Positions 1-64,000 of a DNA stretch of 64,000 nucleotides are shown here, one piece after another. The notes under the pieces are model-generated. The model was not told where the DNA came from. It saw only the letters and a program-made list of their open reading frames with translations, and did no database searches. Position 1 is the first letter of the stretch, and every line of letters starts with the position of its first letter. A program made the position numbers and the translations under genes. Source of the DNA: Silvibacterium dinghuense (GTDB lineage: Bacteria > Acidobacteriota > Terriglobia > Terriglobales > Acidobacteriaceae); the NCBI RefSeq assembly GCF_004123295.1, contig NZ_SDMK01000001.1:186001-250000 (forward strand), read 5' to 3'.

Positions 1-241
1 AATTGATCTGGTCCAGCTGGCGGATCGCGCCGCTGATAACAATCGCCTTCACCGTGTAGGGATTGCCGGCATAGAGCCCCCATTGCGGGAAATATCCCAC
101 AACGACCGGGCGCCGGCCACGATGATGCCCGGGAAATGACCACGCATGCGCCAGAGGCAACGCGCCGGCTACACAGGCGAGGATCACGGTGCCGAATAGC
201 ATCCAGCGCAGCAAAGGAAAAAAGGAGTGCCGAGGTCTCAC
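1..241 (-). CDS. GH18 chitinase-like secreted protein, N-terminal fragment
   Basis: Only the N-terminus is present; the gene leaves the window at base 1. From a GTG at 241 the product begins with a basic n-region, then a hydrophobic core ending in LPLAHA, which looks like a Sec signal peptide. The mature start contains VVVGYFPQWGLYAGN and then YTVKAI, the usual first strand of glycosyl hydrolase family 18 chitinases. The catalytic DxxDxDxE motif would lie outside the window. An in-frame ATG at 202 is the alternative start but would leave a signal peptide without basic residues. A 14-codon open frame with a good ribosome binding site overlaps the GTG by four bases (238-282). Confidence 0.72.
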   Translation of the reverse strand, partial: MRPRHSFFPLLRWMLFGTVILACVAGALPLAHAWSFPGHHRGRRPVVVGYFPQWGLYAGNPYTVKAIVISGAIRQLDQIN

Positions 242-282
242 ACAGGAAGAGACGAACGGGGCGGAATGAAGGATGTATTCAT
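238..282 (-). CDS. possible 14-codon leader peptide upstream of the GH18 gene
   Basis: ATG at 282 is preceded on the minus strand by AAGGA at a normal distance, and the frame runs 14 codons (MNTSFIPPRSSLPV) to a TGA at 238-240. That stop overlaps the candidate GTG start of the GH18 gene in a GTGA arrangement typical of translational coupling. The GH18 starts themselves have no visible Shine-Dalgarno sequence. This may be a coupling leader, or the true start may lie here with a sequencing frameshift. No homology is claimed. Confidence 0.3.
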   Translation of the reverse strand: MNTSFIPPRSSLPV

Positions 283-321
283 TTTCGATCGTCCTTGCTG
301 TATCCGGATACGCTGGAAGAA

Positions 322-1251
322 TCAACCGACCTTGTCCGCCACTGCGAGGAGTGTCTGGAAATGAGGCGGCTCGCTCTCACGATGGACGACCGACGTATGC
401 ACCGCAGCGAAGCCTGCGGCTCCCAGCATGGCTTCGATCTCTGCCTCGGCAAAACCCAGCCACTCGTCCGCATAAAGTTCGCGGGCCTCTTCAACGCGAT
501 GCTTCACCAGGTCGAGGATGGCGATGCGGCCGCCCGGACGGAGAATACGTGCCGCTTCGAGCACTGCTCGCTCCGGATGCAGTGCATGGTGCAATGACTG
601 CGAGAAGAAAGCCAGATCGACCGATGCGCTCTCGATGGGCAGCTCTTCCATGTCCCCAAGCCGGAATTCCAGATTCGTGATGGCCTCTTTTCGCGCCTGT
701 TCACGGCCTACCTCAATCATGCGGGCGGAGTTGTCTACGGCAATCACTTTTACAGCCCGTTGCGCCAGCAGCAGCGAAAAAGCACCCTCTCCGGCACCCA
801 GATCGGCAATCACCATCGGCGGCATCAGTTTCAGCAGCGTCTCGGCCATCGCCTTCCAGCTCTTCCCCGGCACGTAATTGCGGCCATAACGCCCGGCAAC
901 CTCGTCGAAGAAGCTGCGCATGCGGTCCTGCCGCTTGCGCACCACGCTGCGAACGACGGCCGCATCGCTCGCAGCCTCGGCAATCTGTCCGCGGGCCTCG
1001 GCCAGCAGTCCGGTAAACACCCCTGTCCTGCCATCCGCGCTCAGCCGATAGAGACTGTATTTACCGATGCGCCGGTCCTCGACCAAACCCGCCTGCCGGA
1101 GCTGCGCAAGATGCGTGGAGATGGTGCTCTGGCCCATCACGAGGATCTCCTGCAGTTCAGCCACAGAGAGTTCCTCGTTCTCCAAAAGCAGGAGAATACG
1201 CAGGCGGTTGGGGTCGGCAGTGGCCCGCAAAATTTTCACAAGCGAAGACAT
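322..1251 (-). CDS. ArsR-family regulator fused to a SAM-dependent methyltransferase
   Basis: The 309-residue protein has two parts. Residues about 1-90 form an ArsR-type winged helix (ATADPNRLRILLLLENEELSV, then GQSTISTHLAQLRQAGLVEDRR), without an obvious metal-binding CxC. Residues about 140-260 are a class I methyltransferase: motif I is ADLGAGEGAFS, followed by an acidic strand end (VIAVDNSA), DLAFFSQSLHHA and ILRPGGRI. It is divergent from ahcY across a 55-bp gap containing a 20-bp palindrome. Known ArsR regulators of the SahR type respond to S-adenosylhomocysteine; control of ahcY by SAM/SAH binding is therefore a reasonable inference. The methyltransferase domain could be a sensor or an enzyme, and the sequence does not decide. 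Confidence 0.88.
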   Translation of the reverse strand: MSSLVKILRATADPNRLRILLLLENEELSVAELQEILVMGQSTISTHLAQLRQAGLVEDRRIGKYSLYRLSADGRTGVFTGLLAEARGQIAEAASDAAVVRSVVRKRQDRMRSFFDEVAGRYGRNYVPGKSWKAMAETLLKLMPPMVIADLGAGEGAFSLLLAQRAVKVIAVDNSARMIEVGREQARKEAITNLEFRLGDMEELPIESASVDLAFFSQSLHHALHPERAVLEAARILRPGGRIAILDLVKHRVEEARELYADEWLGFAEAEIEAMLGAAGFAAVHTSVVHRESEPPHFQTLLAVADKVG

Positions 1252-1266
1252 GGCTCTTCTGAGATA

Positions 1267-1286
1267 ATATCAACATATCTTGATGT
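1267..1286. promoter_or_regulatory. palindromic operator between the ArsR-methyltransferase gene and ahcY
   Basis: The 20-bp site has arms ATATCAA and TTGATGT around CATATC; six of seven arm positions pair and the inner ATCAA/TTGAT is perfect. It sits 16 bp from the ArsR-type start and 21 bp from the ahcY ATG, so a bound dimer would cover both promoters. Size and symmetry fit an ArsR-family dimer. Assignment to the adjacent regulator is inference. Confidence 0.6.
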
Positions 1287-1306
1287 AACGATATGAGGTG
1301 ATCTGC

Positions 1307-2737
1307 ATGGCAACCGCTACGCTTGAAACCAACGCGACCGACTTCCAGGTTGCGGACCTGTCCCTGGCCGACTGGGGCCGCAAGGAAATCTCCATTGCCG
1401 AGCATGAAATGCCCGGCCTGATGTCGATTCGCCGCAAGTATGCCGCCGAGAAGCCGCTGGCCGGCGTCCGCGTCACCGGATCGCTGCACATGACCATCCA
1501 GACGGCCGTGCTCATCGAGACGCTGGTCGATCTCGGCGCCGAAGTCCGCTGGGCCTCGTGCAACATCTTCTCTACGCAGGACCACGCGGCGGCAGCCATT
1601 GCGAAGGCGGGCGTGCCGGTCTTCGCCTGGAAGGGCGAGACGCTCGAAGAGTACTGGGATTGCACCTTCAAGGCGCTCTCGCACAAGGGCGGCCTCGGAC
1701 CTCAGCTCGTCGTTGATGACGGCGGCGACGTGACCCTGCTGATCCACAAGGGTTACGAGCTCGAGAACGGCGACGGCTGGGTGAACACGCCTTCCTCGAA
1801 CCACGAGGAGCAGGTCATCAAGGATCTGCTAAAGCGCGTGCATGCAGAAGATCCACAGCACTGGCACAAGCTAGCCAAGGAGTGGCGCGGCGTCTCGGAA
1901 GAGACCACGACCGGCGTGCATCGCCTCTACAAGATGAAGGAGCAGGGCCAGCTGCTGGTTCCGGCCATCAACGTCAACGATTCGGTGACCAAGTCGAAGT
2001 TCGACAACCTGTACGGCTGCCGCGAGTCGCTGGCCGACGGCATCAAGCGCGCCACCGACGTGATGGTCGCCGGCAAGATCGCGGTCATCTGCGGCTACGG
2101 CGATGTAGGCAAGGGTTCGGCGCACTCGCTGCGCGGCATGGGCGCGCGCGTCATCGTCACCGAGATCGATCCCATCAACGCGCTGCAGGCGGCGATGGAA
2201 GGCTTCGAAGTCACGACGCTCGAAGACACGCTGGGCCGCGGCGACATCTATGTGACCTGCACCGGCAACCTGGACATCATCACCTTCGAGCACATGGCGA
2301 AGATGAAGGACCAGGCCATCGTCTGCAACATCGGCCACTTCGACAACGAGATCCAGATGGATCGCCTGAACGAGGCCAAGGATGTAAAGAAGATCAACAT
2401 CAAGCCCCAGGTGGATCAGTACACCTTTGCCGATGGACACTCGATCTTCGTGCTGGCCGAAGGCCGCCTGGTGAACCTGGGCTGCGCCACCGGTCACCCC
2501 AGCTTCGTGATGAGCAACAGCTTCGCCAACCAGACGCTGGCGCAGATCGACCTGTGGAAGAACAAAGACAGCTACAAGGCCGAGGTCTACGTGCTGCCCA
2601 AGAAGCTGGACGAAGAGGTTGCCCGCCTGCACCTGGAGAAAATCGGCGTGAAGCTCACGACGCTCTCCGCCAAACAGGCCGAATACCTGGGCGTCGCGGT
2701 CGAAGGCCCCTTCAAGCCCGACCACTACCGCTACTAG
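1307..2737 (+). CDS. ahcY: adenosylhomocysteinase (S-adenosyl-L-homocysteine hydrolase)
   Basis: It hydrolyses S-adenosylhomocysteine to adenosine and homocysteine, removing the inhibitory product of SAM-dependent methylation. The 476-residue length, the substrate region [16 protein letters not shown], the NAD-binding loop GYGDVGKG near residue 263, NIGHFDNEI and the C-terminal KPDHYRY are diagnostic. I chose ATG at 1307 because GAGGTG lies six bases upstream; a GTG at 1298 would sit inside that ribosome binding site. It is divergent from an ArsR-methyltransferase regulator that probably controls it. The protein is cytoplasmic and tetrameric in known members. Confidence 0.97.
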
Positions 2738-2756
2738 AACCCTTATCCTGTTCAGG

Positions 2757-2794
2757 AAAACAAAAAAGGCCGCGAAGCATATCGCTTCGCGGCC
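2757..2794 (-). terminator. rho-independent terminator for the minus-strand gene ending at 2919
   Basis: GGCCGCGAAG and CTTCGCGGCC form a perfect 10-bp stem around a 7-base loop. The plus strand has an A-rich tract just before it, so the U-tract is produced when reading the minus strand. On the plus strand the hairpin could still slow transcription leaving ahcY. Confidence 0.7.
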
Positions 2795-2806
2795 ACTGCG
2801 CGTGGA

Positions 2807-2843
2807 GCGAATCGCCTTCGGCACCCGCTCCCGCTGGTCGCGA
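2807..2843. repeat. REP-like intergenic repeat, copy 1
   Basis: The element runs from GCGA to TCGCGA with the shared core CGCCTTCGGCACCCGCTCC. Related copies lie at 18558-18595, 23380-23411 and 40530-40566, all between genes. The ends can pair (GCGA with TCGC), and GCC-TTC-GGC forms a small inner hairpin. Confidence 0.7.
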
Positions 2844-2918
2844 TCAGGATCTGTGCATCGGCCAGGATGACCATGCATGAAGGGGCATTCCACTTCTCTT
2901 CAATTGCGCGGATAGAAG

Positions 2919-3596
2919 TTAGCGGTATTCCTTGCAGAATCCCGGTGCATCGTCTTCGCCCAGCAGGTTGCAGCTGCGGCGAATCTCGTCCCGCATGAGG
3001 GCGCAGCTGTTCTGCACGTTGCAGGGCGGGTGGGTCGCCGTCGAGACCTTGAGGCAGCGGTCAACCAGCTTCTGCGCGGGCGCAGCGCCAATCGAGGCCG
3101 CACAGGACTGCGTATCGGCAGTCGCCCCGGCAAACGAAGACGTGCTCTGCAGATAGGGCTCTGGTGTGTTGTAGGAGGCCGCGACCTGGTGCAGCTCGGA
3201 GCGGGACTTCTCCCATGCGAGCGTGGTTTTGCTGTCCATGTTCAGCGAATACACCAGCTGATCGAGCTGAGCCGCCGTCTGCACGACCGGGCCGACATAG
3301 GCATCCGCCTTCTTCGACCCCTTGAAGTGCTTGTACATCTCGTCGACCTGGTTTTCGAACTGCTCCGCGAGAAAGCGGGCGTTCTTTTCCTGGCCGGTAT
3401 TACGGATGGAGCTCTTGTGCACAGAGTTGTCGAAGGCCTGCCGAAAGTCTTTGGAATCATCGTGCAGGTTCTTCATAATGTGCTCCAAATCCCTGTCATC
3501 AAGCCGCTCCTGGGCAAGGAGAGCCGGATGCGGGAGCAACCCCGGCAGCGCTATCACTGCACAGGCAAGGAAACAGAGCGTACGGCGCAAAAACAT
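2919..3596 (-). CDS. secreted hypothetical protein with paired cysteines
   Basis: The 225-residue product has a signal peptide (basic MFLRR, then a hydrophobic stretch ending near LLAQE). The rest is mostly helical and charged (DDRDLEHIMKNLHDDSKDFRQAF), and the C-terminal third holds about six cysteines, suggesting disulfides in the periplasm. I do not recognise the family. ATG at 3596 is preferred because GGAGA lies nine bases upstream; a TTG codon directly precedes it. It is followed by a terminator at 2757-2794, so it is probably monocistronic. Confidence 0.75.
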   Translation of the reverse strand: MFLRRTLCFLACAVIALPGLLPHPALLAQERLDDRDLEHIMKNLHDDSKDFRQAFDNSVHKSSIRNTGQEKNARFLAEQFENQVDEMYKHFKGSKKADAYVGPVVQTAAQLDQLVYSLNMDSKTTLAWEKSRSELHQVAASYNTPEPYLQSTSSFAGATADTQSCAASIGAAPAQKLVDRCLKVSTATHPPCNVQNSCALMRDEIRRSCNLLGEDDAPGFCKEYR

Positions 3597-3850
3597 CAAT
3601 ACAGTTCTCCAGATGATGGTATTGCGGACCCTGAGCAGAGGGAGAAGTAGCCCAGGGTAGCTTGGATGCCGGTCTCAACCGGCGTGTCTTCTCTTGAAGC
3701 GTTACGATGCTGAGTCTCCGTCGCAGGATAGGAGGCATGCGCGGATGCGGTCAAGCGAAACCTGCCTGGCGCTCTGCATCCCCTCTTTCATGGGTAGACG
3801 GACGAAGGTATGAACCCATGCTCCCGGGAAAAGATGCGTTCCCCGGAAAA

Positions 3851-4618
3851 TCAGTACAGCAAAATCGCCACTCGATAACTGGTGAAGTTTCCGGGCTGCG
3901 GGGTGGGCGGACAGGCGCCGACCGCTGCCCGCGTATATTGTCCGCTGCCGAGCCGGGTCGCGACCTGCGACGGCAGCTGGCTCAGATCCGTGGTCTGGAA
4001 GCGGACAATGGAACGGATCGGACTACCCGCCGGTATCGCTCCTTGCCCGGCGCAGGCTTTCTCGGCGTCGTCGTGCGCCATGGAGGCATCGATATTCTGC
4101 GCCTTGAGAAGCGCGGCAACCTTATCCTCCACCTGAGCCGTGGTGAGTATCTCAGCCGCACGGCTGAAATCTTCGGTGGCGAAGAGATAGCCTCCTTTCT
4201 CCGCTACCCCGATGCCAATGTGGTCCATCTGCGGATCGAGGATGTTCGTGCGGTGCGGCGTGGAGTTCATCCACTCTTTTTCGATGGCCCGAGCGTCGCC
4301 GCCCATGGCGGTATTTTCAGCGATGGCCTGAAAACGAGCGCCGGCCTGTGAGGCGCGATCCGTAATGGGAGGCTCACCAGGGTACTGATGCGAAAGCGAC
4401 TTTTCCTGCGCCATGCGGTCGGTATGCGCCTGTGCCGCTTGAGCCAGCGCATCGTCCCAGATCAGCGGCTGCAAGCCATGCTCGGCTCGATCCTGGTTGG
4501 TGAGTTCCAGAATTCGGTGCGCCTTGTCGACGGAGCCGTCGTCATTGTCCTGCGCATGGACATACGGCGCACAGAGCAGCAGCCCGGCGATTGCCACACC
4601 GATGATTTTTCGCTCCAT
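3851..4618 (-). CDS. CAP (SCP/PR1) domain secreted protein
   Basis: The 255-residue product begins with a signal peptide (MERKIIGVAIAGLLLCAP, cleavage near VHAQ). The CAP domain follows at about residues 30-150: LTNQDRAEHGLQPLIWDDAL, then AQAHTDRMA and LSHQYPG, and WMNSTPHRTNILDPQMDHIGIG. The conserved histidine and glutamate pattern of bacterial YkwD-type CAP proteins is visible. The roughly 100-residue C-terminal extension is unassigned. ATG at 4618 is chosen because GGAAGGG lies about ten bases upstream and the signal peptide starts there; in-frame ATGs at 4627 and 4651 are less likely. The function of bacterial CAP proteins is generally unclear. Confidence 0.85.
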   Translation of the reverse strand: MERKIIGVAIAGLLLCAPYVHAQDNDDGSVDKAHRILELTNQDRAEHGLQPLIWDDALAQAAQAHTDRMAQEKSLSHQYPGEPPITDRASQAGARFQAIAENTAMGGDARAIEKEWMNSTPHRTNILDPQMDHIGIGVAEKGGYLFATEDFSRAAEILTTAQVEDKVAALLKAQNIDASMAHDDAEKACAGQGAIPAGSPIRSIVRFQTTDLSQLPSQVATRLGSGQYTRAAVGACPPTPQPGNFTSYRVAILLY

Positions 4619-4820
4619 CCCATGCATCCCTTCCAGCCACCTCCGACGCATATCGCTCCTGCCTCCCAGCACGGCATCTGCTTCCCTTCCTGAGATTCAC
4701 ATCCGACCCCGGGGAAAGGCCCGGACCGGGAAAAATTCCGGCAGCCTCCTCCAGCGCATTGCCTGTCCAATCTGTACCTTATCCTGAAGACCGGAGCAGA
4801 CAGTTATCAAGACCTGGAGA

Positions 4821-6380
4821 TTGCTTATCCGGGCAGCGCTCGGATTGTGCCTGGCAGCGCTGGCCATTGTTTTCGTACTTCGCACCTGGCACTGGCCTCT
4901 GGTGGGCGATGCGCCGCTGATGCACTATGTCGTCTTCCTGATGGATCACGGCCTGGCGCCCTACCGCGACATCGTGGATATCAACCTGCCCGGCACTTAT
5001 GCGCTCGAGGCAGCGGTGATGCACCTCTTCGGAGGCGGCTCGCTGGCCTGGAGACTCTTCGACCTGGGGCTTTGCGCCGTGATCACGGCGGCCATGATCG
5101 TCATTTCCCTGCCCTATGATGCGCTGGCCGGGCTGTTCGCCGGAGTGCTCTTTCTCCTGCTGCATGGCCGCGATGGACTCATCGACCTAGGGCAACGCGA
5201 CCTGGAGATTGCGGCCCTGCTGCTGCTGGCCTATGCCTGCCTTTTCCGAGCGATGCGGTCAGAGACGATGCGCCTGCCGGGCTTCCTGCTCTTCGGCCTG
5301 CTGGCCGGCATGGCGGCAACCATTAAGCCGTTTCCTCTCGCACTCGGAGCGGCACTCCTTGCCGGTGCAGCCTTCACTCTGCACCGGCGCGGACAGCCGT
5401 GGGTGCGGTTTATTCTCGCCGGCGGTGTGGCTTTCGTGCTGCCATGGCTTCTTGCACTAGGCTGGCTGGCGCATGAGCATGCGCTGCATGACTTCTCCGT
5501 CATTCTCTTTCAGTTGATCCCGGAGCATGCGGGTCTGCGGCGTCAAAGCGCCGGATACCTGCTCAAGAATGCGATCTCCTCCGTGACGCTGCCGCTGGTG
5601 CTGCTCTGGCTTCCGGTTGCGATCCACCGCCGTTTCTGGCGGACCTGGGAGGGTGCAGCATTGCTGCTTGGCGTGCTCTTCGGGGCGCTCTCCTTCTATG
5701 CGCAGGGCAAAGGATACCCCTACCATCGCTATCCGATGGAATCGCTGCTGCTGCTGATGATCGCGCTCGACTTCACCATGGCACTGCGGGAGCCAACCAA
5801 GGCGCGCGGCAAAGTCTTCGCAACTCTGAGTGTGGCAGGGTTAGTTTTTGGCTTGCTGGTAACTGGTCTCGGCTCCCTGCGACACGCCATACGCTATGAC
5901 TGGCATAACCAGGAGTTCGACACCATGCTGCGCGCCGACCTGACCCAGCTTGGCGGGCAACAGCTCAACCATCAGGTACAGTGCCTGGATGTGGCCGCAG
6001 GCTGCCTCAACGCACTCTACCGCATGAATCTGGTCCAGAGCACCGGCTTTCTCTACGACTGCTACCTGCTCTCTCCAGAGCAGAATGCAACCGGCGAGGC
6101 ATACCGGGGACGATTCCTGGATGAAATCCGGGAGCACCCACCTCGCGCCTTCGTCGTAACCAGCCACGAGTGCGGGCTGGGAGAAATGACCTATCACTAC
6201 GACGAGCTGCGTGACTGGCCTCAGTTCGCAGACTACCTAAGCGCCCATTACGCTCTCTACGCCGACCGCGTCCCCCCGCACCGGCTGCTATGGGCCGGTG
6301 AAGGCACGAAACCCTTCGGCTATCGCATCTATGTGCGTAAGGAGCAGGATGCCGGTCCGATCACGGTCAGTGTTCCCTGA
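4821..6380 (+). CDS. polytopic membrane protein, GT-C-type glycosyltransferase-like
   Basis: The 519-residue protein has about nine to ten hydrophobic segments over residues 1-360 and a soluble C-terminal part with several cysteines. An early acidic loop (HWPLVGDAPLMHYVVFLMDHGLAPYRDIVDINLPGTY) resembles the first periplasmic loop of GT-C mannosyl/arabinosyl-transferase-like proteins, where an aspartate is catalytic. The acceptor and sugar cannot be told. The only standard start available after an upstream in-frame stop is the TTG at 4821, with GGAGA almost abutting it, which is poor spacing, so the exact N-terminus is uncertain. A bidirectional terminator follows. Confidence 0.7.
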   Translation: MLIRAALGLCLAALAIVFVLRTWHWPLVGDAPLMHYVVFLMDHGLAPYRDIVDINLPGTYALEAAVMHLFGGGSLAWRLFDLGLCAVITAAMIVISLPYDALAGLFAGVLFLLLHGRDGLIDLGQRDLEIAALLLLAYACLFRAMRSETMRLPGFLLFGLLAGMAATIKPFPLALGAALLAGAAFTLHRRGQPWVRFILAGGVAFVLPWLLALGWLAHEHALHDFSVILFQLIPEHAGLRRQSAGYLLKNAISSVTLPLVLLWLPVAIHRRFWRTWEGAALLLGVLFGALSFYAQGKGYPYHRYPMESLLLLMIALDFTMALREPTKARGKVFATLSVAGLVFGLLVTGLGSLRHAIRYDWHNQEFDTMLRADLTQLGGQQLNHQVQCLDVAAGCLNALYRMNLVQSTGFLYDCYLLSPEQNATGEAYRGRFLDEIREHPPRAFVVTSHECGLGEMTYHYDELRDWPQFADYLSAHYALYADRVPPHRLLWAGEGTKPFGYRIYVRKEQDAGPITVSVP

Positions 6381-6402
6381 GAACAAAACCACTATCAGCA
6401 AC

Positions 6403-6442
6403 AAAAACGGCCGCCAGGAGAATTGCTCCGGCGGCCGTTTTT
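6403..6442. terminator. bidirectional rho-independent terminator
   Basis: AAAAACGGCCGCC pairs perfectly with GGCGGCCGTTTTT; the loop contains a further GGAG/CTCC pairing. It lies between two convergent genes and has A and T tracts on both sides, so it can serve both. Confidence 0.9.
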
Positions 6443-6462
6443 ACAATGGAGATGCCCAGACA

Positions 6463-7431
6463 CTACGGTTCGATCTGCATCTGGAAGGCGACAATGTCTT
6501 TCAGCTTTTCATAGGGCAGCTGGTTGTTGGCCACTTCGCCGACGGGAATGGGACGGCCATCGATATATACCGTCGGAGTCTCGTCGATCTGCAGATCGTG
6601 CGCGAGCGCGATCGAAGCCGCAACCGCACTCTTGGCCTCAGCGGTATACGAGCAGGAACCGATCTTGGCAGGGTCGAGCCCAGCCTTGGTCACCGCATCG
6701 CCAAGCGTAGCGTCAGAGGATTCCGGTGTGAGACCGTTCTGGTTTTCGAAGGCCGCGTCGGCAAACTTGTAGAAAGCCGCATCTCCGCCCTGCTTCGCCA
6801 CACACACACTATAGAGCGCAGCCTTTTCCGCTTCGCTGTGGATGGAAGTCAGCGGGAAGTTTTCAAAGACGAAGTGGACCTGCGGGAAGTCCTGCACCAA
6901 GCGCTCCATGATGGGTTGAATCGCCTTGCAGTGTGGGCACTCGAAGTCGGCAAACTCGACGATTTCGTGAGTCTTCGCGGCAGCTCCACGACTGGGGCCG
7001 TTGGCGCGCTCGGTTAGCAGATGACGCGTCTCAACATAGGGATGAGCACCGAAAGGCAGAATCTCATTCGTGATGAGGTGCTTGCCATCTGACGTGACAA
7101 AGAACGAGAGCGGCGAAATCTGTTGCGGATTGCTCTTCTGCGCTACCTGTACGACCACCCTGCTGATGCCGGCCGCCTGCGTCTTCTCGATAGCGTAGAC
7201 GTTCCAGACGCGGTCCTTGTCATAGCCCCAGGAGACATTGAGGAAGGCATTGACTTCGGCCTTGGTCGGTGAGGCAGCAGTGAAGTTCGCCGCATTCGCC
7301 AGCGGAAACTGCGGCTCTCCAGGAGCGGATGGCTGTGCATCCTGCGCAAATGCAAGAGCAGCGGTCGAGAGCGTGGCGGCCAGAATCACGGCAGAGACCC
7401 GGCGGCTGGCCGAGCGAAGGGCAGACTGCAT
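6463..7431 (-). CDS. secreted DsbA-like thioredoxin-fold protein
   Basis: The 322-residue product has a signal peptide (basic SASRR, then a hydrophobic core to AFAQ). An unassigned domain spans about residues 40-140. The C-terminal half is a DsbA/thioredoxin_4 domain with EFADFECPHCKAIQP (active cysteines about 165 and 168) and the cis-proline stretch DETPTVYIDG. It probably oxidises or isomerises disulfides in the periplasm. ATG at 7431 is preferred because GAGGA lies five bases upstream. It begins 35 bp after nadE on the same strand and is likely cotranscribed. Confidence 0.88.
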   Translation of the reverse strand: MQSALRSASRRVSAVILAATLSTAALAFAQDAQPSAPGEPQFPLANAANFTAASPTKAEVNAFLNVSWGYDKDRVWNVYAIEKTQAAGISRVVVQVAQKSNPQQISPLSFFVTSDGKHLITNEILPFGAHPYVETRHLLTERANGPSRGAAAKTHEIVEFADFECPHCKAIQPIMERLVQDFPQVHFVFENFPLTSIHSEAEKAALYSVCVAKQGGDAAFYKFADAAFENQNGLTPESSDATLGDAVTKAGLDPAKIGSCSYTAEAKSAVAASIALAHDLQIDETPTVYIDGRPIPVGEVANNQLPYEKLKDIVAFQMQIEP

Positions 7432-7466
7432 GAAATCCTCGTTTCCCGTGGGTATTCCCAACTTGC

Positions 7467-9113
7467 TTATACCTGAACTTTGACAGCAATGGGGAAACGG
7501 CGCCCCATGCCGAATGCCTTGGAGGTGACCTTGAGCACCGGCGCCGCCTGCTGGCGCTTGTACTCGCTGCGTTCGACGAGCTTCACGACACGGCGCACCA
7601 GCTCGAGATCGACATGCTGCGAGGCAGCAATGGCCTCTGCCGTTTCATAGCGCTCGACGTAGGCCTCAAGAATCGGATCAAGCACCTCGTAGGGAGGCAG
7701 AGAGTCGGTGTCTTTCTGATCGGGTCGCAGTTCGGCGGAAGGTGGCTTCTCCAGGATGGCCCAGGGAATGACTTCGCCATTGCGGTTGATCCAGCGGCAG
7801 AGCTCGTAGACCTCGGTCTTCACCACGTCGCCGATGACGGCGAGCGCTCCGACCATGTCTCCGTAGAGCGTGCAATAGCCGGTAGACATCTCGCTCTTGT
7901 TCCCGGTCGTGAGCACCAGCGCATTGAACTTGTTGGAGAGGGCCATGAGCAGGTTGCCGCGGATGCGCGACTGGATGTTCTCCTCGGTGATGTCGGGCTT
8001 GAGACCGGCGAACATCGGAGCGAGCGTCTGCTGAAAATCCTCGAAGAGCTGCGAAATGCCGAGCACCTCATAGCGAATGCCGAGGTTGGCGGCAAGCCGG
8101 CGGCTATCGTCAATCGAGCCCTGCGAAGAATAAGGGCTGGGCATGCCTATGGTCAGCACATTCTCGGCACCCAGCGCGTCGACAGCAATGGCGGCAACAA
8201 GAGCAGAATCGATACCGCCGCTGAGGCCGATGATGGCTTTCGAAAAACCGCACTTGCCGACGTAATCGCGTGTGCCCAGAACGAGTGCCTTGTAGATGGC
8301 CTCGTGCTCATTCTCTGAAATCGGAGCAGGCTGTGCGTGCGGTGCAGAAAGATCCACGAAGAGCAAATCTTCTTCGAAAGATTTTGCCTGTGCAATCAGT
8401 TCACCATCGGGGCCGATGGCCAGACTCGAACCATCGAAGACCAGGCTGTCATTGCCGCCGACCTGGTTCACCAGCAGTACCGGGGCCTTATGGCGCTTCG
8501 CGATCGCGGAGAGCATCCTGCGGCGGGTCTCGCGCTTGCCCTGCCAATAGGGTGAGGACGAGATATTGAGAATGAGACGGCCGCCGGCGCGCATCAGCTC
8601 ATCGATGGGATCGACCTTGTAGAGGCGGTTTTCCCAGAAACTCTTGTCGTTCCAGGCGTCTTCGCAGATGGTCAGCGCAATGTCCTGCCCTTCGAAACAG
8701 AAGAGCCGCTGCTTTTCAGCAGGCGCGAAGTAGCGCTGCTCGTCGAAGACGTCATAGAACGGAAGCAGCATCTTCGTCTGGACAAATTCGATGTGCCCGT
8801 TGCGCAGCAGCGCCGCCGAGTTCGAGACATGCTTACCACTGCCATGAGGAGCGGGAGTGGGATATCCCACAACGACGGCAATGCCCAGGCCGGCGGTCTT
8901 CGTCGCAATCTCCTCAACGACCTGCCCGGCGCGGGTGAGAAAGGCCGGCTTCTCCAGCAGATCGGCAGGCGGATAGCCGCAGACAGAGAGCTCAGGAAAG
9001 AGTACGAGTTCGGCTCCGCCTTCAGCCGCACGCGCCGCGAATTCCAGGATTTTGCGGCTGTTGCCGTCGAAGTCTCCGACGGTGGGATTGATCTGGGCAA
9101 GCGCGATCTTCAC
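7467..9113 (-). CDS. nadE: glutamine-dependent NAD+ synthetase
   Basis: It amidates nicotinic acid adenine dinucleotide to NAD+, using ammonia from glutamine. The 548-residue protein has the two-domain form. The N-terminal nitrilase-like glutaminase has the E-K-C triad: Glu in LFPELSVCGYPP, Lys in VQTKMLLPFYDV and Cys in LTICEDAWN. The C-terminal synthetase has the P-loop GLSGGIDSALVAAI and STGYCTLYGDMVG. The DsbA-like gene follows at 35 bp. nadK of the same cofactor pathway lies about 18 kb away in this window. Confidence 0.96.
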   Translation of the reverse strand: MKIALAQINPTVGDFDGNSRKILEFAARAAEGGAELVLFPELSVCGYPPADLLEKPAFLTRAGQVVEEIATKTAGLGIAVVVGYPTPAPHGSGKHVSNSAALLRNGHIEFVQTKMLLPFYDVFDEQRYFAPAEKQRLFCFEGQDIALTICEDAWNDKSFWENRLYKVDPIDELMRAGGRLILNISSSPYWQGKRETRRRMLSAIAKRHKAPVLLVNQVGGNDSLVFDGSSLAIGPDGELIAQAKSFEEDLLFVDLSAPHAQPAPISENEHEAIYKALVLGTRDYVGKCGFSKAIIGLSGGIDSALVAAIAVDALGAENVLTIGMPSPYSSQGSIDDSRRLAANLGIRYEVLGISQLFEDFQQTLAPMFAGLKPDITEENIQSRIRGNLLMALSNKFNALVLTTGNKSEMSTGYCTLYGDMVGALAVIGDVVKTEVYELCRWINRNGEVIPWAILEKPPSAELRPDQKDTDSLPPYEVLDPILEAYVERYETAEAIAASQHVDLELVRRVVKLVERSEYKRQQAAPVLKVTSKAFGMGRRFPIAVKVQV

Positions 9114-9148
9114 CCCTCCAGTGTAGCAACGGGAGGGGCGAAGGGGCG

Positions 9149-10384
9149 CTAATGCGCGATGGCGACCGCCCCGTCCTCGCTGACGACCGTCTCACCCACG
9201 ACCCGGCGGCCGATCAGCAGCATCAGCAATGCGGAGACTGCCGTACCCGCCATGATGGCGATCACTGCCTGCGCACCGAGAAAGCCGATGCTCATGGAGA
9301 TGATGGCGCCGATACCAGTCTGCACGGAGCCGAACATGGCCGAGGCACTGCCCGCATCGCGCGAGAAGGGCGCAAGCGCGATGGCTGCTCCATTCGGATA
9401 AGTGAAACCGATGCAGGTGAGATAGAGGAAGAAGAGCACCATCATGCCGCGTAGATCGAGCAGGTGGGCAAGCGCCCCGACGAGAAATGCACTGCCGAGG
9501 ATGGCCTGTGCGGTAAGCGCTGCGAGAAAGATCTGCTGGCTGTTGAACTTTTTCAGCAGGAAAACATTCAGATTGTTGCCACCGATGAAGCCCATCACCA
9601 GCACGGCGAAGGTAATGCCGAAACCCTTGGTGCCCATATGGAAGCCGTCCATAAAAACAACCGGTGAGCCTGCGACAAAGGTGAAGAGGCCGGCAAAGGA
9701 GAACGCTCCCGCAAGAGTGTAAACGAGGAACTGCGGTGTGGCGAAGATCGTCCAGAAATTTCCCAGGATCGGCGCAAGGCGCAGCGAAACGGAAGCATCC
9801 GGCTGATGACCTTCCGGCAGCAGGAAGAATGTAACCACCAGGATGACAAATGCCATGGCGGCAAGGACGACGAAGATCCAGCGCCAGCCAAGACCAGACA
9901 TGAGCGCGCTCCCGATGGTAGGCGCGAGCAGCGGCGAGGCTCCGATCATGAGAAAAAGAAGCGAGAAAACGCGGGCGCTCTGCTCAACCGGAAAGAAGTC
10001 GCGGACCATGGCAATCGCCGCGACCTGCGCGGCGCATCCGCCGAGGGCCTCCAGCGTACGCAGCGCTACAAAGGCATGCAGGGTGGGCGCCTTCGCGCAG
10101 CCGATAGAGCAGGCGACGTAAACGATGAGGCCGAAATAGAGCGGGCGCTTGCGGCCGAAGCGATCGAGCAACGGGCCATAGAAAAGCTGGCCGATGGCAA
10201 AACCGATGAAGTAACTCGAAAGCGAGAGGGAGATAGAGTGTGTCTCGGTATGGAACTCGCGGGCGATATGCGAGAACGCGGGGAGATACATGTCGATGGC
10301 AAAAGGCGTAACCACGCAGAGAGCGCCGAGAAGGACGAGAATCCATCTGGGGTGGCGGCCGGCATGGGAGAGCGAGGCGGTCAT
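9149..10384 (-). CDS. MFS drug exporter, Bcr/CflA family
   Basis: The 411-residue protein has about twelve membrane segments. The Bcr/CflA subfamily is indicated by the first segment pattern TPFAIDMYLPAFSHIAREF, the loop GQLFYGPLLDRFGRKRPLYFG (MFS motif A) and RTLEALGGCAAQVAAIAMVRDFF. Members export drugs such as bicyclomycin or small metabolites with proton antiport; the substrate here is unknown. It ends 35 bp before nadE begins on the same strand, so read-through is possible but the functions look unrelated. Confidence 0.92.
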   Translation of the reverse strand: MTASLSHAGRHPRWILVLLGALCVVTPFAIDMYLPAFSHIAREFHTETHSISLSLSSYFIGFAIGQLFYGPLLDRFGRKRPLYFGLIVYVACSIGCAKAPTLHAFVALRTLEALGGCAAQVAAIAMVRDFFPVEQSARVFSLLFLMIGASPLLAPTIGSALMSGLGWRWIFVVLAAMAFVILVVTFFLLPEGHQPDASVSLRLAPILGNFWTIFATPQFLVYTLAGAFSFAGLFTFVAGSPVVFMDGFHMGTKGFGITFAVLVMGFIGGNNLNVFLLKKFNSQQIFLAALTAQAILGSAFLVGALAHLLDLRGMMVLFFLYLTCIGFTYPNGAAIALAPFSRDAGSASAMFGSVQTGIGAIISMSIGFLGAQAVIAIMAGTAVSALLMLLIGRRVVGETVVSEDGAVAIAH

Positions 10385-10540
10385 CGAGGCTTGTAGTCTC
10401 CGGAAAATATCTCGGTTGTAGTCTGATCAGCGACAGGCTGTACGGTATGCGGACAGCCGTTCCGGGCAGGCAGAGCCCGATGCCGTCCACACCTCTATAT
10501 GATAGCTGCTCGATTGGATGCAGGAGAAAAAGCGTCAGGC

Positions 10541-12775
10541 TCAGGAATTTGGCGCAGGAGAGGCGTTAGGACCGCAAAGCTGGTTCACAATCGTTTGGGC
10601 CTTTGCTCTTGTCGCAGCTTCTCTGGCGCAGGCAAGAGCATCCTGGGCGAGCATACAGAGCTGATCCTTTCGCTGATCGGGCAAACGAGAGCCGACACCT
10701 GCCTGAAGGATGCATATGAGGGCGCGGAGATCGCCACATGCCAGCGGATCGGCCCGCCAAAGTGGCTCGATCTGGCGCCCAGCTTCGACACAGTCCGTCC
10801 AAGCATCGGAGAAACGACCGGCGGCAGCGCGCATCTTTGCCCGGTTGAGGAGACTGGTCACTGCGGCGGCATCCGGCGCCTGAGAGGCGCGAAGGGCAAG
10901 ATCGGTGCGCACGGTGACAGCTCGATCGAAGATTTTTTCCGCGTTAGGCCAGTCTTTCTGAGCGGCAAGCAGCGCGCCGAGAGCGTCCAGCGCTTCGGCC
11001 AGATGCCGGGCATCCGGCGTCGCGATCGCGGCAAGGTCATGGGGATACAGGCTCAAGGCCTCGCGATAGTCGGCAACCGCCTCCCTGGTCTGACCGTTCA
11101 CGGCCAGCCACTGCGCGCGGCTATACAACGCCTCAATCAGCAGAGGGCCATAAATAGCGGCATTTGCCTTATCTGTAAGAACTCTTAGAACAGCGATCGC
11201 CGACTCATAGTCTTCCCCTGCCGCAGCTGGATCGAGGCGGGTTTCGAGCGTGGCAAACTGAGCCAGTGTCACCGCGAGCTTGCCGATATCGGCCGTACCC
11301 CCGCGGCTGCGTATTTCGTTATAAGCTCCAAGAGCCTTGCGATAGCTCCATGCGGCACCGGAGTCGTCGCCGATGCGAGCCTTGTAAAAACCAATTCCGG
11401 TATAGATTTCGGCGATCTGCGGCAACCAGAGCAGCGGAGCAGCCTTGCCTGCCTCAAGCAGCGGATCGAGGGCCAGACGATAGATCTCGTCGATTTTCTG
11501 CGCACTCTCGCCGGTACTTCCGTACAGCTGGGCCAGATCACCATAGGTTCCGCTCAGCGCAGCAAGATAGGCATCGGGCTGCTGACTGGCGAGCGCACGA
11601 TAGAGATCGATGGCTTTGAGATACGCCTTTTCCGCAGCAGCGCTGCGGCCTTGACGCGCATAGAGGATGCCGAGGTTGGTAAACAGAGGAGCACGCTCGG
11701 GCGACGAAGCCGGCATATCGGCAATCTTCTCGTAGATCTCGATGGCAGTCCGATCGTCATGGAGCGTCTGCGAAGCGTAGGCGTATTTGAAGCCATGCCC
11801 GCACGACGGATCAAGCTGCCAGGCTTCTCCATAGGCGTCGCGCGCCTTCAGCCAGTCGCGCTGCAGCTCGTGGATCATGCCGAGTTCGAAAAGATCGTGC
11901 GCAAGCTCTTCCGGCTTCACACTTCCCTGCTGCAGCTTGCTGCGGTCCTGCGTAATCTTGTCGTTTTTGAGATGAAGGGCCCCGGCAAAGTCGTGAATGG
12001 ACAGCAGGCTCACGAGCGTGGCGGTCTGCTGTGATTTGTCTGCATCCAGCAGCTGAGCACGAAGGCTGGCGAGCTCGGCCTCCAGACGCTTTTTCTCTTC
12101 AGACGCGCCGGATTGCTGCTGGAGGAAGGACTCGAGCAGCTGCCGCGTAGCAGCAGCGTCATTCCCAATCTGTTCGAGCTTGTCCTGTACCCCCTCCTGA
12201 AAGATGAGCTGACTGCTTTTCCACGCCTGCTCGTAGGCTGGAGTAATGATGAGCGCGCGAAAGTTCTGGTCGAGGAGCGCCGGCATACTTTCCAGCAAAG
12301 CTGCGCGCAGCGATACAGGCAGCTCACGCAGCGTAAGTGTGATCGATGCCTTACCGCCTGCTCCGATAGCCGCACCTTCAGCGTCGATGCGGATCATGGT
12401 GCGGCAGAAAACATCGTCCAGCTGGCGATACTGACCGGACGGCACAGCATCCAGCGCGAGCGGCTGCGGGGCAGCAAGGCTCGTCTCCCAGTTCTGAAAC
12501 CAGCTGCGATCTTCGTCGTCTTTCCTCTGCCCGGCAAGCTGTTGCAGGCTCACGCGCAGCGTCTGGCGATAGAGATCGTCGAGATGGAGGGCGGGGTCTT
12601 TGAGCTTGTCGAGAACGGAATCCTCGCCGAGATCCAGGATCTTCTCAGCGGCACTTTCGCCATATTTCTCGGCATACTTCTCGACGAATTTGCCCGCGGA
12701 AGCGCCGAGCCCGGCAGCAGCAATCTGAACTGCGGGACGTATCCAACTCCTCGCATTGTCCGGAACAGGCAGCAT
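10541..12775 (-). CDS. large cytoplasmic TPR-repeat protein with unassigned N-terminal domain
   Basis: The 744-residue protein has no signal peptide and no clear membrane segment. Residues about 1-230 are unassigned; a short coiled coil follows (SEEKKRLEAELASLRAQLLDAD). From about residue 290 onward there are many TPR-like helices, e.g. GMIHELQRDWLKARDAYGEAWQLDP, then GILYARQGRSAAAEKAYLKAIDLY and AQWLAVNGQTREAVADYREALSLYP. TPR arrays bind proteins, so a scaffold role is plausible, but there is no catalytic signature. It is upstream of neither an obvious partner nor an enzyme, and no adjacent toxin or NTPase is visible. Function unknown. Confidence 0.8.
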   Translation of the reverse strand: MLPVPDNARSWIRPAVQIAAAGLGASAGKFVEKYAEKYGESAAEKILDLGEDSVLDKLKDPALHLDDLYRQTLRVSLQQLAGQRKDDEDRSWFQNWETSLAAPQPLALDAVPSGQYRQLDDVFCRTMIRIDAEGAAIGAGGKASITLTLRELPVSLRAALLESMPALLDQNFRALIITPAYEQAWKSSQLIFQEGVQDKLEQIGNDAAATRQLLESFLQQQSGASEEKKRLEAELASLRAQLLDADKSQQTATLVSLLSIHDFAGALHLKNDKITQDRSKLQQGSVKPEELAHDLFELGMIHELQRDWLKARDAYGEAWQLDPSCGHGFKYAYASQTLHDDRTAIEIYEKIADMPASSPERAPLFTNLGILYARQGRSAAAEKAYLKAIDLYRALASQQPDAYLAALSGTYGDLAQLYGSTGESAQKIDEIYRLALDPLLEAGKAAPLLWLPQIAEIYTGIGFYKARIGDDSGAAWSYRKALGAYNEIRSRGGTADIGKLAVTLAQFATLETRLDPAAAGEDYESAIAVLRVLTDKANAAIYGPLLIEALYSRAQWLAVNGQTREAVADYREALSLYPHDLAAIATPDARHLAEALDALGALLAAQKDWPNAEKIFDRAVTVRTDLALRASQAPDAAAVTSLLNRAKMRAAAGRFSDAWTDCVEAGRQIEPLWRADPLACGDLRALICILQAGVGSRLPDQRKDQLCMLAQDALACAREAATRAKAQTIVNQLCGPNASPAPNS

Positions 12776-12852
12776 CGCCGCGCACTTTAGCGCATGGGGC
12801 GGGATCTTTGCCAGAGAAAAATCGACGGCTTATCGATGCACGCGCAAGGCGT

Positions 12853-13305
12853 TCAGATATGGCCGCGGACCCGCTCCCAGAGCAACTGCGCGACCATGGT
12901 GTGACGGCCGGCGCGCAGCGGCTCTGTACGCAGCGTAAGCCGGTCGCCTTCGAACCTGTACTCGCGCACCTCGGGACGCCCGACCCAGTGCGGGAAAAGG
13001 CTGGCCTCGACGTGATGAATCACCTTCGAACCCTCGACGGTAAAGCGGCCGGTGTAGGCAATGTAGTTGCGGTTGCGGCGTGGGCGATCCGTGGTGGGAT
13101 CGGGGCTGATGCGCTCGATCACCCCGCGCTTGCGGCGCGCGGGCCCGAGGTTGCCGCTCATGTAGCCCTCGGCGGTGTAGATGAGATAGCCGCGCAGGTC
13201 CGTGCCCCACGGCTTTTCGACGATCCCGTCGTCGTGGATGAAGGCGTAGTCGATCAGGCGCCAGGTGCCGATGAAGTCTTTTGCAGTTGCGATGGTATCG
13301 GACAT
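12853..13305 (-). CDS. lipocalin-like domain protein
   Basis: The 150-residue protein opens with FIGTWRLIDYAFIHDDGIVEK and continues with GYLIYTAEGYMSGNL and YIAYTGRFTVEGSKVIHHVEASLFPHW. These are the hallmarks of the bacterial lipocalin-like (Lipocalin_5) family, single beta-barrels that probably bind small hydrophobic ligands. No signal peptide is seen. The ATG at 13305 is 11 bp after the stop of the MlaF-type ATPase on the same strand, so they are probably cotranscribed, although no clear ribosome binding site precedes it. Confidence 0.82.
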   Translation of the reverse strand: MSDTIATAKDFIGTWRLIDYAFIHDDGIVEKPWGTDLRGYLIYTAEGYMSGNLGPARRKRGVIERISPDPTTDRPRRNRNYIAYTGRFTVEGSKVIHHVEASLFPHWVGRPEVREYRFEGDRLTLRTEPLRAGRHTMVAQLLWERVRGHI

Positions 13306-13316
13306 GAAAGAAAAAG

Positions 13317-14216
13317 CTAGACCCTTGGGAGCACCAGGGCGTCGAGTTCGAGGAACTGGCGGAGAATTTCGTCGTCGGACGCTTTCATCTCCTCCATGGT
13401 TCCGAAAAAGTGGGCCTTGCCCTGGTGCAGAAAGAGCACGCGGTCGGCAAGACGCTCGGCAAAACGCATGTCGTGGGTAACAACAATGCTGGTGAGGCGG
13501 AGTTGGTGCTTGAGCTTCTGGATGAGGTCGCCGAGCAGGCGGCCAATGAGCGGATCGACCATGGTCGTCGGCTCGTCGTAGAGAATGGCTTCGGGCTGCG
13601 CCGAAAGCGCACGAGCGATGGCGACCGAGCGCTTCATGCCGGTCGAGAGATCGGAGGGCAGCAGATCGCTCATCCCCGAGACGCCCACCATATCGAGCAG
13701 GCCGTTCACGATCTGCAGGATCTGGTCCTCGGCCAGTTCGCGGCGTTCGCGCAGCGGGAAGGCCACATTCTCGCCGACGCTGAGCGAGTCGAAAAGCGCA
13801 CCGTTCTGAAAGACCATGGTGACCTTGCGGCGCACCAGCTGCATCTGCTCCTCGGTATAGCCGCAGAGGTCTTCTCCCGCGACCACGATACGGCCGGAAT
13901 CGGGCTTGAGAAACCCCATGATCTGCTGGAGCGAGACCGATTTGCCGACACCGCTGCGGCCCAGGATGCAAAGTGTTTCCCCGGGATTCACAAAGAAACT
14001 CACGTCATCGAGGACGGTGAGGCTACCGAAGGACTTGGAGACATGCTCGAAGGCGACATAGGGGGCGATCTCACCCGACGGGCCAGTGGCTTCTCTGCCG
14101 GAAACAGAATCTGACTCTGCGGCGCCGCTGGGCAGAATTGCCTCAATCACGGGCAAATCATTCTGTGATGTCCCGGATTCATCAGCCTGATTCGACAAAG
14201 ATTCCACTCCTCTCAT
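13317..14216 (-). CDS. ABC transporter ATPase, MlaF/Mkl type
   Basis: The 299-residue protein has an extra 50-residue N-terminal extension before the nucleotide-binding domain. Walker A is ILGRSGVGKSVSL, the Q-loop region is MVFQNGALFDSL, the signature is DLSTGMKRSVAIARAL and Walker B is AILYDEPTTMVDP. GALFDSL and the STGMKR-type signature are characteristic of ATPases of MCE/Mla phospholipid transport systems. No MlaE permease is adjacent; an MCE (MlaD-like) gene lies 30 kb away at 44122. The signature has STGM instead of SGGM. The last bases overlap nothing, and a lipocalin-like gene follows 11 bp later. Confidence 0.87.
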   Translation of the reverse strand: MRGVESLSNQADESGTSQNDLPVIEAILPSGAAESDSVSGREATGPSGEIAPYVAFEHVSKSFGSLTVLDDVSFFVNPGETLCILGRSGVGKSVSLQQIMGFLKPDSGRIVVAGEDLCGYTEEQMQLVRRKVTMVFQNGALFDSLSVGENVAFPLRERRELAEDQILQIVNGLLDMVGVSGMSDLLPSDLSTGMKRSVAIARALSAQPEAILYDEPTTMVDPLIGRLLGDLIQKLKHQLRLTSIVVTHDMRFAERLADRVLFLHQGKAHFFGTMEEMKASDDEILRQFLELDALVLPRV

Positions 14217-14417
14217 CAGATTACGGCAAAAGCCAAAATTCGTGGATAAACAACCGTAGATGCAGATTTTGTGACCGAATAGCTACTCCGTGCCCTGTTT
14301 TTCTGGCCAAAAGATTTGTTTCATGGCTATTTCCGGCAAAATTCTGCACCAGACCGGGGGGTTAGTGAGTCTTACATAACGAATATTTTTCTGTCATGAG
14401 GAGCACCTTCCATCACG

Positions 14418-15419
14418 ATGCGCATTCGCTCGTTTGCTATAGCTTTGATTTTCTGTGCGCTCGTTGTATACGCTCCTGCGCAACAGGTTGCGGCTCCTGA
14501 TCCGCAGACCGGCACCCTGGTAGGCACCGTTACCGATATCCGCGGAGATGTGATTCCTCAGGCAGCAGTCGTGATTGACGGCGGCGACGAGCATCACATG
14601 CTCACGGCCAACGATACCGGCTTTTTCTCGCAGGCCGGACTGCATCCCGGCGTGATCTATCACCTGGCCATCGATGCTCCTGGATTTACGCAGTGGAAAT
14701 CTCAGGAGATCACGCTGACGCCCGGCCAGTATTTTGAGATTACCGGCATCCGCATGAACGTTGCAGCTGCCGTGACGACGGTGACCGCGACGCTCGACAC
14801 CAACGCCATCGCAGAACAGGAAGTCCACGTGGCGGAACAGCAGAAGGTGCTGGGCTTCATCCCCAACTTCTATACGGTGTATGACAAGCACCCGGTGCCC
14901 CTGAGCGCGAAGCTGAAGTTTCAGCTGGCAATGGCCACCGAACGCAATCCGGTTACGTTCCTCGGCGTGGGATTCATCTCGGCCGTCGACCAGGCAGCGG
15001 ATACGCCGCACTATCAGCAGGGATGGGCAGGGTTCGGGCAGCGCGTTGGGGCAAACTACGCCAACGGCTTCACCGATATCTTCTTCGGCGGCGCCGTGCT
15101 TCCTTCCCTGCTGCACCAGGATCCCCGCTACTACTACCAGGGTGAGGGGTCGACCAAGTCACGCCTGATGCATGCGCTTACCAGCGCCTTCCTCTGCCAT
15201 GGCGATAACGGCAAGATGCAGGTGAACTATTCGAGCATGGGCGGCTTTCTCATCTCGGGCGCGCTGGCCGAGACGTATTACCCCGAGCGCGACCGCGGTG
15301 CAGGACTGGTGATTTCAACCTTCGGAGTCAACCTGGCGGCAAACATGGCCAATGGCGTGATCCAGGAGTTCGTACTGCGCAAATTCACCCCCTCGGCGAA
15401 GAAGCAGCCGCTGAACTAG
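14418..15419 (+). CDS. secreted protein with carboxypeptidase-regulatory-like domain
   Basis: The 333-residue product has a signal peptide ending near YAPAQQ. Residues about 30-110 are a CarboxypepD_reg (Ig-like) domain: GTLVGTVTDIRGDVIPQAAVVID, then NDTGFFSQAGLHPGVIYHLAIDAPGF. The C-terminal part is unassigned, with LGFIPNFYTVYD, GFTDIFFGGAVLPSLLHQDPRYYYQGEGS and glycine-rich ends; it may be an outer-membrane-associated domain. No TonB plug is visible, so it is not a receptor. The last 35 bases overlap the convergent mobA gene. A 200-bp A+T-rich divergent region precedes it. Confidence 0.78.
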   Translation: MRIRSFAIALIFCALVVYAPAQQVAAPDPQTGTLVGTVTDIRGDVIPQAAVVIDGGDEHHMLTANDTGFFSQAGLHPGVIYHLAIDAPGFTQWKSQEITLTPGQYFEITGIRMNVAAAVTTVTATLDTNAIAEQEVHVAEQQKVLGFIPNFYTVYDKHPVPLSAKLKFQLAMATERNPVTFLGVGFISAVDQAADTPHYQQGWAGFGQRVGANYANGFTDIFFGGAVLPSLLHQDPRYYYQGEGSTKSRLMHALTSAFLCHGDNGKMQVNYSSMGGFLISGALAETYYPERDRGAGLVISTFGVNLAANMANGVIQEFVLRKFTPSAKKQPLN

Positions 15420-16059
15420 AGCCAGCCAGACTCCTGCCGGACAAACCGGCAGTTCCATGGGCAAACTGCTGCGGGGTGTTCCAGTTCTCAAGCCAGCGAT
15501 GGAGCGGAACCTTCCCCGCAGTTTCAAGCCATGCACCCGTAGCGGCAATCGACTCGATATCGAAATCATCCACACGAAGACCGGCGCTGGCCGCAGCCTG
15601 CGGGATCACATGTTGTACCTTCGCATCGCCGGCTTCGAGCGCAGTACGGAGATACGGGTGCAGCCCGCGGTGATATACCGCACAGAGAGGATGCAGCCGG
15701 CCTCCGGCACTGGGGATGGTCGCGCCCGCACGCGTCATTTCGGCGCGCTCTACCAGCCACTTCAAAAAATCCACGGGCACGCAAGGCACATCGACAGCGA
15801 GAAAGAGGTTGAGCTCCGCGTCCGTGCCGGCCAGCGCGGACTCGATACCGCCAAGCGGTCCGTGTCCGGGGAAACGATCGGGAATGATCGGGGCAAATGC
15901 CGCAAGATCGGGACGGCTGCCGAGAATCTGCGCGGAAATGCCCATGGCCTCGAACTTCGCCAGCGAGTGCTCGATGAGCGCGCGTCCCTGCCACGGAAGC
16001 AGGGCCTTGTCCTGCCCCATGCGGCGGCTTTGGCCGCCGGCCAGGACAAAGCCGCGCAT
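15385..16059 (-). CDS. mobA: molybdenum cofactor guanylyltransferase
   Basis: It transfers GMP from GTP to molybdopterin cofactor for the DMSO-reductase enzyme family. The 224-residue protein carries the NTP-transferase signature LAGGQSRRMGQDKALLPWQG at its start, then GPLGGIESAL and FLAVDVPCVP. Its 3' end overlaps the convergent CarboxypepD_reg gene by 35 bp, and it starts 2 bp after the aldo-keto reductase stop, so it is likely in that operon. The C-terminus is rich in Ser/Ala/Gly and may be non-essential. Confidence 0.9.
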   Translation of the reverse strand: MRGFVLAGGQSRRMGQDKALLPWQGRALIEHSLAKFEAMGISAQILGSRPDLAAFAPIIPDRFPGHGPLGGIESALAGTDAELNLFLAVDVPCVPVDFLKWLVERAEMTRAGATIPSAGGRLHPLCAVYHRGLHPYLRTALEAGDAKVQHVIPQAAASAGLRVDDFDIESIAATGAWLETAGKVPLHRWLENWNTPQQFAHGTAGLSGRSLAGSSSAAASSPRG

Positions 16060-16061
16060 GC

Positions 16062-17093
16062 TTAGGCCGTGCCCTCGCGGGCACCCTTCCAGATATCGAT
16101 CTCCGCATCCTTCGCGTGGCGATCGATCTCTTTTAGTTCAGTATCGGTGAACTTCAGCTTCTTCAACGCATCAAGCGAGTTGTCGAGCTGCTCGACATTG
16201 CGCGCGCCGATCAGCGCCGAGGTCACGCGCGGATCGCGTAGCGTCCAGGCGATAGCCATCTGCGCGAGGCTCTGGCCGCGCTTCTTTGCGATATTGTTGA
16301 GGGCGCGAACGCGCTTGAGGTTTTCGGCGTTCAGGAATCCCTTCTGAAACGAGCCGGCTGCGGTGGCGCGGGAGTTCTGCGGCACCCCCTTGAGGTACTT
16401 ATCCGTGAGCAGCCCTTGCGCGAGCGGAGAGAATGCAATGCAGCCGACGCCCAGCTCATCGAGTGTGCCGAGCAGATCCTCTTCGATCCAGCGGTTGAGC
16501 ATGGAATAGGAGGGCTGATGGATCAGCAGGTGCACACCTTCGTTCTCGAGGATGGCTGCAGCCTCGCGGGTGGCCTCCGGGCTATAAGACGAGATGCCGA
16601 CGTAAAGCGCCTTGCCCTGGCGAACCGCGTCGGCAAGGGCACGCATCGTCTCCTCAAGCGGCGTCTCCGGGCTGGGACGATGCGAGTAGAAGATATCGAC
16701 ATAATCGAGCCCCATGCGCTTCAGGCTGTCATCGAGCGAAGCCCGCAGGTATTTGCGCGAGCCGCCGATGCCATACGGACCGGGCCACATGTCCCAGCCG
16801 GCCTTGGTCGAAATGACGAGCTCATTGCGATAGGGACGGAAGTCCTTGCGAAGAATCTCGCCGAAATTCTCCTCGGCCGAGCCATAAGGCGGACCATAGT
16901 TGTTGGCGAGGTCGAAGTGCGTGACGCCACGATCGAAGGCACGGCGCAGGATGGCGCGGCCGGTCTCAAAGACATCGGCGCCACCGAAGTTCTGCCACAG
17001 GCCCAGAGAGATGGGCGGCAGAAGAAGGCCGGAGTGTCCGCAGCGGCGAAAGGCAGGCGTATCGTAGCGTTTCGGATTCGGTTCGTAGCTCAT
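16062..17093 (-). CDS. aldo-keto reductase, YghZ / L-glyceraldehyde-3-phosphate reductase type
   Basis: The 343-residue protein matches the AKR14-like group. It has HFDLANNYGPPYGSAEENFG with the catalytic Asp and Tyr, VISTKAGWDMWPGPYG with the Lys, and YSHRPSPETPLEETM with the His. In E. coli the YghZ enzyme reduces L-glyceraldehyde-3-phosphate and methylglyoxal with NADPH, so detoxification of aldehydes is likely. It is 27 bp downstream of the M20 dipeptidase and 2 bp upstream of mobA on the same strand. Confidence 0.92.
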   Translation of the reverse strand: MSYEPNPKRYDTPAFRRCGHSGLLLPPISLGLWQNFGGADVFETGRAILRRAFDRGVTHFDLANNYGPPYGSAEENFGEILRKDFRPYRNELVISTKAGWDMWPGPYGIGGSRKYLRASLDDSLKRMGLDYVDIFYSHRPSPETPLEETMRALADAVRQGKALYVGISSYSPEATREAAAILENEGVHLLIHQPSYSMLNRWIEEDLLGTLDELGVGCIAFSPLAQGLLTDKYLKGVPQNSRATAAGSFQKGFLNAENLKRVRALNNIAKKRGQSLAQMAIAWTLRDPRVTSALIGARNVEQLDNSLDALKKLKFTDTELKEIDRHAKDAEIDIWKGAREGTA

Positions 17094-17120
17094 GACTGTT
17101 CCCTGTGTGAAGGTGTGCGC

Positions 17121-18500
17121 TTACTTCGCGGCTCCAAGCCGCTCAAAGAAAACGATGATCGATTCAATGCCGCGATGGTAGTTCGCGATGTGAAATTTCT
17201 CGTTCGGCGCGTGAAGGTTGTCGTCAGGAAGGCCGAAGCCCATCATCACGGTGGGGATCTTCAGGTGACGCTCAAAATCGCCGACGATGGGAATCGAGCC
17301 GCCGCCGCGCACGAAGACCGTGTCCTTGTTCCAGACCTGGTGCATGGCCTCGCGGGCCGCTTCGATATAGGGGTTATCGGTACCGATGACGATGGGATCA
17401 CCGGAGTGAATCATGCGTACATCGAGCTCGATCCCCTTCGGCTTCAGCGACTCCACATAAGCCTTGTATTGAGCAAAGGCCTGTTGCGGGGTCTGGTCTG
17501 GCACAAGGCGCATGGAGACCTTGGCCACGGCTTTCGCGGGGATCACGGTCTTCGCGCCGGCGCCGGTGAAACCTCCGGGCATGCCATGGACATCAAGCGT
17601 GGGCCGCGCCCAGGTGCGCTCGAGGACGGAAAAACCGGGCTCGCCCGTGAGCTGCGGTGAGCCGACTTCATGCTCGCGGTAAGCCTCTTCATCGAAGGGC
17701 AGCGAGGCCCAGGCCTTGAGCTCATCGGAACTCGGCGCCTTCACCGCGTCGTAGAAGCCGGGAATGAGGATGCGGCCGGCGGAGTCCTTGAGCTGGGCGA
17801 TAATCTGCGCAAGCGCAACAAAGGGATTGGGGGCAGCACCGCCATACATGCCGGAGTGCAGGTCCGTCTTCGCACCGCGAGCCTCGATCTCGGTGTAAAT
17901 CATGCCGCGCAGGCCGACGCAGAGAGTAGGCAGCTCAGGGGCGAACATCTCCGTATCGGAAACCAGGGCGAAATCCGCCTTGAGGCGATCGCCATGCTCA
18001 CGCACGAATGCGGCAATGCCTTCTCCGCCCACCTCCTCCTCGCCTTCGAGGATGACACGCACATTGATGGGCAGCTTGCCGCCGTTCGCCGCAAAGAGCG
18101 ACTCGAGCGCTTTAACGTGCATCATCATCTGGCCTTTGTCGTCGACGGCACCACGCGCATAGAGGTTGCCGTTGCGCTCGGTGGGCTCAAAGGGCGGGGT
18201 CGTCCACTCATCGAGCGGGTCGGGCGGCTGCACATCGTAATGTCCGTAGCAGAGAACGGCAGGCTTGCCTGCTGCATGGAGCCAGTCGGCATAGACCAGC
18301 GGATGACCCGAGGTGGGAATGATCTCGACGTTCTCCATGCCGATGCGCTTCAGCTCAGCCGCAAGCCAGTTCGCAGCGGCTGCCACATCCTTCGCATGCT
18401 CGGGCAGCGTGGAAATCGACGGGATGCGCAGCAGCGTCTTGAGCTCTTCGAGGAAGCGGGGCTGGTTTTCGCGGGCAAACGTGACAGCGGCAGAGGACAT
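17121..18500 (-). CDS. M20-family dipeptidase
   Basis: The 459-residue zinc peptidase has the M20 ligands in order: VLCYGHYDVQPPDPLDEW (His, Asp), YARGAVDDKGQMMMH (Asp), the catalytic EGEEEVGG, and VSDTEMFAP. The C-terminal region ends with VMMGFGLPDDNLHAPNEKF (His ligand). Substrates are probably short peptides in the cytoplasm. ATG at 18500 is supported by AGGAG eight bases upstream; an in-frame upstream extension toward 18617 crosses the repeat element and lacks family similarity. The first gene of a probable operon with the aldo-keto reductase and mobA. Confidence 0.92.
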   Translation of the reverse strand: MSSAAVTFARENQPRFLEELKTLLRIPSISTLPEHAKDVAAAANWLAAELKRIGMENVEIIPTSGHPLVYADWLHAAGKPAVLCYGHYDVQPPDPLDEWTTPPFEPTERNGNLYARGAVDDKGQMMMHVKALESLFAANGGKLPINVRVILEGEEEVGGEGIAAFVREHGDRLKADFALVSDTEMFAPELPTLCVGLRGMIYTEIEARGAKTDLHSGMYGGAAPNPFVALAQIIAQLKDSAGRILIPGFYDAVKAPSSDELKAWASLPFDEEAYREHEVGSPQLTGEPGFSVLERTWARPTLDVHGMPGGFTGAGAKTVIPAKAVAKVSMRLVPDQTPQQAFAQYKAYVESLKPKGIELDVRMIHSGDPIVIGTDNPYIEAAREAMHQVWNKDTVFVRGGGSIPIVGDFERHLKIPTVMMGFGLPDDNLHAPNEKFHIANYHRGIESIIVFFERLGAAK

Positions 18501-18557
18501 CGACAAAACTCCTGCGGGGTAAGAATCCAACAGTCGAGTATATCTATTCCGCATAGG

Positions 18558-18595
18558 GCGACCCGCCTTCGGCACCCGCTCCTTTTTGGTCGCGA
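18558..18595. repeat. REP-like intergenic repeat, copy 2
   Basis: This copy has perfect ends GCGACC and GGTCGC flanking the shared core CGCCTTCGGCACCCGCTCC. It follows the 5' end of the M20 gene and is succeeded after 17 bp by a variable-core palindrome, the same order as at 40530. Confidence 0.7.
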
Positions 18596-18612
18596 GTAAA
18601 GAGTCTGGGTGG

Positions 18613-18643
18613 CCCATACAAGCCAGAGGTTGGCTTGTGTGGG
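18613..18643. repeat. variable-core palindrome (hairpin)
   Basis: CCCATACAAGCCA pairs with TGGCTTGTGTGGG over 13 positions (one G-T wobble) around a 5-base loop, followed by GTGGG. The palindrome at 40585-40617 shares the outer CCCAT and TGGG-TGGG words but has a different stem core. Confidence 0.65.
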
Positions 18644-18691
18644 GTGGGTTATTCTCGTCGGGGTTTAAGCTCTCCCATGTCTCAGAAGTGA

Positions 18692-18736
18692 GAGTTGGGG
18701 CACCCAGCTCGCCCCAACTCGATAGGGATGCGAGCT
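18692..18736. repeat. overlapping hairpins before the 197-bp element
   Basis: GAGTTGGGG (18692-18700) and CCCCAACTC (18712-18720) form a perfect 9-bp stem. AGCTCGC (18706-18712) and GCGAGCT (18730-18736) form an alternative 7-bp stem that shares bases with it, so the two structures are mutually exclusive. Confidence 0.6.
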
Positions 18737-18931
18737 AGGGTGTATCGACCTATTCGAGGAGCGAGCGCCGGGAGCCGATTTTTTCGCTATCGAGGAGCGA
18801 GGAGCGACGCAGATTGGACATCTGCGAGCGACGAGTGACGAGGAGAGCGGGAAAATCGGCCCCGGCCCTCCGGTTTGCGGGGCAAATTGGCCCAGCAACG
18901 CTGCATCCCCGAATAGGTCGATACACCCTAG
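18735..18931. mobile_element. 197-bp MITE-like element or structured RNA with 22-bp terminal inverted repeats
   Basis: The left arm starts CTAGGGTGTATCGACC and continues TATTCG (18735-18756); the right arm (18910-18931) is its perfect reverse complement. Inside are a second pair, CCGATTTT (18775-18782) with AAAATCGG (18852-18859), and a central CGCAGAT-TGGAC-ATCTGCG hairpin (18808-18826). The nested symmetry makes one long cruciform or RNA hairpin. The right CTAG supplies the stop codon of the rhodanese gene. No transposase is encoded, and target duplication is not evident apart from the palindromic CTAG ends. Confidence 0.5.
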
Positions 18932-19266
18932 TAGCGAGGAACGGCCGAATCGATCTGCGCAGACCAGGCATCGATGCCGCCGCGCAGCGACTGCACGTTT
19001 TCGAAATCCTGCTGGCGGAGCCAGAGTGCGACATTGAGCGAGCGGACACCGTGGTGGCAGACGGTGACGATGTGTGCCTCGGGATCGAGCTCCTGCAAGC
19101 GGGAGCGGATCTCTCCCATGGGCATCAGGGTACTGCCTGCGATGCTGGCCGCCTCGAACTCCCACGGCTCCCGCACATCGAGCAGGACGAAGTTTTGAGT
19201 GTCTGCCGGAGTGGAATGGCTGGCAAGAATTTGTTGCAGATCGGTCGGCGAAATCTCGAAGTCCAT
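18928..19266 (-). CDS. single-domain rhodanese-like protein
   Basis: The 112-residue protein is a GlpE/PspE-size rhodanese. It has FVLLDVREPWEFEAASIAGS, then the active-site loop VTVCHHGVRS with the catalytic cysteine near residue 70, and LRGGIDAW. It probably transfers sulfur to thiophilic acceptors in the cytoplasm; no signal peptide is visible. Its TAG stop lies inside the right arm of the 197-bp inverted-repeat element, so element insertion may have reset the C-terminus. ATG at 19266 fits family N-termini, but no clear ribosome binding site is seen. Confidence 0.88.
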   Translation of the reverse strand: MDFEISPTDLQQILASHSTPADTQNFVLLDVREPWEFEAASIAGSTLMPMGEIRSRLQELDPEAHIVTVCHHGVRSLNVALWLRQQDFENVQSLRGGIDAWSAQIDSAVPRY

Positions 19267-19368
19267 CACTGTGATAAGGATACATCCCATACGCATGGGA
19301 AGCGGCTTTGAAAGCCGCGCCAAGCGCTTCTCTCCGTGATACAAGAGAGAGTGCCCCCTCAGTACTCT

Positions 19369-20766
19369 ATGGTCAACCAAGAGAAAGTCCTGATTGTCGA
19401 AGATGAACCGCATGCCCTGATGGGCCTTGCGGAGCTGGTTTCCGGCTGGGGCTATCGCACCGACACTGCGCGCGACGGCCTCGAGGCGATCGAGCGCATC
19501 CAGGCCTGGCAGCCTGGCATTGTGGTCACCGACCTGAAAATGCCGCGGATGGACGGCCTCGAGCTGCTCTCGCGGCTGCATGACCTGAAAGAGCAACAGG
19601 CGGTGGTCGTACTCACTGCCCAGGGCTCCATTGAGCTGGCGGTCGAAGCCATGAAGATGGGCGCCTACGACTTTCTGCAGAAGCCCGTCGATCCGACACG
19701 CCTGCGGACTATCCTGCAAAATGCCACGCGACAGCGCGAAACCGAGCGTGAGCTCGAAGTGACGCGCCGCAAACTACGCGATACCGGCGTGCTGGGACCG
19801 CTGGTGGGCTCGTCGAAGAAGATGCAGGAGGTCTTCGCTCTGATCGAGCGGGTAGCACCGTCGAATGTCTCGGTGCTGATCACCGGCGAGAGCGGCACGG
19901 GCAAGGAACTGGTGGCACGGACGCTGCATGAGCTGAGCCCGCGGAAGACCAAGCCATTCGTCGCTGTGAACTGCGCGGCCATTCCGGAAACCCTCATCGA
20001 GAGCGAGATCTTCGGCCACGAAAAAGGCGCATTTACCGGCGCGGTGGAACGCCGGGCCGGCTGTTTTGAGCTGGCCGAGGAAGGCACGCTGCTGCTGGAC
20101 GAAATTGGCGAAATGCCGATCGGAACACAGGCCAAGCTGCTGCGCGTGCTCGAGGAGCGGAAGCTGCGCCGGCTGGGCAGCAAGATCGAGGCTCCGGTAG
20201 ACGTGCGTGTGCTGGCCGCCACGAACAAGCAGCCGGAAACGGCAGTTGCCGACGGACACCTGCGCGGGGATCTCTTCTATCGCCTGAATGTCTTTAATAT
20301 CCATATGCCTCCCCTGCGCGAGCATAAGGAAGATATTCCGGCAATCGTGGACGCGATGCTTGAGGATATGGGCCGCAAGCATGACCGGCGTGTCAATGGC
20401 ATCGATGGCGAAATGCTTTCACGCCTGATGAGCTACGACTGGCCGGGTAACGTGCGCGAGCTGCGCAATACCATCGAACGCGCCGTGGTGCTCTCTCTGG
20501 GAGACCAGCTCGAGGCGAAGCATCTGCCGCCTGGCTTTGGCACGCGCGCAGCCCGACCCGCGGGCGAGATCGCGGAAGATGCCATCCAGTTGCGTGTCGG
20601 CGCGACGGTGGACGAAGCCGAGCAGATGCTGATCCTCAAAACGCTCGAAGCCACCAGCAATAACAAGACCCGCGCTGCCGAGAAGCTGGGTATCAGCCTG
20701 AAGACGCTGCACAACAAGCTGAAGGAGTATGGCAGCGCCGCCGCAGACTCGGACGCCCAGCACTAA
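19369..20766 (+). CDS. NtrC-family sigma-54-dependent response regulator
   Basis: The 465-residue protein has a receiver domain (VLIVEDEP, phospho-acceptor Asp about 55 in VVTDLKMPRMDG, conserved Lys in FLQKPVD). An AAA+ domain follows with GESGTGKE near residue 172, the sigma-54 contact loop GAFTGA near 219, and LLLDEIGEMP. A C-terminal Fis-type helix-turn-helix ends it (KTRAAEKLGISLKTLHNKLKEYG). ATG at 19369 is chosen because the receiver starts directly after it; GTGs at 19336 and 19351 are in frame. It heads an operon with a histidine kinase and a lipoprotein. The sigma-54 target is not visible here. Confidence 0.92.
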   Translation: MVNQEKVLIVEDEPHALMGLAELVSGWGYRTDTARDGLEAIERIQAWQPGIVVTDLKMPRMDGLELLSRLHDLKEQQAVVVLTAQGSIELAVEAMKMGAYDFLQKPVDPTRLRTILQNATRQRETERELEVTRRKLRDTGVLGPLVGSSKKMQEVFALIERVAPSNVSVLITGESGTGKELVARTLHELSPRKTKPFVAVNCAAIPETLIESEIFGHEKGAFTGAVERRAGCFELAEEGTLLLDEIGEMPIGTQAKLLRVLEERKLRRLGSKIEAPVDVRVLAATNKQPETAVADGHLRGDLFYRLNVFNIHMPPLREHKEDIPAIVDAMLEDMGRKHDRRVNGIDGEMLSRLMSYDWPGNVRELRNTIERAVVLSLGDQLEAKHLPPGFGTRAARPAGEIAEDAIQLRVGATVDEAEQMLILKTLEATSNNKTRAAEKLGISLKTLHNKLKEYGSAAADSDAQH

Positions 20767-20837
20767 GCCATTCTCCCGCAATGTGATATCAGAATAGTCG
20801 CCTCTGCGCGACGCAGCCCTGCGGGCTTACACTGAGC

Positions 20838-22766
20838 ATGGCTGCCTCAGACATGCGACTGAAGACAAAACTCGCCGCTGCGATCACCGTACTCGTATTT
20901 TTGATCGCTACAGTCCTCTCCTGGCTGTACATGACGCAGCTGCTGCAGCAGCACATCGAGCAGGCGTATTCATCGACCGACATCATCGCCCACCAGCTGC
21001 AGTTCGCCGTCCGCGAGGCGCTGGAAAACGGGCTGCGCGATAAGCAGTTCAATGCCAATGACCCAGCAGCGCTGCGCCAGGCCGTAGCCGATTCGCTGCG
21101 CGACGATCCGGGCCTGAATTCCTTCATCAACTCGGTCATCAATTACTCGCCGACGGTGCTCGACATTGCCATTGCCGATCGCAATGGTTACGGACTGGTT
21201 ACTGCTCCCGATCCGGCGCTTCAGGATCATCGCCTTCCGCAGCGTCAGGATTATGCCTCGCTGCTGCAGAAGTCACCGCTGCGCGCCATCCATACGGTCT
21301 TCGGACCGCCCCAGGTCTATAACCTGTCACTTGGACTGGAGCGTGACAATCAGCCATTCCTGACCGTACGGGTGGGCATCCGGACAACCTTTCTGCAAAA
21401 TGCCTTCCGTCCCTGGCTCGTGGAGTCGCTGACCTATATCGGTCTGGCAATCCTGGCGGCATTGATTGCGGCCGCCTTCCTGACCAACCTGGCGCTGCAG
21501 CCGATCGAGCAGATCAGCGCGCGGCTGGATGCGCTCTCACAGGCAGGGCTCGAACCCGCAGGCGAGCTCGAACCGCCCTCCCGCGACACGGTCATCCAGG
21601 TTTCGCACAAAATCGAGCGGCTGGGCCGGCGCATGCGCAATGTCGAAGAGGTATTTTCGGCCCTCAAGGAGAATCTCGACCAGATTCTCTCCAACCTGCA
21701 GGACGGCATGATGCTGTTCACGCGGGATGCGCGGGCCGTGCTGGTCTCCCGCTCGGTCGAGCGCTTTCTTTCCGTACACCGGGACGACATCCTGGGCGCC
21801 GAGGTGCATGACATCTTCGACCGCTATTCGGTACTGGGCCGGACAGTGCGGCAGGCCTTCGACGCGGGCATTGCCATTGTGCAGGAAGAAGTGGTGACGG
21901 AAACGGGCAGGCGCGTGGAGATCTCCCTCGACTTCATCCACGACGATCGCGCCGGCGATGCGGCAACCTCCCTGGGCGCGCTTCTGACGCTGCATGATCT
22001 CGAATCGGTGCGGGAGATCGAAAACGAGCTGGAACTCTCGCGGCGCATGGCGGCAATCGGTCGGCTGACCGCCGGTGTCGGCCACGAGGTCAAAAATCCG
22101 ATCAACGCGATCGTGGTGCATCTCGAGCTGCTGCGCAGCAAACTCGACCCGGCAGCCAGCGGCCTGCGTCATTTGGATGTGATTCAGAGCGAAATCCGAC
22201 GCCTCGATCGCGTGGTGCAGACACTGGTGGACTTCTCGCGCCCGGTAGAGTTGCAGCTCAAAGATCAGGATCTGCGGCAGATTGTGGCCAGCGTGCAGAT
22301 GCTGGCGACCGCAGAACTCGAAACCCGGAATATCGTACTCGACAGCTATCTGCCCGCGCATCCGGTCATCGTCAAGATCGACAGCGACCTCTTCAAGCAG
22401 GCTCTGCTGAACGTTGTCATCAACGGCGCGCAGGCTATGAATCAAGGCGGAACGTTGACGGTTCGCCTCCAGGAAGATGGCCGGACAGCTCGGCTCCGGG
22501 TGCAGGACCAGGGCGATGGCATTCCCGAAGACATCCGGCCGCACATTTTTGATCTCTACTTCACTACTAAACGGGAAGGCAGCGGCATTGGCCTTTCCAT
22601 GACCTATCGCATTCTGCAACTGCACAACGGACACATTGACGTAGAATCGTTACCAGGCACCGGAACAACATTCATATTTAGCATCCCGGTAACCAATCCC
22701 CCTGAGAATAAACTGCGTACTTTTATTGAACCGAACTTATCTGCCTTAAAGGGACCCAGGGAATGA
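20838..22766 (+). CDS. membrane sensor histidine kinase, NtrB-like partner
   Basis: The 642-residue kinase has a membrane segment at about residues 11-32, a periplasmic domain of roughly 160 residues, and a second segment near 195-217. A HAMP-like linker and a PAS domain (LDQILSNLQDGMMLFTRDARAVLVS) precede the transmitter. The phospho-accepting His is about residue 415 in TAGVGHEVKNPINAI; the ATPase domain has DQGDGIPEDIRPHIFDLYFTTK and GSGIGLSMTYRI. It lies 71 bp after the NtrC-type gene and is its likely partner. The next gene starts in an ATGA overlap at 22763. Confidence 0.92.
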   Translation: MAASDMRLKTKLAAAITVLVFLIATVLSWLYMTQLLQQHIEQAYSSTDIIAHQLQFAVREALENGLRDKQFNANDPAALRQAVADSLRDDPGLNSFINSVINYSPTVLDIAIADRNGYGLVTAPDPALQDHRLPQRQDYASLLQKSPLRAIHTVFGPPQVYNLSLGLERDNQPFLTVRVGIRTTFLQNAFRPWLVESLTYIGLAILAALIAAAFLTNLALQPIEQISARLDALSQAGLEPAGELEPPSRDTVIQVSHKIERLGRRMRNVEEVFSALKENLDQILSNLQDGMMLFTRDARAVLVSRSVERFLSVHRDDILGAEVHDIFDRYSVLGRTVRQAFDAGIAIVQEEVVTETGRRVEISLDFIHDDRAGDAATSLGALLTLHDLESVREIENELELSRRMAAIGRLTAGVGHEVKNPINAIVVHLELLRSKLDPAASGLRHLDVIQSEIRRLDRVVQTLVDFSRPVELQLKDQDLRQIVASVQMLATAELETRNIVLDSYLPAHPVIVKIDSDLFKQALLNVVINGAQAMNQGGTLTVRLQEDGRTARLRVQDQGDGIPEDIRPHIFDLYFTTKREGSGIGLSMTYRILQLHNGHIDVESLPGTGTTFIFSIPVTNPPENKLRTFIEPNLSALKGPRE

Positions 22767-23341
22767 CGTCCGCACGCAAGCTGGCGGTTCTGTTGGCGAT
22801 CACTGTACTGACGAGCGGCTGCAAACACAGAAAAGTCGCCATCATTCCAGCCGCTGCCACGGCGCCCCCTCCGCCCACCCGCACTATCGACCAGAGCGCT
22901 GCAGCTCTGCCTGCCGTACCGCCGCCCGAGCTGCCGAACATCGCTCCGCCGAGCGAGCAAAAACCGGCGCAGAAGCCGAAACGCTCCACGCACCGGAAGA
23001 AGACACAGAACACGACGGAGACGAACAAGGATCAGGCAGCCGGCACACAACAGGCAGCCAGTGGAGAAGCTCCGGCGGTTTCGCCCATCGGGCAGATCAC
23101 GACAACCGGAGAGCGTGGCGCCACGCCCTCTGAGCAGCAGATCCGCGAGTCCCTCTCCGGCACGGAGAAAGGGCTGAACGATCTCAAGCGGCAGCTTTCC
23201 TCCTCCGAACAGGAAACCGTAGTCCAGATCCGGGCCTTTCTGCAGAAAGCCCGTCAGGCTCTGCAGCAGAACGACCTCGAAGGCGCCCAGACACTGGCCA
23301 CCAAGGCCAAGGTCCTGCTGAGCGAGCTGACCAAGAGCTGA
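22763..23341 (+). CDS. proline/lysine-rich lipoprotein with C-terminal helical domain
   Basis: The 192-residue product has a type II signal peptide with lipobox LTSGC. A disordered middle (PPPPTRTIDQ, then KPKRSTHRKKTQNTTETN) is followed by a helical C-terminus (KGLNDLKRQLSSSEQETVVQIRAFLQKARQALQQNDLEGAQTLATKAKVLL reads as two TPR-like helices). The start codon overlaps the kinase stop (ATGA), so the two are translationally coupled and may act together in signalling. No named family recognised. It ends with the REP-like repeat and a strong terminator. Confidence 0.8.
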   Translation: MTSARKLAVLLAITVLTSGCKHRKVAIIPAAATAPPPPTRTIDQSAAALPAVPPPELPNIAPPSEQKPAQKPKRSTHRKKTQNTTETNKDQAAGTQQAASGEAPAVSPIGQITTTGERGATPSEQQIRESLSGTEKGLNDLKRQLSSSEQETVVQIRAFLQKARQALQQNDLEGAQTLATKAKVLLSELTKS

Positions 23342-23379
23342 CTGCTGCGCGCAGTGCGGGACTAGCCGTCCAGGCCTTT

Positions 23380-23411
23380 CGCCTTCGGCACCCGCTCCCG
23401 CTGGTCGCGAG
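23380..23411. repeat. REP-like intergenic repeat, copy 3
   Basis: The core CGCCTTCGGCACCCGCTCC and the CGCTGGTCGCGA end are identical to copy 1; the left GCGA end is replaced by CTTT. It lies between the lipoprotein stop and the terminator at 23439. Confidence 0.65.
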
Positions 23412-23438
23412 GAACGAATCCACTGTAGCTGATTTGGA

Positions 23439-23482
23439 GTAAAGCCCGCTGTTCGCATACGGACAGCGGGCTTTACTTTTTT
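23439..23482 (+). terminator. strong rho-independent terminator of the ntrC-kinase-lipoprotein operon
   Basis: GTAAAGCCCGCTGT pairs perfectly with ACAGCGGGCTTTAC around a 10-base loop and is followed directly by six T residues. Confidence 0.93.
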
Positions 23483-23586
23483 AGACACCTGCTTTTCCGT
23501 GTATCCAAAGAAAATACTGTCGAACCAGAGTGCCGATGCCTGCGTATCTGGCAGGAGGATTGCCGTTTCTCTTTGAGGGAGCTGCC

Positions 23587-26049
23587 ATGTTCACTCACGA
23601 TCTTCGTCTGGCCGTACGCCAGTTGCGCCGGACCCCGGGCTTTTCGCTGGCCGTGATTCTCACTCTCATGCTGGGAATCGGCGTGAATACTGCGGTGTTC
23701 ACACTGCTGGATGGATTTCTTCTGCGCAGGCTTCCCTACCCCGAGCCGGATCGGCTGGCCGTGCTCGCTCTGCACCGCGAATCTCCGCAGACGGCGGGAC
23801 AGCCTGCATCTTCGAGCGATGGCGACCGTTTCACCAGCGACGACTGGATTGCCCTGAAGAGCGCAGGTGCTCCGGTGGACATCGCAGCTCGCGGTGGCAT
23901 AGATGGCGTGAACCTGAAGGCCGGTGCTGAAGATGGCGGCGCGGTACGTTATGTGCACAACAGCCGCGTTTCCGCAGGATACTTCCGCGTGCTCGGCGTG
24001 CCGATGCAGCTGGGCCGTGGCTTTACGGAAGAAGAGGATCTGGCCCACGGGCCATCTGTCGCCGTGCTGAGCTATCCGCTATGGCAATCCGCATTCCATG
24101 GCGATCCATCACTGGTGGGCCGGACCGTCGATCTGAAAGGCGAGGCCTATACCATTGTCGGCATACTGCCTGAAGCGGCGCGGCTCGAAGGCAACCCTGA
24201 CATCTTCACACCGCTGCATCCGTCGGACATGAGCGGCGAATGTGGCGGCCAGAACTGCGAAATGATCGCACGGCTCAACTCCGGCGCAACGTGGACGCAG
24301 GCCGACTCGGCATTAGGCCGGCTGCATCTGCCGCGCATGGCCAGGCTCGAGAGCCAGTACCACGGGCATGCCTGGGTGTATCCCGTGACCATGAAGCAGG
24401 CGCTGGCCGGGGAGATGAGCGGCGAAGTACGGGCGCTGATGCTGGCGGTGAGCTTCATCCTGCTGATCGCCTGCGGCAACCTGGCAGGGCTGACGCTGGT
24501 GCGGGTCTCGCGGCGCACGCAGGAGATCGCGACGCGGCTGGCGCTGGGGGCCTCGTCCGGTGATGTATTGCGGCAGCTGTGGACGGAAACGGTGGTGCTG
24601 GCGCTGGTCGGTGCCGGACTGGGAGTAGCGCTGGGCTATGGCATTCTGCGCGGGCTGGACGGCTTTCTGCCGCCGGAGATGCTGCCGCTCGGCGGCCTGC
24701 ATCTCGACCTGCGGGTGCTGAGCTTTGCTCTTGCGGCCGCGCTGATTTCGAGTCTGCTCTTCGGCGCATTGCCGGCATTGGCCACGCGGCGCATCGACCT
24801 GCGCTCCTCGCTGGCCTCGGGAAGCCGGAGCGTTTCGGCCGGCTCGGGACGGTTGAGGCAGTGGCTGATCGGCGCAGAAGTGGCTCTGACCGTGCTGCTG
24901 CTGGCCGCAGCCGGCCTGCTGGTGCGCACGCTGATTCACCTCGAAACATTGCCGCCGGGCTTTGACGCGCACCACGTGACCACGGCCAAGGTATCGCTCG
25001 ACGACGCCCGTTATCACGATCCCGCAACCTTCCAGGGACTACTTACCCGCAGCCTCGATGCGATGAAAAGAATTCCGGGCGTGGAAAGCGCCGCCGTGGG
25101 ACTGAGCGTGCCATACGAAGCCATGGTCAACGATGCCGCGACGTTTGTGGAGGGGCCGCAGGCAGGCACAGAGCAGGCCGTCAGCCTGAGCTATGTCACG
25201 CCAGGATACTTCCAGACGCTGCGGATACCGCTGCTGGCCGGGCGCGCCATCCTCGATTCGGACACCGCAACATCTCTGCCGGTGGCTGTGATCAACGAGA
25301 GCTTCGCGCGGACATATTTCGGAACACCCAACCCGGTCGGGGAGCATTTTAAAGACGGCAAGAAGAGCTTCACGGTCGTCGGCGTGGTGGGCGACGTCCA
25401 GGATCAGTCGCGCGCCATGGCACAGGCTGAACCACTGGGAACCGAACCGATCTGGTATCTGCCGGCCAGCCAGATCGATCCACAGTTTCTCTCGCTCGTA
25501 CATATCTGGTTCCAACCCTCGTGGATTGTCCGCACAGCCAATTCCGACGCCGGGCTGCCGCGCGCCATGCAGGCAGCTCTGACGGCGGCCGATCCGACCC
25601 TCCCCTTCTCGAACTTTTCGTCGATGGACGACATTCTGGCCACCCAGCTTGCGACGCAGCGCATCCAGGTGTTGCTGCTGACGACGCTGGGAGGGCTCGC
25701 GCTTGTGCTCTCGACCATCGGCATCGGCTCGCTGGTCTCTAGCCTCGTCGTGCAGCGGCGGCGGGAGATCGGCATCCGCATGGCGCTCGGCTCCTCACTC
25801 CGGCAGGCGATGATGCAGGTGGGCTCGGCAGGAGTGCTTGCAGCCGGCGCGGGAATGGTGGCTGGGATTGTCGCCTCCCTCGGCGCGTTGCGCGTACTGG
25901 CGAGTTATCTCTACGGCGTAAAACCGTGGGATCCGGTGACACTGGCGGCTGTGCTGGCGTTACTGGCACTGGCGGCAGCGGCAGCAAGCCTGGTGCCGGC
26001 GCTGCGGATCAGCCAGATCGACCCGGCAGAGACACTGCGGGCAGAATAA
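23587..26049 (+). CDS. ADOP-type duplicated ABC permease (MacB/FtsX family)
   Basis: The 820-residue protein starts with LRLAVRQLRRTPGFSLAVILTLMLGIGVNTAVF, the hallmark of the acidobacterial duplicated orphan permease family. The order is membrane segment, MacB-type periplasmic domain, FtsX segments near 290-420 (IACGNLAGLTLVRVSRRTQEIATRLALGAS), a second linker and periplasmic domain (RTLIHLETLPPGFD), and a second FtsX block at the C-terminus (RRREIGIRMALGSS). No ATPase gene is adjacent, as is usual for this family. ATG at 23587 follows GAGGGAG at good spacing; an upstream in-frame start at 23530 is unlikely. Function in transport or envelope signalling is not established. Confidence 0.93.
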   Translation: MFTHDLRLAVRQLRRTPGFSLAVILTLMLGIGVNTAVFTLLDGFLLRRLPYPEPDRLAVLALHRESPQTAGQPASSSDGDRFTSDDWIALKSAGAPVDIAARGGIDGVNLKAGAEDGGAVRYVHNSRVSAGYFRVLGVPMQLGRGFTEEEDLAHGPSVAVLSYPLWQSAFHGDPSLVGRTVDLKGEAYTIVGILPEAARLEGNPDIFTPLHPSDMSGECGGQNCEMIARLNSGATWTQADSALGRLHLPRMARLESQYHGHAWVYPVTMKQALAGEMSGEVRALMLAVSFILLIACGNLAGLTLVRVSRRTQEIATRLALGASSGDVLRQLWTETVVLALVGAGLGVALGYGILRGLDGFLPPEMLPLGGLHLDLRVLSFALAAALISSLLFGALPALATRRIDLRSSLASGSRSVSAGSGRLRQWLIGAEVALTVLLLAAAGLLVRTLIHLETLPPGFDAHHVTTAKVSLDDARYHDPATFQGLLTRSLDAMKRIPGVESAAVGLSVPYEAMVNDAATFVEGPQAGTEQAVSLSYVTPGYFQTLRIPLLAGRAILDSDTATSLPVAVINESFARTYFGTPNPVGEHFKDGKKSFTVVGVVGDVQDQSRAMAQAEPLGTEPIWYLPASQIDPQFLSLVHIWFQPSWIVRTANSDAGLPRAMQAALTAADPTLPFSNFSSMDDILATQLATQRIQVLLLTTLGGLALVLSTIGIGSLVSSLVVQRRREIGIRMALGSSLRQAMMQVGSAGVLAAGAGMVAGIVASLGALRVLASYLYGVKPWDPVTLAAVLALLALAAAAASLVPALRISQIDPAETLRAE

Positions 26050-26066
26050 GCTTGAAACACATCACC

Positions 26067-26073
26067 AAGGAGA
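26067..26073 (+). promoter_or_regulatory. ribosome binding site supporting a CTG start
   Basis: AAGGAGA lies eight to nine bases before CTG 26081, in the gap after the ADOP stop codon. No ATG, GTG or TTG occurs in frame between the previous stop and 26249, so this site indicates initiation at CTG. Confidence 0.65.
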
Positions 26074-26080
26074 TTCTCCC

Positions 26081-26836
26081 CTGAAGACGGCACGCTTCGT
26101 TCTGCTGCTCATTCCCCTGCTCTGGCTGGCGCACGCGATCGGGTACTTCGCACACGAATACGCGCATTCCTTCACGGCATGGATCTTTGGCGCGAAGGCA
26201 AATCCTTTCGCTCTGAACTACGGCCACGCGACCGTATCGAACATCCTGTTGCAGGGAGATGTTGACGAGAATGTCGACTATGACCCGATCTTCGCGGCCG
26301 GGCGAGGATGGCTGGCATCGCTGATCGCCGTAGCAGGCGTGCTCTTCGGCAATGGCGGACTCTACCTGATCTCGCGGCTGGGGCTGAAGCAGGCGGAGAC
26401 ACGAAAGCATCAGGCAGCCGGGCTGTTCTGGCTGCTGGTGTGCCTGATGTGCGTGGGGAACTTCATCGCCTACGTGCCGAACCGGACCTTTGCAGCTCAT
26501 GCAGACATGGCAACCACGGAACGCGGGTTGGGATGCTCTCCCTGGTGGATTGCAATTGGCCTGGGAGTACCGTTCCTGATTGCAAGCTGGCACTATTTTG
26601 CGCGGATACTCCCGCGCGTGGCCGTCGCATGGTCGCGGGAATTACCGCTGGCTCCATTGATCCTGGCAGTGATCGCCGTGCTGATCTTCACCGAATTTTA
26701 TGGAAGAGCCGGCTTGCAAAGATACGGCCCTGTATCCCACGGAATTGCGGCTTTCTGGAGCTACGCGGTGCCGGTGCCGCTGTTGTGGCTGACTATCCGG
26801 CGTGTGAGGCAGGAAATCAGCGCTCGCCCCATTTGA
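26081..26836 (+). CDS. membrane protein with HEXXH motif, probable M50-like, CTG start
   Basis: Read from CTG 26081, the 251-residue product begins with a membrane segment running directly into YFAHEYAHSFTAWIFGAKANP, where HEYAH (residues 25-29) is a HEXXH zinc motif inside a hydrophobic helix as in site-2-protease-like M50 proteins. About five further membrane segments follow. The next standard start, TTG 26249, would remove the first segment and the motif. A good ribosome binding site precedes the CTG. A second zinc ligand (NPxxD-type) is not evident, so activity is uncertain. The gene starts 31 bp after the ADOP permease and its 3' end overlaps nadK by 20 bp. Confidence 0.7.
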   Translation: MKTARFVLLLIPLLWLAHAIGYFAHEYAHSFTAWIFGAKANPFALNYGHATVSNILLQGDVDENVDYDPIFAAGRGWLASLIAVAGVLFGNGGLYLISRLGLKQAETRKHQAAGLFWLLVCLMCVGNFIAYVPNRTFAAHADMATTERGLGCSPWWIAIGLGVPFLIASWHYFARILPRVAVAWSRELPLAPLILAVIAVLIFTEFYGRAGLQRYGPVSHGIAAFWSYAVPVPLLWLTIRRVRQEISARPI

Positions 26837-27674
26837 GCTTGGCGCGCAGGACGTCAAAGAATCCGGCCGAGCCGAGACGCACCAGCTTGACGTTGTACTG
26901 CGAGCGGCGACAGCGCAGCTCATCCCCTACCTTGAGCGGCACAGCCTCCTGCCCATCGACCGTGAGGTATGTCTGGTCAGGAATCCCTTCGATGCGCAGT
27001 GCGAGCTGGGCATCCCCGGGCACGACCATCGGGCGAATGGTGAGCAGGTGCGGACAGATCGGCGTCACGATCATCGCATCGACATTCGGCATCAGGATAG
27101 GCCCATTGGCCGCGAGCGAATAAGCCGTGGACCCGGTGGGCGTCGAGACGATGACGCCATCAGCGCGGAAGGCCGCGGCCAGCTGATCGTTCAGCATCAC
27201 GCGGAAATCACCCATGCGGGCGATGGTGCCCTTGGCTACGACAACATCATTGAGTGCTTCATGCTGGCTGTAGAGCTTGCCGTCGCGCCAGAGCTCGGTG
27301 TGGAGCATCCAGCGGGTATCCGTGGTGAAGCATCGGGTACACCAGCCCTCGAGCGTGGAGTAGAGATCGGCAAGGCGCACCTCGGTGAGGAAGCCGAGCG
27401 AGCCGAGATTCACGCTGAGAATCGGGGTGCCGGTCTTGGCAAAGACACGCGCCGCCGAAAGAAGCGTCCCGTCGCCGCCGAGCACGATCACCAGCTCGGG
27501 ATTCTCTTCCGGCAGCAGATGGCGGGGGACAATCCGTGCCGCCTGGGTGTAGTTCCCGCTCACGGGATCGAGAACGGGATCGAACTGGCGTGCCCGCAGC
27601 CATAGCACCAGCTCAGGGAGCAGGGCTTGCAGCTCGGGTTTCTGGGGCTTCGAAATAATGGCGACGGCAGACAT
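26817..27674 (-). CDS. nadK: NAD kinase
   Basis: It phosphorylates NAD+ to NADP+. The 285-residue protein has the GGDG motif in VIVLGGDGTLLSAAR, the conserved NxD region EALNDVVVAKG, and ADGVIVSTPTGSTAYSLAANGP, all diagnostic of the family. The 3' end overlaps the convergent HEXXH membrane gene by 20 bp. It lies 44 bp downstream of tlyA on the same strand; the tlyA-nadK pair is common in many bacteria (often with recN), so an operon is likely. Confidence 0.96.
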   Translation of the reverse strand: MSAVAIISKPQKPELQALLPELVLWLRARQFDPVLDPVSGNYTQAARIVPRHLLPEENPELVIVLGGDGTLLSAARVFAKTGTPILSVNLGSLGFLTEVRLADLYSTLEGWCTRCFTTDTRWMLHTELWRDGKLYSQHEALNDVVVAKGTIARMGDFRVMLNDQLAAAFRADGVIVSTPTGSTAYSLAANGPILMPNVDAMIVTPICPHLLTIRPMVVPGDAQLALRIEGIPDQTYLTVDGQEAVPLKVGDELRCRRSQYNVKLVRLGSAGFFDVLRAKLKWGER

Positions 27675-27718
27675 GCGTTTTCTCAGTGTAACGAAGGCTG
27701 GAGCTTCCGTCGGTCCAT

Positions 27719-28516
27719 TCAGCGTGGAGTTTGTGCCGGATTTCCCGGCCCGATTCCCCGCCCCATTTCCAGACCGAGCCGGACGGCGTGCAAAAGGAAC
27801 TCGCGATTCCCTTCCGCGCCGTGAATTGGCGAATCGATCATCTCCAACTCCTGACCGCCAAGTTCCACGGCGCAGGCCTTCACCCGGTCGATCGCAAGCT
27901 GGTGAGCAGCAGGGTCGCGCACGATACCTCCCTTGCCGACATGCTCGCGTCCGGACTCGAACTGCGGCTTTACAAGGATCACTGCCTCCAGGCCTTCACT
28001 GTCCGAGCGCACGGCGGCAGCCACCACCGAAGGCAGCACCAGCGTGGCGGAGATGAACGACACGTCCATCGCCAGAAAACTGATCCCCGCAGGCAGCTCG
28101 CCGGGGACAAGCTTGCGGGCATTCGTACGCTCCATGAGCGAGACACGCGGGTCGGAGCGGAATTTTTCGGCGATCTGACCATAACCGGTATCGACGGCCA
28201 GCACCCGCTCTGCGCCATGCTGGAGCATGCAGTCGGTAAACCCGCCCGTCGAAGCGCCGACATCCAGGCAGAAGCGGCCGGTAAGATCGATGCCCCAGTG
28301 CGCGAGCGCGCCTTCGAGCTTGAGCCCTCCACGGCTGACATAGCGGAGGTCGTCCCCGAGAAGGCGCAGGGCAGCATCGGCCGTTACCGCGGTACCGGGC
28401 TTTTCGACCTTCTGTTCATCCACCAGCACGCGGCCCGCAAGGATGAGCGCCTGAGCGCGCTCCCGGGTCGGCGTTAAACCACGTTCCACAAGCAACTTAT
28501 CCAGCCTTGACTTCAT
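27719..28516 (-). CDS. tlyA: TlyA-family rRNA 2'-O-methyltransferase
   Basis: The 265-residue protein has an N-terminal S4 RNA-binding domain (SRLDKLLVERGLTPTRERAQ, then GRVLVDEQKVEKPG) and an FtsJ-like methyltransferase domain (FCLDVGASTGGFTDCMLQHGA, then ILVKPQFE). Mycobacterial TlyA methylates 16S and 23S rRNA; some family members were named hemolysins. The ATG at 28516 gives the typical length; in-frame sequence extending to 28720 covers the divergent promoter and anti-sigma gene and is not coding. nadK follows. Confidence 0.93.
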   Translation of the reverse strand: MKSRLDKLLVERGLTPTRERAQALILAGRVLVDEQKVEKPGTAVTADAALRLLGDDLRYVSRGGLKLEGALAHWGIDLTGRFCLDVGASTGGFTDCMLQHGAERVLAVDTGYGQIAEKFRSDPRVSLMERTNARKLVPGELPAGISFLAMDVSFISATLVLPSVVAAAVRSDSEGLEAVILVKPQFESGREHVGKGGIVRDPAAHQLAIDRVKACAVELGGQELEMIDSPIHGAEGNREFLLHAVRLGLEMGRGIGPGNPAQTPR

Positions 28517-28595
28517 CGTATGATCGCGCCTGCCTGCTTCTATTCTGGTGGATACAGGGACCAGGCTGCAAAGATCGGATGCTGAGACGTTCTCC

Positions 28596-29171
28596 ATGCC
28601 AGAAAATTCTCGAAACCCGAATGACACGCCGGACCAGGAACCGGAAACGGCTCGCCGTGGCGGAATCAGCTTTGGCGTCCTTGGCTGGATCACGGCAGCC
28701 GCCGCGATCATCGTAGCCATCTACCTTGGCAATCGCGGCATACAGATGCAGCAGACGCAGCTGGCAGACCGCTCCGACCTGGCGCGGCTTTCGGCACAGG
28801 CGGAGCACGCGCAGCTGCTGACCGATGCGCTGACCTCGCCCGAAGCAAAACAGGTAACGCTGGCAGAGACAAGACAGACGCCGCAACCGTCGGGCTATGC
28901 CACGTACCTTCCGGCGAAGGGCGCGCTGGTCTTCATGGCCAGGAACCTGCATTCGCTGAAGGCCGACAAGACCTACGAGCTGTGGCTGATGCCTGCCGAT
29001 GGAAAGCCGCCTATCCCGGCGGGGCTATTCCACCCCGATACAACAGGCAGTGCATCCGTTATTCTTCCCAGCGTGCCTTCCGGCATCCAAGCCAGGGGTT
29101 TTGGCGTCACTATAGAGGACGCGCAGGGGGCACAGACTCCGACGCTGCCTATCGTGATGTCCGGCTACTGA
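28596..29171 (+). CDS. RskA-like anti-sigma domain protein without the zinc-binding domain
   Basis: The 191-residue protein has one membrane segment at about residues 30-50 (GVLGWITAAAAIIVAIYLGN). An extracytoplasmic domain resembles the C-terminal domain of anti-sigma-K factors: GALVFMARNLHSLKADKTYELWLMPADGKPPIPAGLF and FGVTIEDAQGAQTP. The N-terminal sigma-binding zinc-finger (HxxxCxxC) is missing and replaced by a short charged tail, and no ECF sigma gene is next to it. It may be a sensor half without a classical partner. Divergent from tlyA across 79 bp. Confidence 0.8.
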   Translation: MPENSRNPNDTPDQEPETARRGGISFGVLGWITAAAAIIVAIYLGNRGIQMQQTQLADRSDLARLSAQAEHAQLLTDALTSPEAKQVTLAETRQTPQPSGYATYLPAKGALVFMARNLHSLKADKTYELWLMPADGKPPIPAGLFHPDTTGSASVILPSVPSGIQARGFGVTIEDAQGAQTPTLPIVMSGY

Positions 29172-29259
29172 TCCAACGCTCCTGATCTTCCCTTCAGGCC
29201 TGGATTACCCCAGCTCGATGGCATGATCGGGGCGCGCGATATCTTTTTGTGGGAGTTCT

Positions 29260-29979
29260 ATGGCCAAGTCGAAATCGCATTTTCCGCACCCTATTACGCT
29301 GGCCGTCGACATCGGCGGCACTGGTTTAAAGATCATGCTTCTCGATGCGCGCGGAAACCCGCTCTCTGAGCGGCTGCGCACGCCGACGCCCGATCCGGCG
29401 ACACCGAAGAAGATGCTGGCCGCTCTCGAAAAAATGAAGCGCCAGCTGACCGCATTCGACCGCGTTTCGGTCGGCTTTCCCGGCGTCATCAAGCATGGAA
29501 AAACACTGACGGCGGCGAATCTCGATCCGTCATGGGTGGGCTACTCCCTGCAAGCAAAGCTGCACGAGATGTGGCGCAGGCCGATTCATCTCGCAAACGA
29601 TGCTGCCGTGCAGGGCTACGGTGCGATCACGGGTAAAGGTGTCGAAATGGCCATCACGCTCGGCACCGGCATGGGCTCAGCGCTGTTCACGAATGGCCAT
29701 CTCTGCCCCGGACTTGAGCTCGGCCATCACCCCTGGTTGAAGGGAAAGACTTACGAAGACTACCTGGGGCGCAAGGGCCTGAAGAGGCTGGGCAAGAAGC
29801 GCTGGAACAAACACCTGGAAAAGACTATCGAGCAAACACAGAGGACCTTCAACTGGGATCACCTGTACATTGGCGGCGGCAACGCGAAGGAGATCAGCTT
29901 CACGCTGCCGACAAATGTCACCGTCATCTCCAATGAAGACGGCCTTTTCGGCGGCGTGGCCCTCTGGCGCTATCAGTAG
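29260..29979 (+). CDS. ROK-family kinase, polyphosphate glucokinase-like
   Basis: The 239-residue protein has the phosphate-binding loop VDIGGTGLK, then SVGFPGVI, NDAAVQGYG (Asp catalytic base), LGTGMGSALFTNG, and ELGHHPW. It lacks the Zn cysteines of classical ROK kinases, as do polyphosphate glucokinases, which phosphorylate glucose with polyphosphate or ATP. A role in glucose activation is likely, and the name ppgK is plausible but not proven. The gene ends just before a terminator at 30003. Confidence 0.87.
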   Translation: MAKSKSHFPHPITLAVDIGGTGLKIMLLDARGNPLSERLRTPTPDPATPKKMLAALEKMKRQLTAFDRVSVGFPGVIKHGKTLTAANLDPSWVGYSLQAKLHEMWRRPIHLANDAAVQGYGAITGKGVEMAITLGTGMGSALFTNGHLCPGLELGHHPWLKGKTYEDYLGRKGLKRLGKKRWNKHLEKTIEQTQRTFNWDHLYIGGGNAKEISFTLPTNVTVISNEDGLFGGVALWRYQ

Positions 29980-30002
29980 CGAAAGCCATTGCAGGCAGTA
30001 TG

Positions 30003-30030
30003 CGGCCCGTCCCCACGGCGGGCCGTTTTT
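30003..30030 (+). terminator. rho-independent terminator after the ROK kinase
   Basis: CGGCCCG pairs with CGGGCCG around a 9-base loop and is followed by five T residues. It sits between convergent genes. Confidence 0.85.
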
Positions 30031-31180
30031 ATTGCGGCATGGGATAGAAGAGGATCATGTCGTTGTCGAGAATCGCCATCCATTTGCCGTCCGGCGACAG
30101 CTCTCCGACAGACATATAGGGCGTACCACGCTCTTCGAAGAGGAATTTGCGCGTGTCCGGCTCAGCGACCACGAACTCGTTGGCAACAATGCAGTTAGCA
30201 CAGGAACCAAGAGCATACATTTCGATACCGAAGCGATTGCCGGAGACACCGGCAAGGCGGCGTGGATAAAAGCTGCCAATCGGCGGAAGCTGAATACGCG
30301 CGCCCGTAGGCGTGACGATGAGCATCTGGGCATCGTGGAAGAAATTCTTGTCTTCGCGCGTAATCACGAGATGGGTCGCATCGAGGAAGCCGAGCGGCGC
30401 AAGCGCGACAGGCTTTTCCGTCTCGGCATACGACCAGGGCGCGCCATCGCGGTCGAGAAACTTCGCATCCGGTGTTTCAACGAGGATGCGGGTGCAGGAG
30501 TATTGCGACTTATCGGTGCAAAGACTGCCGGCGATGCGCTCGTCACCGGCGATCCATTCCTTGACCGCGCGGACATCGTCCGAGGCATCGAGCGAGATGC
30601 GGTTGAGCAGACGCAGCGGATCGGCAGCGTAAAACTCGTAGACGCGGCCATCGGCCGTGAGCAGCGGGATGGTGCGATGCGCAGGCGTGGACCAGAGGCC
30701 ACGCGGCGCAGTGTCAAGCTCGCCGGACTCCTTCGCGTGCAGGAGCACATCGAGGAAGTCAAGACGCGCTCCCTGCTTAACGACGACGGAAGCTCCGGGG
30801 CCAGGAAAGACATTAAAGTCGCCTCCGACCTCGTCGATGGTCCAGTCATGCTGTGCGATCTTTACGCCAGTGGTCGTATCAAAGACCAGCCCGCGCAGCA
30901 CGGCCGGTTCGGCGCTATTACGCAGCGTGCATGGCGTGTTGACGGTGAATGCGGCAAAGAGATGCGTGCTGTCGAGCCAGAAAAGACGCGTGCCGACCTT
31001 GTGCTGATGCAGGCAGAGAAATGGTCCTCCACGGCCGAACAGCCCGTGTGGAATACCGAAGGGCTGAAGATAGATGACCAGCGGCTTGCCCGGCTTCTCC
31101 GCCTGAGCAGGCGGCGCGAAGGCGGTAAACAGCAGCAGGAGGCAAGCAGCCAGAACCCGGATGAATGGCATGCGACGCAT
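30029..31180 (-). CDS. secreted hypothetical protein, probable beta-propeller
   Basis: The 383-residue product has a signal peptide ending in FAPPAQA. The mature part has repeated beta-strand and turn patterns, e.g. TRLFWLDSTHLFAAFTVN, then GLVFDTTTGVKI and SVGELSPDGKWMAILDNDMI, which suggest a WD40/PD40-like propeller. Several cysteines (CLHQH, CTDKSQYSC, CANC) are spread along it. No catalytic motif is seen and I do not recognise the family. ATGs at 31180 and 31171 both fit the signal peptide. It is divergent from the ABC transporter operon across 146 bp. Confidence 0.72.
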   Translation of the reverse strand: MRRMPFIRVLAACLLLLFTAFAPPAQAEKPGKPLVIYLQPFGIPHGLFGRGGPFLCLHQHKVGTRLFWLDSTHLFAAFTVNTPCTLRNSAEPAVLRGLVFDTTTGVKIAQHDWTIDEVGGDFNVFPGPGASVVVKQGARLDFLDVLLHAKESGELDTAPRGLWSTPAHRTIPLLTADGRVYEFYAADPLRLLNRISLDASDDVRAVKEWIAGDERIAGSLCTDKSQYSCTRILVETPDAKFLDRDGAPWSYAETEKPVALAPLGFLDATHLVITREDKNFFHDAQMLIVTPTGARIQLPPIGSFYPRRLAGVSGNRFGIEMYALGSCANCIVANEFVVAEPDTRKFLFEERGTPYMSVGELSPDGKWMAILDNDMILFYPMPQ

Positions 31181-31326
31181 CGTGGCCAGTATAGGGGGAG
31201 CGAGATGACGTTTGTCATTCCCCATCGGTGACAGAGCCCACTGGGAGCAGGCGCGGGAGAGCGCGATGCTGAATATGTTCGCAGGCGCAGCCTGCAAACG
31301 CGAAGGCTCTTCTTAGGAGGACATTC

Positions 31327-32325
31327 ATGTCCACTGCATCGATCGCTCCCGGTCTTCGGCAGCCCGCCGTCGACTACGGCCAGCCGAAACCCGCACGCAT
31401 CCATTCCACTCCGGCGGCCAGTGAGCCGTGCGCACAACTGCAGGCAGTAACAAAGCGTTACGGCCAAACCCTGGCGCTCGACGCATTGAACCTTACGCTC
31501 TATCCGGGCGAAGTGGTGGCCCTGCTGGGACCGAACGGCGCAGGTAAGACGACAACAGCGCGTCTGCTGCTGGGGCTGCTCTCGCCGAACAGCGGTTCGG
31601 TGCGGGTGATGGGGCTCGATCCGCGTGAGGCTTCGACACGCACACACATCGGCGCAATGCTACAGGTGTCGCGCGTACCCGAGACACTGAAAGTCCGCGA
31701 GCACATTGCGCTCTTCCGCAGCTATTATCCTGCGCCTCTCGCGGAGACAGAGCTGGTGAAGGCCGCGGGACTGGAAGGAATCGAAGACCGGCTCTTCGGC
31801 TCACTCTCCGGTGGACAGAAGCAGCGTGTGCTGTTTGCGCTGGCACTGGCAGGCAACCCGGAGCTGCTGATCCTCGATGAACCGACGGTAGGCATGGACA
31901 TCGCCTCACGGCGCGCGCTATGGGAGCAGGTTCGCAAACAGACAGCAGCAGGACGCACGGTGCTGCTGACAACCCACTACCTCGAAGAAGCCGACGCACT
32001 GGCCAGCCGCATCGTGGTCATCGACAAGGGACGCATCCAGGCCGAGGGTACACCGGCGGAGATTCGCCATCGTGCCTCGGGACGACGCATTCGCTGCGTG
32101 ACGGCAATGGGACGCGAAGCTCTATTGAACCTGCCTACGGTGCTGGGCGTCGAAGAGGATCGCGAAGCCGTGGTAATCACAGCGGGCGATGCCGAGGCGG
32201 TGCTACGCGAGATTTTCCGGCGCGATGCCACGGTGCACGGTCTCGAGGTTTCGTCGCACAGCCTGGAAGATGCATTCCTGGCGCTCACCGGCGACTCCAG
32301 TAAAACCGCCGCGCAGGCGAGCTAA
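31327..32325 (+). CDS. ABC exporter ATPase, DrrA/CcmA-like
   Basis: The 332-residue protein has Walker A LLGPNGAGKTTTARLLLG, signature GSLSGGQKQRVLFALALAGN, Walker B LLILDEPTVGMD, and the H-loop TTHYLEEAD. The roughly 100-residue C-terminal extension is typical of export ATPases of the DrrA/YhaQ group. A strong ribosome binding site (TTAGGAGGA) precedes it. It heads an operon with a permease (38 bp later), a histidine kinase and a response regulator. Similar layouts are known for antibiotic-response or lipid-responsive exporters, which is inference here. Confidence 0.93.
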   Translation: MSTASIAPGLRQPAVDYGQPKPARIHSTPAASEPCAQLQAVTKRYGQTLALDALNLTLYPGEVVALLGPNGAGKTTTARLLLGLLSPNSGSVRVMGLDPREASTRTHIGAMLQVSRVPETLKVREHIALFRSYYPAPLAETELVKAAGLEGIEDRLFGSLSGGQKQRVLFALALAGNPELLILDEPTVGMDIASRRALWEQVRKQTAAGRTVLLTTHYLEEADALASRIVVIDKGRIQAEGTPAEIRHRASGRRIRCVTAMGREALLNLPTVLGVEEDREAVVITAGDAEAVLREIFRRDATVHGLEVSSHSLEDAFLALTGDSSKTAAQAS

Positions 32326-32363
32326 CACACACAGACTTCCACACTGGTTTTAAGGAGATGCTT

Positions 32364-33152
32364 ATGGCCACCGCCTCCGTTTCCGTTCCCCGCGCCGAGC
32401 TGAGCTTCGGCTACTATGCCAACCTGTTTCGCAACGAGGTCCGTTACGAATTCCTGCGCATGCTGCGGCTGCGCAGCTACTCGCTCTCGGTTATCGGTTT
32501 CCCGGTGATGTTCTATCTGCTCTTCGGCACACTGAACAGCCACAACCAATATGCACGCTATCTGCTGGCAAGCTACAGCTGCTTTGGCCTGGTGGGCGCG
32601 GCGCTCTTCGGACTCGGTGCTGGCATTGCCATGGAGCGGGCGCAGGGATGGCTGGACCTGAAGATGGCGAGCCCGATGCCACGCTTCGCCTATCTTTTCG
32701 CGAAGACCATGTCGGCCGCAGGGTTTGCGCTGGTGGTGACGTGCCTGCTCTCGCTGATCGGCGTGACACTCGCCGGCGTGCACATGACCGGACTCGAGTT
32801 CGCGAAGCTCATCGGCATCACGCTGGCCGGAGCAATTCCCTTCGCCAGCATGGGGCTGCTGGTTTCGCTGCTGGTGCCACCCACGGCGGGACCGGGAATC
32901 ATCAATCTGATTTATCTGCCGATGTCATTCGCCTCGGGCCTGTGGATGCCGCTCGATGTGCTGCCCAAGTGGATGCAGCACGTAGCTCCGGCTCTGCCGG
33001 CGTATCATTTCGCGCAGATCGCGCTGCATATCTTCGGCTTTGCCCGGTCGGGCAGCTCGCTGAGCGGGCACTGGGAGGCTCTGTTAGGCTTTACTTGCCT
33101 CATGCTGGGAGCCGCATGGCTGGTCTTCTCCCGCCGCGAGGCCAAGGCATAA
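32364..33152 (+). CDS. ABC-2-type permease
   Basis: The 262-residue protein has six membrane segments typical of ABC-2 exporters. Segments are near residues 35-55, 62-85, 110-140, 150-175, 180-200 and 230-255. The N-terminus is short and cytoplasmic (FRNEVRYEFLRMLRLRS). ATG 32364 is favoured over the ATG at 32358 because the GGAG ribosome binding site directly abuts the latter. It partners with the ATPase at 31327, and the kinase starts 1 bp after its stop. Confidence 0.9.
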   Translation: MATASVSVPRAELSFGYYANLFRNEVRYEFLRMLRLRSYSLSVIGFPVMFYLLFGTLNSHNQYARYLLASYSCFGLVGAALFGLGAGIAMERAQGWLDLKMASPMPRFAYLFAKTMSAAGFALVVTCLLSLIGVTLAGVHMTGLEFAKLIGITLAGAIPFASMGLLVSLLVPPTAGPGIINLIYLPMSFASGLWMPLDVLPKWMQHVAPALPAYHFAQIALHIFGFARSGSSLSGHWEALLGFTCLMLGAAWLVFSRREAKA

Positions 33153-33153
33153 C

Positions 33154-34305
33154 ATGGCAACCATTCTCGACAGCGTGCGCCGCGAACTCCTCCGCAAGCG
33201 AGCTGCTGCGCCCGACTGGTGGGATGTCATCTGGTTGTTCTACACCATCTTTTTATTCATTGAGCCGATCGAACGGCACAACGGCGCTTACTGGGTTCAG
33301 TTCGGCATCGTGTACGCAATCTTTGTTGCGCTCTACATGGGCCTGGTCTTCCTGCGCCGTCAGCTCTATGTGTACCTGTGCCTGCTGGCTATGGTGGCAC
33401 TTGGGGTGTATTACTACCGGCACAACGCAGCAGCGTACGGCATGTTCATGTATGTTGCTGCATTTGCGCCATTCGTTTCAGAATCAGTGGTCGTGGGCGC
33501 AGTGGCTGTCGCTGCCATGGCAGTACTGACCTGCGTTGAAGGCATGCTCTTGCAGCCGAATCCGTGGACATGGGGCTTCGGCACCTGCCTCACACTCGTG
33601 ATCGGCGGCACGAACATCTTCATGTCGCTGCGCGTGCGCGCCAACAAAAAGCTGCGCATGGCACAGGAAGAAATTGAGCAGCTCGCGAAGATGGCCGAAC
33701 GCGAGCGTATCGCCCGCGACCTGCACGATGTGCTGGGACATACGCTTTCTGTCATCGTGCTGAAGGCAGAGCTGGCGGGGCGGCTGATCGGGCGTGATCA
33801 GGAGGGAGACCACTCGCGCGCGACAGCGGAAATTGGCGACGTGGAGCAGATTGCGCGCAAGGCGCTCACCGAGGTGCGTGAGGCGATCCGTGGCTATCGG
33901 GCCGAGGGCCTTTCAGCCGAGCTGCGCCGGGCACAGAGCGTACTCGACGCAGCAGGCGTGGCATTGGTATGTGAAGAACAGCCGTTGCAACTTTCGGCGA
34001 GCGAAGAAAGCGTGCTCTCCCTGGTGCTGCGCGAAGCCGTGACCAACATTGTTCGCCATGCGCAGGCCAGCCGCTGCCTGCTGCGCGTGGAGAAGAGCGG
34101 CGAAGAGACACGGCTGATCGTGGAAGACAACGGACGCGGCGGACTGAAGGAAGACGGCAATGGCGTACGTGGCATGCGGCAGCGTATCGAAGCTCTGGGC
34201 GGCGAGTTCGCTACCGATACCGTAGAAGGCCGTAGCGGGACGCGGCTGACCATTCGCATTCCCGGAACCTCCACTCCCAACCAACCAGCCTGGAGCTCAG
34301 TGTAA
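33154..34305 (+). CDS. DesK-like histidine kinase (HisKA_3)
   Basis: The 383-residue kinase has five or six membrane segments in residues 25-165 and a cytoplasmic transmitter. The phospho-acceptor is His about 191 in RDLHDVLGHTLSVIVLKAEL, the HisKA_3 signature, and the ATPase part has LREAVTNIVRHAQAS and DNGRGG. DesK in Bacillus senses membrane thickness; with an ABC exporter upstream this kinase may sense membrane perturbation or the exported compound. It starts 1 bp after the permease and 3 bp before the regulator. Confidence 0.93.
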   Translation: MATILDSVRRELLRKRAAAPDWWDVIWLFYTIFLFIEPIERHNGAYWVQFGIVYAIFVALYMGLVFLRRQLYVYLCLLAMVALGVYYYRHNAAAYGMFMYVAAFAPFVSESVVVGAVAVAAMAVLTCVEGMLLQPNPWTWGFGTCLTLVIGGTNIFMSLRVRANKKLRMAQEEIEQLAKMAERERIARDLHDVLGHTLSVIVLKAELAGRLIGRDQEGDHSRATAEIGDVEQIARKALTEVREAIRGYRAEGLSAELRRAQSVLDAAGVALVCEEQPLQLSASEESVLSLVLREAVTNIVRHAQASRCLLRVEKSGEETRLIVEDNGRGGLKEDGNGVRGMRQRIEALGGEFATDTVEGRSGTRLTIRIPGTSTPNQPAWSSV

Positions 34306-34308
34306 GAC

Positions 34309-34917
34309 ATGTCGATTCGTGTTGCGATTGCGGAAGATCAGGCCATGGTTCTGGGCGCTCTGGCTGCGCTGCTGGAGACGGAAAACGACATCCGCGTGTG
34401 CGGACGCGCTGCCAATGGCCGCGAGGCGTTGACAGCGATTGCGCAGCAGAAACCGGATGTGCTGGTGACCGACATCGAGATGCCGGAAATGACCGGGCTG
34501 ACGCTGGCAGGCGAAGTGCGTGAGCGCTTTCCTCAAACGCGGGTCATCATCCTCACCACCTTCGCGCGGCCCGGATATCTGCGCCGCGCACTCGATGCCG
34601 GCGCGCGCGGTTATCTGCTGAAAGACCGGCCGGCGGCAGAGCTGGCAGAGGCCGTGCGGCGCGTGCATCGCGGACTGCGCGTCATCGATCCCGATCTTGC
34701 AGCAGAGGCGTGGGACAGCGGGCCCGATCCGCTGACCGAGCGCGAACGGCAGATTCTATGGCGAGCAGGTGAGGGCAAGTCGAGCGCAGAGATTGCAGCC
34801 GAACTCCGTCTCTCCGAAGGCACGGTGCGGAACTATCTCTCCGAGGCCATCAGCAAGCTGGGCGCGGCCAATCGCGTAGACGCGGCGCGCATCGCGCGGG
34901 CAAAAGGATGGCTATAG
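34309..34917 (+). CDS. NarL/DesR-type response regulator
   Basis: The 202-residue protein has a receiver domain (AIAEDQAMVLGAL, phospho-acceptor Asp about 55 in VLVTDIEMPEMTG, Lys in YLLKDRPA) and a LuxR-type helix-turn-helix (LTERERQILWRAGEGKSSAEIAAELRLSEGTVRNYLSEAISKLGA). It is the partner of the kinase just upstream and probably controls the ABC operon itself. No terminator with a T-run is visible directly after it. Confidence 0.94.
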   Translation: MSIRVAIAEDQAMVLGALAALLETENDIRVCGRAANGREALTAIAQQKPDVLVTDIEMPEMTGLTLAGEVRERFPQTRVIILTTFARPGYLRRALDAGARGYLLKDRPAAELAEAVRRVHRGLRVIDPDLAAEAWDSGPDPLTERERQILWRAGEGKSSAEIAAELRLSEGTVRNYLSEAISKLGAANRVDAARIARAKGWL

Positions 34918-34996
34918 CGGCTGCTCAAGCGCTCTCATTATGAAACGGTTGCTCCGTTCAACGGATATTCACTCGCATTTCAAACTTCAAAGAGAA

Positions 34997-35029
34997 ACCA
35001 GACTTACTGTTTGATACAGTTGGTCCGGT
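34997..35029. promoter_or_regulatory. imperfect palindrome upstream of the TonB receptor, possible operator
   Basis: ACCAGACTTACTGT and ACAGTTGGTCCGGT are inverted with 11 of 14 positions matching around TTGAT. It lies 123 bp before the receptor start in a 234-bp gap. Its regulator is unknown. Confidence 0.4.
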
Positions 35030-35151
35030 TTTGTCGCGCATAAGCCAAGTAAGTACAGGCGCGTCGTCCTTCCTATGAGCGCTGCAACCAAGGTTGCCGC
35101 GCTTTGCTGTGCAGGAACGAACCGGTCCCGCGCAAGTCTTTTGGAGGAACC

Positions 35152-37533
35152 GTGAACGCCTATCGATGGCCAGTCCTGCTGGCCGCTCTCACTCTGACTC
35201 TGCCCGCAGTGGCCCAGCAAACTTCCAGCCCTGCCTCTACCGCTCAAACCGATGCGCAGAGCACGAACACCTCGCAGGACCAGAAAATCTCCACATCCGA
35301 GACGGTCACCGTCACGGCTCCGGGTGAGACACGCGACACACAGTCCGTAGACAGCAAGGTGCTGCTGCAGCAGGCTCCGGGTACCAGCCCCATTGCCGTG
35401 CTGGGCCGCCTGCCCAGCGTGGAAGTGACCACAGCTGACCCCTACGGCGCCTACGAGTGGGCGCTGCGCATCTCGGTGCGCGGCTTCAACCAGAACCAGC
35501 TCGGCTTCACGCTCGATGACGTGCCGCTCGGCGACATGTCCTACGGCAACCTGAACGGCCTGCACATCAGCCGCGCCATCATCGACGAAGACATGGGCCG
35601 GGTGACGCTCTCGCAGGGCACCGGCGCGCTGGAAGTCGCCTCCACCAGCAACCTGGGCGGCGCGGTGCAGTTCTATTCCGCCGACCCGCTGGACAAGTTC
35701 CACTTCGATGCGCGCCAGTCCTTCGGCAGCTTCGACGGCGTGCGCAGCTATGGCCGGCTGGACAGCGGCCTGTTGCCGGGCGGAGGCAAATTTTACTTCG
35801 CCGGCGTATGGCAGCGCGCGGACAAGTGGAAGAGCGCGGGTCAGCGCAACCAGCGTTACGAGCAGTTCAACCTCAAGTACGTACAACCAGTAGGCGCGAA
35901 CGGAACCTTCACTGCCTACGCCGATCTCTCCAACCGTCAGGAAGTCGACTACCAGGATCTCGACAAGATCTGGGTCAAGACGCTGGGCTACAACTGGGAT
36001 AACTTCGGCAACTGGAACCAGGCACTGCAGGCCGCTGAGGCCTACCAGTCAGGCGGCACGATTGCCTATCCCAATCCGGTAAGCAAGCTGACTTCCAGCC
36101 AGGACCCGGAAGACGCGGCCTACTTCGGCGCCTCCGGCCTGCGCCGGGACAGGCTGGCCTACGTGAGCTACAAGACCGCCATCGGCACCCACCTCTTCTG
36201 GAAAACCACGGCCTACGGCCACGGCAACGACGGCGACGGTCTGTGGTTCACACCCTACCTGCCGACCTACAACTCCAACTATGAAGCAGTCTCGCCCATC
36301 TCGCTGCGCACCTCCGAATACGGCATCGAGCGCGGCGGCTTCCTCACCTCACTGAGCTTTGAGACCGCGAAGAACATGCTCGAGGGCGGCGCGTGGTTTG
36401 AGAAGGAAGATTTCACGCTGGCGCGGCGCTTCTACAACACCTCGCTCGCCGGCCCGATTCACTCCCTCTACGACTTCCCCACCAACCCCTTCTACACGCA
36501 GTGGGCCTACGAGTTCCCGAGCACCCTCTACGCGCTGCACCTGCAGGACAAGTACAAGATCAACGATAAGGTCACAGTCTCGGCGGGCTTCAAGGCTGAG
36601 GAGACCAACCAGACCGGCAACCTGAAGGCCTATAACACCGGCCTGGACCTGGCTCCGACGACAGTGGCCAGCAGCTACGCGCAGGGCAGCCTTGAGTCGG
36701 GCAGCCCCTTTCTGCCGCAGGTTGGCGTGGACTGGAAGCTCGACCAGAAGAGCGAAGTTTTTGCCGACGTGGCGAAGAACACGCGCGCCTATCAGACCGG
36801 CGGCCCGGGCTTCGGCACCTCGCCATGGGGAACCTCGCAGGCGGGCTTCGATGTGCTCACCAGCAGCCTGAAGCCGGAGAGCTCGTGGAGCGAGGAAGTG
36901 GGTTATCGCTACACGGATAACCGCGCCTCCATCCAGGCGAACTACTTCCATGTCAATTTCAGCAACCGCCTGCTGGCCATCCAGCAAGGCGCTGCTATCG
37001 CAGGTGACGCCTCGCTGCTTTCGAACGTCGGCGGGGTCACCACCAACGGCCTGGACGGCGCGGCCTCGGTGCAATTCGGCAACGGCTGGGTGCTCTATAA
37101 CGGCCTGACCTTCAGCCGCTCCACCTACAACGACAACTACACATCGGACGGCACGGAGATCGAGACCGGCGGCAAGATCGTGGTCGATGCGCCGGAGTTC
37201 ATGTGGAAGAACTCGCTGAGCTACAGCCACAAGGGCTTCGACGCGCACATCGGCTCGGACTACATGTCCAAGCGCTACTACACCTACACCGACGACAGCA
37301 GCGTGGACGGCCGCTTCCTGGCCGAGATGGGCACCTCCTACCACAAGGATGAGGTGGGCATCTTCGATCAGCTGAAGCTGCAGTTCAACATCTACAACCT
37401 GGCAAACGCGAAGTACTACTCGACAATCGGCACCAACGGCTTCATCGCTTCGGACCCGACCGGGGTTGGCAACAACACGCTGCAGGTGGGCGCGCCCCGC
37501 GCCTTTACCGGCACCTTCAGCATGCGGTTCTAA
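35152..37533 (+). CDS. TonB-dependent outer-membrane receptor
   Basis: The 793-residue protein starts at GTG 35152 after a good ribosome binding site (TGGAGGAACC) with a signal peptide ending near AVAQQ. A TonB-box-like ETVTVTAPGE precedes the plug (LLQQAPGTSPIAVLGRLPSVEV, then LRISVRGFNQNQLGFTLDDVPLGD, SQGTGALEVASTSNLGGAVQF). The rest is a 22-strand-type barrel ending with the aromatic FSMRF. It lacks the N-terminal CarboxypepD_reg domain typical of acidobacterial Oar-like receptors and resembles proteobacterial siderophore/substrate receptors, which could reflect transfer. Ligand unknown. Confidence 0.93.
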   Translation: MNAYRWPVLLAALTLTLPAVAQQTSSPASTAQTDAQSTNTSQDQKISTSETVTVTAPGETRDTQSVDSKVLLQQAPGTSPIAVLGRLPSVEVTTADPYGAYEWALRISVRGFNQNQLGFTLDDVPLGDMSYGNLNGLHISRAIIDEDMGRVTLSQGTGALEVASTSNLGGAVQFYSADPLDKFHFDARQSFGSFDGVRSYGRLDSGLLPGGGKFYFAGVWQRADKWKSAGQRNQRYEQFNLKYVQPVGANGTFTAYADLSNRQEVDYQDLDKIWVKTLGYNWDNFGNWNQALQAAEAYQSGGTIAYPNPVSKLTSSQDPEDAAYFGASGLRRDRLAYVSYKTAIGTHLFWKTTAYGHGNDGDGLWFTPYLPTYNSNYEAVSPISLRTSEYGIERGGFLTSLSFETAKNMLEGGAWFEKEDFTLARRFYNTSLAGPIHSLYDFPTNPFYTQWAYEFPSTLYALHLQDKYKINDKVTVSAGFKAEETNQTGNLKAYNTGLDLAPTTVASSYAQGSLESGSPFLPQVGVDWKLDQKSEVFADVAKNTRAYQTGGPGFGTSPWGTSQAGFDVLTSSLKPESSWSEEVGYRYTDNRASIQANYFHVNFSNRLLAIQQGAAIAGDASLLSNVGGVTTNGLDGAASVQFGNGWVLYNGLTFSRSTYNDNYTSDGTEIETGGKIVVDAPEFMWKNSLSYSHKGFDAHIGSDYMSKRYYTYTDDSSVDGRFLAEMGTSYHKDEVGIFDQLKLQFNIYNLANAKYYSTIGTNGFIASDPTGVGNNTLQVGAPRAFTGTFSMRF

Positions 37534-37547
37534 CCGCACTGCGAAAT

Positions 37548-37582
37548 AAAGGGCGCTGCCTGCGAGCGGCGCCTTTTTCTTT
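37548..37582 (+). terminator. rho-independent terminator after the TonB receptor
   Basis: GGCGC pairs with GCGCC, extended by A-T and wobble pairs, and is followed by TTTTTCTTTT. Confidence 0.75.
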
Positions 37583-37596
37583 TGGCAGCTCTGAAT

Positions 37597-38271
37597 TTAC
37601 CCTGCGAAGTGCGCTTCCGCCTGGGCTCGGGCACGCTCAAGCGCGTCGTTCAGCTCCTGGCGCTTCGCTTCGAGCATCTCCGGCGAGTCATGAGGGCCGG
37701 GTGCGGGCACCGCGCGCGCCCAACTCACGGCGACACGGGAAAAGGGCTTCGGAATGAGGAACAGGTCCCAGGACTTCATCACCCAGGACTGCTCCGGCAA
37801 CAGGTAAAAGCAGCCCATCTCCTGCCCGGTCATTTGCGCCAGCTTTACGGGGCCGATCTTGGTCTGGTAGATGGGGCCACGCGGGCCATCCGCCGTGAAA
37901 ACAACCGGATCGCCCTTGGCGAGCACATCGCGCAGGGCAAGCAGCCCGGCCGCACCTCCACGTGAGCTCGAACCGCGCACCGCGTTGTAACCAAGCAGGC
38001 CGAGGGTGCGGGTAATGAGCTCACCGTCAAAGCTCTGGCTAATGAGAATGGAGCAGCGGAACTTGCGGAAGTACCAGCCGCAGGGCAGGGTGCAGCGATG
38101 CCAGAAGCAGAAGATGCCCTTCGCAGGCGGCGTCGCCGGAATCGCGCCCTCCTCTGCGATCACCTCAAAGCGCAGGGTCATGCCGATCGCGGCCAGAACC
38201 AACGCGGTGAGCCGCGGCACCACGGCCACGGCCACTCGCTGTCCAAAAGTAAAACGGCGTTCCGAGCTCAC
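37597..38271 (-). CDS. DUF374 lysophospholipid acyltransferase-family protein
   Basis: The 224-residue protein has an N-terminal membrane helix and DUF374 motifs: FCFWHRCTLPCGWYFR, SQSFDGELITRTLGLLGYNAVRGSSSRGG and TADGPRGPIYQTK. The catalytic HxxxxD motif of the acyltransferase superfamily is altered here to SFDGE. The family is associated with lipid A or phospholipid acylation in some Gram-negative bacteria, and the substrate here is unknown. It is 27 bp downstream of the ABC permease on the same strand. Confidence 0.87.
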   Translation of the reverse strand: MSSERRFTFGQRVAVAVVPRLTALVLAAIGMTLRFEVIAEEGAIPATPPAKGIFCFWHRCTLPCGWYFRKFRCSILISQSFDGELITRTLGLLGYNAVRGSSSRGGAAGLLALRDVLAKGDPVVFTADGPRGPIYQTKIGPVKLAQMTGQEMGCFYLLPEQSWVMKSWDLFLIPKPFSRVAVSWARAVPAPGPHDSPEMLEAKRQELNDALERARAQAEAHFAG

Positions 38272-38298
38272 GCTCTCATTCTATTTCTATGGACACAC

Positions 38299-39546
38299 TC
38301 AGCTGTAGCGCAGCCAGCGGAGTATCTCCGGCAAGGTGGCGCGCTTGCCGTACATCAGGATGCCGACGCGATAAATGCGCGAGGTGAACCAGACCACCAC
38401 GGCGACCGAAAGCGCCAGAAGTCCGAGCGAAGCGGCAATCTGCCAGGCAGGCGGAAACTGCGAGGCCAGGCGGAGAAACATCGCAATCGGCGCGCAGGGC
38501 GGAAAGAGCGAAATGGCGACGGACCAGATGGAGTTCGGGTTCGACATGATGAAGGTGATCATGCCGAAGCTGAGCCATACCGGAACGGCAGCGAGCGGCG
38601 CATACTGCTGGAGCTCCTGCTCTGTGTCGCAGGTGGCGGCAATGCCAGCGAAAAACGTGCTGTAGAGCAGATAGCCGAGCAGAAAGTACACGGCGAAGAG
38701 CACGATCTGCAGCGGAGAGATTTCGATGCTCACACCACCGCTGGTCATCAGGCTCTGAGCCAGTGCGGTTCCGGCAAAAAGCGCCCCCGCCACACCCCAG
38801 ATGGCGATTTGTGTAAGGCCAACAGCACCAATGCCAATGAGCTTGCCTGCGAGCAGGTCCGTGGCCTTCACGGTGGAGAGCATGACCTCAAAGATGCGCG
38901 AAGTCTTCTCCTGGATGACGGAACGGCCGACATTCATGCCGTACATCACGACGCTGAAGGTGAGCAGCAGAGCCATGGCATAGGCTGCCCAGAAGGTGCC
39001 CATGGCGCTGCTCTCGACCTCTTGGCCGTTCTTGATCTGCATGGTGTCGATATCGACGGTTCGCGTCAGCGCATCCACATCCTTTGTATCGATGCCGCGA
39101 GCGATGAGGCGATTGGCGACAAGGGCGTGGTTGAGAGCGCTATGCAGACGGCTTTCCGTAGCGAAGTCTCCAGAAGAGCGGGACTCATACTTCGCTTTCA
39201 CGTTATTTGGAGAAGAAGTATCGATCCAAAGAAACCCGTCAATCTGCTTCTGATCCACCTTGCGGATCAGATCCGCATGTTGCTCTGGAGTTGCCGGGGA
39301 AACAACTTCGACCGTGGCCTGCGCATCGCGGTCGTTGGCGATCTGCCCGGCAACGCGGCTGGCCAGGTAGAAATCCGAGCTGGCAATCGCCAGATGCTTG
39401 CCGACGCCGGAATTCCGGGTGGCGAAAGTCATGACGCCGATAAGCCCGGCAAAAACGACAGGAATAAGAATCGTGGTGAGCTTGAAGGCCTTGCCTTTGA
39501 CCTGCTCCAGGTACTCACGCTTTGCGATCAGCAGAATGTCACGCAC
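38299..39546 (-). CDS. NatB-like ABC-2 permease
   Basis: The 415-residue protein has the N-terminal motif LLIAKREYLEQVKGKAF, one membrane segment, a periplasmic domain of about 130 residues, and five or six C-terminal segments. EKTSRIFEVMLSTVKATDLLAGKLIGIG is the ABC2_membrane_3 signature also found in NatB sodium exporters. It overlaps the ATPase stop by 8 bp, so the two are coupled. Substrate is not predictable; Na+ export is one possibility. Confidence 0.92.
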   Translation of the reverse strand: MRDILLIAKREYLEQVKGKAFKLTTILIPVVFAGLIGVMTFATRNSGVGKHLAIASSDFYLASRVAGQIANDRDAQATVEVVSPATPEQHADLIRKVDQKQIDGFLWIDTSSPNNVKAKYESRSSGDFATESRLHSALNHALVANRLIARGIDTKDVDALTRTVDIDTMQIKNGQEVESSAMGTFWAAYAMALLLTFSVVMYGMNVGRSVIQEKTSRIFEVMLSTVKATDLLAGKLIGIGAVGLTQIAIWGVAGALFAGTALAQSLMTSGGVSIEISPLQIVLFAVYFLLGYLLYSTFFAGIAATCDTEQELQQYAPLAAVPVWLSFGMITFIMSNPNSIWSVAISLFPPCAPIAMFLRLASQFPPAWQIAASLGLLALSVAVVVWFTSRIYRVGILMYGKRATLPEILRWLRYS

Positions 39547-40444
39547 GGACTTGTTCCCCCACGGTGCGGATGAAGATCTCTTCGAGAGACGGCTCTTTCA
39601 GCTCGAAGCGATAGAGAGTAGCCCGCTCGACGGCAGCGCAAAGCAACTGCTGCGCATCTGCATGCGGGTGGAGAGTGATTTCGACCTGGCCGCCGTAGTC
39701 CTTATAGGAGGCAATGGCAGGATGCTGGAGGAAGCTGTTGTCGCCGGTGTAGACAATCTCGACACGATCACGCTCGTAGCGGGATTTGACCTCACGCATC
39801 GAGCCGGAGAGCACCGCTTCGCCGCCATGGACGAGGCAGATGGCGTCGCACATCTTCTCCACCTGGTCCATGCGGTGGGTGGAGAAGAGGATGGCCCTAC
39901 CAGCCTTCTTGAGCTCGATGAGCGTGTCCTGGAGCAGCGTGGCGTTCACCGGATCGAGACCGGAGAAGGGCTCGTCCATGATGATGAGCTCTGGCTCATG
40001 CAGCAGCGTGGCGATGAATTGAATCTTCTGCTGCATGCCCTTGGAAAGCTCTTCGGTCTTCTTCTGCGCGGCGTCGAGGATCTGCAGACGCTCGCACCAC
40101 TCATGGGCCCGGCGAGCGGCGACGGCAGGTTCGAGCCCCCGGAGCTGCCCCATGAAAACGAGCTGCTCCATCACCTTCATCTTCTTGTAGAGGCCGCGCT
40201 CTTCGGGCAAATAGCCGACACGGCGCAGGCTCTCACGGGTAAAGGGCTTGCCAAAGAGGTTCACGGTGCCGGAATCCGGCATGGTGATGCCGATCATCAT
40301 GCGGATGCTGGAGGTCTTCCCTGCTCCGTTCGGTCCAAGCAATCCAAACATCATGCCGGCGTCAATGCGCAGGCTTAATTCTTTAACCGCAACCTTGTTC
40401 TCATAGGACTTCGAGATGCGGTCCAGGTGCACCACAGTGGACAT
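39539..40444 (-). CDS. NatA-like ABC ATPase
   Basis: The 301-residue ATPase has Walker A LLGPNGAGKTSSIRMMIG, signature EELSKGMQQKIQFIATLLH, Walker B LIIMDEPFSGLDP, and H-loop STHRMDQVE. GLLGPNGAGKT-GYLPEERGLY is typical of the NatA group. It is the first gene of a two- or three-gene operon with the permease and the DUF374 acyltransferase. Confidence 0.94.
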   Translation of the reverse strand: MSTVVHLDRISKSYENKVAVKELSLRIDAGMMFGLLGPNGAGKTSSIRMMIGITMPDSGTVNLFGKPFTRESLRRVGYLPEERGLYKKMKVMEQLVFMGQLRGLEPAVAARRAHEWCERLQILDAAQKKTEELSKGMQQKIQFIATLLHEPELIIMDEPFSGLDPVNATLLQDTLIELKKAGRAILFSTHRMDQVEKMCDAICLVHGGEAVLSGSMREVKSRYERDRVEIVYTGDNSFLQHPAIASYKDYGGQVEITLHPHADAQQLLCAAVERATLYRFELKEPSLEEIFIRTVGEQVRA

Positions 40445-40529
40445 GCGTCGAACTCTCCCCTGGAATATCAGAACGAGTCTATCCCATGATTTCTATTGCT
40501 CCGAGGTAATAACTCCTGCTTCGCGTAGG

Positions 40530-40566
40530 GCGAATCGCCTTCGGCCTCCGCTCCCTTTGGTCGCGA
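40530..40566. repeat. REP-like intergenic repeat, copy 4
   Basis: GCGAATCGCCTTCGGCCTCC and then GCTCCCTTTGGTCGCGA follow the shared consensus with a few changes in the middle. It lies between the ATPase promoter and recG and is followed 18 bp later by a palindrome, as in copy 2. Confidence 0.7.
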
Positions 40567-40584
40567 TCCCGCATTGCTGTGAGA

Positions 40585-40617
40585 CCCACCCATGACCAAG
40601 TGCTTGTCATGGGTGGG
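40585..40617. repeat. variable-core palindrome (hairpin) before recG
   Basis: CCCACCCATGAC pairs perfectly with GTCATGGGTGGG around a 9-base centre (CAAG-TG-CTT), where CAAG/CTTG could also pair. Its outer words match the palindrome at 18613. No T-run follows, so it is not a classical terminator. Confidence 0.65.
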
Positions 40618-40672
40618 GCAACCGGCTCGGCAAACGATCAGCGGGAGCAACAGCCCTTGATACCATCGGGGA

Positions 40673-42922
40673 GTGGTGCAGCTCGATACTCCGATCCAAT
40701 TCGTCAAGGGCATCGGCCCGCAGATCGCCGCTACGCTTGCCGAGAAGGGCATTCTGACTGTCGAGGATCTGCTCTTCCATTTGCCTTTCCGCTATGAGGA
40801 CCGCGCCCATCCGCGGGAGTTCTCCGACCTGCAGGCGGGCGAGATGGCGGCAGTGATTGCCGAGGTACGCGGCACGGCCACGCTCAAGACGCGCAATATG
40901 CCGATCTTCGAAATGACCGTGGGCCAGAACCAGGCAACGATGAAATGCATGTGGTTCCGGGGCACATATCTCGAAGGACGCTTCAAGCCGGGACAGATGC
41001 TGGCGCTCTACGGCAAGGTCGAGGGCTCGCGCTCGACGCGCGGCTTCAAGATGATCCAGCCGCAGATCGAGGTACTGCCGGACAACCCGGACGACGAAGC
41101 GCAGTTGCTTGAAGTGGGCCGCATCGTGCCGGTATACGAATCGCTGGGCGGCTCACGCTTCAGCTCGCGGTGGATCAGGCGGGTGCAGCATAATCTGCTC
41201 GAAGAGCTGCGTGGGCGCATCCCGGAGACATTGCCATCGACCATGGTCGAGCGGCTGGGACTGCCAAGCCGCGAAGAGGCGTTGCGGCTGGCACATTTTC
41301 CTCCGGCGGGAACGCCCATGACGGACCTGCAGGCCTCGGCAACAGCTGCGCACCGGCGGCTGATCTTCGAAGAACTCTTCTATCTGGAATTCGGGCTCGA
41401 GCTGAAGCGGCGCAAGCTGAAGGAACGAGCGGGCATCGCCTTTGAGACCGGCGACCATGTGCGCGAAGCGCTGCGGCAGGTACTGCCATTTCATCCTACC
41501 GGCGCGCAGAAGCGCTCGCTGGGCGAGATTGTGGGCGACATGCGGCAAAGCTCGCCGATGCGGCGGCTTTTGCAGGGCGATGTAGGCGCGGGCAAGACGA
41601 TCGTGGCGCTGCAAGCCATGCTGGTGGCAATCGAGAACGGCTACCAGGCAGCATTGATGGCTCCGACTGAAATCCTGGCCACGCAGCACTCACTGGGCAT
41701 CAAGAAACTGCTCGAAAAGAGCGGCCGCAAGTACAAAACCACGCTGCTGACCGGCTCGCTCGACGAAGAGCGCAAAAAGCTGGCACGGCGCGCGATCCAC
41801 AACGGCACGGCGCAGCTGGTCATCGGCACGCATGCGCTCATCGAAGAGAAGGTGGAGTTCGCGAAGCTCGGCCTCGTGGTGGTCGACGAGCAGCACCGCT
41901 TCGGCGTGCTGCAGCGCTTCCGCATGATGAAGAAACCAGGTGAGGCCGATCCTGACGTGCTGGTGATGACAGCCACGCCAATCCCGCGCACGCTGGCGCT
42001 CTCGCTCTATGGAGATCTCGATGTAAGCGTGCTCGACGAGCTGCCGCCGGGGCGCACGCCCATCGTGACGAAACATGTGCCCGACGAGCGCGAGGTAGAC
42101 GTATGGAAGCTGCTGCGGCAGCAGGTGGAGCGCGGCCATCAGGCCTACATCGTGTATCCGGTGATCGAGGGCTCGAAGGATGACCAGCCGGAGCTGGACT
42201 TTGCGCCGCCCGAGCCCGAAGAGCCGGCGAAACCGGCAAAGGGCAAGGCGCCCAAGGGCAAGAAGAAAAAGACCAAGGGCAAAGAGGAAGAGTTATTCGA
42301 GAAGCCGTCGCTCAAGTCCGCAACCGAAATGTACGAGAACCTGCGGGCCACGCACCTTGCCGGGCTGAAGCTGGGACTGTTGCACGGACGCCTCGACGCC
42401 GACGAGAAGGACATCATCATGCGGCGCTTCCAGCGTGGCGAGATCGATGTGCTCGTCTCAACCACGGTCATTGAAGTGGGCGTCGATGTACCGAATGCGA
42501 GCGTGATGGTCATTGAGCACGCAGAGCGCTTCGGACTGGCACAGCTGCATCAGCTGCGCGGGCGCGTAGGACGCGGCGCGGCGAAGTCCTACTGCATCCT
42601 GATGACCAGCGGGCGCGTATCGCCTGGCGGCGAGGAGCGCATTGCAGCCATGGTGCGCACGCAGAACGGCTTCGAGCTGGCAGAGATCGATCTGGAGCAG
42701 CGCGGCCCCGGTGAGGTTTTCGGCACGCGGCAGGCTGGGCTGCCGGATTTCCGCGTGGCCAATATTGTTCGCGATCGCGGCTTGCTGGAGCTGGCCAAGA
42801 GCGAGGCGGCGGGGTTTGTCGAAAACCGGCACGGCGAGACCAGCGATGAAGCCAAGCGAATGGTCTGGGCGCAGCTGCGCGGGCCATGGCAGCGGCGGTA
42901 CGGACTGGTCGAGGTGGGCTGA
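40673..42922 (+). CDS. recG: ATP-dependent DNA helicase RecG
   Basis: It remodels stalled replication forks and branched DNA. The 749-residue protein has the wedge domain (PIQFVKGIGPQIAATLAEKGI), helicase motifs LLQGDVGAGKTIVALQA (Walker A), VVVDEQHRFG (DExH), VMTATPIPRTLAL, and motif VI QLRGRVGRG. A low-complexity insertion rich in Lys, Pro and Glu sits at about residues 500-545 in the second RecA domain, where most RecG proteins are shorter. Start is one of two adjacent GTG codons (40673 or 40676). Confidence 0.96.
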   Translation: MVQLDTPIQFVKGIGPQIAATLAEKGILTVEDLLFHLPFRYEDRAHPREFSDLQAGEMAAVIAEVRGTATLKTRNMPIFEMTVGQNQATMKCMWFRGTYLEGRFKPGQMLALYGKVEGSRSTRGFKMIQPQIEVLPDNPDDEAQLLEVGRIVPVYESLGGSRFSSRWIRRVQHNLLEELRGRIPETLPSTMVERLGLPSREEALRLAHFPPAGTPMTDLQASATAAHRRLIFEELFYLEFGLELKRRKLKERAGIAFETGDHVREALRQVLPFHPTGAQKRSLGEIVGDMRQSSPMRRLLQGDVGAGKTIVALQAMLVAIENGYQAALMAPTEILATQHSLGIKKLLEKSGRKYKTTLLTGSLDEERKKLARRAIHNGTAQLVIGTHALIEEKVEFAKLGLVVVDEQHRFGVLQRFRMMKKPGEADPDVLVMTATPIPRTLALSLYGDLDVSVLDELPPGRTPIVTKHVPDEREVDVWKLLRQQVERGHQAYIVYPVIEGSKDDQPELDFAPPEPEEPAKPAKGKAPKGKKKKTKGKEEELFEKPSLKSATEMYENLRATHLAGLKLGLLHGRLDADEKDIIMRRFQRGEIDVLVSTTVIEVGVDVPNASVMVIEHAERFGLAQLHQLRGRVGRGAAKSYCILMTSGRVSPGGEERIAAMVRTQNGFELAEIDLEQRGPGEVFGTRQAGLPDFRVANIVRDRGLLELAKSEAAGFVENRHGETSDEAKRMVWAQLRGPWQRRYGLVEVG

Positions 42923-42963
42923 GCCGGACTTTCCTGCACCATGCCTCAAAAGCAGAACGATCT

Positions 42964-43344
42964 CTAGACCTCGCGCAGTGAAAGCTCAGGATCGGCCACT
43001 CTGGCCGATGCATCGCCATAAATAACCAAGTCGATCCTGGCGATCCCATAGGCCTTTTCGCGCATGAGCCGCCGGGTACATGCGCAAAGCTCTGCCAGCT
43101 GGTAATGGGATTCGCGGCTGAGCTCGATGCCGGAGGCGACCAGCGCGGCATAAATCTCGATGCAGGTAGAGCGCACGAATTCAAAGTCGATCTCAGCGAC
43201 TTCCCTGCCCTGCGTAGCCCGGGAAAGTACCCATCCACCACTGGCCAGCAACACGCCGCTGAGCAGACGCACCAGCTTCTCGGGATCCTCCCCGCTGGCC
43301 GCGGTCAACTTCAGCATTGGCGTCGATTCGTAACTTCCACGCAT
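42964..43344 (-). CDS. small helical hypothetical protein
   Basis: The 126-residue product has no signal peptide; it appears helical (VRLLSGVLLASGGWVLSRATQ, then SRESHYQLAELCACTRRLMREKAYG) with a final beta stretch IARIDLVIYGDAS. AGGAAAAGT provides a ribosome binding site before ATG 43344; the alternative ATG at 43320 has none. I do not recognise the family. It is convergent with recG (41 bp apart) and divergent from acpS. Confidence 0.7.
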   Translation of the reverse strand: MRGSYESTPMLKLTAASGEDPEKLVRLLSGVLLASGGWVLSRATQGREVAEIDFEFVRSTCIEIYAALVASGIELSRESHYQLAELCACTRRLMREKAYGIARIDLVIYGDASARVADPELSLREV

Positions 43345-43609
43345 ACTTTTCCTGATCGGACCGGGATTACGATTGCATAACGTCCGGCGCATGGTACTTT
43401 CGTGTGCTAAAGGATTCCCTTGTCTTACCGCAGCTACGACTGGCTCTGGGACTGAGATGCCGGATGAAGAAAACGCGGTCGCGGAACGCGCACATCTTCC
43501 CGCGTCAGCAGTTCTAAAAAGAACCGGCATGGTTACCAGCAAGAACAGGACGCGCCACCGCCCGGATCTGCTCTGGCCTGCATCGACTGATTTGCGGTAG
43601 CTTCAAACC

Positions 43610-43987
43610 ATGCTGCTGGGCACCGGAATAGACCTGATCGAGATCGACCGCATTACCCAATCGGTGGAGCGTTACGGCGAACGCTTTCTGGAGCGCGTGT
43701 TCACACCCGGGGAGATCGCATACTGCTCACGCAAGAAAAATGCTGCCGAGAGCTATGCCGCTCGCTTTGCCGCCAAGGAAGCCGGAGCTAAAGCATTGGG
43801 AACCGGTATCCAGCACGGAGTGAACTGGAAGGAAATCGAGGTCCGCCGCCTGCCGGGCCAGCGTCCAACGCTGCATTTCAGCGGGCGCGCCGAAGAATTC
43901 GCCCGCCGGCTCGGGGTGCGGCATATTTCTCTGTCCCTTACCCACAGCCGCACCGTCGCCATGGCCTCGGTACACCTGGAAGACTGA
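43610..43987 (+). CDS. acpS: holo-[acyl-carrier-protein] synthase
   Basis: It transfers 4'-phosphopantetheine from coenzyme A to acyl carrier protein. The 125-residue protein has GTGIDLIEIDRI at the N-terminus and FTPGEIAYCSRKKNAAESYAARFAAKEAGAKALGTG, carrying the Asp and Glu magnesium ligands. Length and motifs are typical of AcpS. A 265-bp spacer of no recognised content separates it from the divergent hypothetical gene. Confidence 0.96.
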   Translation: MLLGTGIDLIEIDRITQSVERYGERFLERVFTPGEIAYCSRKKNAAESYAARFAAKEAGAKALGTGIQHGVNWKEIEVRRLPGQRPTLHFSGRAEEFARRLGVRHISLSLTHSRTVAMASVHLED

Positions 43988-44036
43988 TTCAAAAAGAGAT
44001 TCCTGCAACAGCTTTCTACCTGGGTGCATCCAACAG

Positions 44037-44061
44037 GCGGGTGTAGGGAAGATACACCCGC
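44037..44061. terminator. perfect hairpin after acpS, weak terminator
   Basis: GCGGGTGTA pairs with TACACCCGC around a 7-base loop. The following GTTTGCT is only weakly T-rich, so termination is uncertain. Confidence 0.5.
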
Positions 44062-44121
44062 GTTTGCTATGCTCTGACCATAGCGCGATTGCAGTTTTAG
44101 CCTTTTTCCCCAAGGGGGCCT

Positions 44122-45198
44122 GTGCCGAACCAGCAGCAAGTTCAGTGGTCACAACTTAAGGTCGGCGTGCTGGTGATCGTTGCGCTTTCCGTTCTCGCCG
44201 CACTCGTCTTTCTGATGTCCGGCTCGACCGGCGGTTTCTGGAATGGGAAGATCACGATCCGCTCCTATTTCGAGAACTCGGCTGGCGTCAAGGTGGGAGC
44301 ACCGGTCAACCTGGAAGGCGTCACTGTGGGCAATGTGAAGAGCATCCGCATTGTGCCTGAGCGCAAGCTCACGCCGGTGGAAGTGACCATGCGCATCAGT
44401 AAGAAGTACCTGGATGCCATTCACACTGATTCGAAGACCAGTCTGGAAACGGTAGGCGTCCTGGGCGACACGGTGGTCGATATCGCGAGCAAAGATGCGA
44501 CCGGTCCTCAGATACAGAACAATGCCGAGTTGCAGACGACCGAGACGCCCAACCTGAGCGACGTCATCAAGTCGAGCCAGGGGACGATCGAGCAGCTCAA
44601 TACCATCCTTGCGAAGGTCGATAACCTGGTGGACGCGCTGAACAGCGGCAAAGGCTCCATCGGCCAGCTGATCAATGACCCCACGCTTTACAACAAAGCG
44701 GTACTGACGGTGAACCAGCTCCAGGCCCTGATTGACGGCATTTCGAACGGCAAGGGCTCCATCGGCAAGCTGGTTTCCGACGATACGCTGTATACGCGCG
44801 CCAACGATACGGTAGGCCGGCTGCAGCATATTGCCGACGAACTGGACCAGGGCAAGGGATCCGCGGGCAAGCTTCTCAAGGATGACGCGCTCTACAACAA
44901 CCTGAAGGAATCGACCGACAGCCTGAACCACCTGCTCGCCGGCATCAATCAAGGACAGGGCGCCATCGGCATGATGGCCAAGGATCCGAAGTTTGCCGCG
45001 CAGCTGAATGACACGGTAAACAAACTCGATTCCCTGCTGACGAGCGTTAACAGCGGCGAAGGCACGCTGGGACAGCTGGTGAAGAATCCCGCACTGTACA
45101 ACCACAGCGACGAGATGATCCAGAACAGCAGCAACCTGGTCACGGCCATCCGCCAGAATCCGAAGAAATACCTGACCATCCACTTCAAAATCTTCTGA
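44122..45198 (+). CDS. MCE-family (MlaD-like) lipid-binding protein with five 34-residue repeats
   Basis: The 358-residue protein has one N-terminal membrane anchor (VGVLVIVALSVLAALVFLMSG) and an MCE domain at about residues 35-125 (VKVGAPVNLEGVTVGNVKSIRI). The C-terminal half (nt 44641-45150) is exactly five tandem units of 34 residues, each opening with a GKGSIG-L-DPTLY pattern. The family carries phospholipids between membranes. An MlaF-type ATPase lies separately at 13317 with no permease near either gene. Start is GTG 44122 with GGGGGC upstream. Confidence 0.9.
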   Translation: MPNQQQVQWSQLKVGVLVIVALSVLAALVFLMSGSTGGFWNGKITIRSYFENSAGVKVGAPVNLEGVTVGNVKSIRIVPERKLTPVEVTMRISKKYLDAIHTDSKTSLETVGVLGDTVVDIASKDATGPQIQNNAELQTTETPNLSDVIKSSQGTIEQLNTILAKVDNLVDALNSGKGSIGQLINDPTLYNKAVLTVNQLQALIDGISNGKGSIGKLVSDDTLYTRANDTVGRLQHIADELDQGKGSAGKLLKDDALYNNLKESTDSLNHLLAGINQGQGAIGMMAKDPKFAAQLNDTVNKLDSLLTSVNSGEGTLGQLVKNPALYNHSDEMIQNSSNLVTAIRQNPKKYLTIHFKIF

Positions 45199-45235
45199 GA
45201 TACCCCTTTCAGGAACCTTCCACAAGCCAGACTGG

Positions 45236-45265
45236 CGCCGGGCAAATCTGCCCGGCGTTTTTTCT
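45236..45265 (+). terminator. rho-independent terminator after the MCE gene
   Basis: CGCCGGGCA pairs perfectly with TGCCCGGCG around a 4-base loop, followed by six T residues. Confidence 0.93.
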
Positions 45266-45359
45266 TGTGTGAATGCGTGGTAATTTCCCTTCAGGCGTAA
45301 TCACGCCGTAGTCCGCCGCTTTTGTCCACGGAGGGCGGCCTTTTACTTAGGGAGATCCG

Positions 45360-47432
45360 ATGCAGCCGTTTCGCATGGCCAGTGTCCTTTTATTTTCGAG
45401 CAGTCTCGCGCTGGCGCAGTCCAGCCTGCTGCCCGCCGATTCCGCCTCGAGCGGTCCCACCACAGTGCCCAAGACACCGGTCAGCTTCGATCTGAGCGCC
45501 ATCGACAAGACCGCCGACCCGTGCACCGACTTCTACACCTACGCCTGCGGCAACTGGCGGAAGAACAACCCCATCCCGAGCGACCAGTCGACCTGGGGCC
45601 GCTTCAATGAGCTGGCCGAGCACAACCGCTATCTGCTCTACCTCGATCTGAAGAAGGCAGCCGACGATCCGAAGACACCGCTGCAGAAGCAGTACGGCGA
45701 CTTCTATGCTGCTTGCATGAACTCGGATCTCGCCGATCAGCTTGGGGCAAAGCCGATCCAGCCGGCGCTCGACAAGATCGACGCGCTCTCCTCGAAGAGC
45801 GGCCTGGCGGCACTGGCGGCAGACCTGGAGCAGAAGGACGGCACCGGGGTCTTCTTCGGCTTCGGCAGCGAGCAGGATCAGAAGGATGCGACCAAACAGA
45901 TCGCCATCGTCATGCAGGGCGGACTCAGCCTTCCTGACCGCGACTACTACCTCGCCGACAACCCGCGCATGGCGAAGATCCGCGAGCAGTACAAGGAATA
46001 CGCCGTGGCCCTCTTCAAGCTGGCCGGCGACAATGACGAGAAGGCGGCCAGCGAAGCCGATGCCGTCCTGACCATTGAGACGGCGCTGGCCAAGGGCTCC
46101 ATGCCGCGCGTGGACATGCGCGATCCGGACAAGATTTACCACCCTCAACCAGTTTCCGGGCTGAAGCTGCTGGCTCCAGACTTTGCCTGGGATACCTATT
46201 TCGCCGGAACCCCGGCTCCGGCCATCGACAGCCTCAACGTCGCCACGCCGGATTATTTCAAGGCATTCAATGCGGTTATCGACCAGCAGAGCCTGGACGC
46301 GATCAAGAGCTATCTCCGGTTCCACGCCATCAACGGCGCAGCCTCGTGGCTCTCGTCTTCCTTCGACGACCTGCATTTTGGCTTCTTCAGCAAGACGCTG
46401 CAAGGGCAGGATCAGCAGTCGGCGCGCTGGAAGCGGTGCACAGCTCTGACCGATCGCGCCCTGGGTGAGGCCGTAGGCCAGGACTGGGTGAAGGAGAACT
46501 TTCCTCCCGCAGCCAAGGAAAACATGGACAAGCTGGTCGATGCCCTCGACACCTCGCTCAACAAGGACATTCAGAACCTTCCCTGGATGAGCCCGGAGAC
46601 CAAGAAGCAGGCCGAAGTCAAGCTAGCCGCCTTCCGCCGCAAGATCGGCTATCCGGAGAACTGGCGCGACTACTCGAAGCTCGAGGTCAAGCGCGACGAC
46701 CTGCTCGGCAATATCCATCGCTCGGACGCTTTCGAGACCACCCGAGACCTGCAGAAGATCGGCAAACCGGTGGACGAAAAGGAATGGGGTATGACGCCCC
46801 CGACCGTCAACGCCTATTACGATCCCAGCAACAACGACATCAACTTCCCGGCCGGCATCCTGCAGCCGCCGTTCTATGACGTCACCAAGGACCCGGCGGT
46901 GAACTTCGGCGCCATCGGCGTGGTCATCGGCCACGAAATGACCCATGGCTTCGACGACGAGGGCAGCCAGTATGACGCCAAGGGCAATGTCGTGAACTGG
47001 TGGACGCCTGAGGACAAGAAGCAGTTTGACCAGCGCACGGGCTGTGAGGTGAACGAATACGGCAACTTTGAGCCGGTCCCGGGCACCAAGCTGAACGGCA
47101 AGCTGACGCTCGGCGAGAATACTGCCGACAACGGCGGCATCCGCATCGCCTACCAGGCGCTCATGTCGGTACTGGCCGAAGAGGGCAAGAAGGCCGAAAA
47201 CCAGAAGATCGATGGCTATACGCCGGAACAGCGCTTCTTCATCGCCTTCGCCCAGGTCTGGTGCGAAAACCGTACCGACCAGGTACAGCGTGTACGCGCC
47301 CTGACCGATCCGCACTCCCCGGGCCGGTTCCGGACCAACGGTACGGTGCAGAACTTCGAGGCCTTCGGCAAGGCTTTCGGCTGCAAGAAGGGCCAGCCGA
47401 TGGTGCCCGACAACCCCTGCGTGGTCTGGTAG
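45360..47432 (+). CDS. M13-family (neprilysin/PepO-like) metallopeptidase
   Basis: The 690-residue secreted protein has a signal peptide (to SLALAQS). The N-terminal M13 domain has DPCTDFYTYACGNW. The catalytic part has NAYYDPSNNDINFPAGILQPP, GHEMTHGFDDEGSQYDAKGN with zinc ligands around His 525, GENTADNGG with the third ligand Glu, and a C-terminal PCVVW, the usual M13 end. It probably degrades peptides in the periplasm. TTAGGGAGA precedes the ATG. Confidence 0.95.
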   Translation: MQPFRMASVLLFSSSLALAQSSLLPADSASSGPTTVPKTPVSFDLSAIDKTADPCTDFYTYACGNWRKNNPIPSDQSTWGRFNELAEHNRYLLYLDLKKAADDPKTPLQKQYGDFYAACMNSDLADQLGAKPIQPALDKIDALSSKSGLAALAADLEQKDGTGVFFGFGSEQDQKDATKQIAIVMQGGLSLPDRDYYLADNPRMAKIREQYKEYAVALFKLAGDNDEKAASEADAVLTIETALAKGSMPRVDMRDPDKIYHPQPVSGLKLLAPDFAWDTYFAGTPAPAIDSLNVATPDYFKAFNAVIDQQSLDAIKSYLRFHAINGAASWLSSSFDDLHFGFFSKTLQGQDQQSARWKRCTALTDRALGEAVGQDWVKENFPPAAKENMDKLVDALDTSLNKDIQNLPWMSPETKKQAEVKLAAFRRKIGYPENWRDYSKLEVKRDDLLGNIHRSDAFETTRDLQKIGKPVDEKEWGMTPPTVNAYYDPSNNDINFPAGILQPPFYDVTKDPAVNFGAIGVVIGHEMTHGFDDEGSQYDAKGNVVNWWTPEDKKQFDQRTGCEVNEYGNFEPVPGTKLNGKLTLGENTADNGGIRIAYQALMSVLAEEGKKAENQKIDGYTPEQRFFIAFAQVWCENRTDQVQRVRALTDPHSPGRFRTNGTVQNFEAFGKAFGCKKGQPMVPDNPCVVW

Positions 47433-47453
47433 TCCGGACACGCACAAAACCGG

Positions 47454-47491
47454 CGGCCGGGGAATTCCGATCCCCCGGCCGTTTCCCTTTT
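47454..47491 (+). terminator. rho-independent terminator after the M13 gene
   Basis: CGGCCGGGG pairs with CCCCGGCCG around a 10-base loop, followed by a GTTTCCCTTTTC tract. Confidence 0.8.
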
Positions 47492-47742
47492 CTGGAGCCC
47501 CGGCCGACCCGGGAAAGCTTCAGGAGAACCAAACCAGCGCGGGCTGCCCAATTTCCGCAACAAATCTTGCCGGAAGCTCCTAACTATCTGTTCCCTGGCA
47601 CCGTCCAAACAACGCAGAAGAGGCAAGGAGCCGAAAGCCCCCGCACCCGTCTCCTTCCTGTTGCAAAGTAAACGACTTGTCCGAGAGTGTGTGTACCGGG
47701 ACGTTCGCTGCCTCTGCTATAGCCGAAAGCGCGTCCAGCTTT

Positions 47743-47812
47743 TACAATGCAGACGGGAGATATCCCTGATCCAGTTGCCTGGCGAACTGTCACCCCAGGA
47801 TGAAGGAAGCGC
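47743..47812 (+). promoter_or_regulatory. putative promoter shared by the propeller lipoprotein genes, copy 1
   Basis: TTTACAATGCA includes a TACAAT -10-like hexamer 70 bp before the ATG, then CAGACGGGAG and the ribosome binding site GATGAAGGAAG. The same words occur in the same order before 49316. Confidence 0.45.
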
Positions 47813-49141
47813 ATGAAGTTTAAGAAATATGGCCAGTTGGTCCTGGCTCTGGTTGTATCCCTAGGTTTTTGCCTGAGTCTTACATCCTGCACCGTCGATT
47901 ACACCATCGCCTACCTGTATGTCACCGGCGAACAGTACAACCAGATCGGCGCTTTCAAGATTGCCAATAACACCGGAAATCTCACTGCTATCCAGAACCA
48001 GCCATTCGGCTCCGGTGGAACCAATCCGGTACGCTCCCTTGTCTCTACGACGGGCCGCTACCTCTATGTGCTCAACGAGGGCTCGCTGGACAGCTCGACC
48101 GAGACCTACAGCGGCAGCAACGTTGCCGTGTTCTCGGTGGGCGGCGACGGCACTCTGGCCACCCAGCAGACCTACACCAGCCAGGGAAATGCGCCTCTCC
48201 GCTTCGCTCTGAGCTCGAGCGGCAGCTTCATGTATGTGCTGGATCAGTACGAGCCGACCACTGCCGGCGACACAGGCGAGACTTTTGACAGCCTGTCTGC
48301 AGCGACTGCGGCTGGCTATCCATGCCCCGACCCGAGCACCAGCGGCCTCTACCACCCGGTAGGCGACATCACCGCCTTCAGCGTGGACTCAAACACCGGC
48401 CGCCTCTCGTTGATCACCAATGCGCAGCAGACCACTTCGAGCGGCACGCAGCTGCCCTACTTCCCGGTGGGCTGCAACCCGATCGACTTCAAGGTCGGCG
48501 CGTCCTATGTCTATACGGTGAACCAGACCGACGCTTCGGGATCGAATGTCACCAGCGTCTACATCTACGCGCTGAACTCGAGCAGCGGCCAACTGACGGT
48601 CAGCTCTTCAAGCCCGCAGACGATCACCAGCGCCGAAACCATCACCATGATCGGCTCTGACCAGGCTTCGAAGTACATCTACCTGCTCGATTCGGGCCTG
48701 GACCAGATCGATGCCTATACCATCGGCACCAACGGCGTACTGCAGGCGATCTCGAACAGTCCGTTCACGAACAGCCAGTCGGCTGCCGGCAACCCGGTAC
48801 AGCTGACCTCGGACAGCAAGAGCAAGTTCCTCTACGTCGCCAACGACGGCCCGTCCTCGACCCTGGGCAATACCAGCAGCGACATCAGCGCCTATACGAT
48901 TGCGTCTAACGGCGTGCTGGCCAGTGTCAGCGGGGCGCCGTTCGGCACCGGATCGAGCCCGCGCTGCATCATCGAGGATCCCTCGAACCAGTACATCTTC
49001 ACCGCGGATTACACCAGCAGCACGGTGACCGGTCACGTACTCGACCCGAACTCGGGCGTGCTGACCGATCTGCGGAACAAGACCAGCTATGCGACGGTGG
49101 GCAATCCCACCTGGTGCGTGGCCGACAGCCATACCGACTAA
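47813..49141 (+). CDS. lactonase/YncE-type beta-propeller lipoprotein 1
   Basis: The 442-residue product has a lipoprotein signal peptide with lipobox SLTSC. The rest is a series of beta-propeller blades with YLYVLNEG-, FMYVLDQ-, YIYLLDSG- and FLYVANDG-type strands, as in 6-phosphogluconolactonase-like/YncE proteins. Acidobacterial genomes often hold several such lipoproteins of unknown substrate. No catalytic residues are assigned. A similar gene follows 174 bp downstream, and the two look like a tandem duplication. Confidence 0.87.
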   Translation: MKFKKYGQLVLALVVSLGFCLSLTSCTVDYTIAYLYVTGEQYNQIGAFKIANNTGNLTAIQNQPFGSGGTNPVRSLVSTTGRYLYVLNEGSLDSSTETYSGSNVAVFSVGGDGTLATQQTYTSQGNAPLRFALSSSGSFMYVLDQYEPTTAGDTGETFDSLSAATAAGYPCPDPSTSGLYHPVGDITAFSVDSNTGRLSLITNAQQTTSSGTQLPYFPVGCNPIDFKVGASYVYTVNQTDASGSNVTSVYIYALNSSSGQLTVSSSSPQTITSAETITMIGSDQASKYIYLLDSGLDQIDAYTIGTNGVLQAISNSPFTNSQSAAGNPVQLTSDSKSKFLYVANDGPSSTLGNTSSDISAYTIASNGVLASVSGAPFGTGSSPRCIIEDPSNQYIFTADYTSSTVTGHVLDPNSGVLTDLRNKTSYATVGNPTWCVADSHTD

Positions 49142-49253
49142 GGTCGGAGCCGTATCTGGGCGGTGCCGCGGGGCTCATTGAGGCCTTACGCACCGCCCGA
49201 ATCATATAAGCCCCGGCCATGAGAGGCTCCGAGAGCTCTCCATATCCGGGATT

Positions 49254-49315
49254 TACAATGCAAGCGGGAGCTTTCCCGACATCGACCACCTGGGCCGCCA
49301 GGACGAAGGAAACAC
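49254..49315 (+). promoter_or_regulatory. putative promoter shared by the propeller lipoprotein genes, copy 2
   Basis: TTTACAATGCAAGCGGGAG and the terminal GACGAAGGAAAC before the ATG mirror the block at 47743. The conservation outside coding sequence indicates that regulatory DNA was duplicated with the gene or is kept by selection. Confidence 0.45.
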
Positions 49316-50518
49316 ATGAAGTTCAGCAAATTGAGCCAGGGGTTGTTGGCCGCCGCCGTCTCGCTGGGAGCCGGACTGGGCATCACCTCCTGCGGTGAAA
49401 GCAACACCATCGACTATCTCTATGTGACGGCCTCCAAAAATAACCCGGGCCAGATCAGCGTCTACCGCGTCGATCTTGAGTCCGGCGCTCTGACCCAGAT
49501 TCAGGACTCGCCCTACACCGCTGGCCGCGATCCGGTGGGCATTGTGACATCGCCCAATGGCAGCTATCTGTATGTCATCAATCACGATGACAACACCATT
49601 CAGAAGTTCGACGTCGGCACGGATGCCAAGCTCTATCCCCGCAATACCTACAACACAGTTGGTACCGAGCCGCAGGCCATCGCGATCAATGCTGCGGGCA
49701 CCTACCTTTACGTTGTGGATACCTATCAGCCAGGCTATACCGACACTAATTCTGGCCCGGGTGATATCGAGGTCTATCCGATCAACAGTGACGGAAGCCT
49801 GGGTACGGCTGTCACCAACGGCAGCCTGAGCTACTTCCCGGTGCAGGATAACCCCATGAGCGTCAACGTCACCGAGAACAACGACTTCGTTTACGTGGTC
49901 AACCAGAACACCTCGGCGGGCGCGGGCACCATATCGGCCTTCTCGGTAGGCACCTCCGGCGCACTGACCGCCATCAGCGGCAGCCCCTTCAGCGCAGGTG
50001 TTACGCCCAATGCGAGCGTCAGCGATCCGACCAGCCGCTTCTACTACGTAACGGACAGCTCAACCAACCAGCTGATCGCCTACACTATCGGCTCAACCGG
50101 CGCGCTGACCCCGCTTGAGAACGGTCCGTTCTCGACCGGCACCTATCCAGACGGCATCACCATCGACCCGAGCGGCAGCTACATCTACGTCTCGAACTAC
50201 AACTCGAACAGCGTGAGCGCCTATTCCATCACGCAGTCGACGGGCGCACCTTCGGGTCTCGCTGGATCGTCCACCTACTCGACCGACACCGGCCCGACCT
50301 GCGTGCTGGTTGAACCGGCCTTCGGCAAGTTCCTCTACACGACGAACTTCCTGGGCAATACGGTTTCGGGCTTCGAGCTGAACACCAACTCCGGTGTGCT
50401 CACGGGCACGGAAAACTCGCCCTACCCGAGCGCTGGCCAGCCAACCTGCGTCGCTGCCGTCACCCACGGCAACCACGCCGGCGAGCACGTTCAGTCCACC
50501 TCCGGAAACGGCGCTTAA
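49316..50518 (+). CDS. lactonase/YncE-type beta-propeller lipoprotein 2
   Basis: The 400-residue product has a lipoprotein signal with lipobox GITSC and the same propeller blades as the gene before it (YLYVINHDDNTIQKFD, then FVYVVNQNTSAGAGTIS and YIYVSNYNSNSVSAYS). Both start MKF-K/S and keep similar spacing between blades. The C-terminal tail is His/Gly-rich. It is followed by a perfect terminator. Confidence 0.87.
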   Translation: MKFSKLSQGLLAAAVSLGAGLGITSCGESNTIDYLYVTASKNNPGQISVYRVDLESGALTQIQDSPYTAGRDPVGIVTSPNGSYLYVINHDDNTIQKFDVGTDAKLYPRNTYNTVGTEPQAIAINAAGTYLYVVDTYQPGYTDTNSGPGDIEVYPINSDGSLGTAVTNGSLSYFPVQDNPMSVNVTENNDFVYVVNQNTSAGAGTISAFSVGTSGALTAISGSPFSAGVTPNASVSDPTSRFYYVTDSSTNQLIAYTIGSTGALTPLENGPFSTGTYPDGITIDPSGSYIYVSNYNSNSVSAYSITQSTGAPSGLAGSSTYSTDTGPTCVLVEPAFGKFLYTTNFLGNTVSGFELNTNSGVLTGTENSPYPSAGQPTCVAAVTHGNHAGEHVQSTSGNGA

Positions 50519-50535
50519 TCGCCCCTCCGCACCGA

Positions 50536-50575
50536 GGAAAATGGCCTGCCGATTTCGGCAGGCCATTTTCTTTTC
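50536..50575. terminator. bidirectional rho-independent terminator
   Basis: AAAATGGCCTGCC pairs perfectly with GGCAGGCCATTTT around a 6-base loop, with further A and T tracts on both sides. It lies between convergent genes. Confidence 0.93.
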
Positions 50576-50579
50576 CGAT

Positions 50580-51077
50580 CTATTCCGCTGCAGCCTCAGG
50601 AGTTGGGTTCACTTCATGCTTCTCCGGGCACGGTGCGCCATTCAGCGCCTTCAGCTCTTCCACCAGCATCTCAATCTGCCAGGCGATACGTGGGCTCATG
50701 GGCAAAAAAGCGATCCCCACTCCTGTACGCGGACGCAGAACGAGGATATTCCCGGCTACCCGGATACAGATCTTCCGTGTCTCGAAATAGACCTCGACGT
50801 GTGTTCCCCGCTCCAGATTTACTGTGGGTGCCTCGATGAAGCACCCGGAGCGGCTCAAATCATGAATTTCTCCCTGAAGTTTGAGGCCGATGTGCGGCAC
50901 CTCGATCTCCGCGTGCCCCTCACATAGAAAGCGAGGCTCGCGCCTGCGCTCCGCGCAAGGTGACTGCGGCATAGGCTCCGCAACTCCTGCTGCGCTCGCT
51001 TCCTTTGGCTCCTGCAACCCCTCAGGAACATCCGGCGGACGTTTTTCCTCTGCCAATGCGCCCTCCAAAAGCTCCAT
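50580..51077 (-). CDS. PilZ-domain protein
   Basis: The 165-residue protein has a PilZ domain with the two cyclic-di-GMP motifs: ERRREPR (about residues 43-49) and DLSRSG (about 73-78). The strand GTHVEVYFETRKICIRVAGNI and VGIAFLPMSP complete the fold. It should bind cyclic di-GMP and relay it to an unknown target. A 40-residue acidic N-terminus is disordered. ATG 51077 is the best start; no ribosome binding site is seen. It lies 37 bp downstream of an acyltransferase on the same strand; cotranscription could link it to polysaccharide modification. Confidence 0.88.
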   Translation of the reverse strand: MELLEGALAEEKRPPDVPEGLQEPKEASAAGVAEPMPQSPCAERRREPRFLCEGHAEIEVPHIGLKLQGEIHDLSRSGCFIEAPTVNLERGTHVEVYFETRKICIRVAGNILVLRPRTGVGIAFLPMSPRIAWQIEMLVEELKALNGAPCPEKHEVNPTPEAAAE

Positions 51078-51114
51078 CGGCAAACACGGGAAAAGTATGA
51101 TCGCAGTGCTGGAC

Positions 51115-52347
51115 CTAGACCCGGGAAGCGCCCCAGCTACGAATCCAGCGTTGGCTGGGTCGCTCAACCGTGAACATGACCACCATCGCACCGGCGATCA
51201 GTAGAAGATAGCTCAACCAGGGATCGTATGAGGCCAGGTGGAGACGATCGAGGATATGCGAGTCATGGATCAGGTTCCAGAGATTGAAGTGCAGGATGTA
51301 GAGGCAATAGCTGGCTTTGCCCACAGTCCGGAAAGGCAGCCAGCCAAAGAACCGGGCAATCAGGTTCTGTCCCGCCAGGCCGAGGATGGCCAGCGCGAAG
51401 AGCGGCATCAGCAGGCCGTCATGCATCAGCGGATACGGCATGTGGTCGCCAAAATAGAGCACCGCGTAGAGCCCGGACATACCGAGAATCCCATACAGAA
51501 GCCGTCGGAGGCTCGTGCGGGGGATCATGGCGTCGAGATCGGCCAGCGCAATGCCAAAAAGGAAGGACGGCACATGGGGCGGCGGCGTGAACTTCAGCGC
51601 CCGTATCCAGAAGCCATCGGTGTAGCGGCCGGGGTGAAGGTCTCCATCCGGGTGCAGCCACATATAAAGGCTGGGCAGGATCATACCCAGCACCCATAAG
51701 CCGGCCATGACGCCCAGCAAGGCTCCCATCCGCTTCGGACGCTTCCACAGCACCACGACCGGGAAGATGAGATAGAAGAAGGCCTCGGTGCACATGGTCC
51801 AGGCCGGCGTATTCCAGAAGGTCGCCAGCAGCGGATGCCAGGCCTGCAGCAGCAGCGGGGTCAAAATCACGCCCAGAGCGAACTGAGCATGGCTACGTGC
51901 TTGCCACTCAGCAGCAAGCATGCCGAGCGAAAGAATCAGCGCAAAGACGTAAACCGGGTAGAGGCGGGAAAAACGCGCCAGCCAGAAACGCCGCGGGCGC
52001 AACTGGCCGGCAGCCGCGCGATCGGCATAGTTGTAGGCCAGGATGTAGCCCGACATCAGCAGGAAAAAACTGACCGAGGTATAGCCGTTATCGACAATCG
52101 GGGCAAAAGGGCCGAACCACTTCGGATTCGAGAAGTGGAAGAAGACAATATTCAGTGCCGCAAAGCAGCGCAGCCCAGTCAACGCGGGCAGGATTTCCTT
52201 TTTCGGACGGCTGGCATTCCCGGCAGCAGCCGGAGGCGCCTGTGACTGGCCAGCCTGAATAGGAGGATCGAGCACCGCGGAACCGGCAGAAGGCTGGCTC
52301 GCCACGGGGGAGGTGGGCGCGAATTGGTTCGAAAGACTCAAAACCAC
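51115..52347 (-). CDS. acyltransferase-3 family membrane protein
   Basis: The 410-residue protein has about ten membrane segments. The first motif is LPALTGLRCFAALNIVFFHFSNP with the conserved His, followed by GYTSVSFFLLMSGYILAYNY, FWLARFSRLYPVYVFAL and the C-terminal KASYCLYILHFNLW. Members such as OafA acetylate O-antigens, polysaccharides or antibiotics; substrate unknown. The proline/alanine-rich N-terminal 45 residues are cytoplasmic. The 37-bp gap to pilZ suggests an operon. Confidence 0.92.
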   Translation of the reverse strand: MVLSLSNQFAPTSPVASQPSAGSAVLDPPIQAGQSQAPPAAAGNASRPKKEILPALTGLRCFAALNIVFFHFSNPKWFGPFAPIVDNGYTSVSFFLLMSGYILAYNYADRAAAGQLRPRRFWLARFSRLYPVYVFALILSLGMLAAEWQARSHAQFALGVILTPLLLQAWHPLLATFWNTPAWTMCTEAFFYLIFPVVVLWKRPKRMGALLGVMAGLWVLGMILPSLYMWLHPDGDLHPGRYTDGFWIRALKFTPPPHVPSFLFGIALADLDAMIPRTSLRRLLYGILGMSGLYAVLYFGDHMPYPLMHDGLLMPLFALAILGLAGQNLIARFFGWLPFRTVGKASYCLYILHFNLWNLIHDSHILDRLHLASYDPWLSYLLLIAGAMVVMFTVERPSQRWIRSWGASRV

Positions 52348-52396
52348 TCCCCCGTTGGACGGGCTCCTGGCCGAATAAGTTCTAGCCGGAGAAACT

Positions 52397-53101
52397 TTAG
52401 GCCGTCACCAGCGATCCGACTTTTTCGCCTGCGATGACGCGGCGGATATTGCCGGAATGATTCATATTAAAGATGATCATCGGCAGATTGTTATCCTTGC
52501 ACAGGCTCACCGCGGTAGTATCCATGACCTTCAGACCCAGCCGCAGGATTTCCATGTAGGTAATCTGCTCGAATTTGACGGCATCCTTGGTGATAACGGG
52601 ATCGGCATTGTAGATGCCTTCCACCTTGGTTGCCTTGAGCAGCACATCGGCCTTGATCTCCATTGCCCGGAGCGAAGCCGCCGTATCGGTGGAGAAATAA
52701 GGATTTCCAGTGCCAGCAGCAAAGATCACCACCCTGCCTTTTTCCAGATGCCGGATGGCCCGGCGCCGAATATAAGGCTCGGCGACCTGATTCATCTCGA
52801 TTGCGGACATGACACGGCAGTGCAGTCCCTGCTTTTCAAGCGCATCCTGAATCGCGAGCGCATTGATCACCGTGGCCAGCATGCCCATGTTGTCGGCCGA
52901 AACGCGGTCCATGGCCTTTGCTTGTTCGGCAACGCCACGAAAGAAATTCCCGCCCCCGACGACGATGGCCACTTCCACGCCCTGAGCGTGTACTTCCGCG
53001 ATTTCTGCTGCGATCTCGTGAACGCGGACCACATCCACGCCAAAGCCCTTGCCTGCGGCCAGAGCTTCCCCTGAGAGTTTGAGGACGACCCGTTTATACA
53101 T
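52397..53101 (-). CDS. pyrH: UMP kinase
   Basis: It phosphorylates UMP to UDP in pyrimidine synthesis. The 234-residue protein begins [21 protein letters not shown] and has [26 protein letters not shown] and [11 protein letters not shown], typical of bacterial PyrH. The start follows family length; AAGGAGC abuts the ATG closely, and an upstream ATG at 53125 is possible. It is not next to rpsB, tsf and frr as in many bacteria. Confidence 0.96.
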
Positions 53102-53183
53102 GCTCCTTGAAGTATCGCATGGCATGCTTTCCGACGCACAGCCTTGCCCCTCCGAACCGCGATAGCACCCTCTCTGCAAGGCC

Positions 53184-53199
53184 TGTGACGGCCGTCACT
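53184..53199. promoter_or_regulatory. CRP/FNR-type palindrome before usp gene 1
   Basis: TGTGA-CGGCCG-TCACT is a near-perfect TGTGA-N6-TCACA site centred at 53191.5, 55.5 bp before the usp start codon. A similar site is at the same distance before the second usp gene. Confidence 0.6.
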
Positions 53200-53246
53200 G
53201 CCAGGCACCGGCAAGCGGCTGGATAGTAGAGCTGTCAGGAGGGACT

Positions 53247-54215
53247 ATGTCCTACCTCTTCGCAAACAGCGACACGCAACGCCAGCTGCTTATCGCACCA
53301 TCACAGATCGTCGTTGCCACCGACCTTACGGACAGCGAGATTCTTCTGCCGCACATCGTCTCTCAGGCTCTCGCCCATCACGCGCATGTCACTCTGGTGC
53401 ACGCCATCCTGCCAGCGAACCTGCTGACACTGGATGGCACCCTGTCGTACCCCGAGCAGGAAAGGCTGGATCGCAGCATCACCGGCATGGTCATCGATTT
53501 CGGAGCGCGCATCCGCGCTCTGGGCGTCAGCTGCGATGTGGTAGCTGAGCACGGTTTCAGCGCCGATGTGATCCGGAAGCAGATCGAAACGCGCCAGGCG
53601 ACCCGGCTGATCGTGGCCACCCACGGACGGGGCAAGCTCGGCCGCCTGGCCCTTGGCTCCGTAGCGGCCGAGCTGCTTCGCAGCATCACGGTTCCGATCT
53701 TCGCTGTAGGCCGGCATGCCGCATCACAGGTAATGCGGCATGCAACACCCCGCAAGATCCTTCACCCCGTTTCGCTTACCGGCAATTCCCTGGCGCATGC
53801 CGAGTTCGTCCATGCCGTAGCCGCCGATTGCGGAGCACAGCTTACCCTGCTGCACGTTCTCGAGGCGGATCAGCCAGGGAGAACCGACCAAGCCGTTCTT
53901 CGTGCTCAACATGCGCTCAGAGAACTACTGCCGTCTTCCGGGCTCCAGACCAAGGTCGATATCCAGGTATGCCTCGGAGAACGGACCGAAAAAATTCTCG
54001 AGTATGCCGATCGTATCTCGGCGGATTGGATTATAGCTGGCCTGGGCGCCAAGCCACCTTACTGGCCTCTCCAGGAAAGCACCGCCTATCGCCTGATGGC
54101 CAGCGCACTATGCCCGGTCTTTACCTGCGGCCGGAAAGCCATCGGGGAAAAGCCTCCGCTTGCGGCACTGGAAGAGAGCAGAGTTTCGGCCCAGGCGGGC
54201 AAGCTCTATTCGTGA
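53247..54215 (+). CDS. universal stress protein with two Usp domains (1)
   Basis: The 322-residue protein consists of two UspA-type folds. The first (residues about 15-155) has VVATDLTDSEILLPH and the nucleotide-binding loop LIVATHGRGKLGRLALGSVAAELLRS, matching G-2x-G-9x-G-[ST] only approximately. The second (about 170-310) is divergent and lacks a clear ATP loop. GGAGGGACT is the ribosome binding site. Tandem-domain Usp proteins are commonly induced by hypoxia, nitrosative or envelope stress. Followed at 83 bp by a small zinc-ribbon gene. Confidence 0.88.
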   Translation: MSYLFANSDTQRQLLIAPSQIVVATDLTDSEILLPHIVSQALAHHAHVTLVHAILPANLLTLDGTLSYPEQERLDRSITGMVIDFGARIRALGVSCDVVAEHGFSADVIRKQIETRQATRLIVATHGRGKLGRLALGSVAAELLRSITVPIFAVGRHAASQVMRHATPRKILHPVSLTGNSLAHAEFVHAVAADCGAQLTLLHVLEADQPGRTDQAVLRAQHALRELLPSSGLQTKVDIQVCLGERTEKILEYADRISADWIIAGLGAKPPYWPLQESTAYRLMASALCPVFTCGRKAIGEKPPLAALEESRVSAQAGKLYS

Positions 54216-54225
54216 AAGGTCTCAC

Positions 54226-54258
54226 CCGTAGCTGCGGGGAGCAATCTCCAGGCTACGG
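54226..54258. other. two-step hairpin between usp 1 and the small zinc-ribbon gene
   Basis: CCGTAGC and GCTACGG form the outer stem and GGAG/CTCC the inner stem around CAAT. No T-run follows; it may be an attenuating or stabilising structure. Confidence 0.4.
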
Positions 54259-54297
54259 CGACCGGCAAACCATCGAGCTCGATAGAAAGGAATCCGT

Positions 54298-54552
54298 ATG
54301 CATTGCGCCAACCCTTCATGCCAGGTAGAAGCCAAATACTTTCGCAGCGGCAGCCTGCATTCGGTCGATTGCGGACAGGGCGGCCAGAAGCAGGAAAAGC
54401 GGCAGCGAATCGTCTGGCTCTGCCCGCATTGCACCCGCGAATGGACCGTCGAGAGCTGGCGACCCGCCGGCGAACAGCTCCGCCGTAAACCTCATGCCGA
54501 ATTCTCCCCGATGGAGTCCTACTCTGAAGCTGAACTCGTTCTGCACGGATAA
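54298..54552 (+). CDS. small zinc-ribbon-like protein
   Basis: The 84-residue protein has two cysteine pairs, CANPSC at the N-terminus and LCPHCTREW in the middle, spaced as in a zinc ribbon (a Cys at residue 25 is also present). The charged C-terminus (SYSEAELVLHG) is disordered. A good ribosome binding site, AAAGGAA, lies 7 bp before ATG 54298. It sits between a usp gene and a Crp/Fnr regulator, so a redox or stress role is possible, but no family is recognised. Confidence 0.6.
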   Translation: MHCANPSCQVEAKYFRSGSLHSVDCGQGGQKQEKRQRIVWLCPHCTREWTVESWRPAGEQLRRKPHAEFSPMESYSEAELVLHG

Positions 54553-54611
54553 TCTCCCCGGAAGAGACAGATGGAACGCGTACCTTGCAGGAAATAGCGA
54601 TCAGGAGCACC

Positions 54612-54698
54612 ATGAGAGACAGACTTCGGAACAGCCGATTCCCTCTCCCCTGGTGCCTATGCCATTACCCGGACGCACAGGTGCAGAGAACTGCCTGA
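54612..54698 (+). CDS. possible 28-codon ORF overlapping the crp/fnr start
   Basis: ATG 54612 has an excellent ribosome binding site (CAGGAGCACC) and the frame runs 28 codons to TGA 54696-54698, across the candidate start of the Crp/Fnr gene in another frame. It may be a leader ORF, or the true regulator start with a frame error. Its product is not recognisable. Confidence 0.25.
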   Translation: MRDRLRNSRFPLPWCLCHYPDAQVQRTA

Positions 54699-55369
54699 AC
54701 TGCTCGCAACGTTCTCTCCGCCTTTTCTGTAACCTCGACGACGAGGCTCTGCTTCGCCTGGATGCCATGGGTGTCTTCGTATCCCTGCCCGGACGCGCCG
54801 TGCTGTTTGAAGAGGGAGAAGCTCTGCGCGACGTATTCATCGTCTGCGACGGCCAGCTCAAGCTCTCGGCGACCTCACGTGAAGGCAGGACCATGATCCT
54901 GCGCCTGGCTGCGGCCGGCGATGTGCTGGGACTCAGCGCCGCGCTGAACAATCTTCCCCATGAAGTCACAGCGGAAACGCTCGAACCCACGCGTCTTAAG
55001 GCCATTCGACGGCATGAATTTCTGGCCTTCCTCGAAAGCTATCGCCAGGTGGGTAACAATACCGCGCGCGTGATGGCCCGCGAGTATCAGGAAGTCTTTC
55101 TCGACGCCCGCCGGCTCGCGCTGTCCGGCTCTGCGGCAAGCCGGCTAGGCACTCTACTGCTGGAATGGGGCCGTGCTGCGGCATGCGGCAAACCGGAGCT
55201 GCGCTTTACCATGGCCTTGACGCACGAAGAGCTGGCCAGCATGGCCGGCACCTCGCGTGAGACCGTCACGCGCCTGCTCAACCGCTTCGAAAAGAGCCAT
55301 CTCATTCTGCGCAAGGGCGCGACGCTCACCATCCTCGATCCGGATGGACTGGTCGCCTCCTCGGATTAA
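54659..55369 (+). CDS. Crp/Fnr-family regulator with N-terminal cysteine cluster
   Basis: The 236-residue protein has an N-terminal cysteine group (C12, C15, C24 in ENCLNCSQRSLRLFCNL), a cNMP-type beta barrel (LPGRAVLFEEGEALRDVFIVCDGQLKLS), a dimer helix, and a Crp-type winged helix with recognition helix GTSRETVTRLLNRFE. SRETV-R matches the TGTGA-reading residues of E. coli CRP. The cAMP pocket residues (GE-L and R-S/T) are not conserved (GDVLGLSAAL, HEVTAET), so another ligand or an Fe-S cluster is likely. Start is uncertain: ATG 54659 has no ribosome binding site, GTG 54653 is adjacent, and a leader ORF overlaps. Confidence 0.88.
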   Translation: MPLPGRTGAENCLNCSQRSLRLFCNLDDEALLRLDAMGVFVSLPGRAVLFEEGEALRDVFIVCDGQLKLSATSREGRTMILRLAAAGDVLGLSAALNNLPHEVTAETLEPTRLKAIRRHEFLAFLESYRQVGNNTARVMAREYQEVFLDARRLALSGSAASRLGTLLLEWGRAAACGKPELRFTMALTHEELASMAGTSRETVTRLLNRFEKSHLILRKGATLTILDPDGLVASSD

Positions 55370-55370
55370 G

Positions 55371-55402
55371 CCGCAGCCTGTGATCCTCGTCACAGGCTGC
55401 GG
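55371..55402. promoter_or_regulatory. CRP-type operator in a 13-bp-arm inverted repeat
   Basis: CCGCAGCCTGTGA and TCACAGGCTGCGG are perfect inverted arms around TCCTCG, containing TGTGA-N6-TCACA (55379-55394). It lies one base after the regulator stop and could be both operator and transcription terminator, but no T-run follows. Confidence 0.6.
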
Positions 55403-55420
55403 TGACTCGAATCACCGCAG
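55397..55420. promoter_or_regulatory. second CRP-type operator before usp gene 2
   Basis: CTGCGGTGA and TCACCGCAG are perfect inverted arms around CTCGAA, with GGTGA-N6-TCACC. The centre at 55408.5 is 56.5 bp before the usp start, the same as in usp gene 1. It overlaps the end of the first palindrome by six bases, so two dimers would compete or stack. Confidence 0.6.
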
Positions 55421-55464
55421 AAATAGCCAAAACGCGCGATAGTCATGGCGAAGGGAAAACTGCC

Positions 55465-56352
55465 ATGCAAACCAGTCTTAAATTCTCCACCATCGTCCTC
55501 GCTACCGATCTCGGCATGACCGCATCTTCGGCACTCCGCTATGCGCAGGCCCTGGCTCGGCAGCACGGCGCAACGCTGATCATCGTGCATGTGATCGACC
55601 CGGTAGGCTATGCCTTTCCCGAGGGCACAACGCAATTCGCAAGACTCGAGGAGCAGGCACGGCACGAGGTCGAACGCATGGAGGCCGAACTCCGGCTGCA
55701 GAATATTCCCGTGCATTCTGTGCTGGCACGCGGCACGATCTGCGAACGCATTCTGCAGGCAGTGCAAGACCACCATGCTGACCTCCTGGTGCTGGGAACA
55801 CGCGCTCGCACAGAGGCGGGACGCGCAGCGTTGGGAATGATCGCCCGCCATCTGCTGGCCGAAGCTCCATGCCCCATCCTCACCGTTTCCCCCGATGCCG
55901 AAGCATTGCTTCCCTGGGCAGGCCACTGGCGGCGCGTGCTTGCCGCTACGGACTTCTCTGCTGCTTCGCTGACAGCGCTCGAGACGGCGCATCGCATCGC
56001 CAATTCGCACCTGGTCGCATTGCATGTCTCTCCGAGCACAGGCAACGAGCAATCCCTCAAGCTGGAACAGTTACGCTTCATCGCGCCCTTCAACGAATCG
56101 CATACCGTGCCCGTGGAGCATGTCGTCACACCAGGCGACCCGGCAGAGACGATCGCCAGCTATGCCCGCAGACTTCACGCCGATCTGGTTGTTCTCGGAG
56201 CTCCGGATAATGAGCTGTCAGAAGAGGATTACCCTTCGAGCACGATTCTGAATGTGATTGCGCATGTGCCTTGCCCAGTCCTGTGCGTACGCGCGGGAGT
56301 TCAGACTGACGCGACAGCAGCATTTGCGGCCGAAGCCGCTGTCCCGTGCTGA
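55465..56352 (+). CDS. universal stress protein with two Usp domains (2)
   Basis: The 295-residue protein has two Usp folds. Domain 1 has TIVLATDLGMTASSALRYAQALA and LLVLGTRARTEAGRAALGMIARHLL; domain 2 starts near RVLAATDFSAASLTALETAH and has LVVLGAPDNELSEEDYPSSTI. It is a distant paralogue of the gene at 53247. ATG 55465 follows AAGGGA; an upstream GTG-frame extension lies within the operators. It probably belongs to the same Crp/Fnr-controlled regulon. Convergent with the glycosidase-like gene 23 bp away. Confidence 0.88.
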   Translation: MQTSLKFSTIVLATDLGMTASSALRYAQALARQHGATLIIVHVIDPVGYAFPEGTTQFARLEEQARHEVERMEAELRLQNIPVHSVLARGTICERILQAVQDHHADLLVLGTRARTEAGRAALGMIARHLLAEAPCPILTVSPDAEALLPWAGHWRRVLAATDFSAASLTALETAHRIANSHLVALHVSPSTGNEQSLKLEQLRFIAPFNESHTVPVEHVVTPGDPAETIASYARRLHADLVVLGAPDNELSEEDYPSSTILNVIAHVPCPVLCVRAGVQTDATAAFAAEAAVPC

Positions 56353-56375
56353 AGGGCTTATCTCGATGCTCAGAA

Positions 56376-58964
56376 CTACTCGAAATGCACGACGAGTTTA
56401 CGGCGCACATATCCATCTGACGCGCTCTCTGCGCCTCCATGCGGGAACTCGACACGGATAAGACCGTTGCCCTCGTCCGTCAACAGTCCACCATCAACAG
56501 AAAGAGCACGCCATGATGAACGCAGTTCCACCGCATGCGGACCATCCGGATTCACATCCGCGGATAAAGTCAGCAGACGCCCCGCAAGATTCACGTCTAC
56601 GAGCTTCAGCCCACGGCTGCTTTCACCAACCTGCGGCTTGATGAGCGGCGGCAGCACCGCTACGCCTCCATGGAAGTGAATACGGCACTTCGTATCGCCG
56701 GGAGCCGCGATAAAACTCAGCTCCGCGTGTTCATCCTGCTCTTCATGGATGACCTTCGCCGGATCTGTCTTTAGCGGTCCCATCCGGCCGTCACACTCCG
56801 CGCTCAGATCCTCCGCACCCTGCGGAATCTCTGGCGCGAAGGTCACGTTCACCGCCTCTCCCGTATTTGTCACCTGCACGGATACAGATTCGATCGTCTG
56901 CTGCAGAACCGCCTGCAGCGTGCCGTGACCAACGGCAATATTGGAGACCGAGACTTCACCCCACTGCGGAGGAAAATGCGGAGCCATGCGCAACTGCTTC
57001 GCAGCCCCATCGATCTTGAGGCCGAGAAGCCCCTCTGTGACGGAAGTCAGCAAACCAGCCGAGGACCAGGTCTGCTCAGGAACAGATTCCATCTCCTGGT
57101 AATAGAGATCGCCTGCGGTCACCTCGTGCAGATGGCCGAGCGAATCGAGACTGTTCCATGCAATAACGCCATCCCAGATGGCAAAGGCTGTGGCCGGGCG
57201 ATGCGCCTGCCAGTACGCCGATGCCATGCTGGTTGCGCCCAGAGCGAAGATGCTGCCATGCGCATAGGCATTGGGATCATAGTCCGATGCGGACGCCGGA
57301 ATGCCACGCGTCCCCCAGTCCGCCTGGTAATCGGAAGACGCAATGCGGTCAAGCATGGTACTACGTTGTTGCTCCGTGAAGACCGGAGCGACAAGGAGCT
57401 CGGCTGGGCGACTGCCACCATTGAAGATATCCGCACCGGCAACGGTATGCGCACTGATCCAGAACTGGTGCGATGCATCCCAGTAACGCGCCGCTATCGC
57501 GCGCGCGGCATCTTCTTTTTGCCGGATCGCCGGCGCCGCATCATCGGGATGACCAGCAGCCATGGCTAGGACGGCGTATGCACCCGCAGCATCCATCCAT
57601 GCCGCGGAGAGACTCAGCTCATCGCTCTCACGATCCTGTTCGTTGCTGCCTTCCTTGTCCGCAGGAATCCGGGGCAGATGCGTGGCGGGATCGATCAGCG
57701 CGCGGCAGTAGTCATAGGCTTTTTCGATTTCCATCCAGTGTCTGCGGGCAAAATCGTTATCGCCGCTCACCTGCACATAGTTTGCAACCGCGGCAAGAAA
57801 CTGAAATGTCACATCGACATGCACAAACATATAGGGATATTTGTGCTCCCAGTCGAGGAAACCGGCGCTCTGCGAGAGCTCGTGCCAGATCATCCCGGTC
57901 TCATGATTCTGATAATGCAGAATGAACTCCAGCTCCTGCCGAGCGCGCGCATATTCTCCGGCAGCGACAAGTCCCTGTTCAGCTTCAAGGCCATCGCCGG
58001 CGAAGAACCACGCATATTGCGGCCGTCGTCCCGGACGCGAAGGGCCATAGCCAGCCACCTCCCCACAACCGAGACGCGCATTACAGACCCACGCCTGGTC
58101 GAGCGCGACCTCAGCCCAGGCGAGCGCTTGGTTCACTTCGTCATCGGGCGTAGTGATGCGCAGCGAGTGCGACTGCAATGCAGCGTAGTGCTCCGCGGCC
58201 TGTTGCATGTAGACCGTTTTCTTTGTCAGGAGATCTTTCGCCGCGGAGCCTGCAGCCACTCCGGGATCATCCTCTGCAATCACCAGCGAAGCCTGTTCCG
58301 TGTACTCGCCGGAAGCATGCGGCTGTATCTCCAGAGCGAGATCGTCGCTCGTACGAATGGCCACATTCGCGGTGTCGTCATGCGCGACAATTTCCGGAGA
58401 AGCGATCGTCGCACTGTAGCCGTTGAGCGTATCGCGAAGGACATATCCCTTCAGCGCATCGCTCCACTGCGTCCCTTGTCCTCCGACAGCTGCAGGCCAC
58501 ATCAGGTTCATCTGTGGACGGAAGTGGACGCGGATGCAGACTTGCCCACGGCCTTCTACGGTATAAGTAATGACCGTACCCGGCTGGTCGATGGGAGCAA
58601 AGAGCTTCTCTCTGACGACAAAGTCCGTGCCAACATAAATCCGGGTAACGCTTTCAGGACGGTATTCGACGCGGCGAAGGATGGAGTCGCCTGCGATTTC
58701 ACTGGCTGATCCATCAGGGACGAAGCTGATTTTGTAACCGTCGAAGATCTGATACGGCCACGCCCATGCTTCGAGCCCCTGGGCCGGGTAGCCGAAGATG
58801 GCAGCACGCTGCCCATGAGCGGCGATGAATCGCGTGCCTACGGATTCGGTCGAGAGCGTGAGGTCCCGTGCCGGAAGATGATCTGCATTCTGCGCACGTA
58901 CAGGCATAACGGCCAGCATGCTGACTGCCACCGTGACGCCACCGATCCAACTCTGCTTCTTCAT
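56376..58964 (-). CDS. secreted six-hairpin glycosidase-like protein
   Basis: The 862-residue product has a signal peptide (to MPVRAQN), a beta-sandwich N-terminal domain, a central (alpha/alpha)6-type domain with repeats such as NQALAWAEVALDQAWVCN, YAWFFAGDGLEAEQGLVAAG and LHYQNHETGMIWHELSQSAGFLDWEH, and a beta C-terminal domain. The tryptophan- and acid-rich loops resemble GH63/GH37/amylo-1,6-glucosidase-like enzymes, so an alpha-glycoside substrate is plausible. The catalytic acids cannot be fixed by eye. Confidence 0.78.
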   Translation of the reverse strand: MKKQSWIGGVTVAVSMLAVMPVRAQNADHLPARDLTLSTESVGTRFIAAHGQRAAIFGYPAQGLEAWAWPYQIFDGYKISFVPDGSASEIAGDSILRRVEYRPESVTRIYVGTDFVVREKLFAPIDQPGTVITYTVEGRGQVCIRVHFRPQMNLMWPAAVGGQGTQWSDALKGYVLRDTLNGYSATIASPEIVAHDDTANVAIRTSDDLALEIQPHASGEYTEQASLVIAEDDPGVAAGSAAKDLLTKKTVYMQQAAEHYAALQSHSLRITTPDDEVNQALAWAEVALDQAWVCNARLGCGEVAGYGPSRPGRRPQYAWFFAGDGLEAEQGLVAAGEYARARQELEFILHYQNHETGMIWHELSQSAGFLDWEHKYPYMFVHVDVTFQFLAAVANYVQVSGDNDFARRHWMEIEKAYDYCRALIDPATHLPRIPADKEGSNEQDRESDELSLSAAWMDAAGAYAVLAMAAGHPDDAAPAIRQKEDAARAIAARYWDASHQFWISAHTVAGADIFNGGSRPAELLVAPVFTEQQRSTMLDRIASSDYQADWGTRGIPASASDYDPNAYAHGSIFALGATSMASAYWQAHRPATAFAIWDGVIAWNSLDSLGHLHEVTAGDLYYQEMESVPEQTWSSAGLLTSVTEGLLGLKIDGAAKQLRMAPHFPPQWGEVSVSNIAVGHGTLQAVLQQTIESVSVQVTNTGEAVNVTFAPEIPQGAEDLSAECDGRMGPLKTDPAKVIHEEQDEHAELSFIAAPGDTKCRIHFHGGVAVLPPLIKPQVGESSRGLKLVDVNLAGRLLTLSADVNPDGPHAVELRSSWRALSVDGGLLTDEGNGLIRVEFPHGGAESASDGYVRRKLVVHFE

Positions 58965-59015
58965 TCCCGTCTATCCCCGGCTGCTGCGCCATCTTGAATT
59001 GCCACCGTCACCGTA

Positions 59016-60779
59016 TCATTTTCCTGCAACGGCAGATGCTGACGCTCCGCGGCCTTCAACCAGCGTGACAAAGCGGTCTACCTGCGAGCCCACGATGGCA
59101 TGGTTGTATATTTCTTCCCTACCGCTGGGCCAGCGCACGTCGATGCTCTCGGCGCTGCTGGTGCTCCCCAGGCCGAAGTGCAGGCGAAGATCGCTGCTCG
59201 AGATATAGGTCGAGCCACTGCGCACCTCCTGCACAAAGCTACGGCTACCCGCATGAACCGTTACCTTGGCTCCGATGCCATCGCGATTCGAAGCTGTTCC
59301 TTCAAGAATCACTCCGATCCAGTGATTGCTATTCGCGGCTTCGTTCACCAGCAGCAGTGGGGTCCCATCGATATTGTTGATCACCGCTTCGACGCGGCCA
59401 TCGTTCCAGAGATCGGCAGTTGCAAGCCCACGGCTCGAGGCAGGCATGGTTGCCCCCGGTCCGGCATCACGACTCAGATCCTTGAAAGTACCGTCACCGC
59501 GATTCGAATAGAAGAGCCGCGGCTCTCGGTATGTCGAACCAAGATGTGCGGTATCGACTTCAGGATAAACATGGCCATTCGCGATGAGCACATCCGGCCA
59601 GCCATCATTCTCCACATCCATAAACGCAACGCCCCAGCCAAGATACTGTGTGTTCAGTCCAAGTCCAGCCTCGCGAATCGTAGAGGTGAACATGCCACCG
59701 CCATCATTACGATAGAGTGAAGAAACATCGTCGGAGAAATTGGTTTTGAAGATATCCGGACGGCCATCGCCGTTGTAATCCCCAATGGCGGAGCCCATCC
59801 CGGCCTGCTCGCGGCCATCTTCGTCGTAGGCTACACCCGCATCCGAAGCGGCATCGATGAATGTGCCATCGTGACGGTTACGATAAAGGATGCTCGGCGT
59901 ACTGTCGCAGGCGACATAGATATCCGGCCAGCCATCGTCGTCATAATCGAGCGTGGAGACACTGAAACAGTAGTGCGCGTTGGTCTTGGTAATGCCGGAA
60001 GCTGCGCTGACATCCTCAAACTTGCCGTCGCCCACATTGTGATACAGGATGTTCGTCGTGTGAGGCAGCCCGCGCGGACCGCACATCACCGGCGTGCCCT
60101 TCCACAGGCACATCACGCCTTCGCCCGGTTTCGGGATTGTAGCAAGATCGAAGTGGACATAGTTGGCGACCATCAGATCGAGCTTGCCGTCGCGATCATA
60201 GTCGACGAATGCACATCCGGTCCCCCACTCGGCACCAGTGCCAGCGACACCTGCCGTTTCGGCTACTTCTTTAAATGTGCCGTTGTGCTCATTGTGATAA
60301 AGACGATTCTTGCCGTAGTAAGTAACGTAAAGATCGTCCCACCCATCGTTGTCGTAGTCTCCGACGCAGGCGCCCTGCCCCCAGCCGGTAGCCGTAAGAC
60401 CAGCCTGCTTCGTCACATCGGTGAACGTCCCGTCATGGTTGTTGTGATACAGATGACTGGTCGGCGGCGTATCCGGATGCGGCTCGAAGGGAAAAGCTGT
60501 GCCATTGACGAGAAAGATGTCGGGCCAGCCGTCGTGATCGTAGTCGAGGATGGCAACGCCGCCGCCGGTGGTCTCAATGATGTACTTCTTCGTTGCCGCA
60601 TCGCCGTTGATGTTCTGCATCGTCAGACCGGCCGTTTGTGCGACGTCGACGAACCAGGCGGGACCAGGATGTGCCCTATTCGGCGGATAAGGCTGAGACT
60701 TCGCAGACTGCGCCTGTCCCATGGCGATCCCGCATATCCCGATAACGCATACGAACAAAAACCAGCACCGCCCAGACAT
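59016..60779 (-). CDS. CRTAC1-family FG-GAP/ASPIC-UnbV secreted protein
   Basis: The 587-residue protein has a signal peptide and at least seven VCBS/FG-GAP blades with calcium-binding D-x-D-x-D-G cores: AILDYDHDGWPDIFLVNG, GDYDNDGWDDLYVTYYG, FVDYDRDGKLDLMVANY, TLDYDDDGWPDIYVACD, GDYNGDGRPDIFKTNF, FMDVENDGWPDVLIANG and ADLWNDGRVEAVINN. The C-terminal ASPIC/UnbV domain has GIGAKVTVHAGSRSFVQEVRSG and LHFGLGSTSSAESIDVRWPSG. The family is abundant in acidobacteria, and its function is poorly known. Divergent from the TPR gene by 32 bp. Confidence 0.92.
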   Translation of the reverse strand: MSGRCWFLFVCVIGICGIAMGQAQSAKSQPYPPNRAHPGPAWFVDVAQTAGLTMQNINGDAATKKYIIETTGGGVAILDYDHDGWPDIFLVNGTAFPFEPHPDTPPTSHLYHNNHDGTFTDVTKQAGLTATGWGQGACVGDYDNDGWDDLYVTYYGKNRLYHNEHNGTFKEVAETAGVAGTGAEWGTGCAFVDYDRDGKLDLMVANYVHFDLATIPKPGEGVMCLWKGTPVMCGPRGLPHTTNILYHNVGDGKFEDVSAASGITKTNAHYCFSVSTLDYDDDGWPDIYVACDSTPSILYRNRHDGTFIDAASDAGVAYDEDGREQAGMGSAIGDYNGDGRPDIFKTNFSDDVSSLYRNDGGGMFTSTIREAGLGLNTQYLGWGVAFMDVENDGWPDVLIANGHVYPEVDTAHLGSTYREPRLFYSNRGDGTFKDLSRDAGPGATMPASSRGLATADLWNDGRVEAVINNIDGTPLLLVNEAANSNHWIGVILEGTASNRDGIGAKVTVHAGSRSFVQEVRSGSTYISSSDLRLHFGLGSTSSAESIDVRWPSGREEIYNHAIVGSQVDRFVTLVEGRGASASAVAGK

Positions 60780-60811
60780 GCCTCGATGCTAGCAGCGTAT
60801 CCTGTTATGTG

Positions 60812-61849
60812 ATGCGCACGCTGTTACCTGTCGCACTCTTTCTTTCCTTTCAGGCTTTCGGCCAGACCACGCCCGCGACGCCTCCTCTGCAGGCCGCGAC
60901 ACCCACGGCACAGCTCGCTCAAGCGGAAGATGCCATGAAGCATGGGCGCAACCAGGACGCAGTGCCGATCCTCGAAGCGCTGAGCCAGAGTACTCCGCTC
61001 CCGAAGGGCGTCTTTCACGATCTTGGCCTTGCCTACTATCGCACCGGCAAACTGGCCGAGGCACAGAAGGCTTTCTCGCGGGCAGTGCAGAACGATCCAT
61101 CGGACGAAGAGTCCGTACAGATGATGGGACTGACACTCTTCCGCATGGGACAGCCGGCAAATGCAATTCCCTATCTTGAGAAGGTGCGGCAGTGGACACC
61201 CAACTCAGAGGCTGATGCAAACTACGTGCTCGGACTCTGCTACATGAACTCGCAGCGATATGATGACGCCCGCAGAGCCTTCGCCGCACAGTACGGCGTG
61301 GCTCCGGATTCGGGCGCGGCCTACCTGCTGACCGGCAACATGCTCATCAACGCGAATCTCCCGGAACTGGCCGCGGCGCAGGCGCAGAAAGCACTGGTCG
61401 CAACGCCGAACCTGCCCATGGCGCATTTTCTCCTCGGCGAGGTAGCTCTCTTCAAGAGCGATATCGACGGAGCTACAAAGGAATTTGAAGCAGAGCGTGC
61501 GCTCAATCCCGGATATGCTCCGGTCTATGACCGGTTGGGCGACACCTATGCCCACGTCGGCAAGTATCAGGAAGCCCAGGAAGCGCTGATGAAGGCCATC
61601 TCCCTCGACACGTCGCGGACAGGGCCGTTCATCCTGATGGGCAAGGTGCTGCTGCGGCGGAACGATCCGCAATCGGCGCTTCTCTACCTGCGGCACGCAG
61701 AGAAGATGGACCCGGGCAACTTCATCACACATACGCTGATAGGGCAGGCGCTACGCGCCTCGGGACAGGAAGCCGAGGCGAAGCAGGAATTCGACACGGC
61801 GGCCAAGATCCACGCCGCGGGCGAGCTTAAACTGCAGCCCTCACCGTAA
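60812..61849 (+). CDS. secreted TPR protein
   Basis: The 345-residue product has a signal peptide (to QAFGQTT). From residue 35 there are about eight TPR units, for example LGLAYYRTGKLAEAQKAFSRAVQNDP, YVLGLCYMNSQRYDDARRAF, AHFLLGEVALFKSDIDGATKEFEAERALNP and RLGDTYAHVGKYQEAQEALMKAISLD. TPR proteins of this type are often found next to CRTAC1 genes in acidobacteria and may aid assembly or binding at the envelope. Start ATG 60812 is preferred over a GTG at 60809. Convergent with the regulator, 5 bp apart. Confidence 0.88.
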   Translation: MRTLLPVALFLSFQAFGQTTPATPPLQAATPTAQLAQAEDAMKHGRNQDAVPILEALSQSTPLPKGVFHDLGLAYYRTGKLAEAQKAFSRAVQNDPSDEESVQMMGLTLFRMGQPANAIPYLEKVRQWTPNSEADANYVLGLCYMNSQRYDDARRAFAAQYGVAPDSGAAYLLTGNMLINANLPELAAAQAQKALVATPNLPMAHFLLGEVALFKSDIDGATKEFEAERALNPGYAPVYDRLGDTYAHVGKYQEAQEALMKAISLDTSRTGPFILMGKVLLRRNDPQSALLYLRHAEKMDPGNFITHTLIGQALRASGQEAEAKQEFDTAAKIHAAGELKLQPSP

Positions 61850-61854
61850 TTCTC

Positions 61855-63138
61855 TTAATGGACGTGGACGGTGACGAGGCGCGTCTGCAGCGGAACGCCA
61901 CCGCCGATGGAGGTTTCGAGCACAGCCTCGAAAGGACGCAGTTCGCCGTGTGCACCGGAAGCCGCCTTTACCAGCTCATCGAGTGTCTCATGATGACACG
62001 CAAACTCCACCGCCGCCTGCGTGCCCATGGTCGTGAGTCCGCTGAAGACCAGCATCTTTTTTCCGGGCTGCACGCCGGGCAGAAGCGCAAGGATGGCGTA
62101 ATCCTTGTCGAGAGGATGCTCGGGCCTGGCATATACGGCCGGCTCACCGGGTTTTGGATGGTGGTTGGCGATGCCGGCAAAGTCATCCCCGCGCATCAGC
62201 GTGAAGTCGGTCGTCGAGGTGATGTCGCGGAGGGATAGATTCTCAGCCACCGAGCCGATAAAGACCAGATTGCGCAGTTTTGCCTCATCCCAGGTGACGA
62301 GAAGGCTGCGTTTCAGGGTGAAATCCGCGTGATGGGCGTCAAATAAACGGGTGATATCGTAGACCGCAGCCGTTTCGCCAATTCCGGTATAAGTATCGAC
62401 CAGGTTGGCGTCGGAACCTGCCTGTGTACCCGGTGGCGCATAGCGCAGGCCGGAGCGCGAGTCACCGGTAAAAAGCGCGTTGCTGTATATCACCAGCGAG
62501 TCTTCCGCAAAGAACGGCCCCCACAGGCGCTCCAGGCTGGAGCGCTTGACGGGTGTGTGTGACCAGCCCCACCATCCAGCGCCACCGAGAACGAGCAAGG
62601 CGGCCAAGGCCAGCACAAGCGGCAGCCATTTTGGAAGACGTGCAGGCCTCTGCCGCTCCGGGTCGGAAGCAGCCTCGGTCACAGCCGGGGGAAGCGCAGC
62701 CGCAGGTTCCACGACAGCAACTTCCACCGGATGCGGAGCCTTCCCGGCTTCATTCCGGAGGTGGAAGGCAGGAAGATAATGTCCTTTGGGGATCTCGAGG
62801 ATCAGCTCTTCCCCGGCGCCTTCATCGGAAAAGTAGTCCGTCAGCTTCATGCGCAGCAGGCGGGCCTGCGTGCGGACGATGCTGTCCTCGCTCGAGTTAT
62901 ATCCGGCTGCGCGGCCAAATACACGCATGCCGATCTGTTGCTCGGTCGCCTCTTCCGGGGCGTCACGCAGGGCGCAATCCGCTACGTAAAATAGGAAGTC
63001 GCGCAGCCGGATCGAAGACCGGAAGCGTTGACTGACGGCAATCCGCTCCACCAACGCCCGACGTGCATCGACCCCTTCGCTGTCGGAAATATCCAGCTGG
63101 GGACCCTCGGGAATAGGAGCTGTAGCATCGCCTGCCAT
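61855..63138 (-). CDS. membrane-anchored winged-helix-like regulator with extracytoplasmic domain
   Basis: The 427-residue protein has an N-terminal DNA-binding-like region (residues about 20-110: RALVERIAVSQRFRSSIRLRDFLFYVADCALR, then QARLLRMKLTDYFSDEG). A single membrane segment is at about residues 175-200 (WLPLVLALAALLVLGGAGWWGW). The C-terminal domain is extracytoplasmic. Acidobacterial genomes often carry proteins of this layout next to TonB receptors, and the receptor at 63384 is divergent from it. It may act as a receptor-linked transcription regulator. Start uncertain: ATG 63138, GTG 63159 or GTG 63171. Confidence 0.7.
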   Translation of the reverse strand: MAGDATAPIPEGPQLDISDSEGVDARRALVERIAVSQRFRSSIRLRDFLFYVADCALRDAPEEATEQQIGMRVFGRAAGYNSSEDSIVRTQARLLRMKLTDYFSDEGAGEELILEIPKGHYLPAFHLRNEAGKAPHPVEVAVVEPAAALPPAVTEAASDPERQRPARLPKWLPLVLALAALLVLGGAGWWGWSHTPVKRSSLERLWGPFFAEDSLVIYSNALFTGDSRSGLRYAPPGTQAGSDANLVDTYTGIGETAAVYDITRLFDAHHADFTLKRSLLVTWDEAKLRNLVFIGSVAENLSLRDITSTTDFTLMRGDDFAGIANHHPKPGEPAVYARPEHPLDKDYAILALLPGVQPGKKMLVFSGLTTMGTQAAVEFACHHETLDELVKAASGAHGELRPFEAVLETSIGGGVPLQTRLVTVHVH

Positions 63139-63383
63139 TGCAACAATCGAGTCTTTCACACGGCATTTCACGGGTCAAATCACCGTGAACCACGTTGTCA
63201 GATATTGATTTTAAAGCGCAGGCTTTCTAGCGGTTTCAATTTACTGGTCGATGGCTTTCATGTAGTTACAGGCGCTGCCGACCGGGTTTGCATCCTAATA
63301 CCTATATTTGCCTCGCCCACGGACAGGCCTGCAGCCGCCGCCGGGGGCTTCACATACGCTGCTCTACATTTTGGAGGTAAGTG

Positions 63384-64000
63384 ATGTCCCTACCAGACCG
63401 TCCCCGCCCCGCGCGGTGCTTTTCCAGCCGTGCCCCCCTGGCAGCCCTGCTGCTGATCTTCGCTTTTGGATTCTTCTCCTCATCCAGCGCCTTCGCGCAG
63501 GCCGTTTACGGATCCATCTTTGGCACCGTCACCGATAACACCGGCGCCGTGGTTCCCGGAGCCACTGTCACCATCACCGATACCACCAAGGGCACCTCGG
63601 TAAATGTGCAGACGAATCCCACCGGCGACTACCGCGTGGACCACCTCATTCCGGACACCTACAGCGTGACTGTCGCCGCTTCCGGCTTCCAGACCAGCGC
63701 GGTACCGGGCGTGGTGGTGTATGCCGACACCGCCCCCAAGGTGAACGTGAAGCTCGAGATCGGCTCGGCTACGACGACCGTCCAGGTGACCGGGGCCGCT
63801 CCGCTGCTCCAGACCGACCGCGCCGACGTCAGCACCGTCCTGAATACGCGCGCCATCGAAGATCTCCCCAACCTGGGCCGCAACTTCACCTCGTTTGAGC
63901 TGCTGACCCCGGGCACTACCTATATCGGGTGGAGCGTCGGCCAGTCGACCAACCCGCAGCAGAGCCAGCAGATCGAGGTCAACGGCCAGCTGCCCTTCGC
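63384..64000 (+). CDS. Oar-like TonB-dependent receptor, N-terminal part
   Basis: The gene runs off the window; 205 codons are present. A signal peptide ends in SSAFAQA, then a CarboxypepD_reg domain (YGSIFGTVTDNTGAVVPGATVTITD, NPTGDYRVDHLIPDTYSVTVAASGF) and the start of a plug domain (QTDRADVSTVLNTRAIEDLPNLGRNFTSF). This is the typical acidobacterial Oar-like receptor architecture, which usually exceeds 1,000 residues. GGAGGT lies five bases before the ATG. Divergent from the membrane regulator. Confidence 0.92.
   Translation, partial: MSLPDRPRPARCFSSRAPLAALLLIFAFGFFSSSSAFAQAVYGSIFGTVTDNTGAVVPGATVTITDTTKGTSVNVQTNPTGDYRVDHLIPDTYSVTVAASGFQTSAVPGVVVYADTAPKVNVKLEIGSATTTVQVTGAAPLLQTDRADVSTVLNTRAIEDLPNLGRNFTSFELLTPGTTYIGWSVGQSTNPQQSQQIEVNGQLPF

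Follow-up and report, generated by a model that had tools for sequence, protein, structure and literature searches.

Organization of the locus

The analyzed stretch of 64 kb, referred to as the window, contains a small island in which a gene for a Crp/Fnr-family regulator (54659..55369, 236 aa) is framed by two genes for universal stress proteins, usp1 (53247..54215, 322 aa) and usp2 (55465..56352, 295 aa); all island features listed here are on the forward strand. Both usp products matched PF00582 in two stretches, indicating two Usp domains each (87.9 and 141.1 bits for the two proteins). A small zinc-ribbon-like open reading frame (54298..54552, 84 aa; PF08274, below the cut-off) is located between usp1 and the regulator gene; a homologue occurred in 5 of 85 loci, and the reading frame was dropped as a fixed component of the island.

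The original prediction had placed a CRP-like operator upstream of usp1 and two inverted repeats upstream of usp2, all of which were recovered where it had located them. The usp1 operator, S1 (53184..53199; TGTGACGGCCGTCACT, TGTGA-CGGCCG-TCACT, centre 53191.5), lies between divergent genes and is a lone site with no partner at 22 bp, leaving usp1 without a distal site. Upstream of usp2, the distal operator S2 (55379..55394; TGTGATCCTCGTCACA, TGTGA-TCCTCG-TCACA) and the proximal operator S3 (55401..55416; GGTGACTCGAATCACC, GGTGA-CTCGAA-TCACC, centre 55408.5) are spaced by exactly 22 bp. S2 is held within an inverted repeat at 55371-55402, whose 13-nt arms are 100% complementary, and S3 within a second one at 55397-55420 with 12-nt arms of 92% complementarity. 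In addition, a fourth core palindrome (GTGAAAGGTCTCAC, 54212..54225) overlaps the usp1 stop codon and is a possible weak extra site, of doubtful function, upstream of the regulator gene. This palindrome had been missed earlier, as had the exact S2-S3 spacing and the fixed distance to the hexamer described below.

Promoter geometry and site statistics

Downstream of each proximal site, the hexamer GATAGT, which agrees with TATAAT at 4 of 6 positions, forms the predicted -10 element of usp1 (53222..53227) and usp2 (55438..55443), beginning 30.5 bp past the centre of S1 and 29.5 bp past that of S3. With predicted transcript starts at about 53234 and 55450, S1 would be centred at -42.5, S3 at -41.5 and S2 at -63.5. 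A search of 53080-55500 for a paired -35 and -10 element returned none. The distances from the proximal sites to the start codons, 55.5 bp from S1 to the usp1 ATG (53247) and 56.5 bp from S3 to the usp2 ATG (55465), had been given correctly before, but as evidence their near equality was replaced by the spacing from the site to the -10-like element, which is the informative one.

The core site GTGAN6TCAC occurs four times in the window compared to a mean of 0.83 in shuffled sequences (2 of 100 shuffles reached four), and all four palindromes fall within the island (53185-55415). In the scan of the 5.1-Mb genome that had been proposed as a check, the core site was found at 93 places versus 33 for the backward control. 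As the core site is this common, a single occurrence means little. Four places in the genome combine the site with NATANT 21-24 bases downstream (control, 0), two of which are the usp1 and usp2 promoters, and the strict tandem GTGN8CAC-N8-GTGN8CAC has a single match, the usp2 operator (control, 0). A class II search of the same genome gave 19 matches versus 3 in the control, nine of them inside called genes and four with a called start downstream, namely usp1, usp2, a phosphoketolase gene and C6:67158. At C6:67158, the genome's third full-consensus site, AGGAG and an ATG lie between site and hexamer, which led us to discard it as a class II promoter. The phosphoketolase gene (L066 3916-6354) has its site centred about 63 nt upstream of the start and TAGCAT at 29, making it a candidate further target whose promoter would be the third with the usp layout. 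The notion of a fully self-contained stress regulon, as originally proposed, was therefore dropped; it is also too narrow for the low-oxygen genes that carry such sites in relatives (see below).

Conservation of the operator layout in relatives

Loss of the palindromes from homologous islands had been named beforehand as evidence against the operators; in the relatives, the palindromes were kept. Of the usp promoters in which a site was present (n = 75), 66 contain a second one at a distance of exactly 22 bp, and 73 have a -10-like hexamer at 29-30, the distance expected for a class II layout relative to predicted starts, while the best other pair of offsets reached 20. After removal of spacer redundancy, 50 of 52 promoters retained the hexamer distance at a spacer identity of 29%, with half-sites conserved at 98% and 84%. 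Across the 80 named loci, 175 matches had the N6 spacer, compared to 5-20 for each of ten alternative spacers; of 33 site pairs lying close together, 28 were 22 bp apart. A core site within 300 nt was present at 67 of 80 usp genes versus 62 of 768 genes of other kinds; within 400 nt, no core site was found at 14 of 89 usp genes. Of 33 genomes in which the regulator is close by, 29 have the strict tandem operator and four do not, compared to 1 of 28 genomes without a close regulator; some of those lacking both are incomplete. Since only 21 of 88 regulator genes are themselves accompanied by a core site within 300 nt, and 10 of 88 show the complete geometry, a conserved site at the regulator gene itself is not claimed.

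The regulator combines a CRP-type reading helix with conserved cysteines

The regulator has the domain order of the Crp/Fnr family, a cNMP-binding-type domain (PF00027, 60.8 bits, cut-off 27.5) followed by a Crp-type helix-turn-helix (PF13545, 67.9 bits, cut-off 27). E. coli CRP reads DNA through R180, E181 and R185 and contacts cAMP through E72 and R82. The reading helix SRETVTR of the window regulator, recognized already in the original prediction as CRP-like, has the corresponding residues R200, E201 and R205, which were unchanged in 81 of 81 homologues. As judged from the aligned residues, the likeness to CRP is limited to this DNA-reading head: in place of E72 and R82, the alignment with E. 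coli CRP shows a gap and His101. Instead, the protein has the cysteines C12-X2-C15-X8-C24 and C63, kept in 78/78, 78/78, 79/80 and 80/81 homologues, respectively, which form a candidate sensor site. No cysteine is present in its last 50 residues (187-236).

Candidate targets of the same layout and low oxygen

In relatives, sites of the same layout were found upstream of cydA (cytochrome bd), PFOR, multihaem cytochromes, pta and rubrerythrin, and also of ScdA/hemerythrin; CheX, YwiC, BON and glycoside hydrolase genes, with no obvious link to oxygen, have such sites as well. In Acidobacterium capsulatum, 28 class II matches and two tandem usp operators were found. According to a transcriptome study of this species, usp, cydAB, pta, rbr and adhP are upregulated at 0.1 µM O2, as are 41% of all genes (PMC11636273); the comparison with our site targets is post hoc and was made without matching of locus tags. 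In the accessible text of that study and its forerunner (PMC8407424), the terms FNR and CRP did not occur, and among the papers listed in searches of an openly licensed library, none dealt with a Crp/Fnr regulator or a usp operator in Acidobacteria.

A putative low-oxygen switch and its alternatives

Acidobacteria rank with the most abundant bacteria of soils and are exposed to wide fluctuations in oxygen. The best reading of the sequence evidence is that the regulator is an FNR-like low-oxygen activator acting on CRP-type operators, and we put the probability at roughly two in three that the island forms the core of a regulon for low oxygen under such a regulator, in which a CRP-specific helix would recognize TGTGA-N6-TCACA. 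One regulator dimer would occupy S1 and two dimers S2 and S3, 22 bp or about two helical turns apart. The proximal dimer, at about -41.5/-42.5, would take the place of the -35 element and activate RNA polymerase in class II mode at the weak -10, and the distal dimer at -63.5 may provide extra occupancy or a second contact. The most likely signal would be a drop in oxygen, or a redox change associated with it, rather than cAMP, perceived by a metal site, probably an Fe-S cofactor, formed by C12, C15, C24 and C63. The output would comprise the two tandem-domain universal stress proteins, the phosphoketolase encoded outside the island and, provided that its gene shares the usp1 transcript, probably also the regulator.

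The same operators and class II activation may instead serve a signal other than oxygen, through a Crp/Fnr protein, either CRP-like or constitutively active, that is linked to nutrient, nitrosative or general stress; the cysteines would then provide a redox or NO switch or bind zinc structurally. The reading residues and the operator are both of the CRP type, usp genes are induced by many stresses, and the ScdA/hemerythrin and rubrerythrin targets fit nitrosative or redox stress too. However, the regulator lacks E72 and R82 of CRP, cytochrome bd, PFOR and multihaem cytochromes are prominent among the targets, and the induction described in PMC11636273 follows falling O2; we regard this alternative as unlikely, if serious. 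It is considerably less probable that these operators serve mainly another regulator encoded in the genome. Crp/Fnr paralogues are numerous in several relatives (15 matches in G006) and could read the same sites, but in the genome studied here a single protein exceeded the Crp-HTH cut-off, the sole weaker match being an iron-dependent repressor, and genomes with the regulator close by tend to have the tandem operator as well. A second, distant match to the regulator was counted in this genome. The earlier proposal of one activator that would act at both usp promoters is supported by the single protein above the cut-off and by the palindromes kept in homologous islands. Finally, S2 with its flanks folds as RNA (-32.2 kcal/mol, z -5.7), starting about ten bases past the regulator gene, but a role of the palindromes as RNA hairpins (terminators or mRNA stabilizers), or their origin as chance repeats, is very improbable, as a T-run is absent and no terminator was called within 53080-55500, S1 sits between divergent genes, and half-sites, six-base spacer, 22-bp pairing and -10 distance are conserved in relatives.

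The layout is common to relatives, pointing to a putative, so far unstudied switch of the low-oxygen response in Acidobacteria. Tentatively, Acidobacteriota may possess a separate class of low-oxygen sensor, in which CX2CX8C and a fourth cysteine placed elsewhere than in FNR would hold a [4Fe-4S] cluster, two stacked dimers at a fixed 22 bp would bind CRP-type DNA, and usp, cytochrome bd, PFOR, pta and hydrogenase would be targets family-wide. For a cultured strain, the locus supplies a candidate regulator, a grammar for its operators (tandem sites 22 bp apart and a -10 at constant distance) and a list of candidate targets, and control of the low-oxygen response is therefore directly testable.

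Relation to known Crp/Fnr systems

E. coli CRP and mycobacterial Crp share the R-E-R reading residues and the operator with the window regulator, which in contrast has no cAMP contacts and four conserved cysteines. Tandem sites are known in mycobacteria, as at M. smegmatis cydAB, driven by two Crp sites 28 bp apart by the coordinates given (PMC7739888), and at M. tuberculosis whiB1, with an activating and an inhibitory site (PMC4117774), whereas here many promoters share one spacing of 22 bp and the predicted class II position. Bacillus FNR is similar in its consensus (TGTGANNNNNNTCACA, as tabulated in PMC8151001), but its [4Fe-4S] cluster for O2 sensing is located in the C-terminal DNA-binding domain (PMC12937710), while the conserved cysteines of the window regulator are N-terminal.

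Like FNR of E. coli and the FnrL-type O2 sensors found in Proteobacteria, the regulator belongs to the Crp/Fnr fold family, lacks cAMP contacts and has low-oxygen genes as candidate targets. FNR holds its cluster by C20, C23, C29 and C122 and binds TTGAT-N4-ATCAA. In the alignment, C12 and C15 fall on C20 and C23, but C24 is three residues off C29, Lys114 occupies the position of C122, and the conserved Cys63 lies on another stretch. The predicted site, TGTGA-N6-TCACA, also differs, identity is 25%, and the regulator scored 60.6 bits with the NCBIfam FNR model, far below its cut-off of 228. FnrL of Dinoroseobacter shibae directly activates three usp genes according to PMC5398030, and in E. coli, uspE adjoins fnr.

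Operators and promoter layout of the usp island

The S. dinghuense genome (5.1 Mb, nine contigs) carries usp1 (53247-54215), a small zinc-ribbon-like ORF (54298-54552), the Crp/Fnr regulator gene (54659-55369, 236 aa) and usp2 (55465-56352) in this order, all on the forward strand. The gene upstream of usp1 has the opposite orientation and belongs to the amino acid kinase family, by eye a uridylate kinase. Homologues of the zinc-ribbon-like ORF occurred in 5 of 85 loci, including those of Silvibacterium bohemicum and Acidobacterium capsulatum. A 28-codon ORF (54612-54698) preceded by AGGAG runs into the 5' end of the regulator gene in a different reading frame, possibly as a leader or for translational coupling.

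The three palindromes originally noted ahead of usp1 (S1, 53184-53199) and usp2 (distal S2, 55379-55394; proximal S3, 55401-55416) were confirmed on the sequence with their positions and distances, and the observation as a whole is stronger than could be known from the sequence alone. Together with a fourth palindrome at 54212, overlapping the usp1 stop codon, they account for all GTGAN6TCAC core sites in the window (4 versus 0.83 expected; 4 were reached in 2 of 100 shuffles). Genome-wide, the core site occurred in 93 places, compared to 33 for the reversed motif used as backward control, and a single site therefore has little meaning. When NATANT was required 21-24 bases downstream, only four matches remained, including both usp promoters (control 0), and the strict tandem form occurred in one place, ahead of usp2 (control 0). 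The two other Usp genes of the genome, one of them single-domain, have no upstream site. The palindrome at S2 (55371-55402) has perfect 13-nt arms, exceeding the need of an operator; as RNA it would fold strongly (-32.2 kcal/mol, z -5.7) immediately downstream of the regulator gene, and it lacks a T-run.

GATAGT starts 30.5 bp past the centre of S1 and 29.5 bp past that of S3. The same geometry is found at class II promoters of E. coli CRP and FNR, where the activator replaces the -35 element, and a search of 53080-55500 detected no -35/-10 pair. Assuming a start seven bases past the last base of the hexamer, transcription would begin at about 53234 (usp1) and 55450 (usp2), which would place S1 at -42.5, S3 at -41.5 and S2 at -63.5.

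Conservation of the tandem operator

An alignment of 14 regulator homologues yielded 80 loci of named genomes, 1.23 Mb in total, selected by the regulator and not by operators, in which genes were called by a simple in-house script. GTGA-N6-TCAC occurred 175 times in these loci, compared to 5-20 times when the spacer was set to any of ten other lengths, and 28 of the 33 close pairs (less than 121 bp apart) were exactly 22 bp apart. For the usp promoters, the window and L058, L059, L061, L062 and L064 were added and the duplicates L057, L060 and L063 left out, giving 89 usp genes that had 150 nt or more of upstream sequence. A core site was present within 400 nt of 75 of these and absent in 14. 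Among the 75 promoters, a partner matching at least 5 of 8 positions lay exactly 22 bp away in 66 (other offsets: mean 2.8, largest 11), and one matching at least 6 of 8 in 62 (mean 0.3, largest 2). The hexamer.A...T started 29 or 30 bases past the proximal centre in 73 (best other adjacent offset pair, 20). Over the 66 tandem promoters, mean identity was 29% in the spacer between site and -10, versus 98% and 84% in the distal and proximal half-sites; 52 were non-redundant by spacer, and the hexamer was kept in 50 of them. When the three duplicates are included, 60 of 89 sequences had a usp gene no further than three genes from the best regulator gene.

The regulator and its co-occurrence with the operator

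The regulator matches the cNMP-binding and Crp-HTH domains and reached the cut-off of no NCBIfam model. The proposed reading as a CRP-like activator stands in part: R180, E181 and R185 of E. coli K-12 CRP are kept as R200, E201 and R205, and these reading residues are invariant in 81 sequences, but the sensor looks FNR-like and the cAMP contacts E72 and R82 are missing, with a gap and a His in their places. In the alignment to E. coli K-12 FNR, C12 and C15 pair with C20 and C23, C24 lies three residues off C29, C122 is aligned to K114 of the regulator, and regulator C63 to an Arg. The cysteines are kept in 78/78 (C12), 78/78 (C15), 79/80 (C24) and 80/81 (C63) of the sequences covering them. 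A Granulicella paralogue (L147:10001-10633) has Trp at 24 and Arg at 63, and CX2C is also missing in frame upstream; this loss of all four suggests, in a sample of one, that the cysteines act together, and the paralogue represents a natural control for the sensor. Overall, we infer DNA binding and activation by the regulator, as well as its cofactor and signal; it would be an FNR-like low-oxygen activator acting through CRP-type operators in a class II layout. A contig filed under Rhodanobacteraceae (L133) carries an acidobacterial-type regulator, 50% identical, and is either misbinned or the result of a transfer.

A regulator was counted as close when its best E-value did not exceed 1e-40. 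The tandem operator occurred in 29 of 33 genomes having such a regulator versus 1 of 28 without (61 genomes; Fisher p 5.6e-12), and within the family in 27 of 30 versus 0 of 7 (p 1.2e-5), both p-values being too strong because the genomes are not independent and several lacking regulator and tandem alike are incomplete. Exceptions were G001, G005, G035 and G051, with a close regulator and no tandem, and G044 with the reverse. Across all 150 genomes searched, the tandem was found in 79 and the backward control in 12. S. dinghuense has one Crp-HTH protein above cut-off, the single weaker match being an iron-dependent repressor; S. bohemicum, placed in the same genus, has 15 regulator matches versus 2, so that paralogue number varies widely within the genus.

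Further candidate targets

The predicted regulon extends beyond the island and is not self-contained as originally proposed: a phosphoketolase gene in S. dinghuense's own genome has the same site/-10 layout as the usp promoters. Of the genes in the 80 loci, 67/80 usp, 21/88 crp and 62/768 others had a core site within 300 nt, and 30 of the 768 others had the full geometry. The Pfam scan covered 19 of these 30, identifying multihaem cytochromes (4), cytochrome bd subunit I, PFOR and radical SAM proteins (2 each), and single members of ScdA/hemerythrin, NuoE-like ferredoxin, cbb3-type cytochrome c, Fer4_5 ferredoxin-type, aldehyde dehydrogenase, nitroreductase, YwiC and CheX; one had no family. 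An overlapping target list, of which 29 of 37 were scanned as a set, adds usp genes, a glycoside hydrolase and others.

The A. capsulatum chromosome (4,127,356 bp) encodes one close regulator (38% identity), adjoining usp genes, and one weak partial match. Two usp promoters combine the 22-bp tandem and a GATGCT at 29. The class II pattern gave 28 matches (control 2), 5 inside genes and 23 outside, 21 of them with a start within 250 nt by in-house gene calls. These 21 genes encode CydA, Pta, a multihaem cytochrome c, rubrerythrin, two Usp, NiFe hydrogenase small subunit, HypF, Zn-alcohol dehydrogenase, aldehyde dehydrogenase, a P-type ATPase, two BON proteins, a radical-SAM protein, a cytochrome c assembly protein, a flavodoxin-fold protein, an amine oxidase, a nitronate monooxygenase-like protein, a VTT protein and two without family. 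Given the sites ahead of the hydrogenase small-subunit gene and hypF (L244, L245), hydrogen use may join the same regulon. According to a published A. capsulatum transcriptome, usp, cydAB, rbr, pta and adhP rose when O2 fell from 10 to 0.1 uM; FNR, CRP and hydrogenase are not mentioned there (PMC11636273). This induction fits the predicted targets, in a post hoc comparison by gene name against a base rate of 41% of genes rising.

FNR-type control of usp genes is already known: FnrL of Dinoroseobacter shibae directly activates three (PMC5398030). Bacillus FNR has the published consensus TGTGAN6TCACA (PMC8151001), and neighbouring Crp sites are known from mycobacteria (PMC7739888, PMC4117774). 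As far as the openly licensed literature searched shows, the way the cysteines are arranged, the constant 22-bp pairing across many promoters and the phylum are new. In E. coli K-12 (L251:173-2027), uspE, encoding a tandem-domain Usp, also adjoins fnr, and the Fnr-Usp linkage thus occurs in two phyla.
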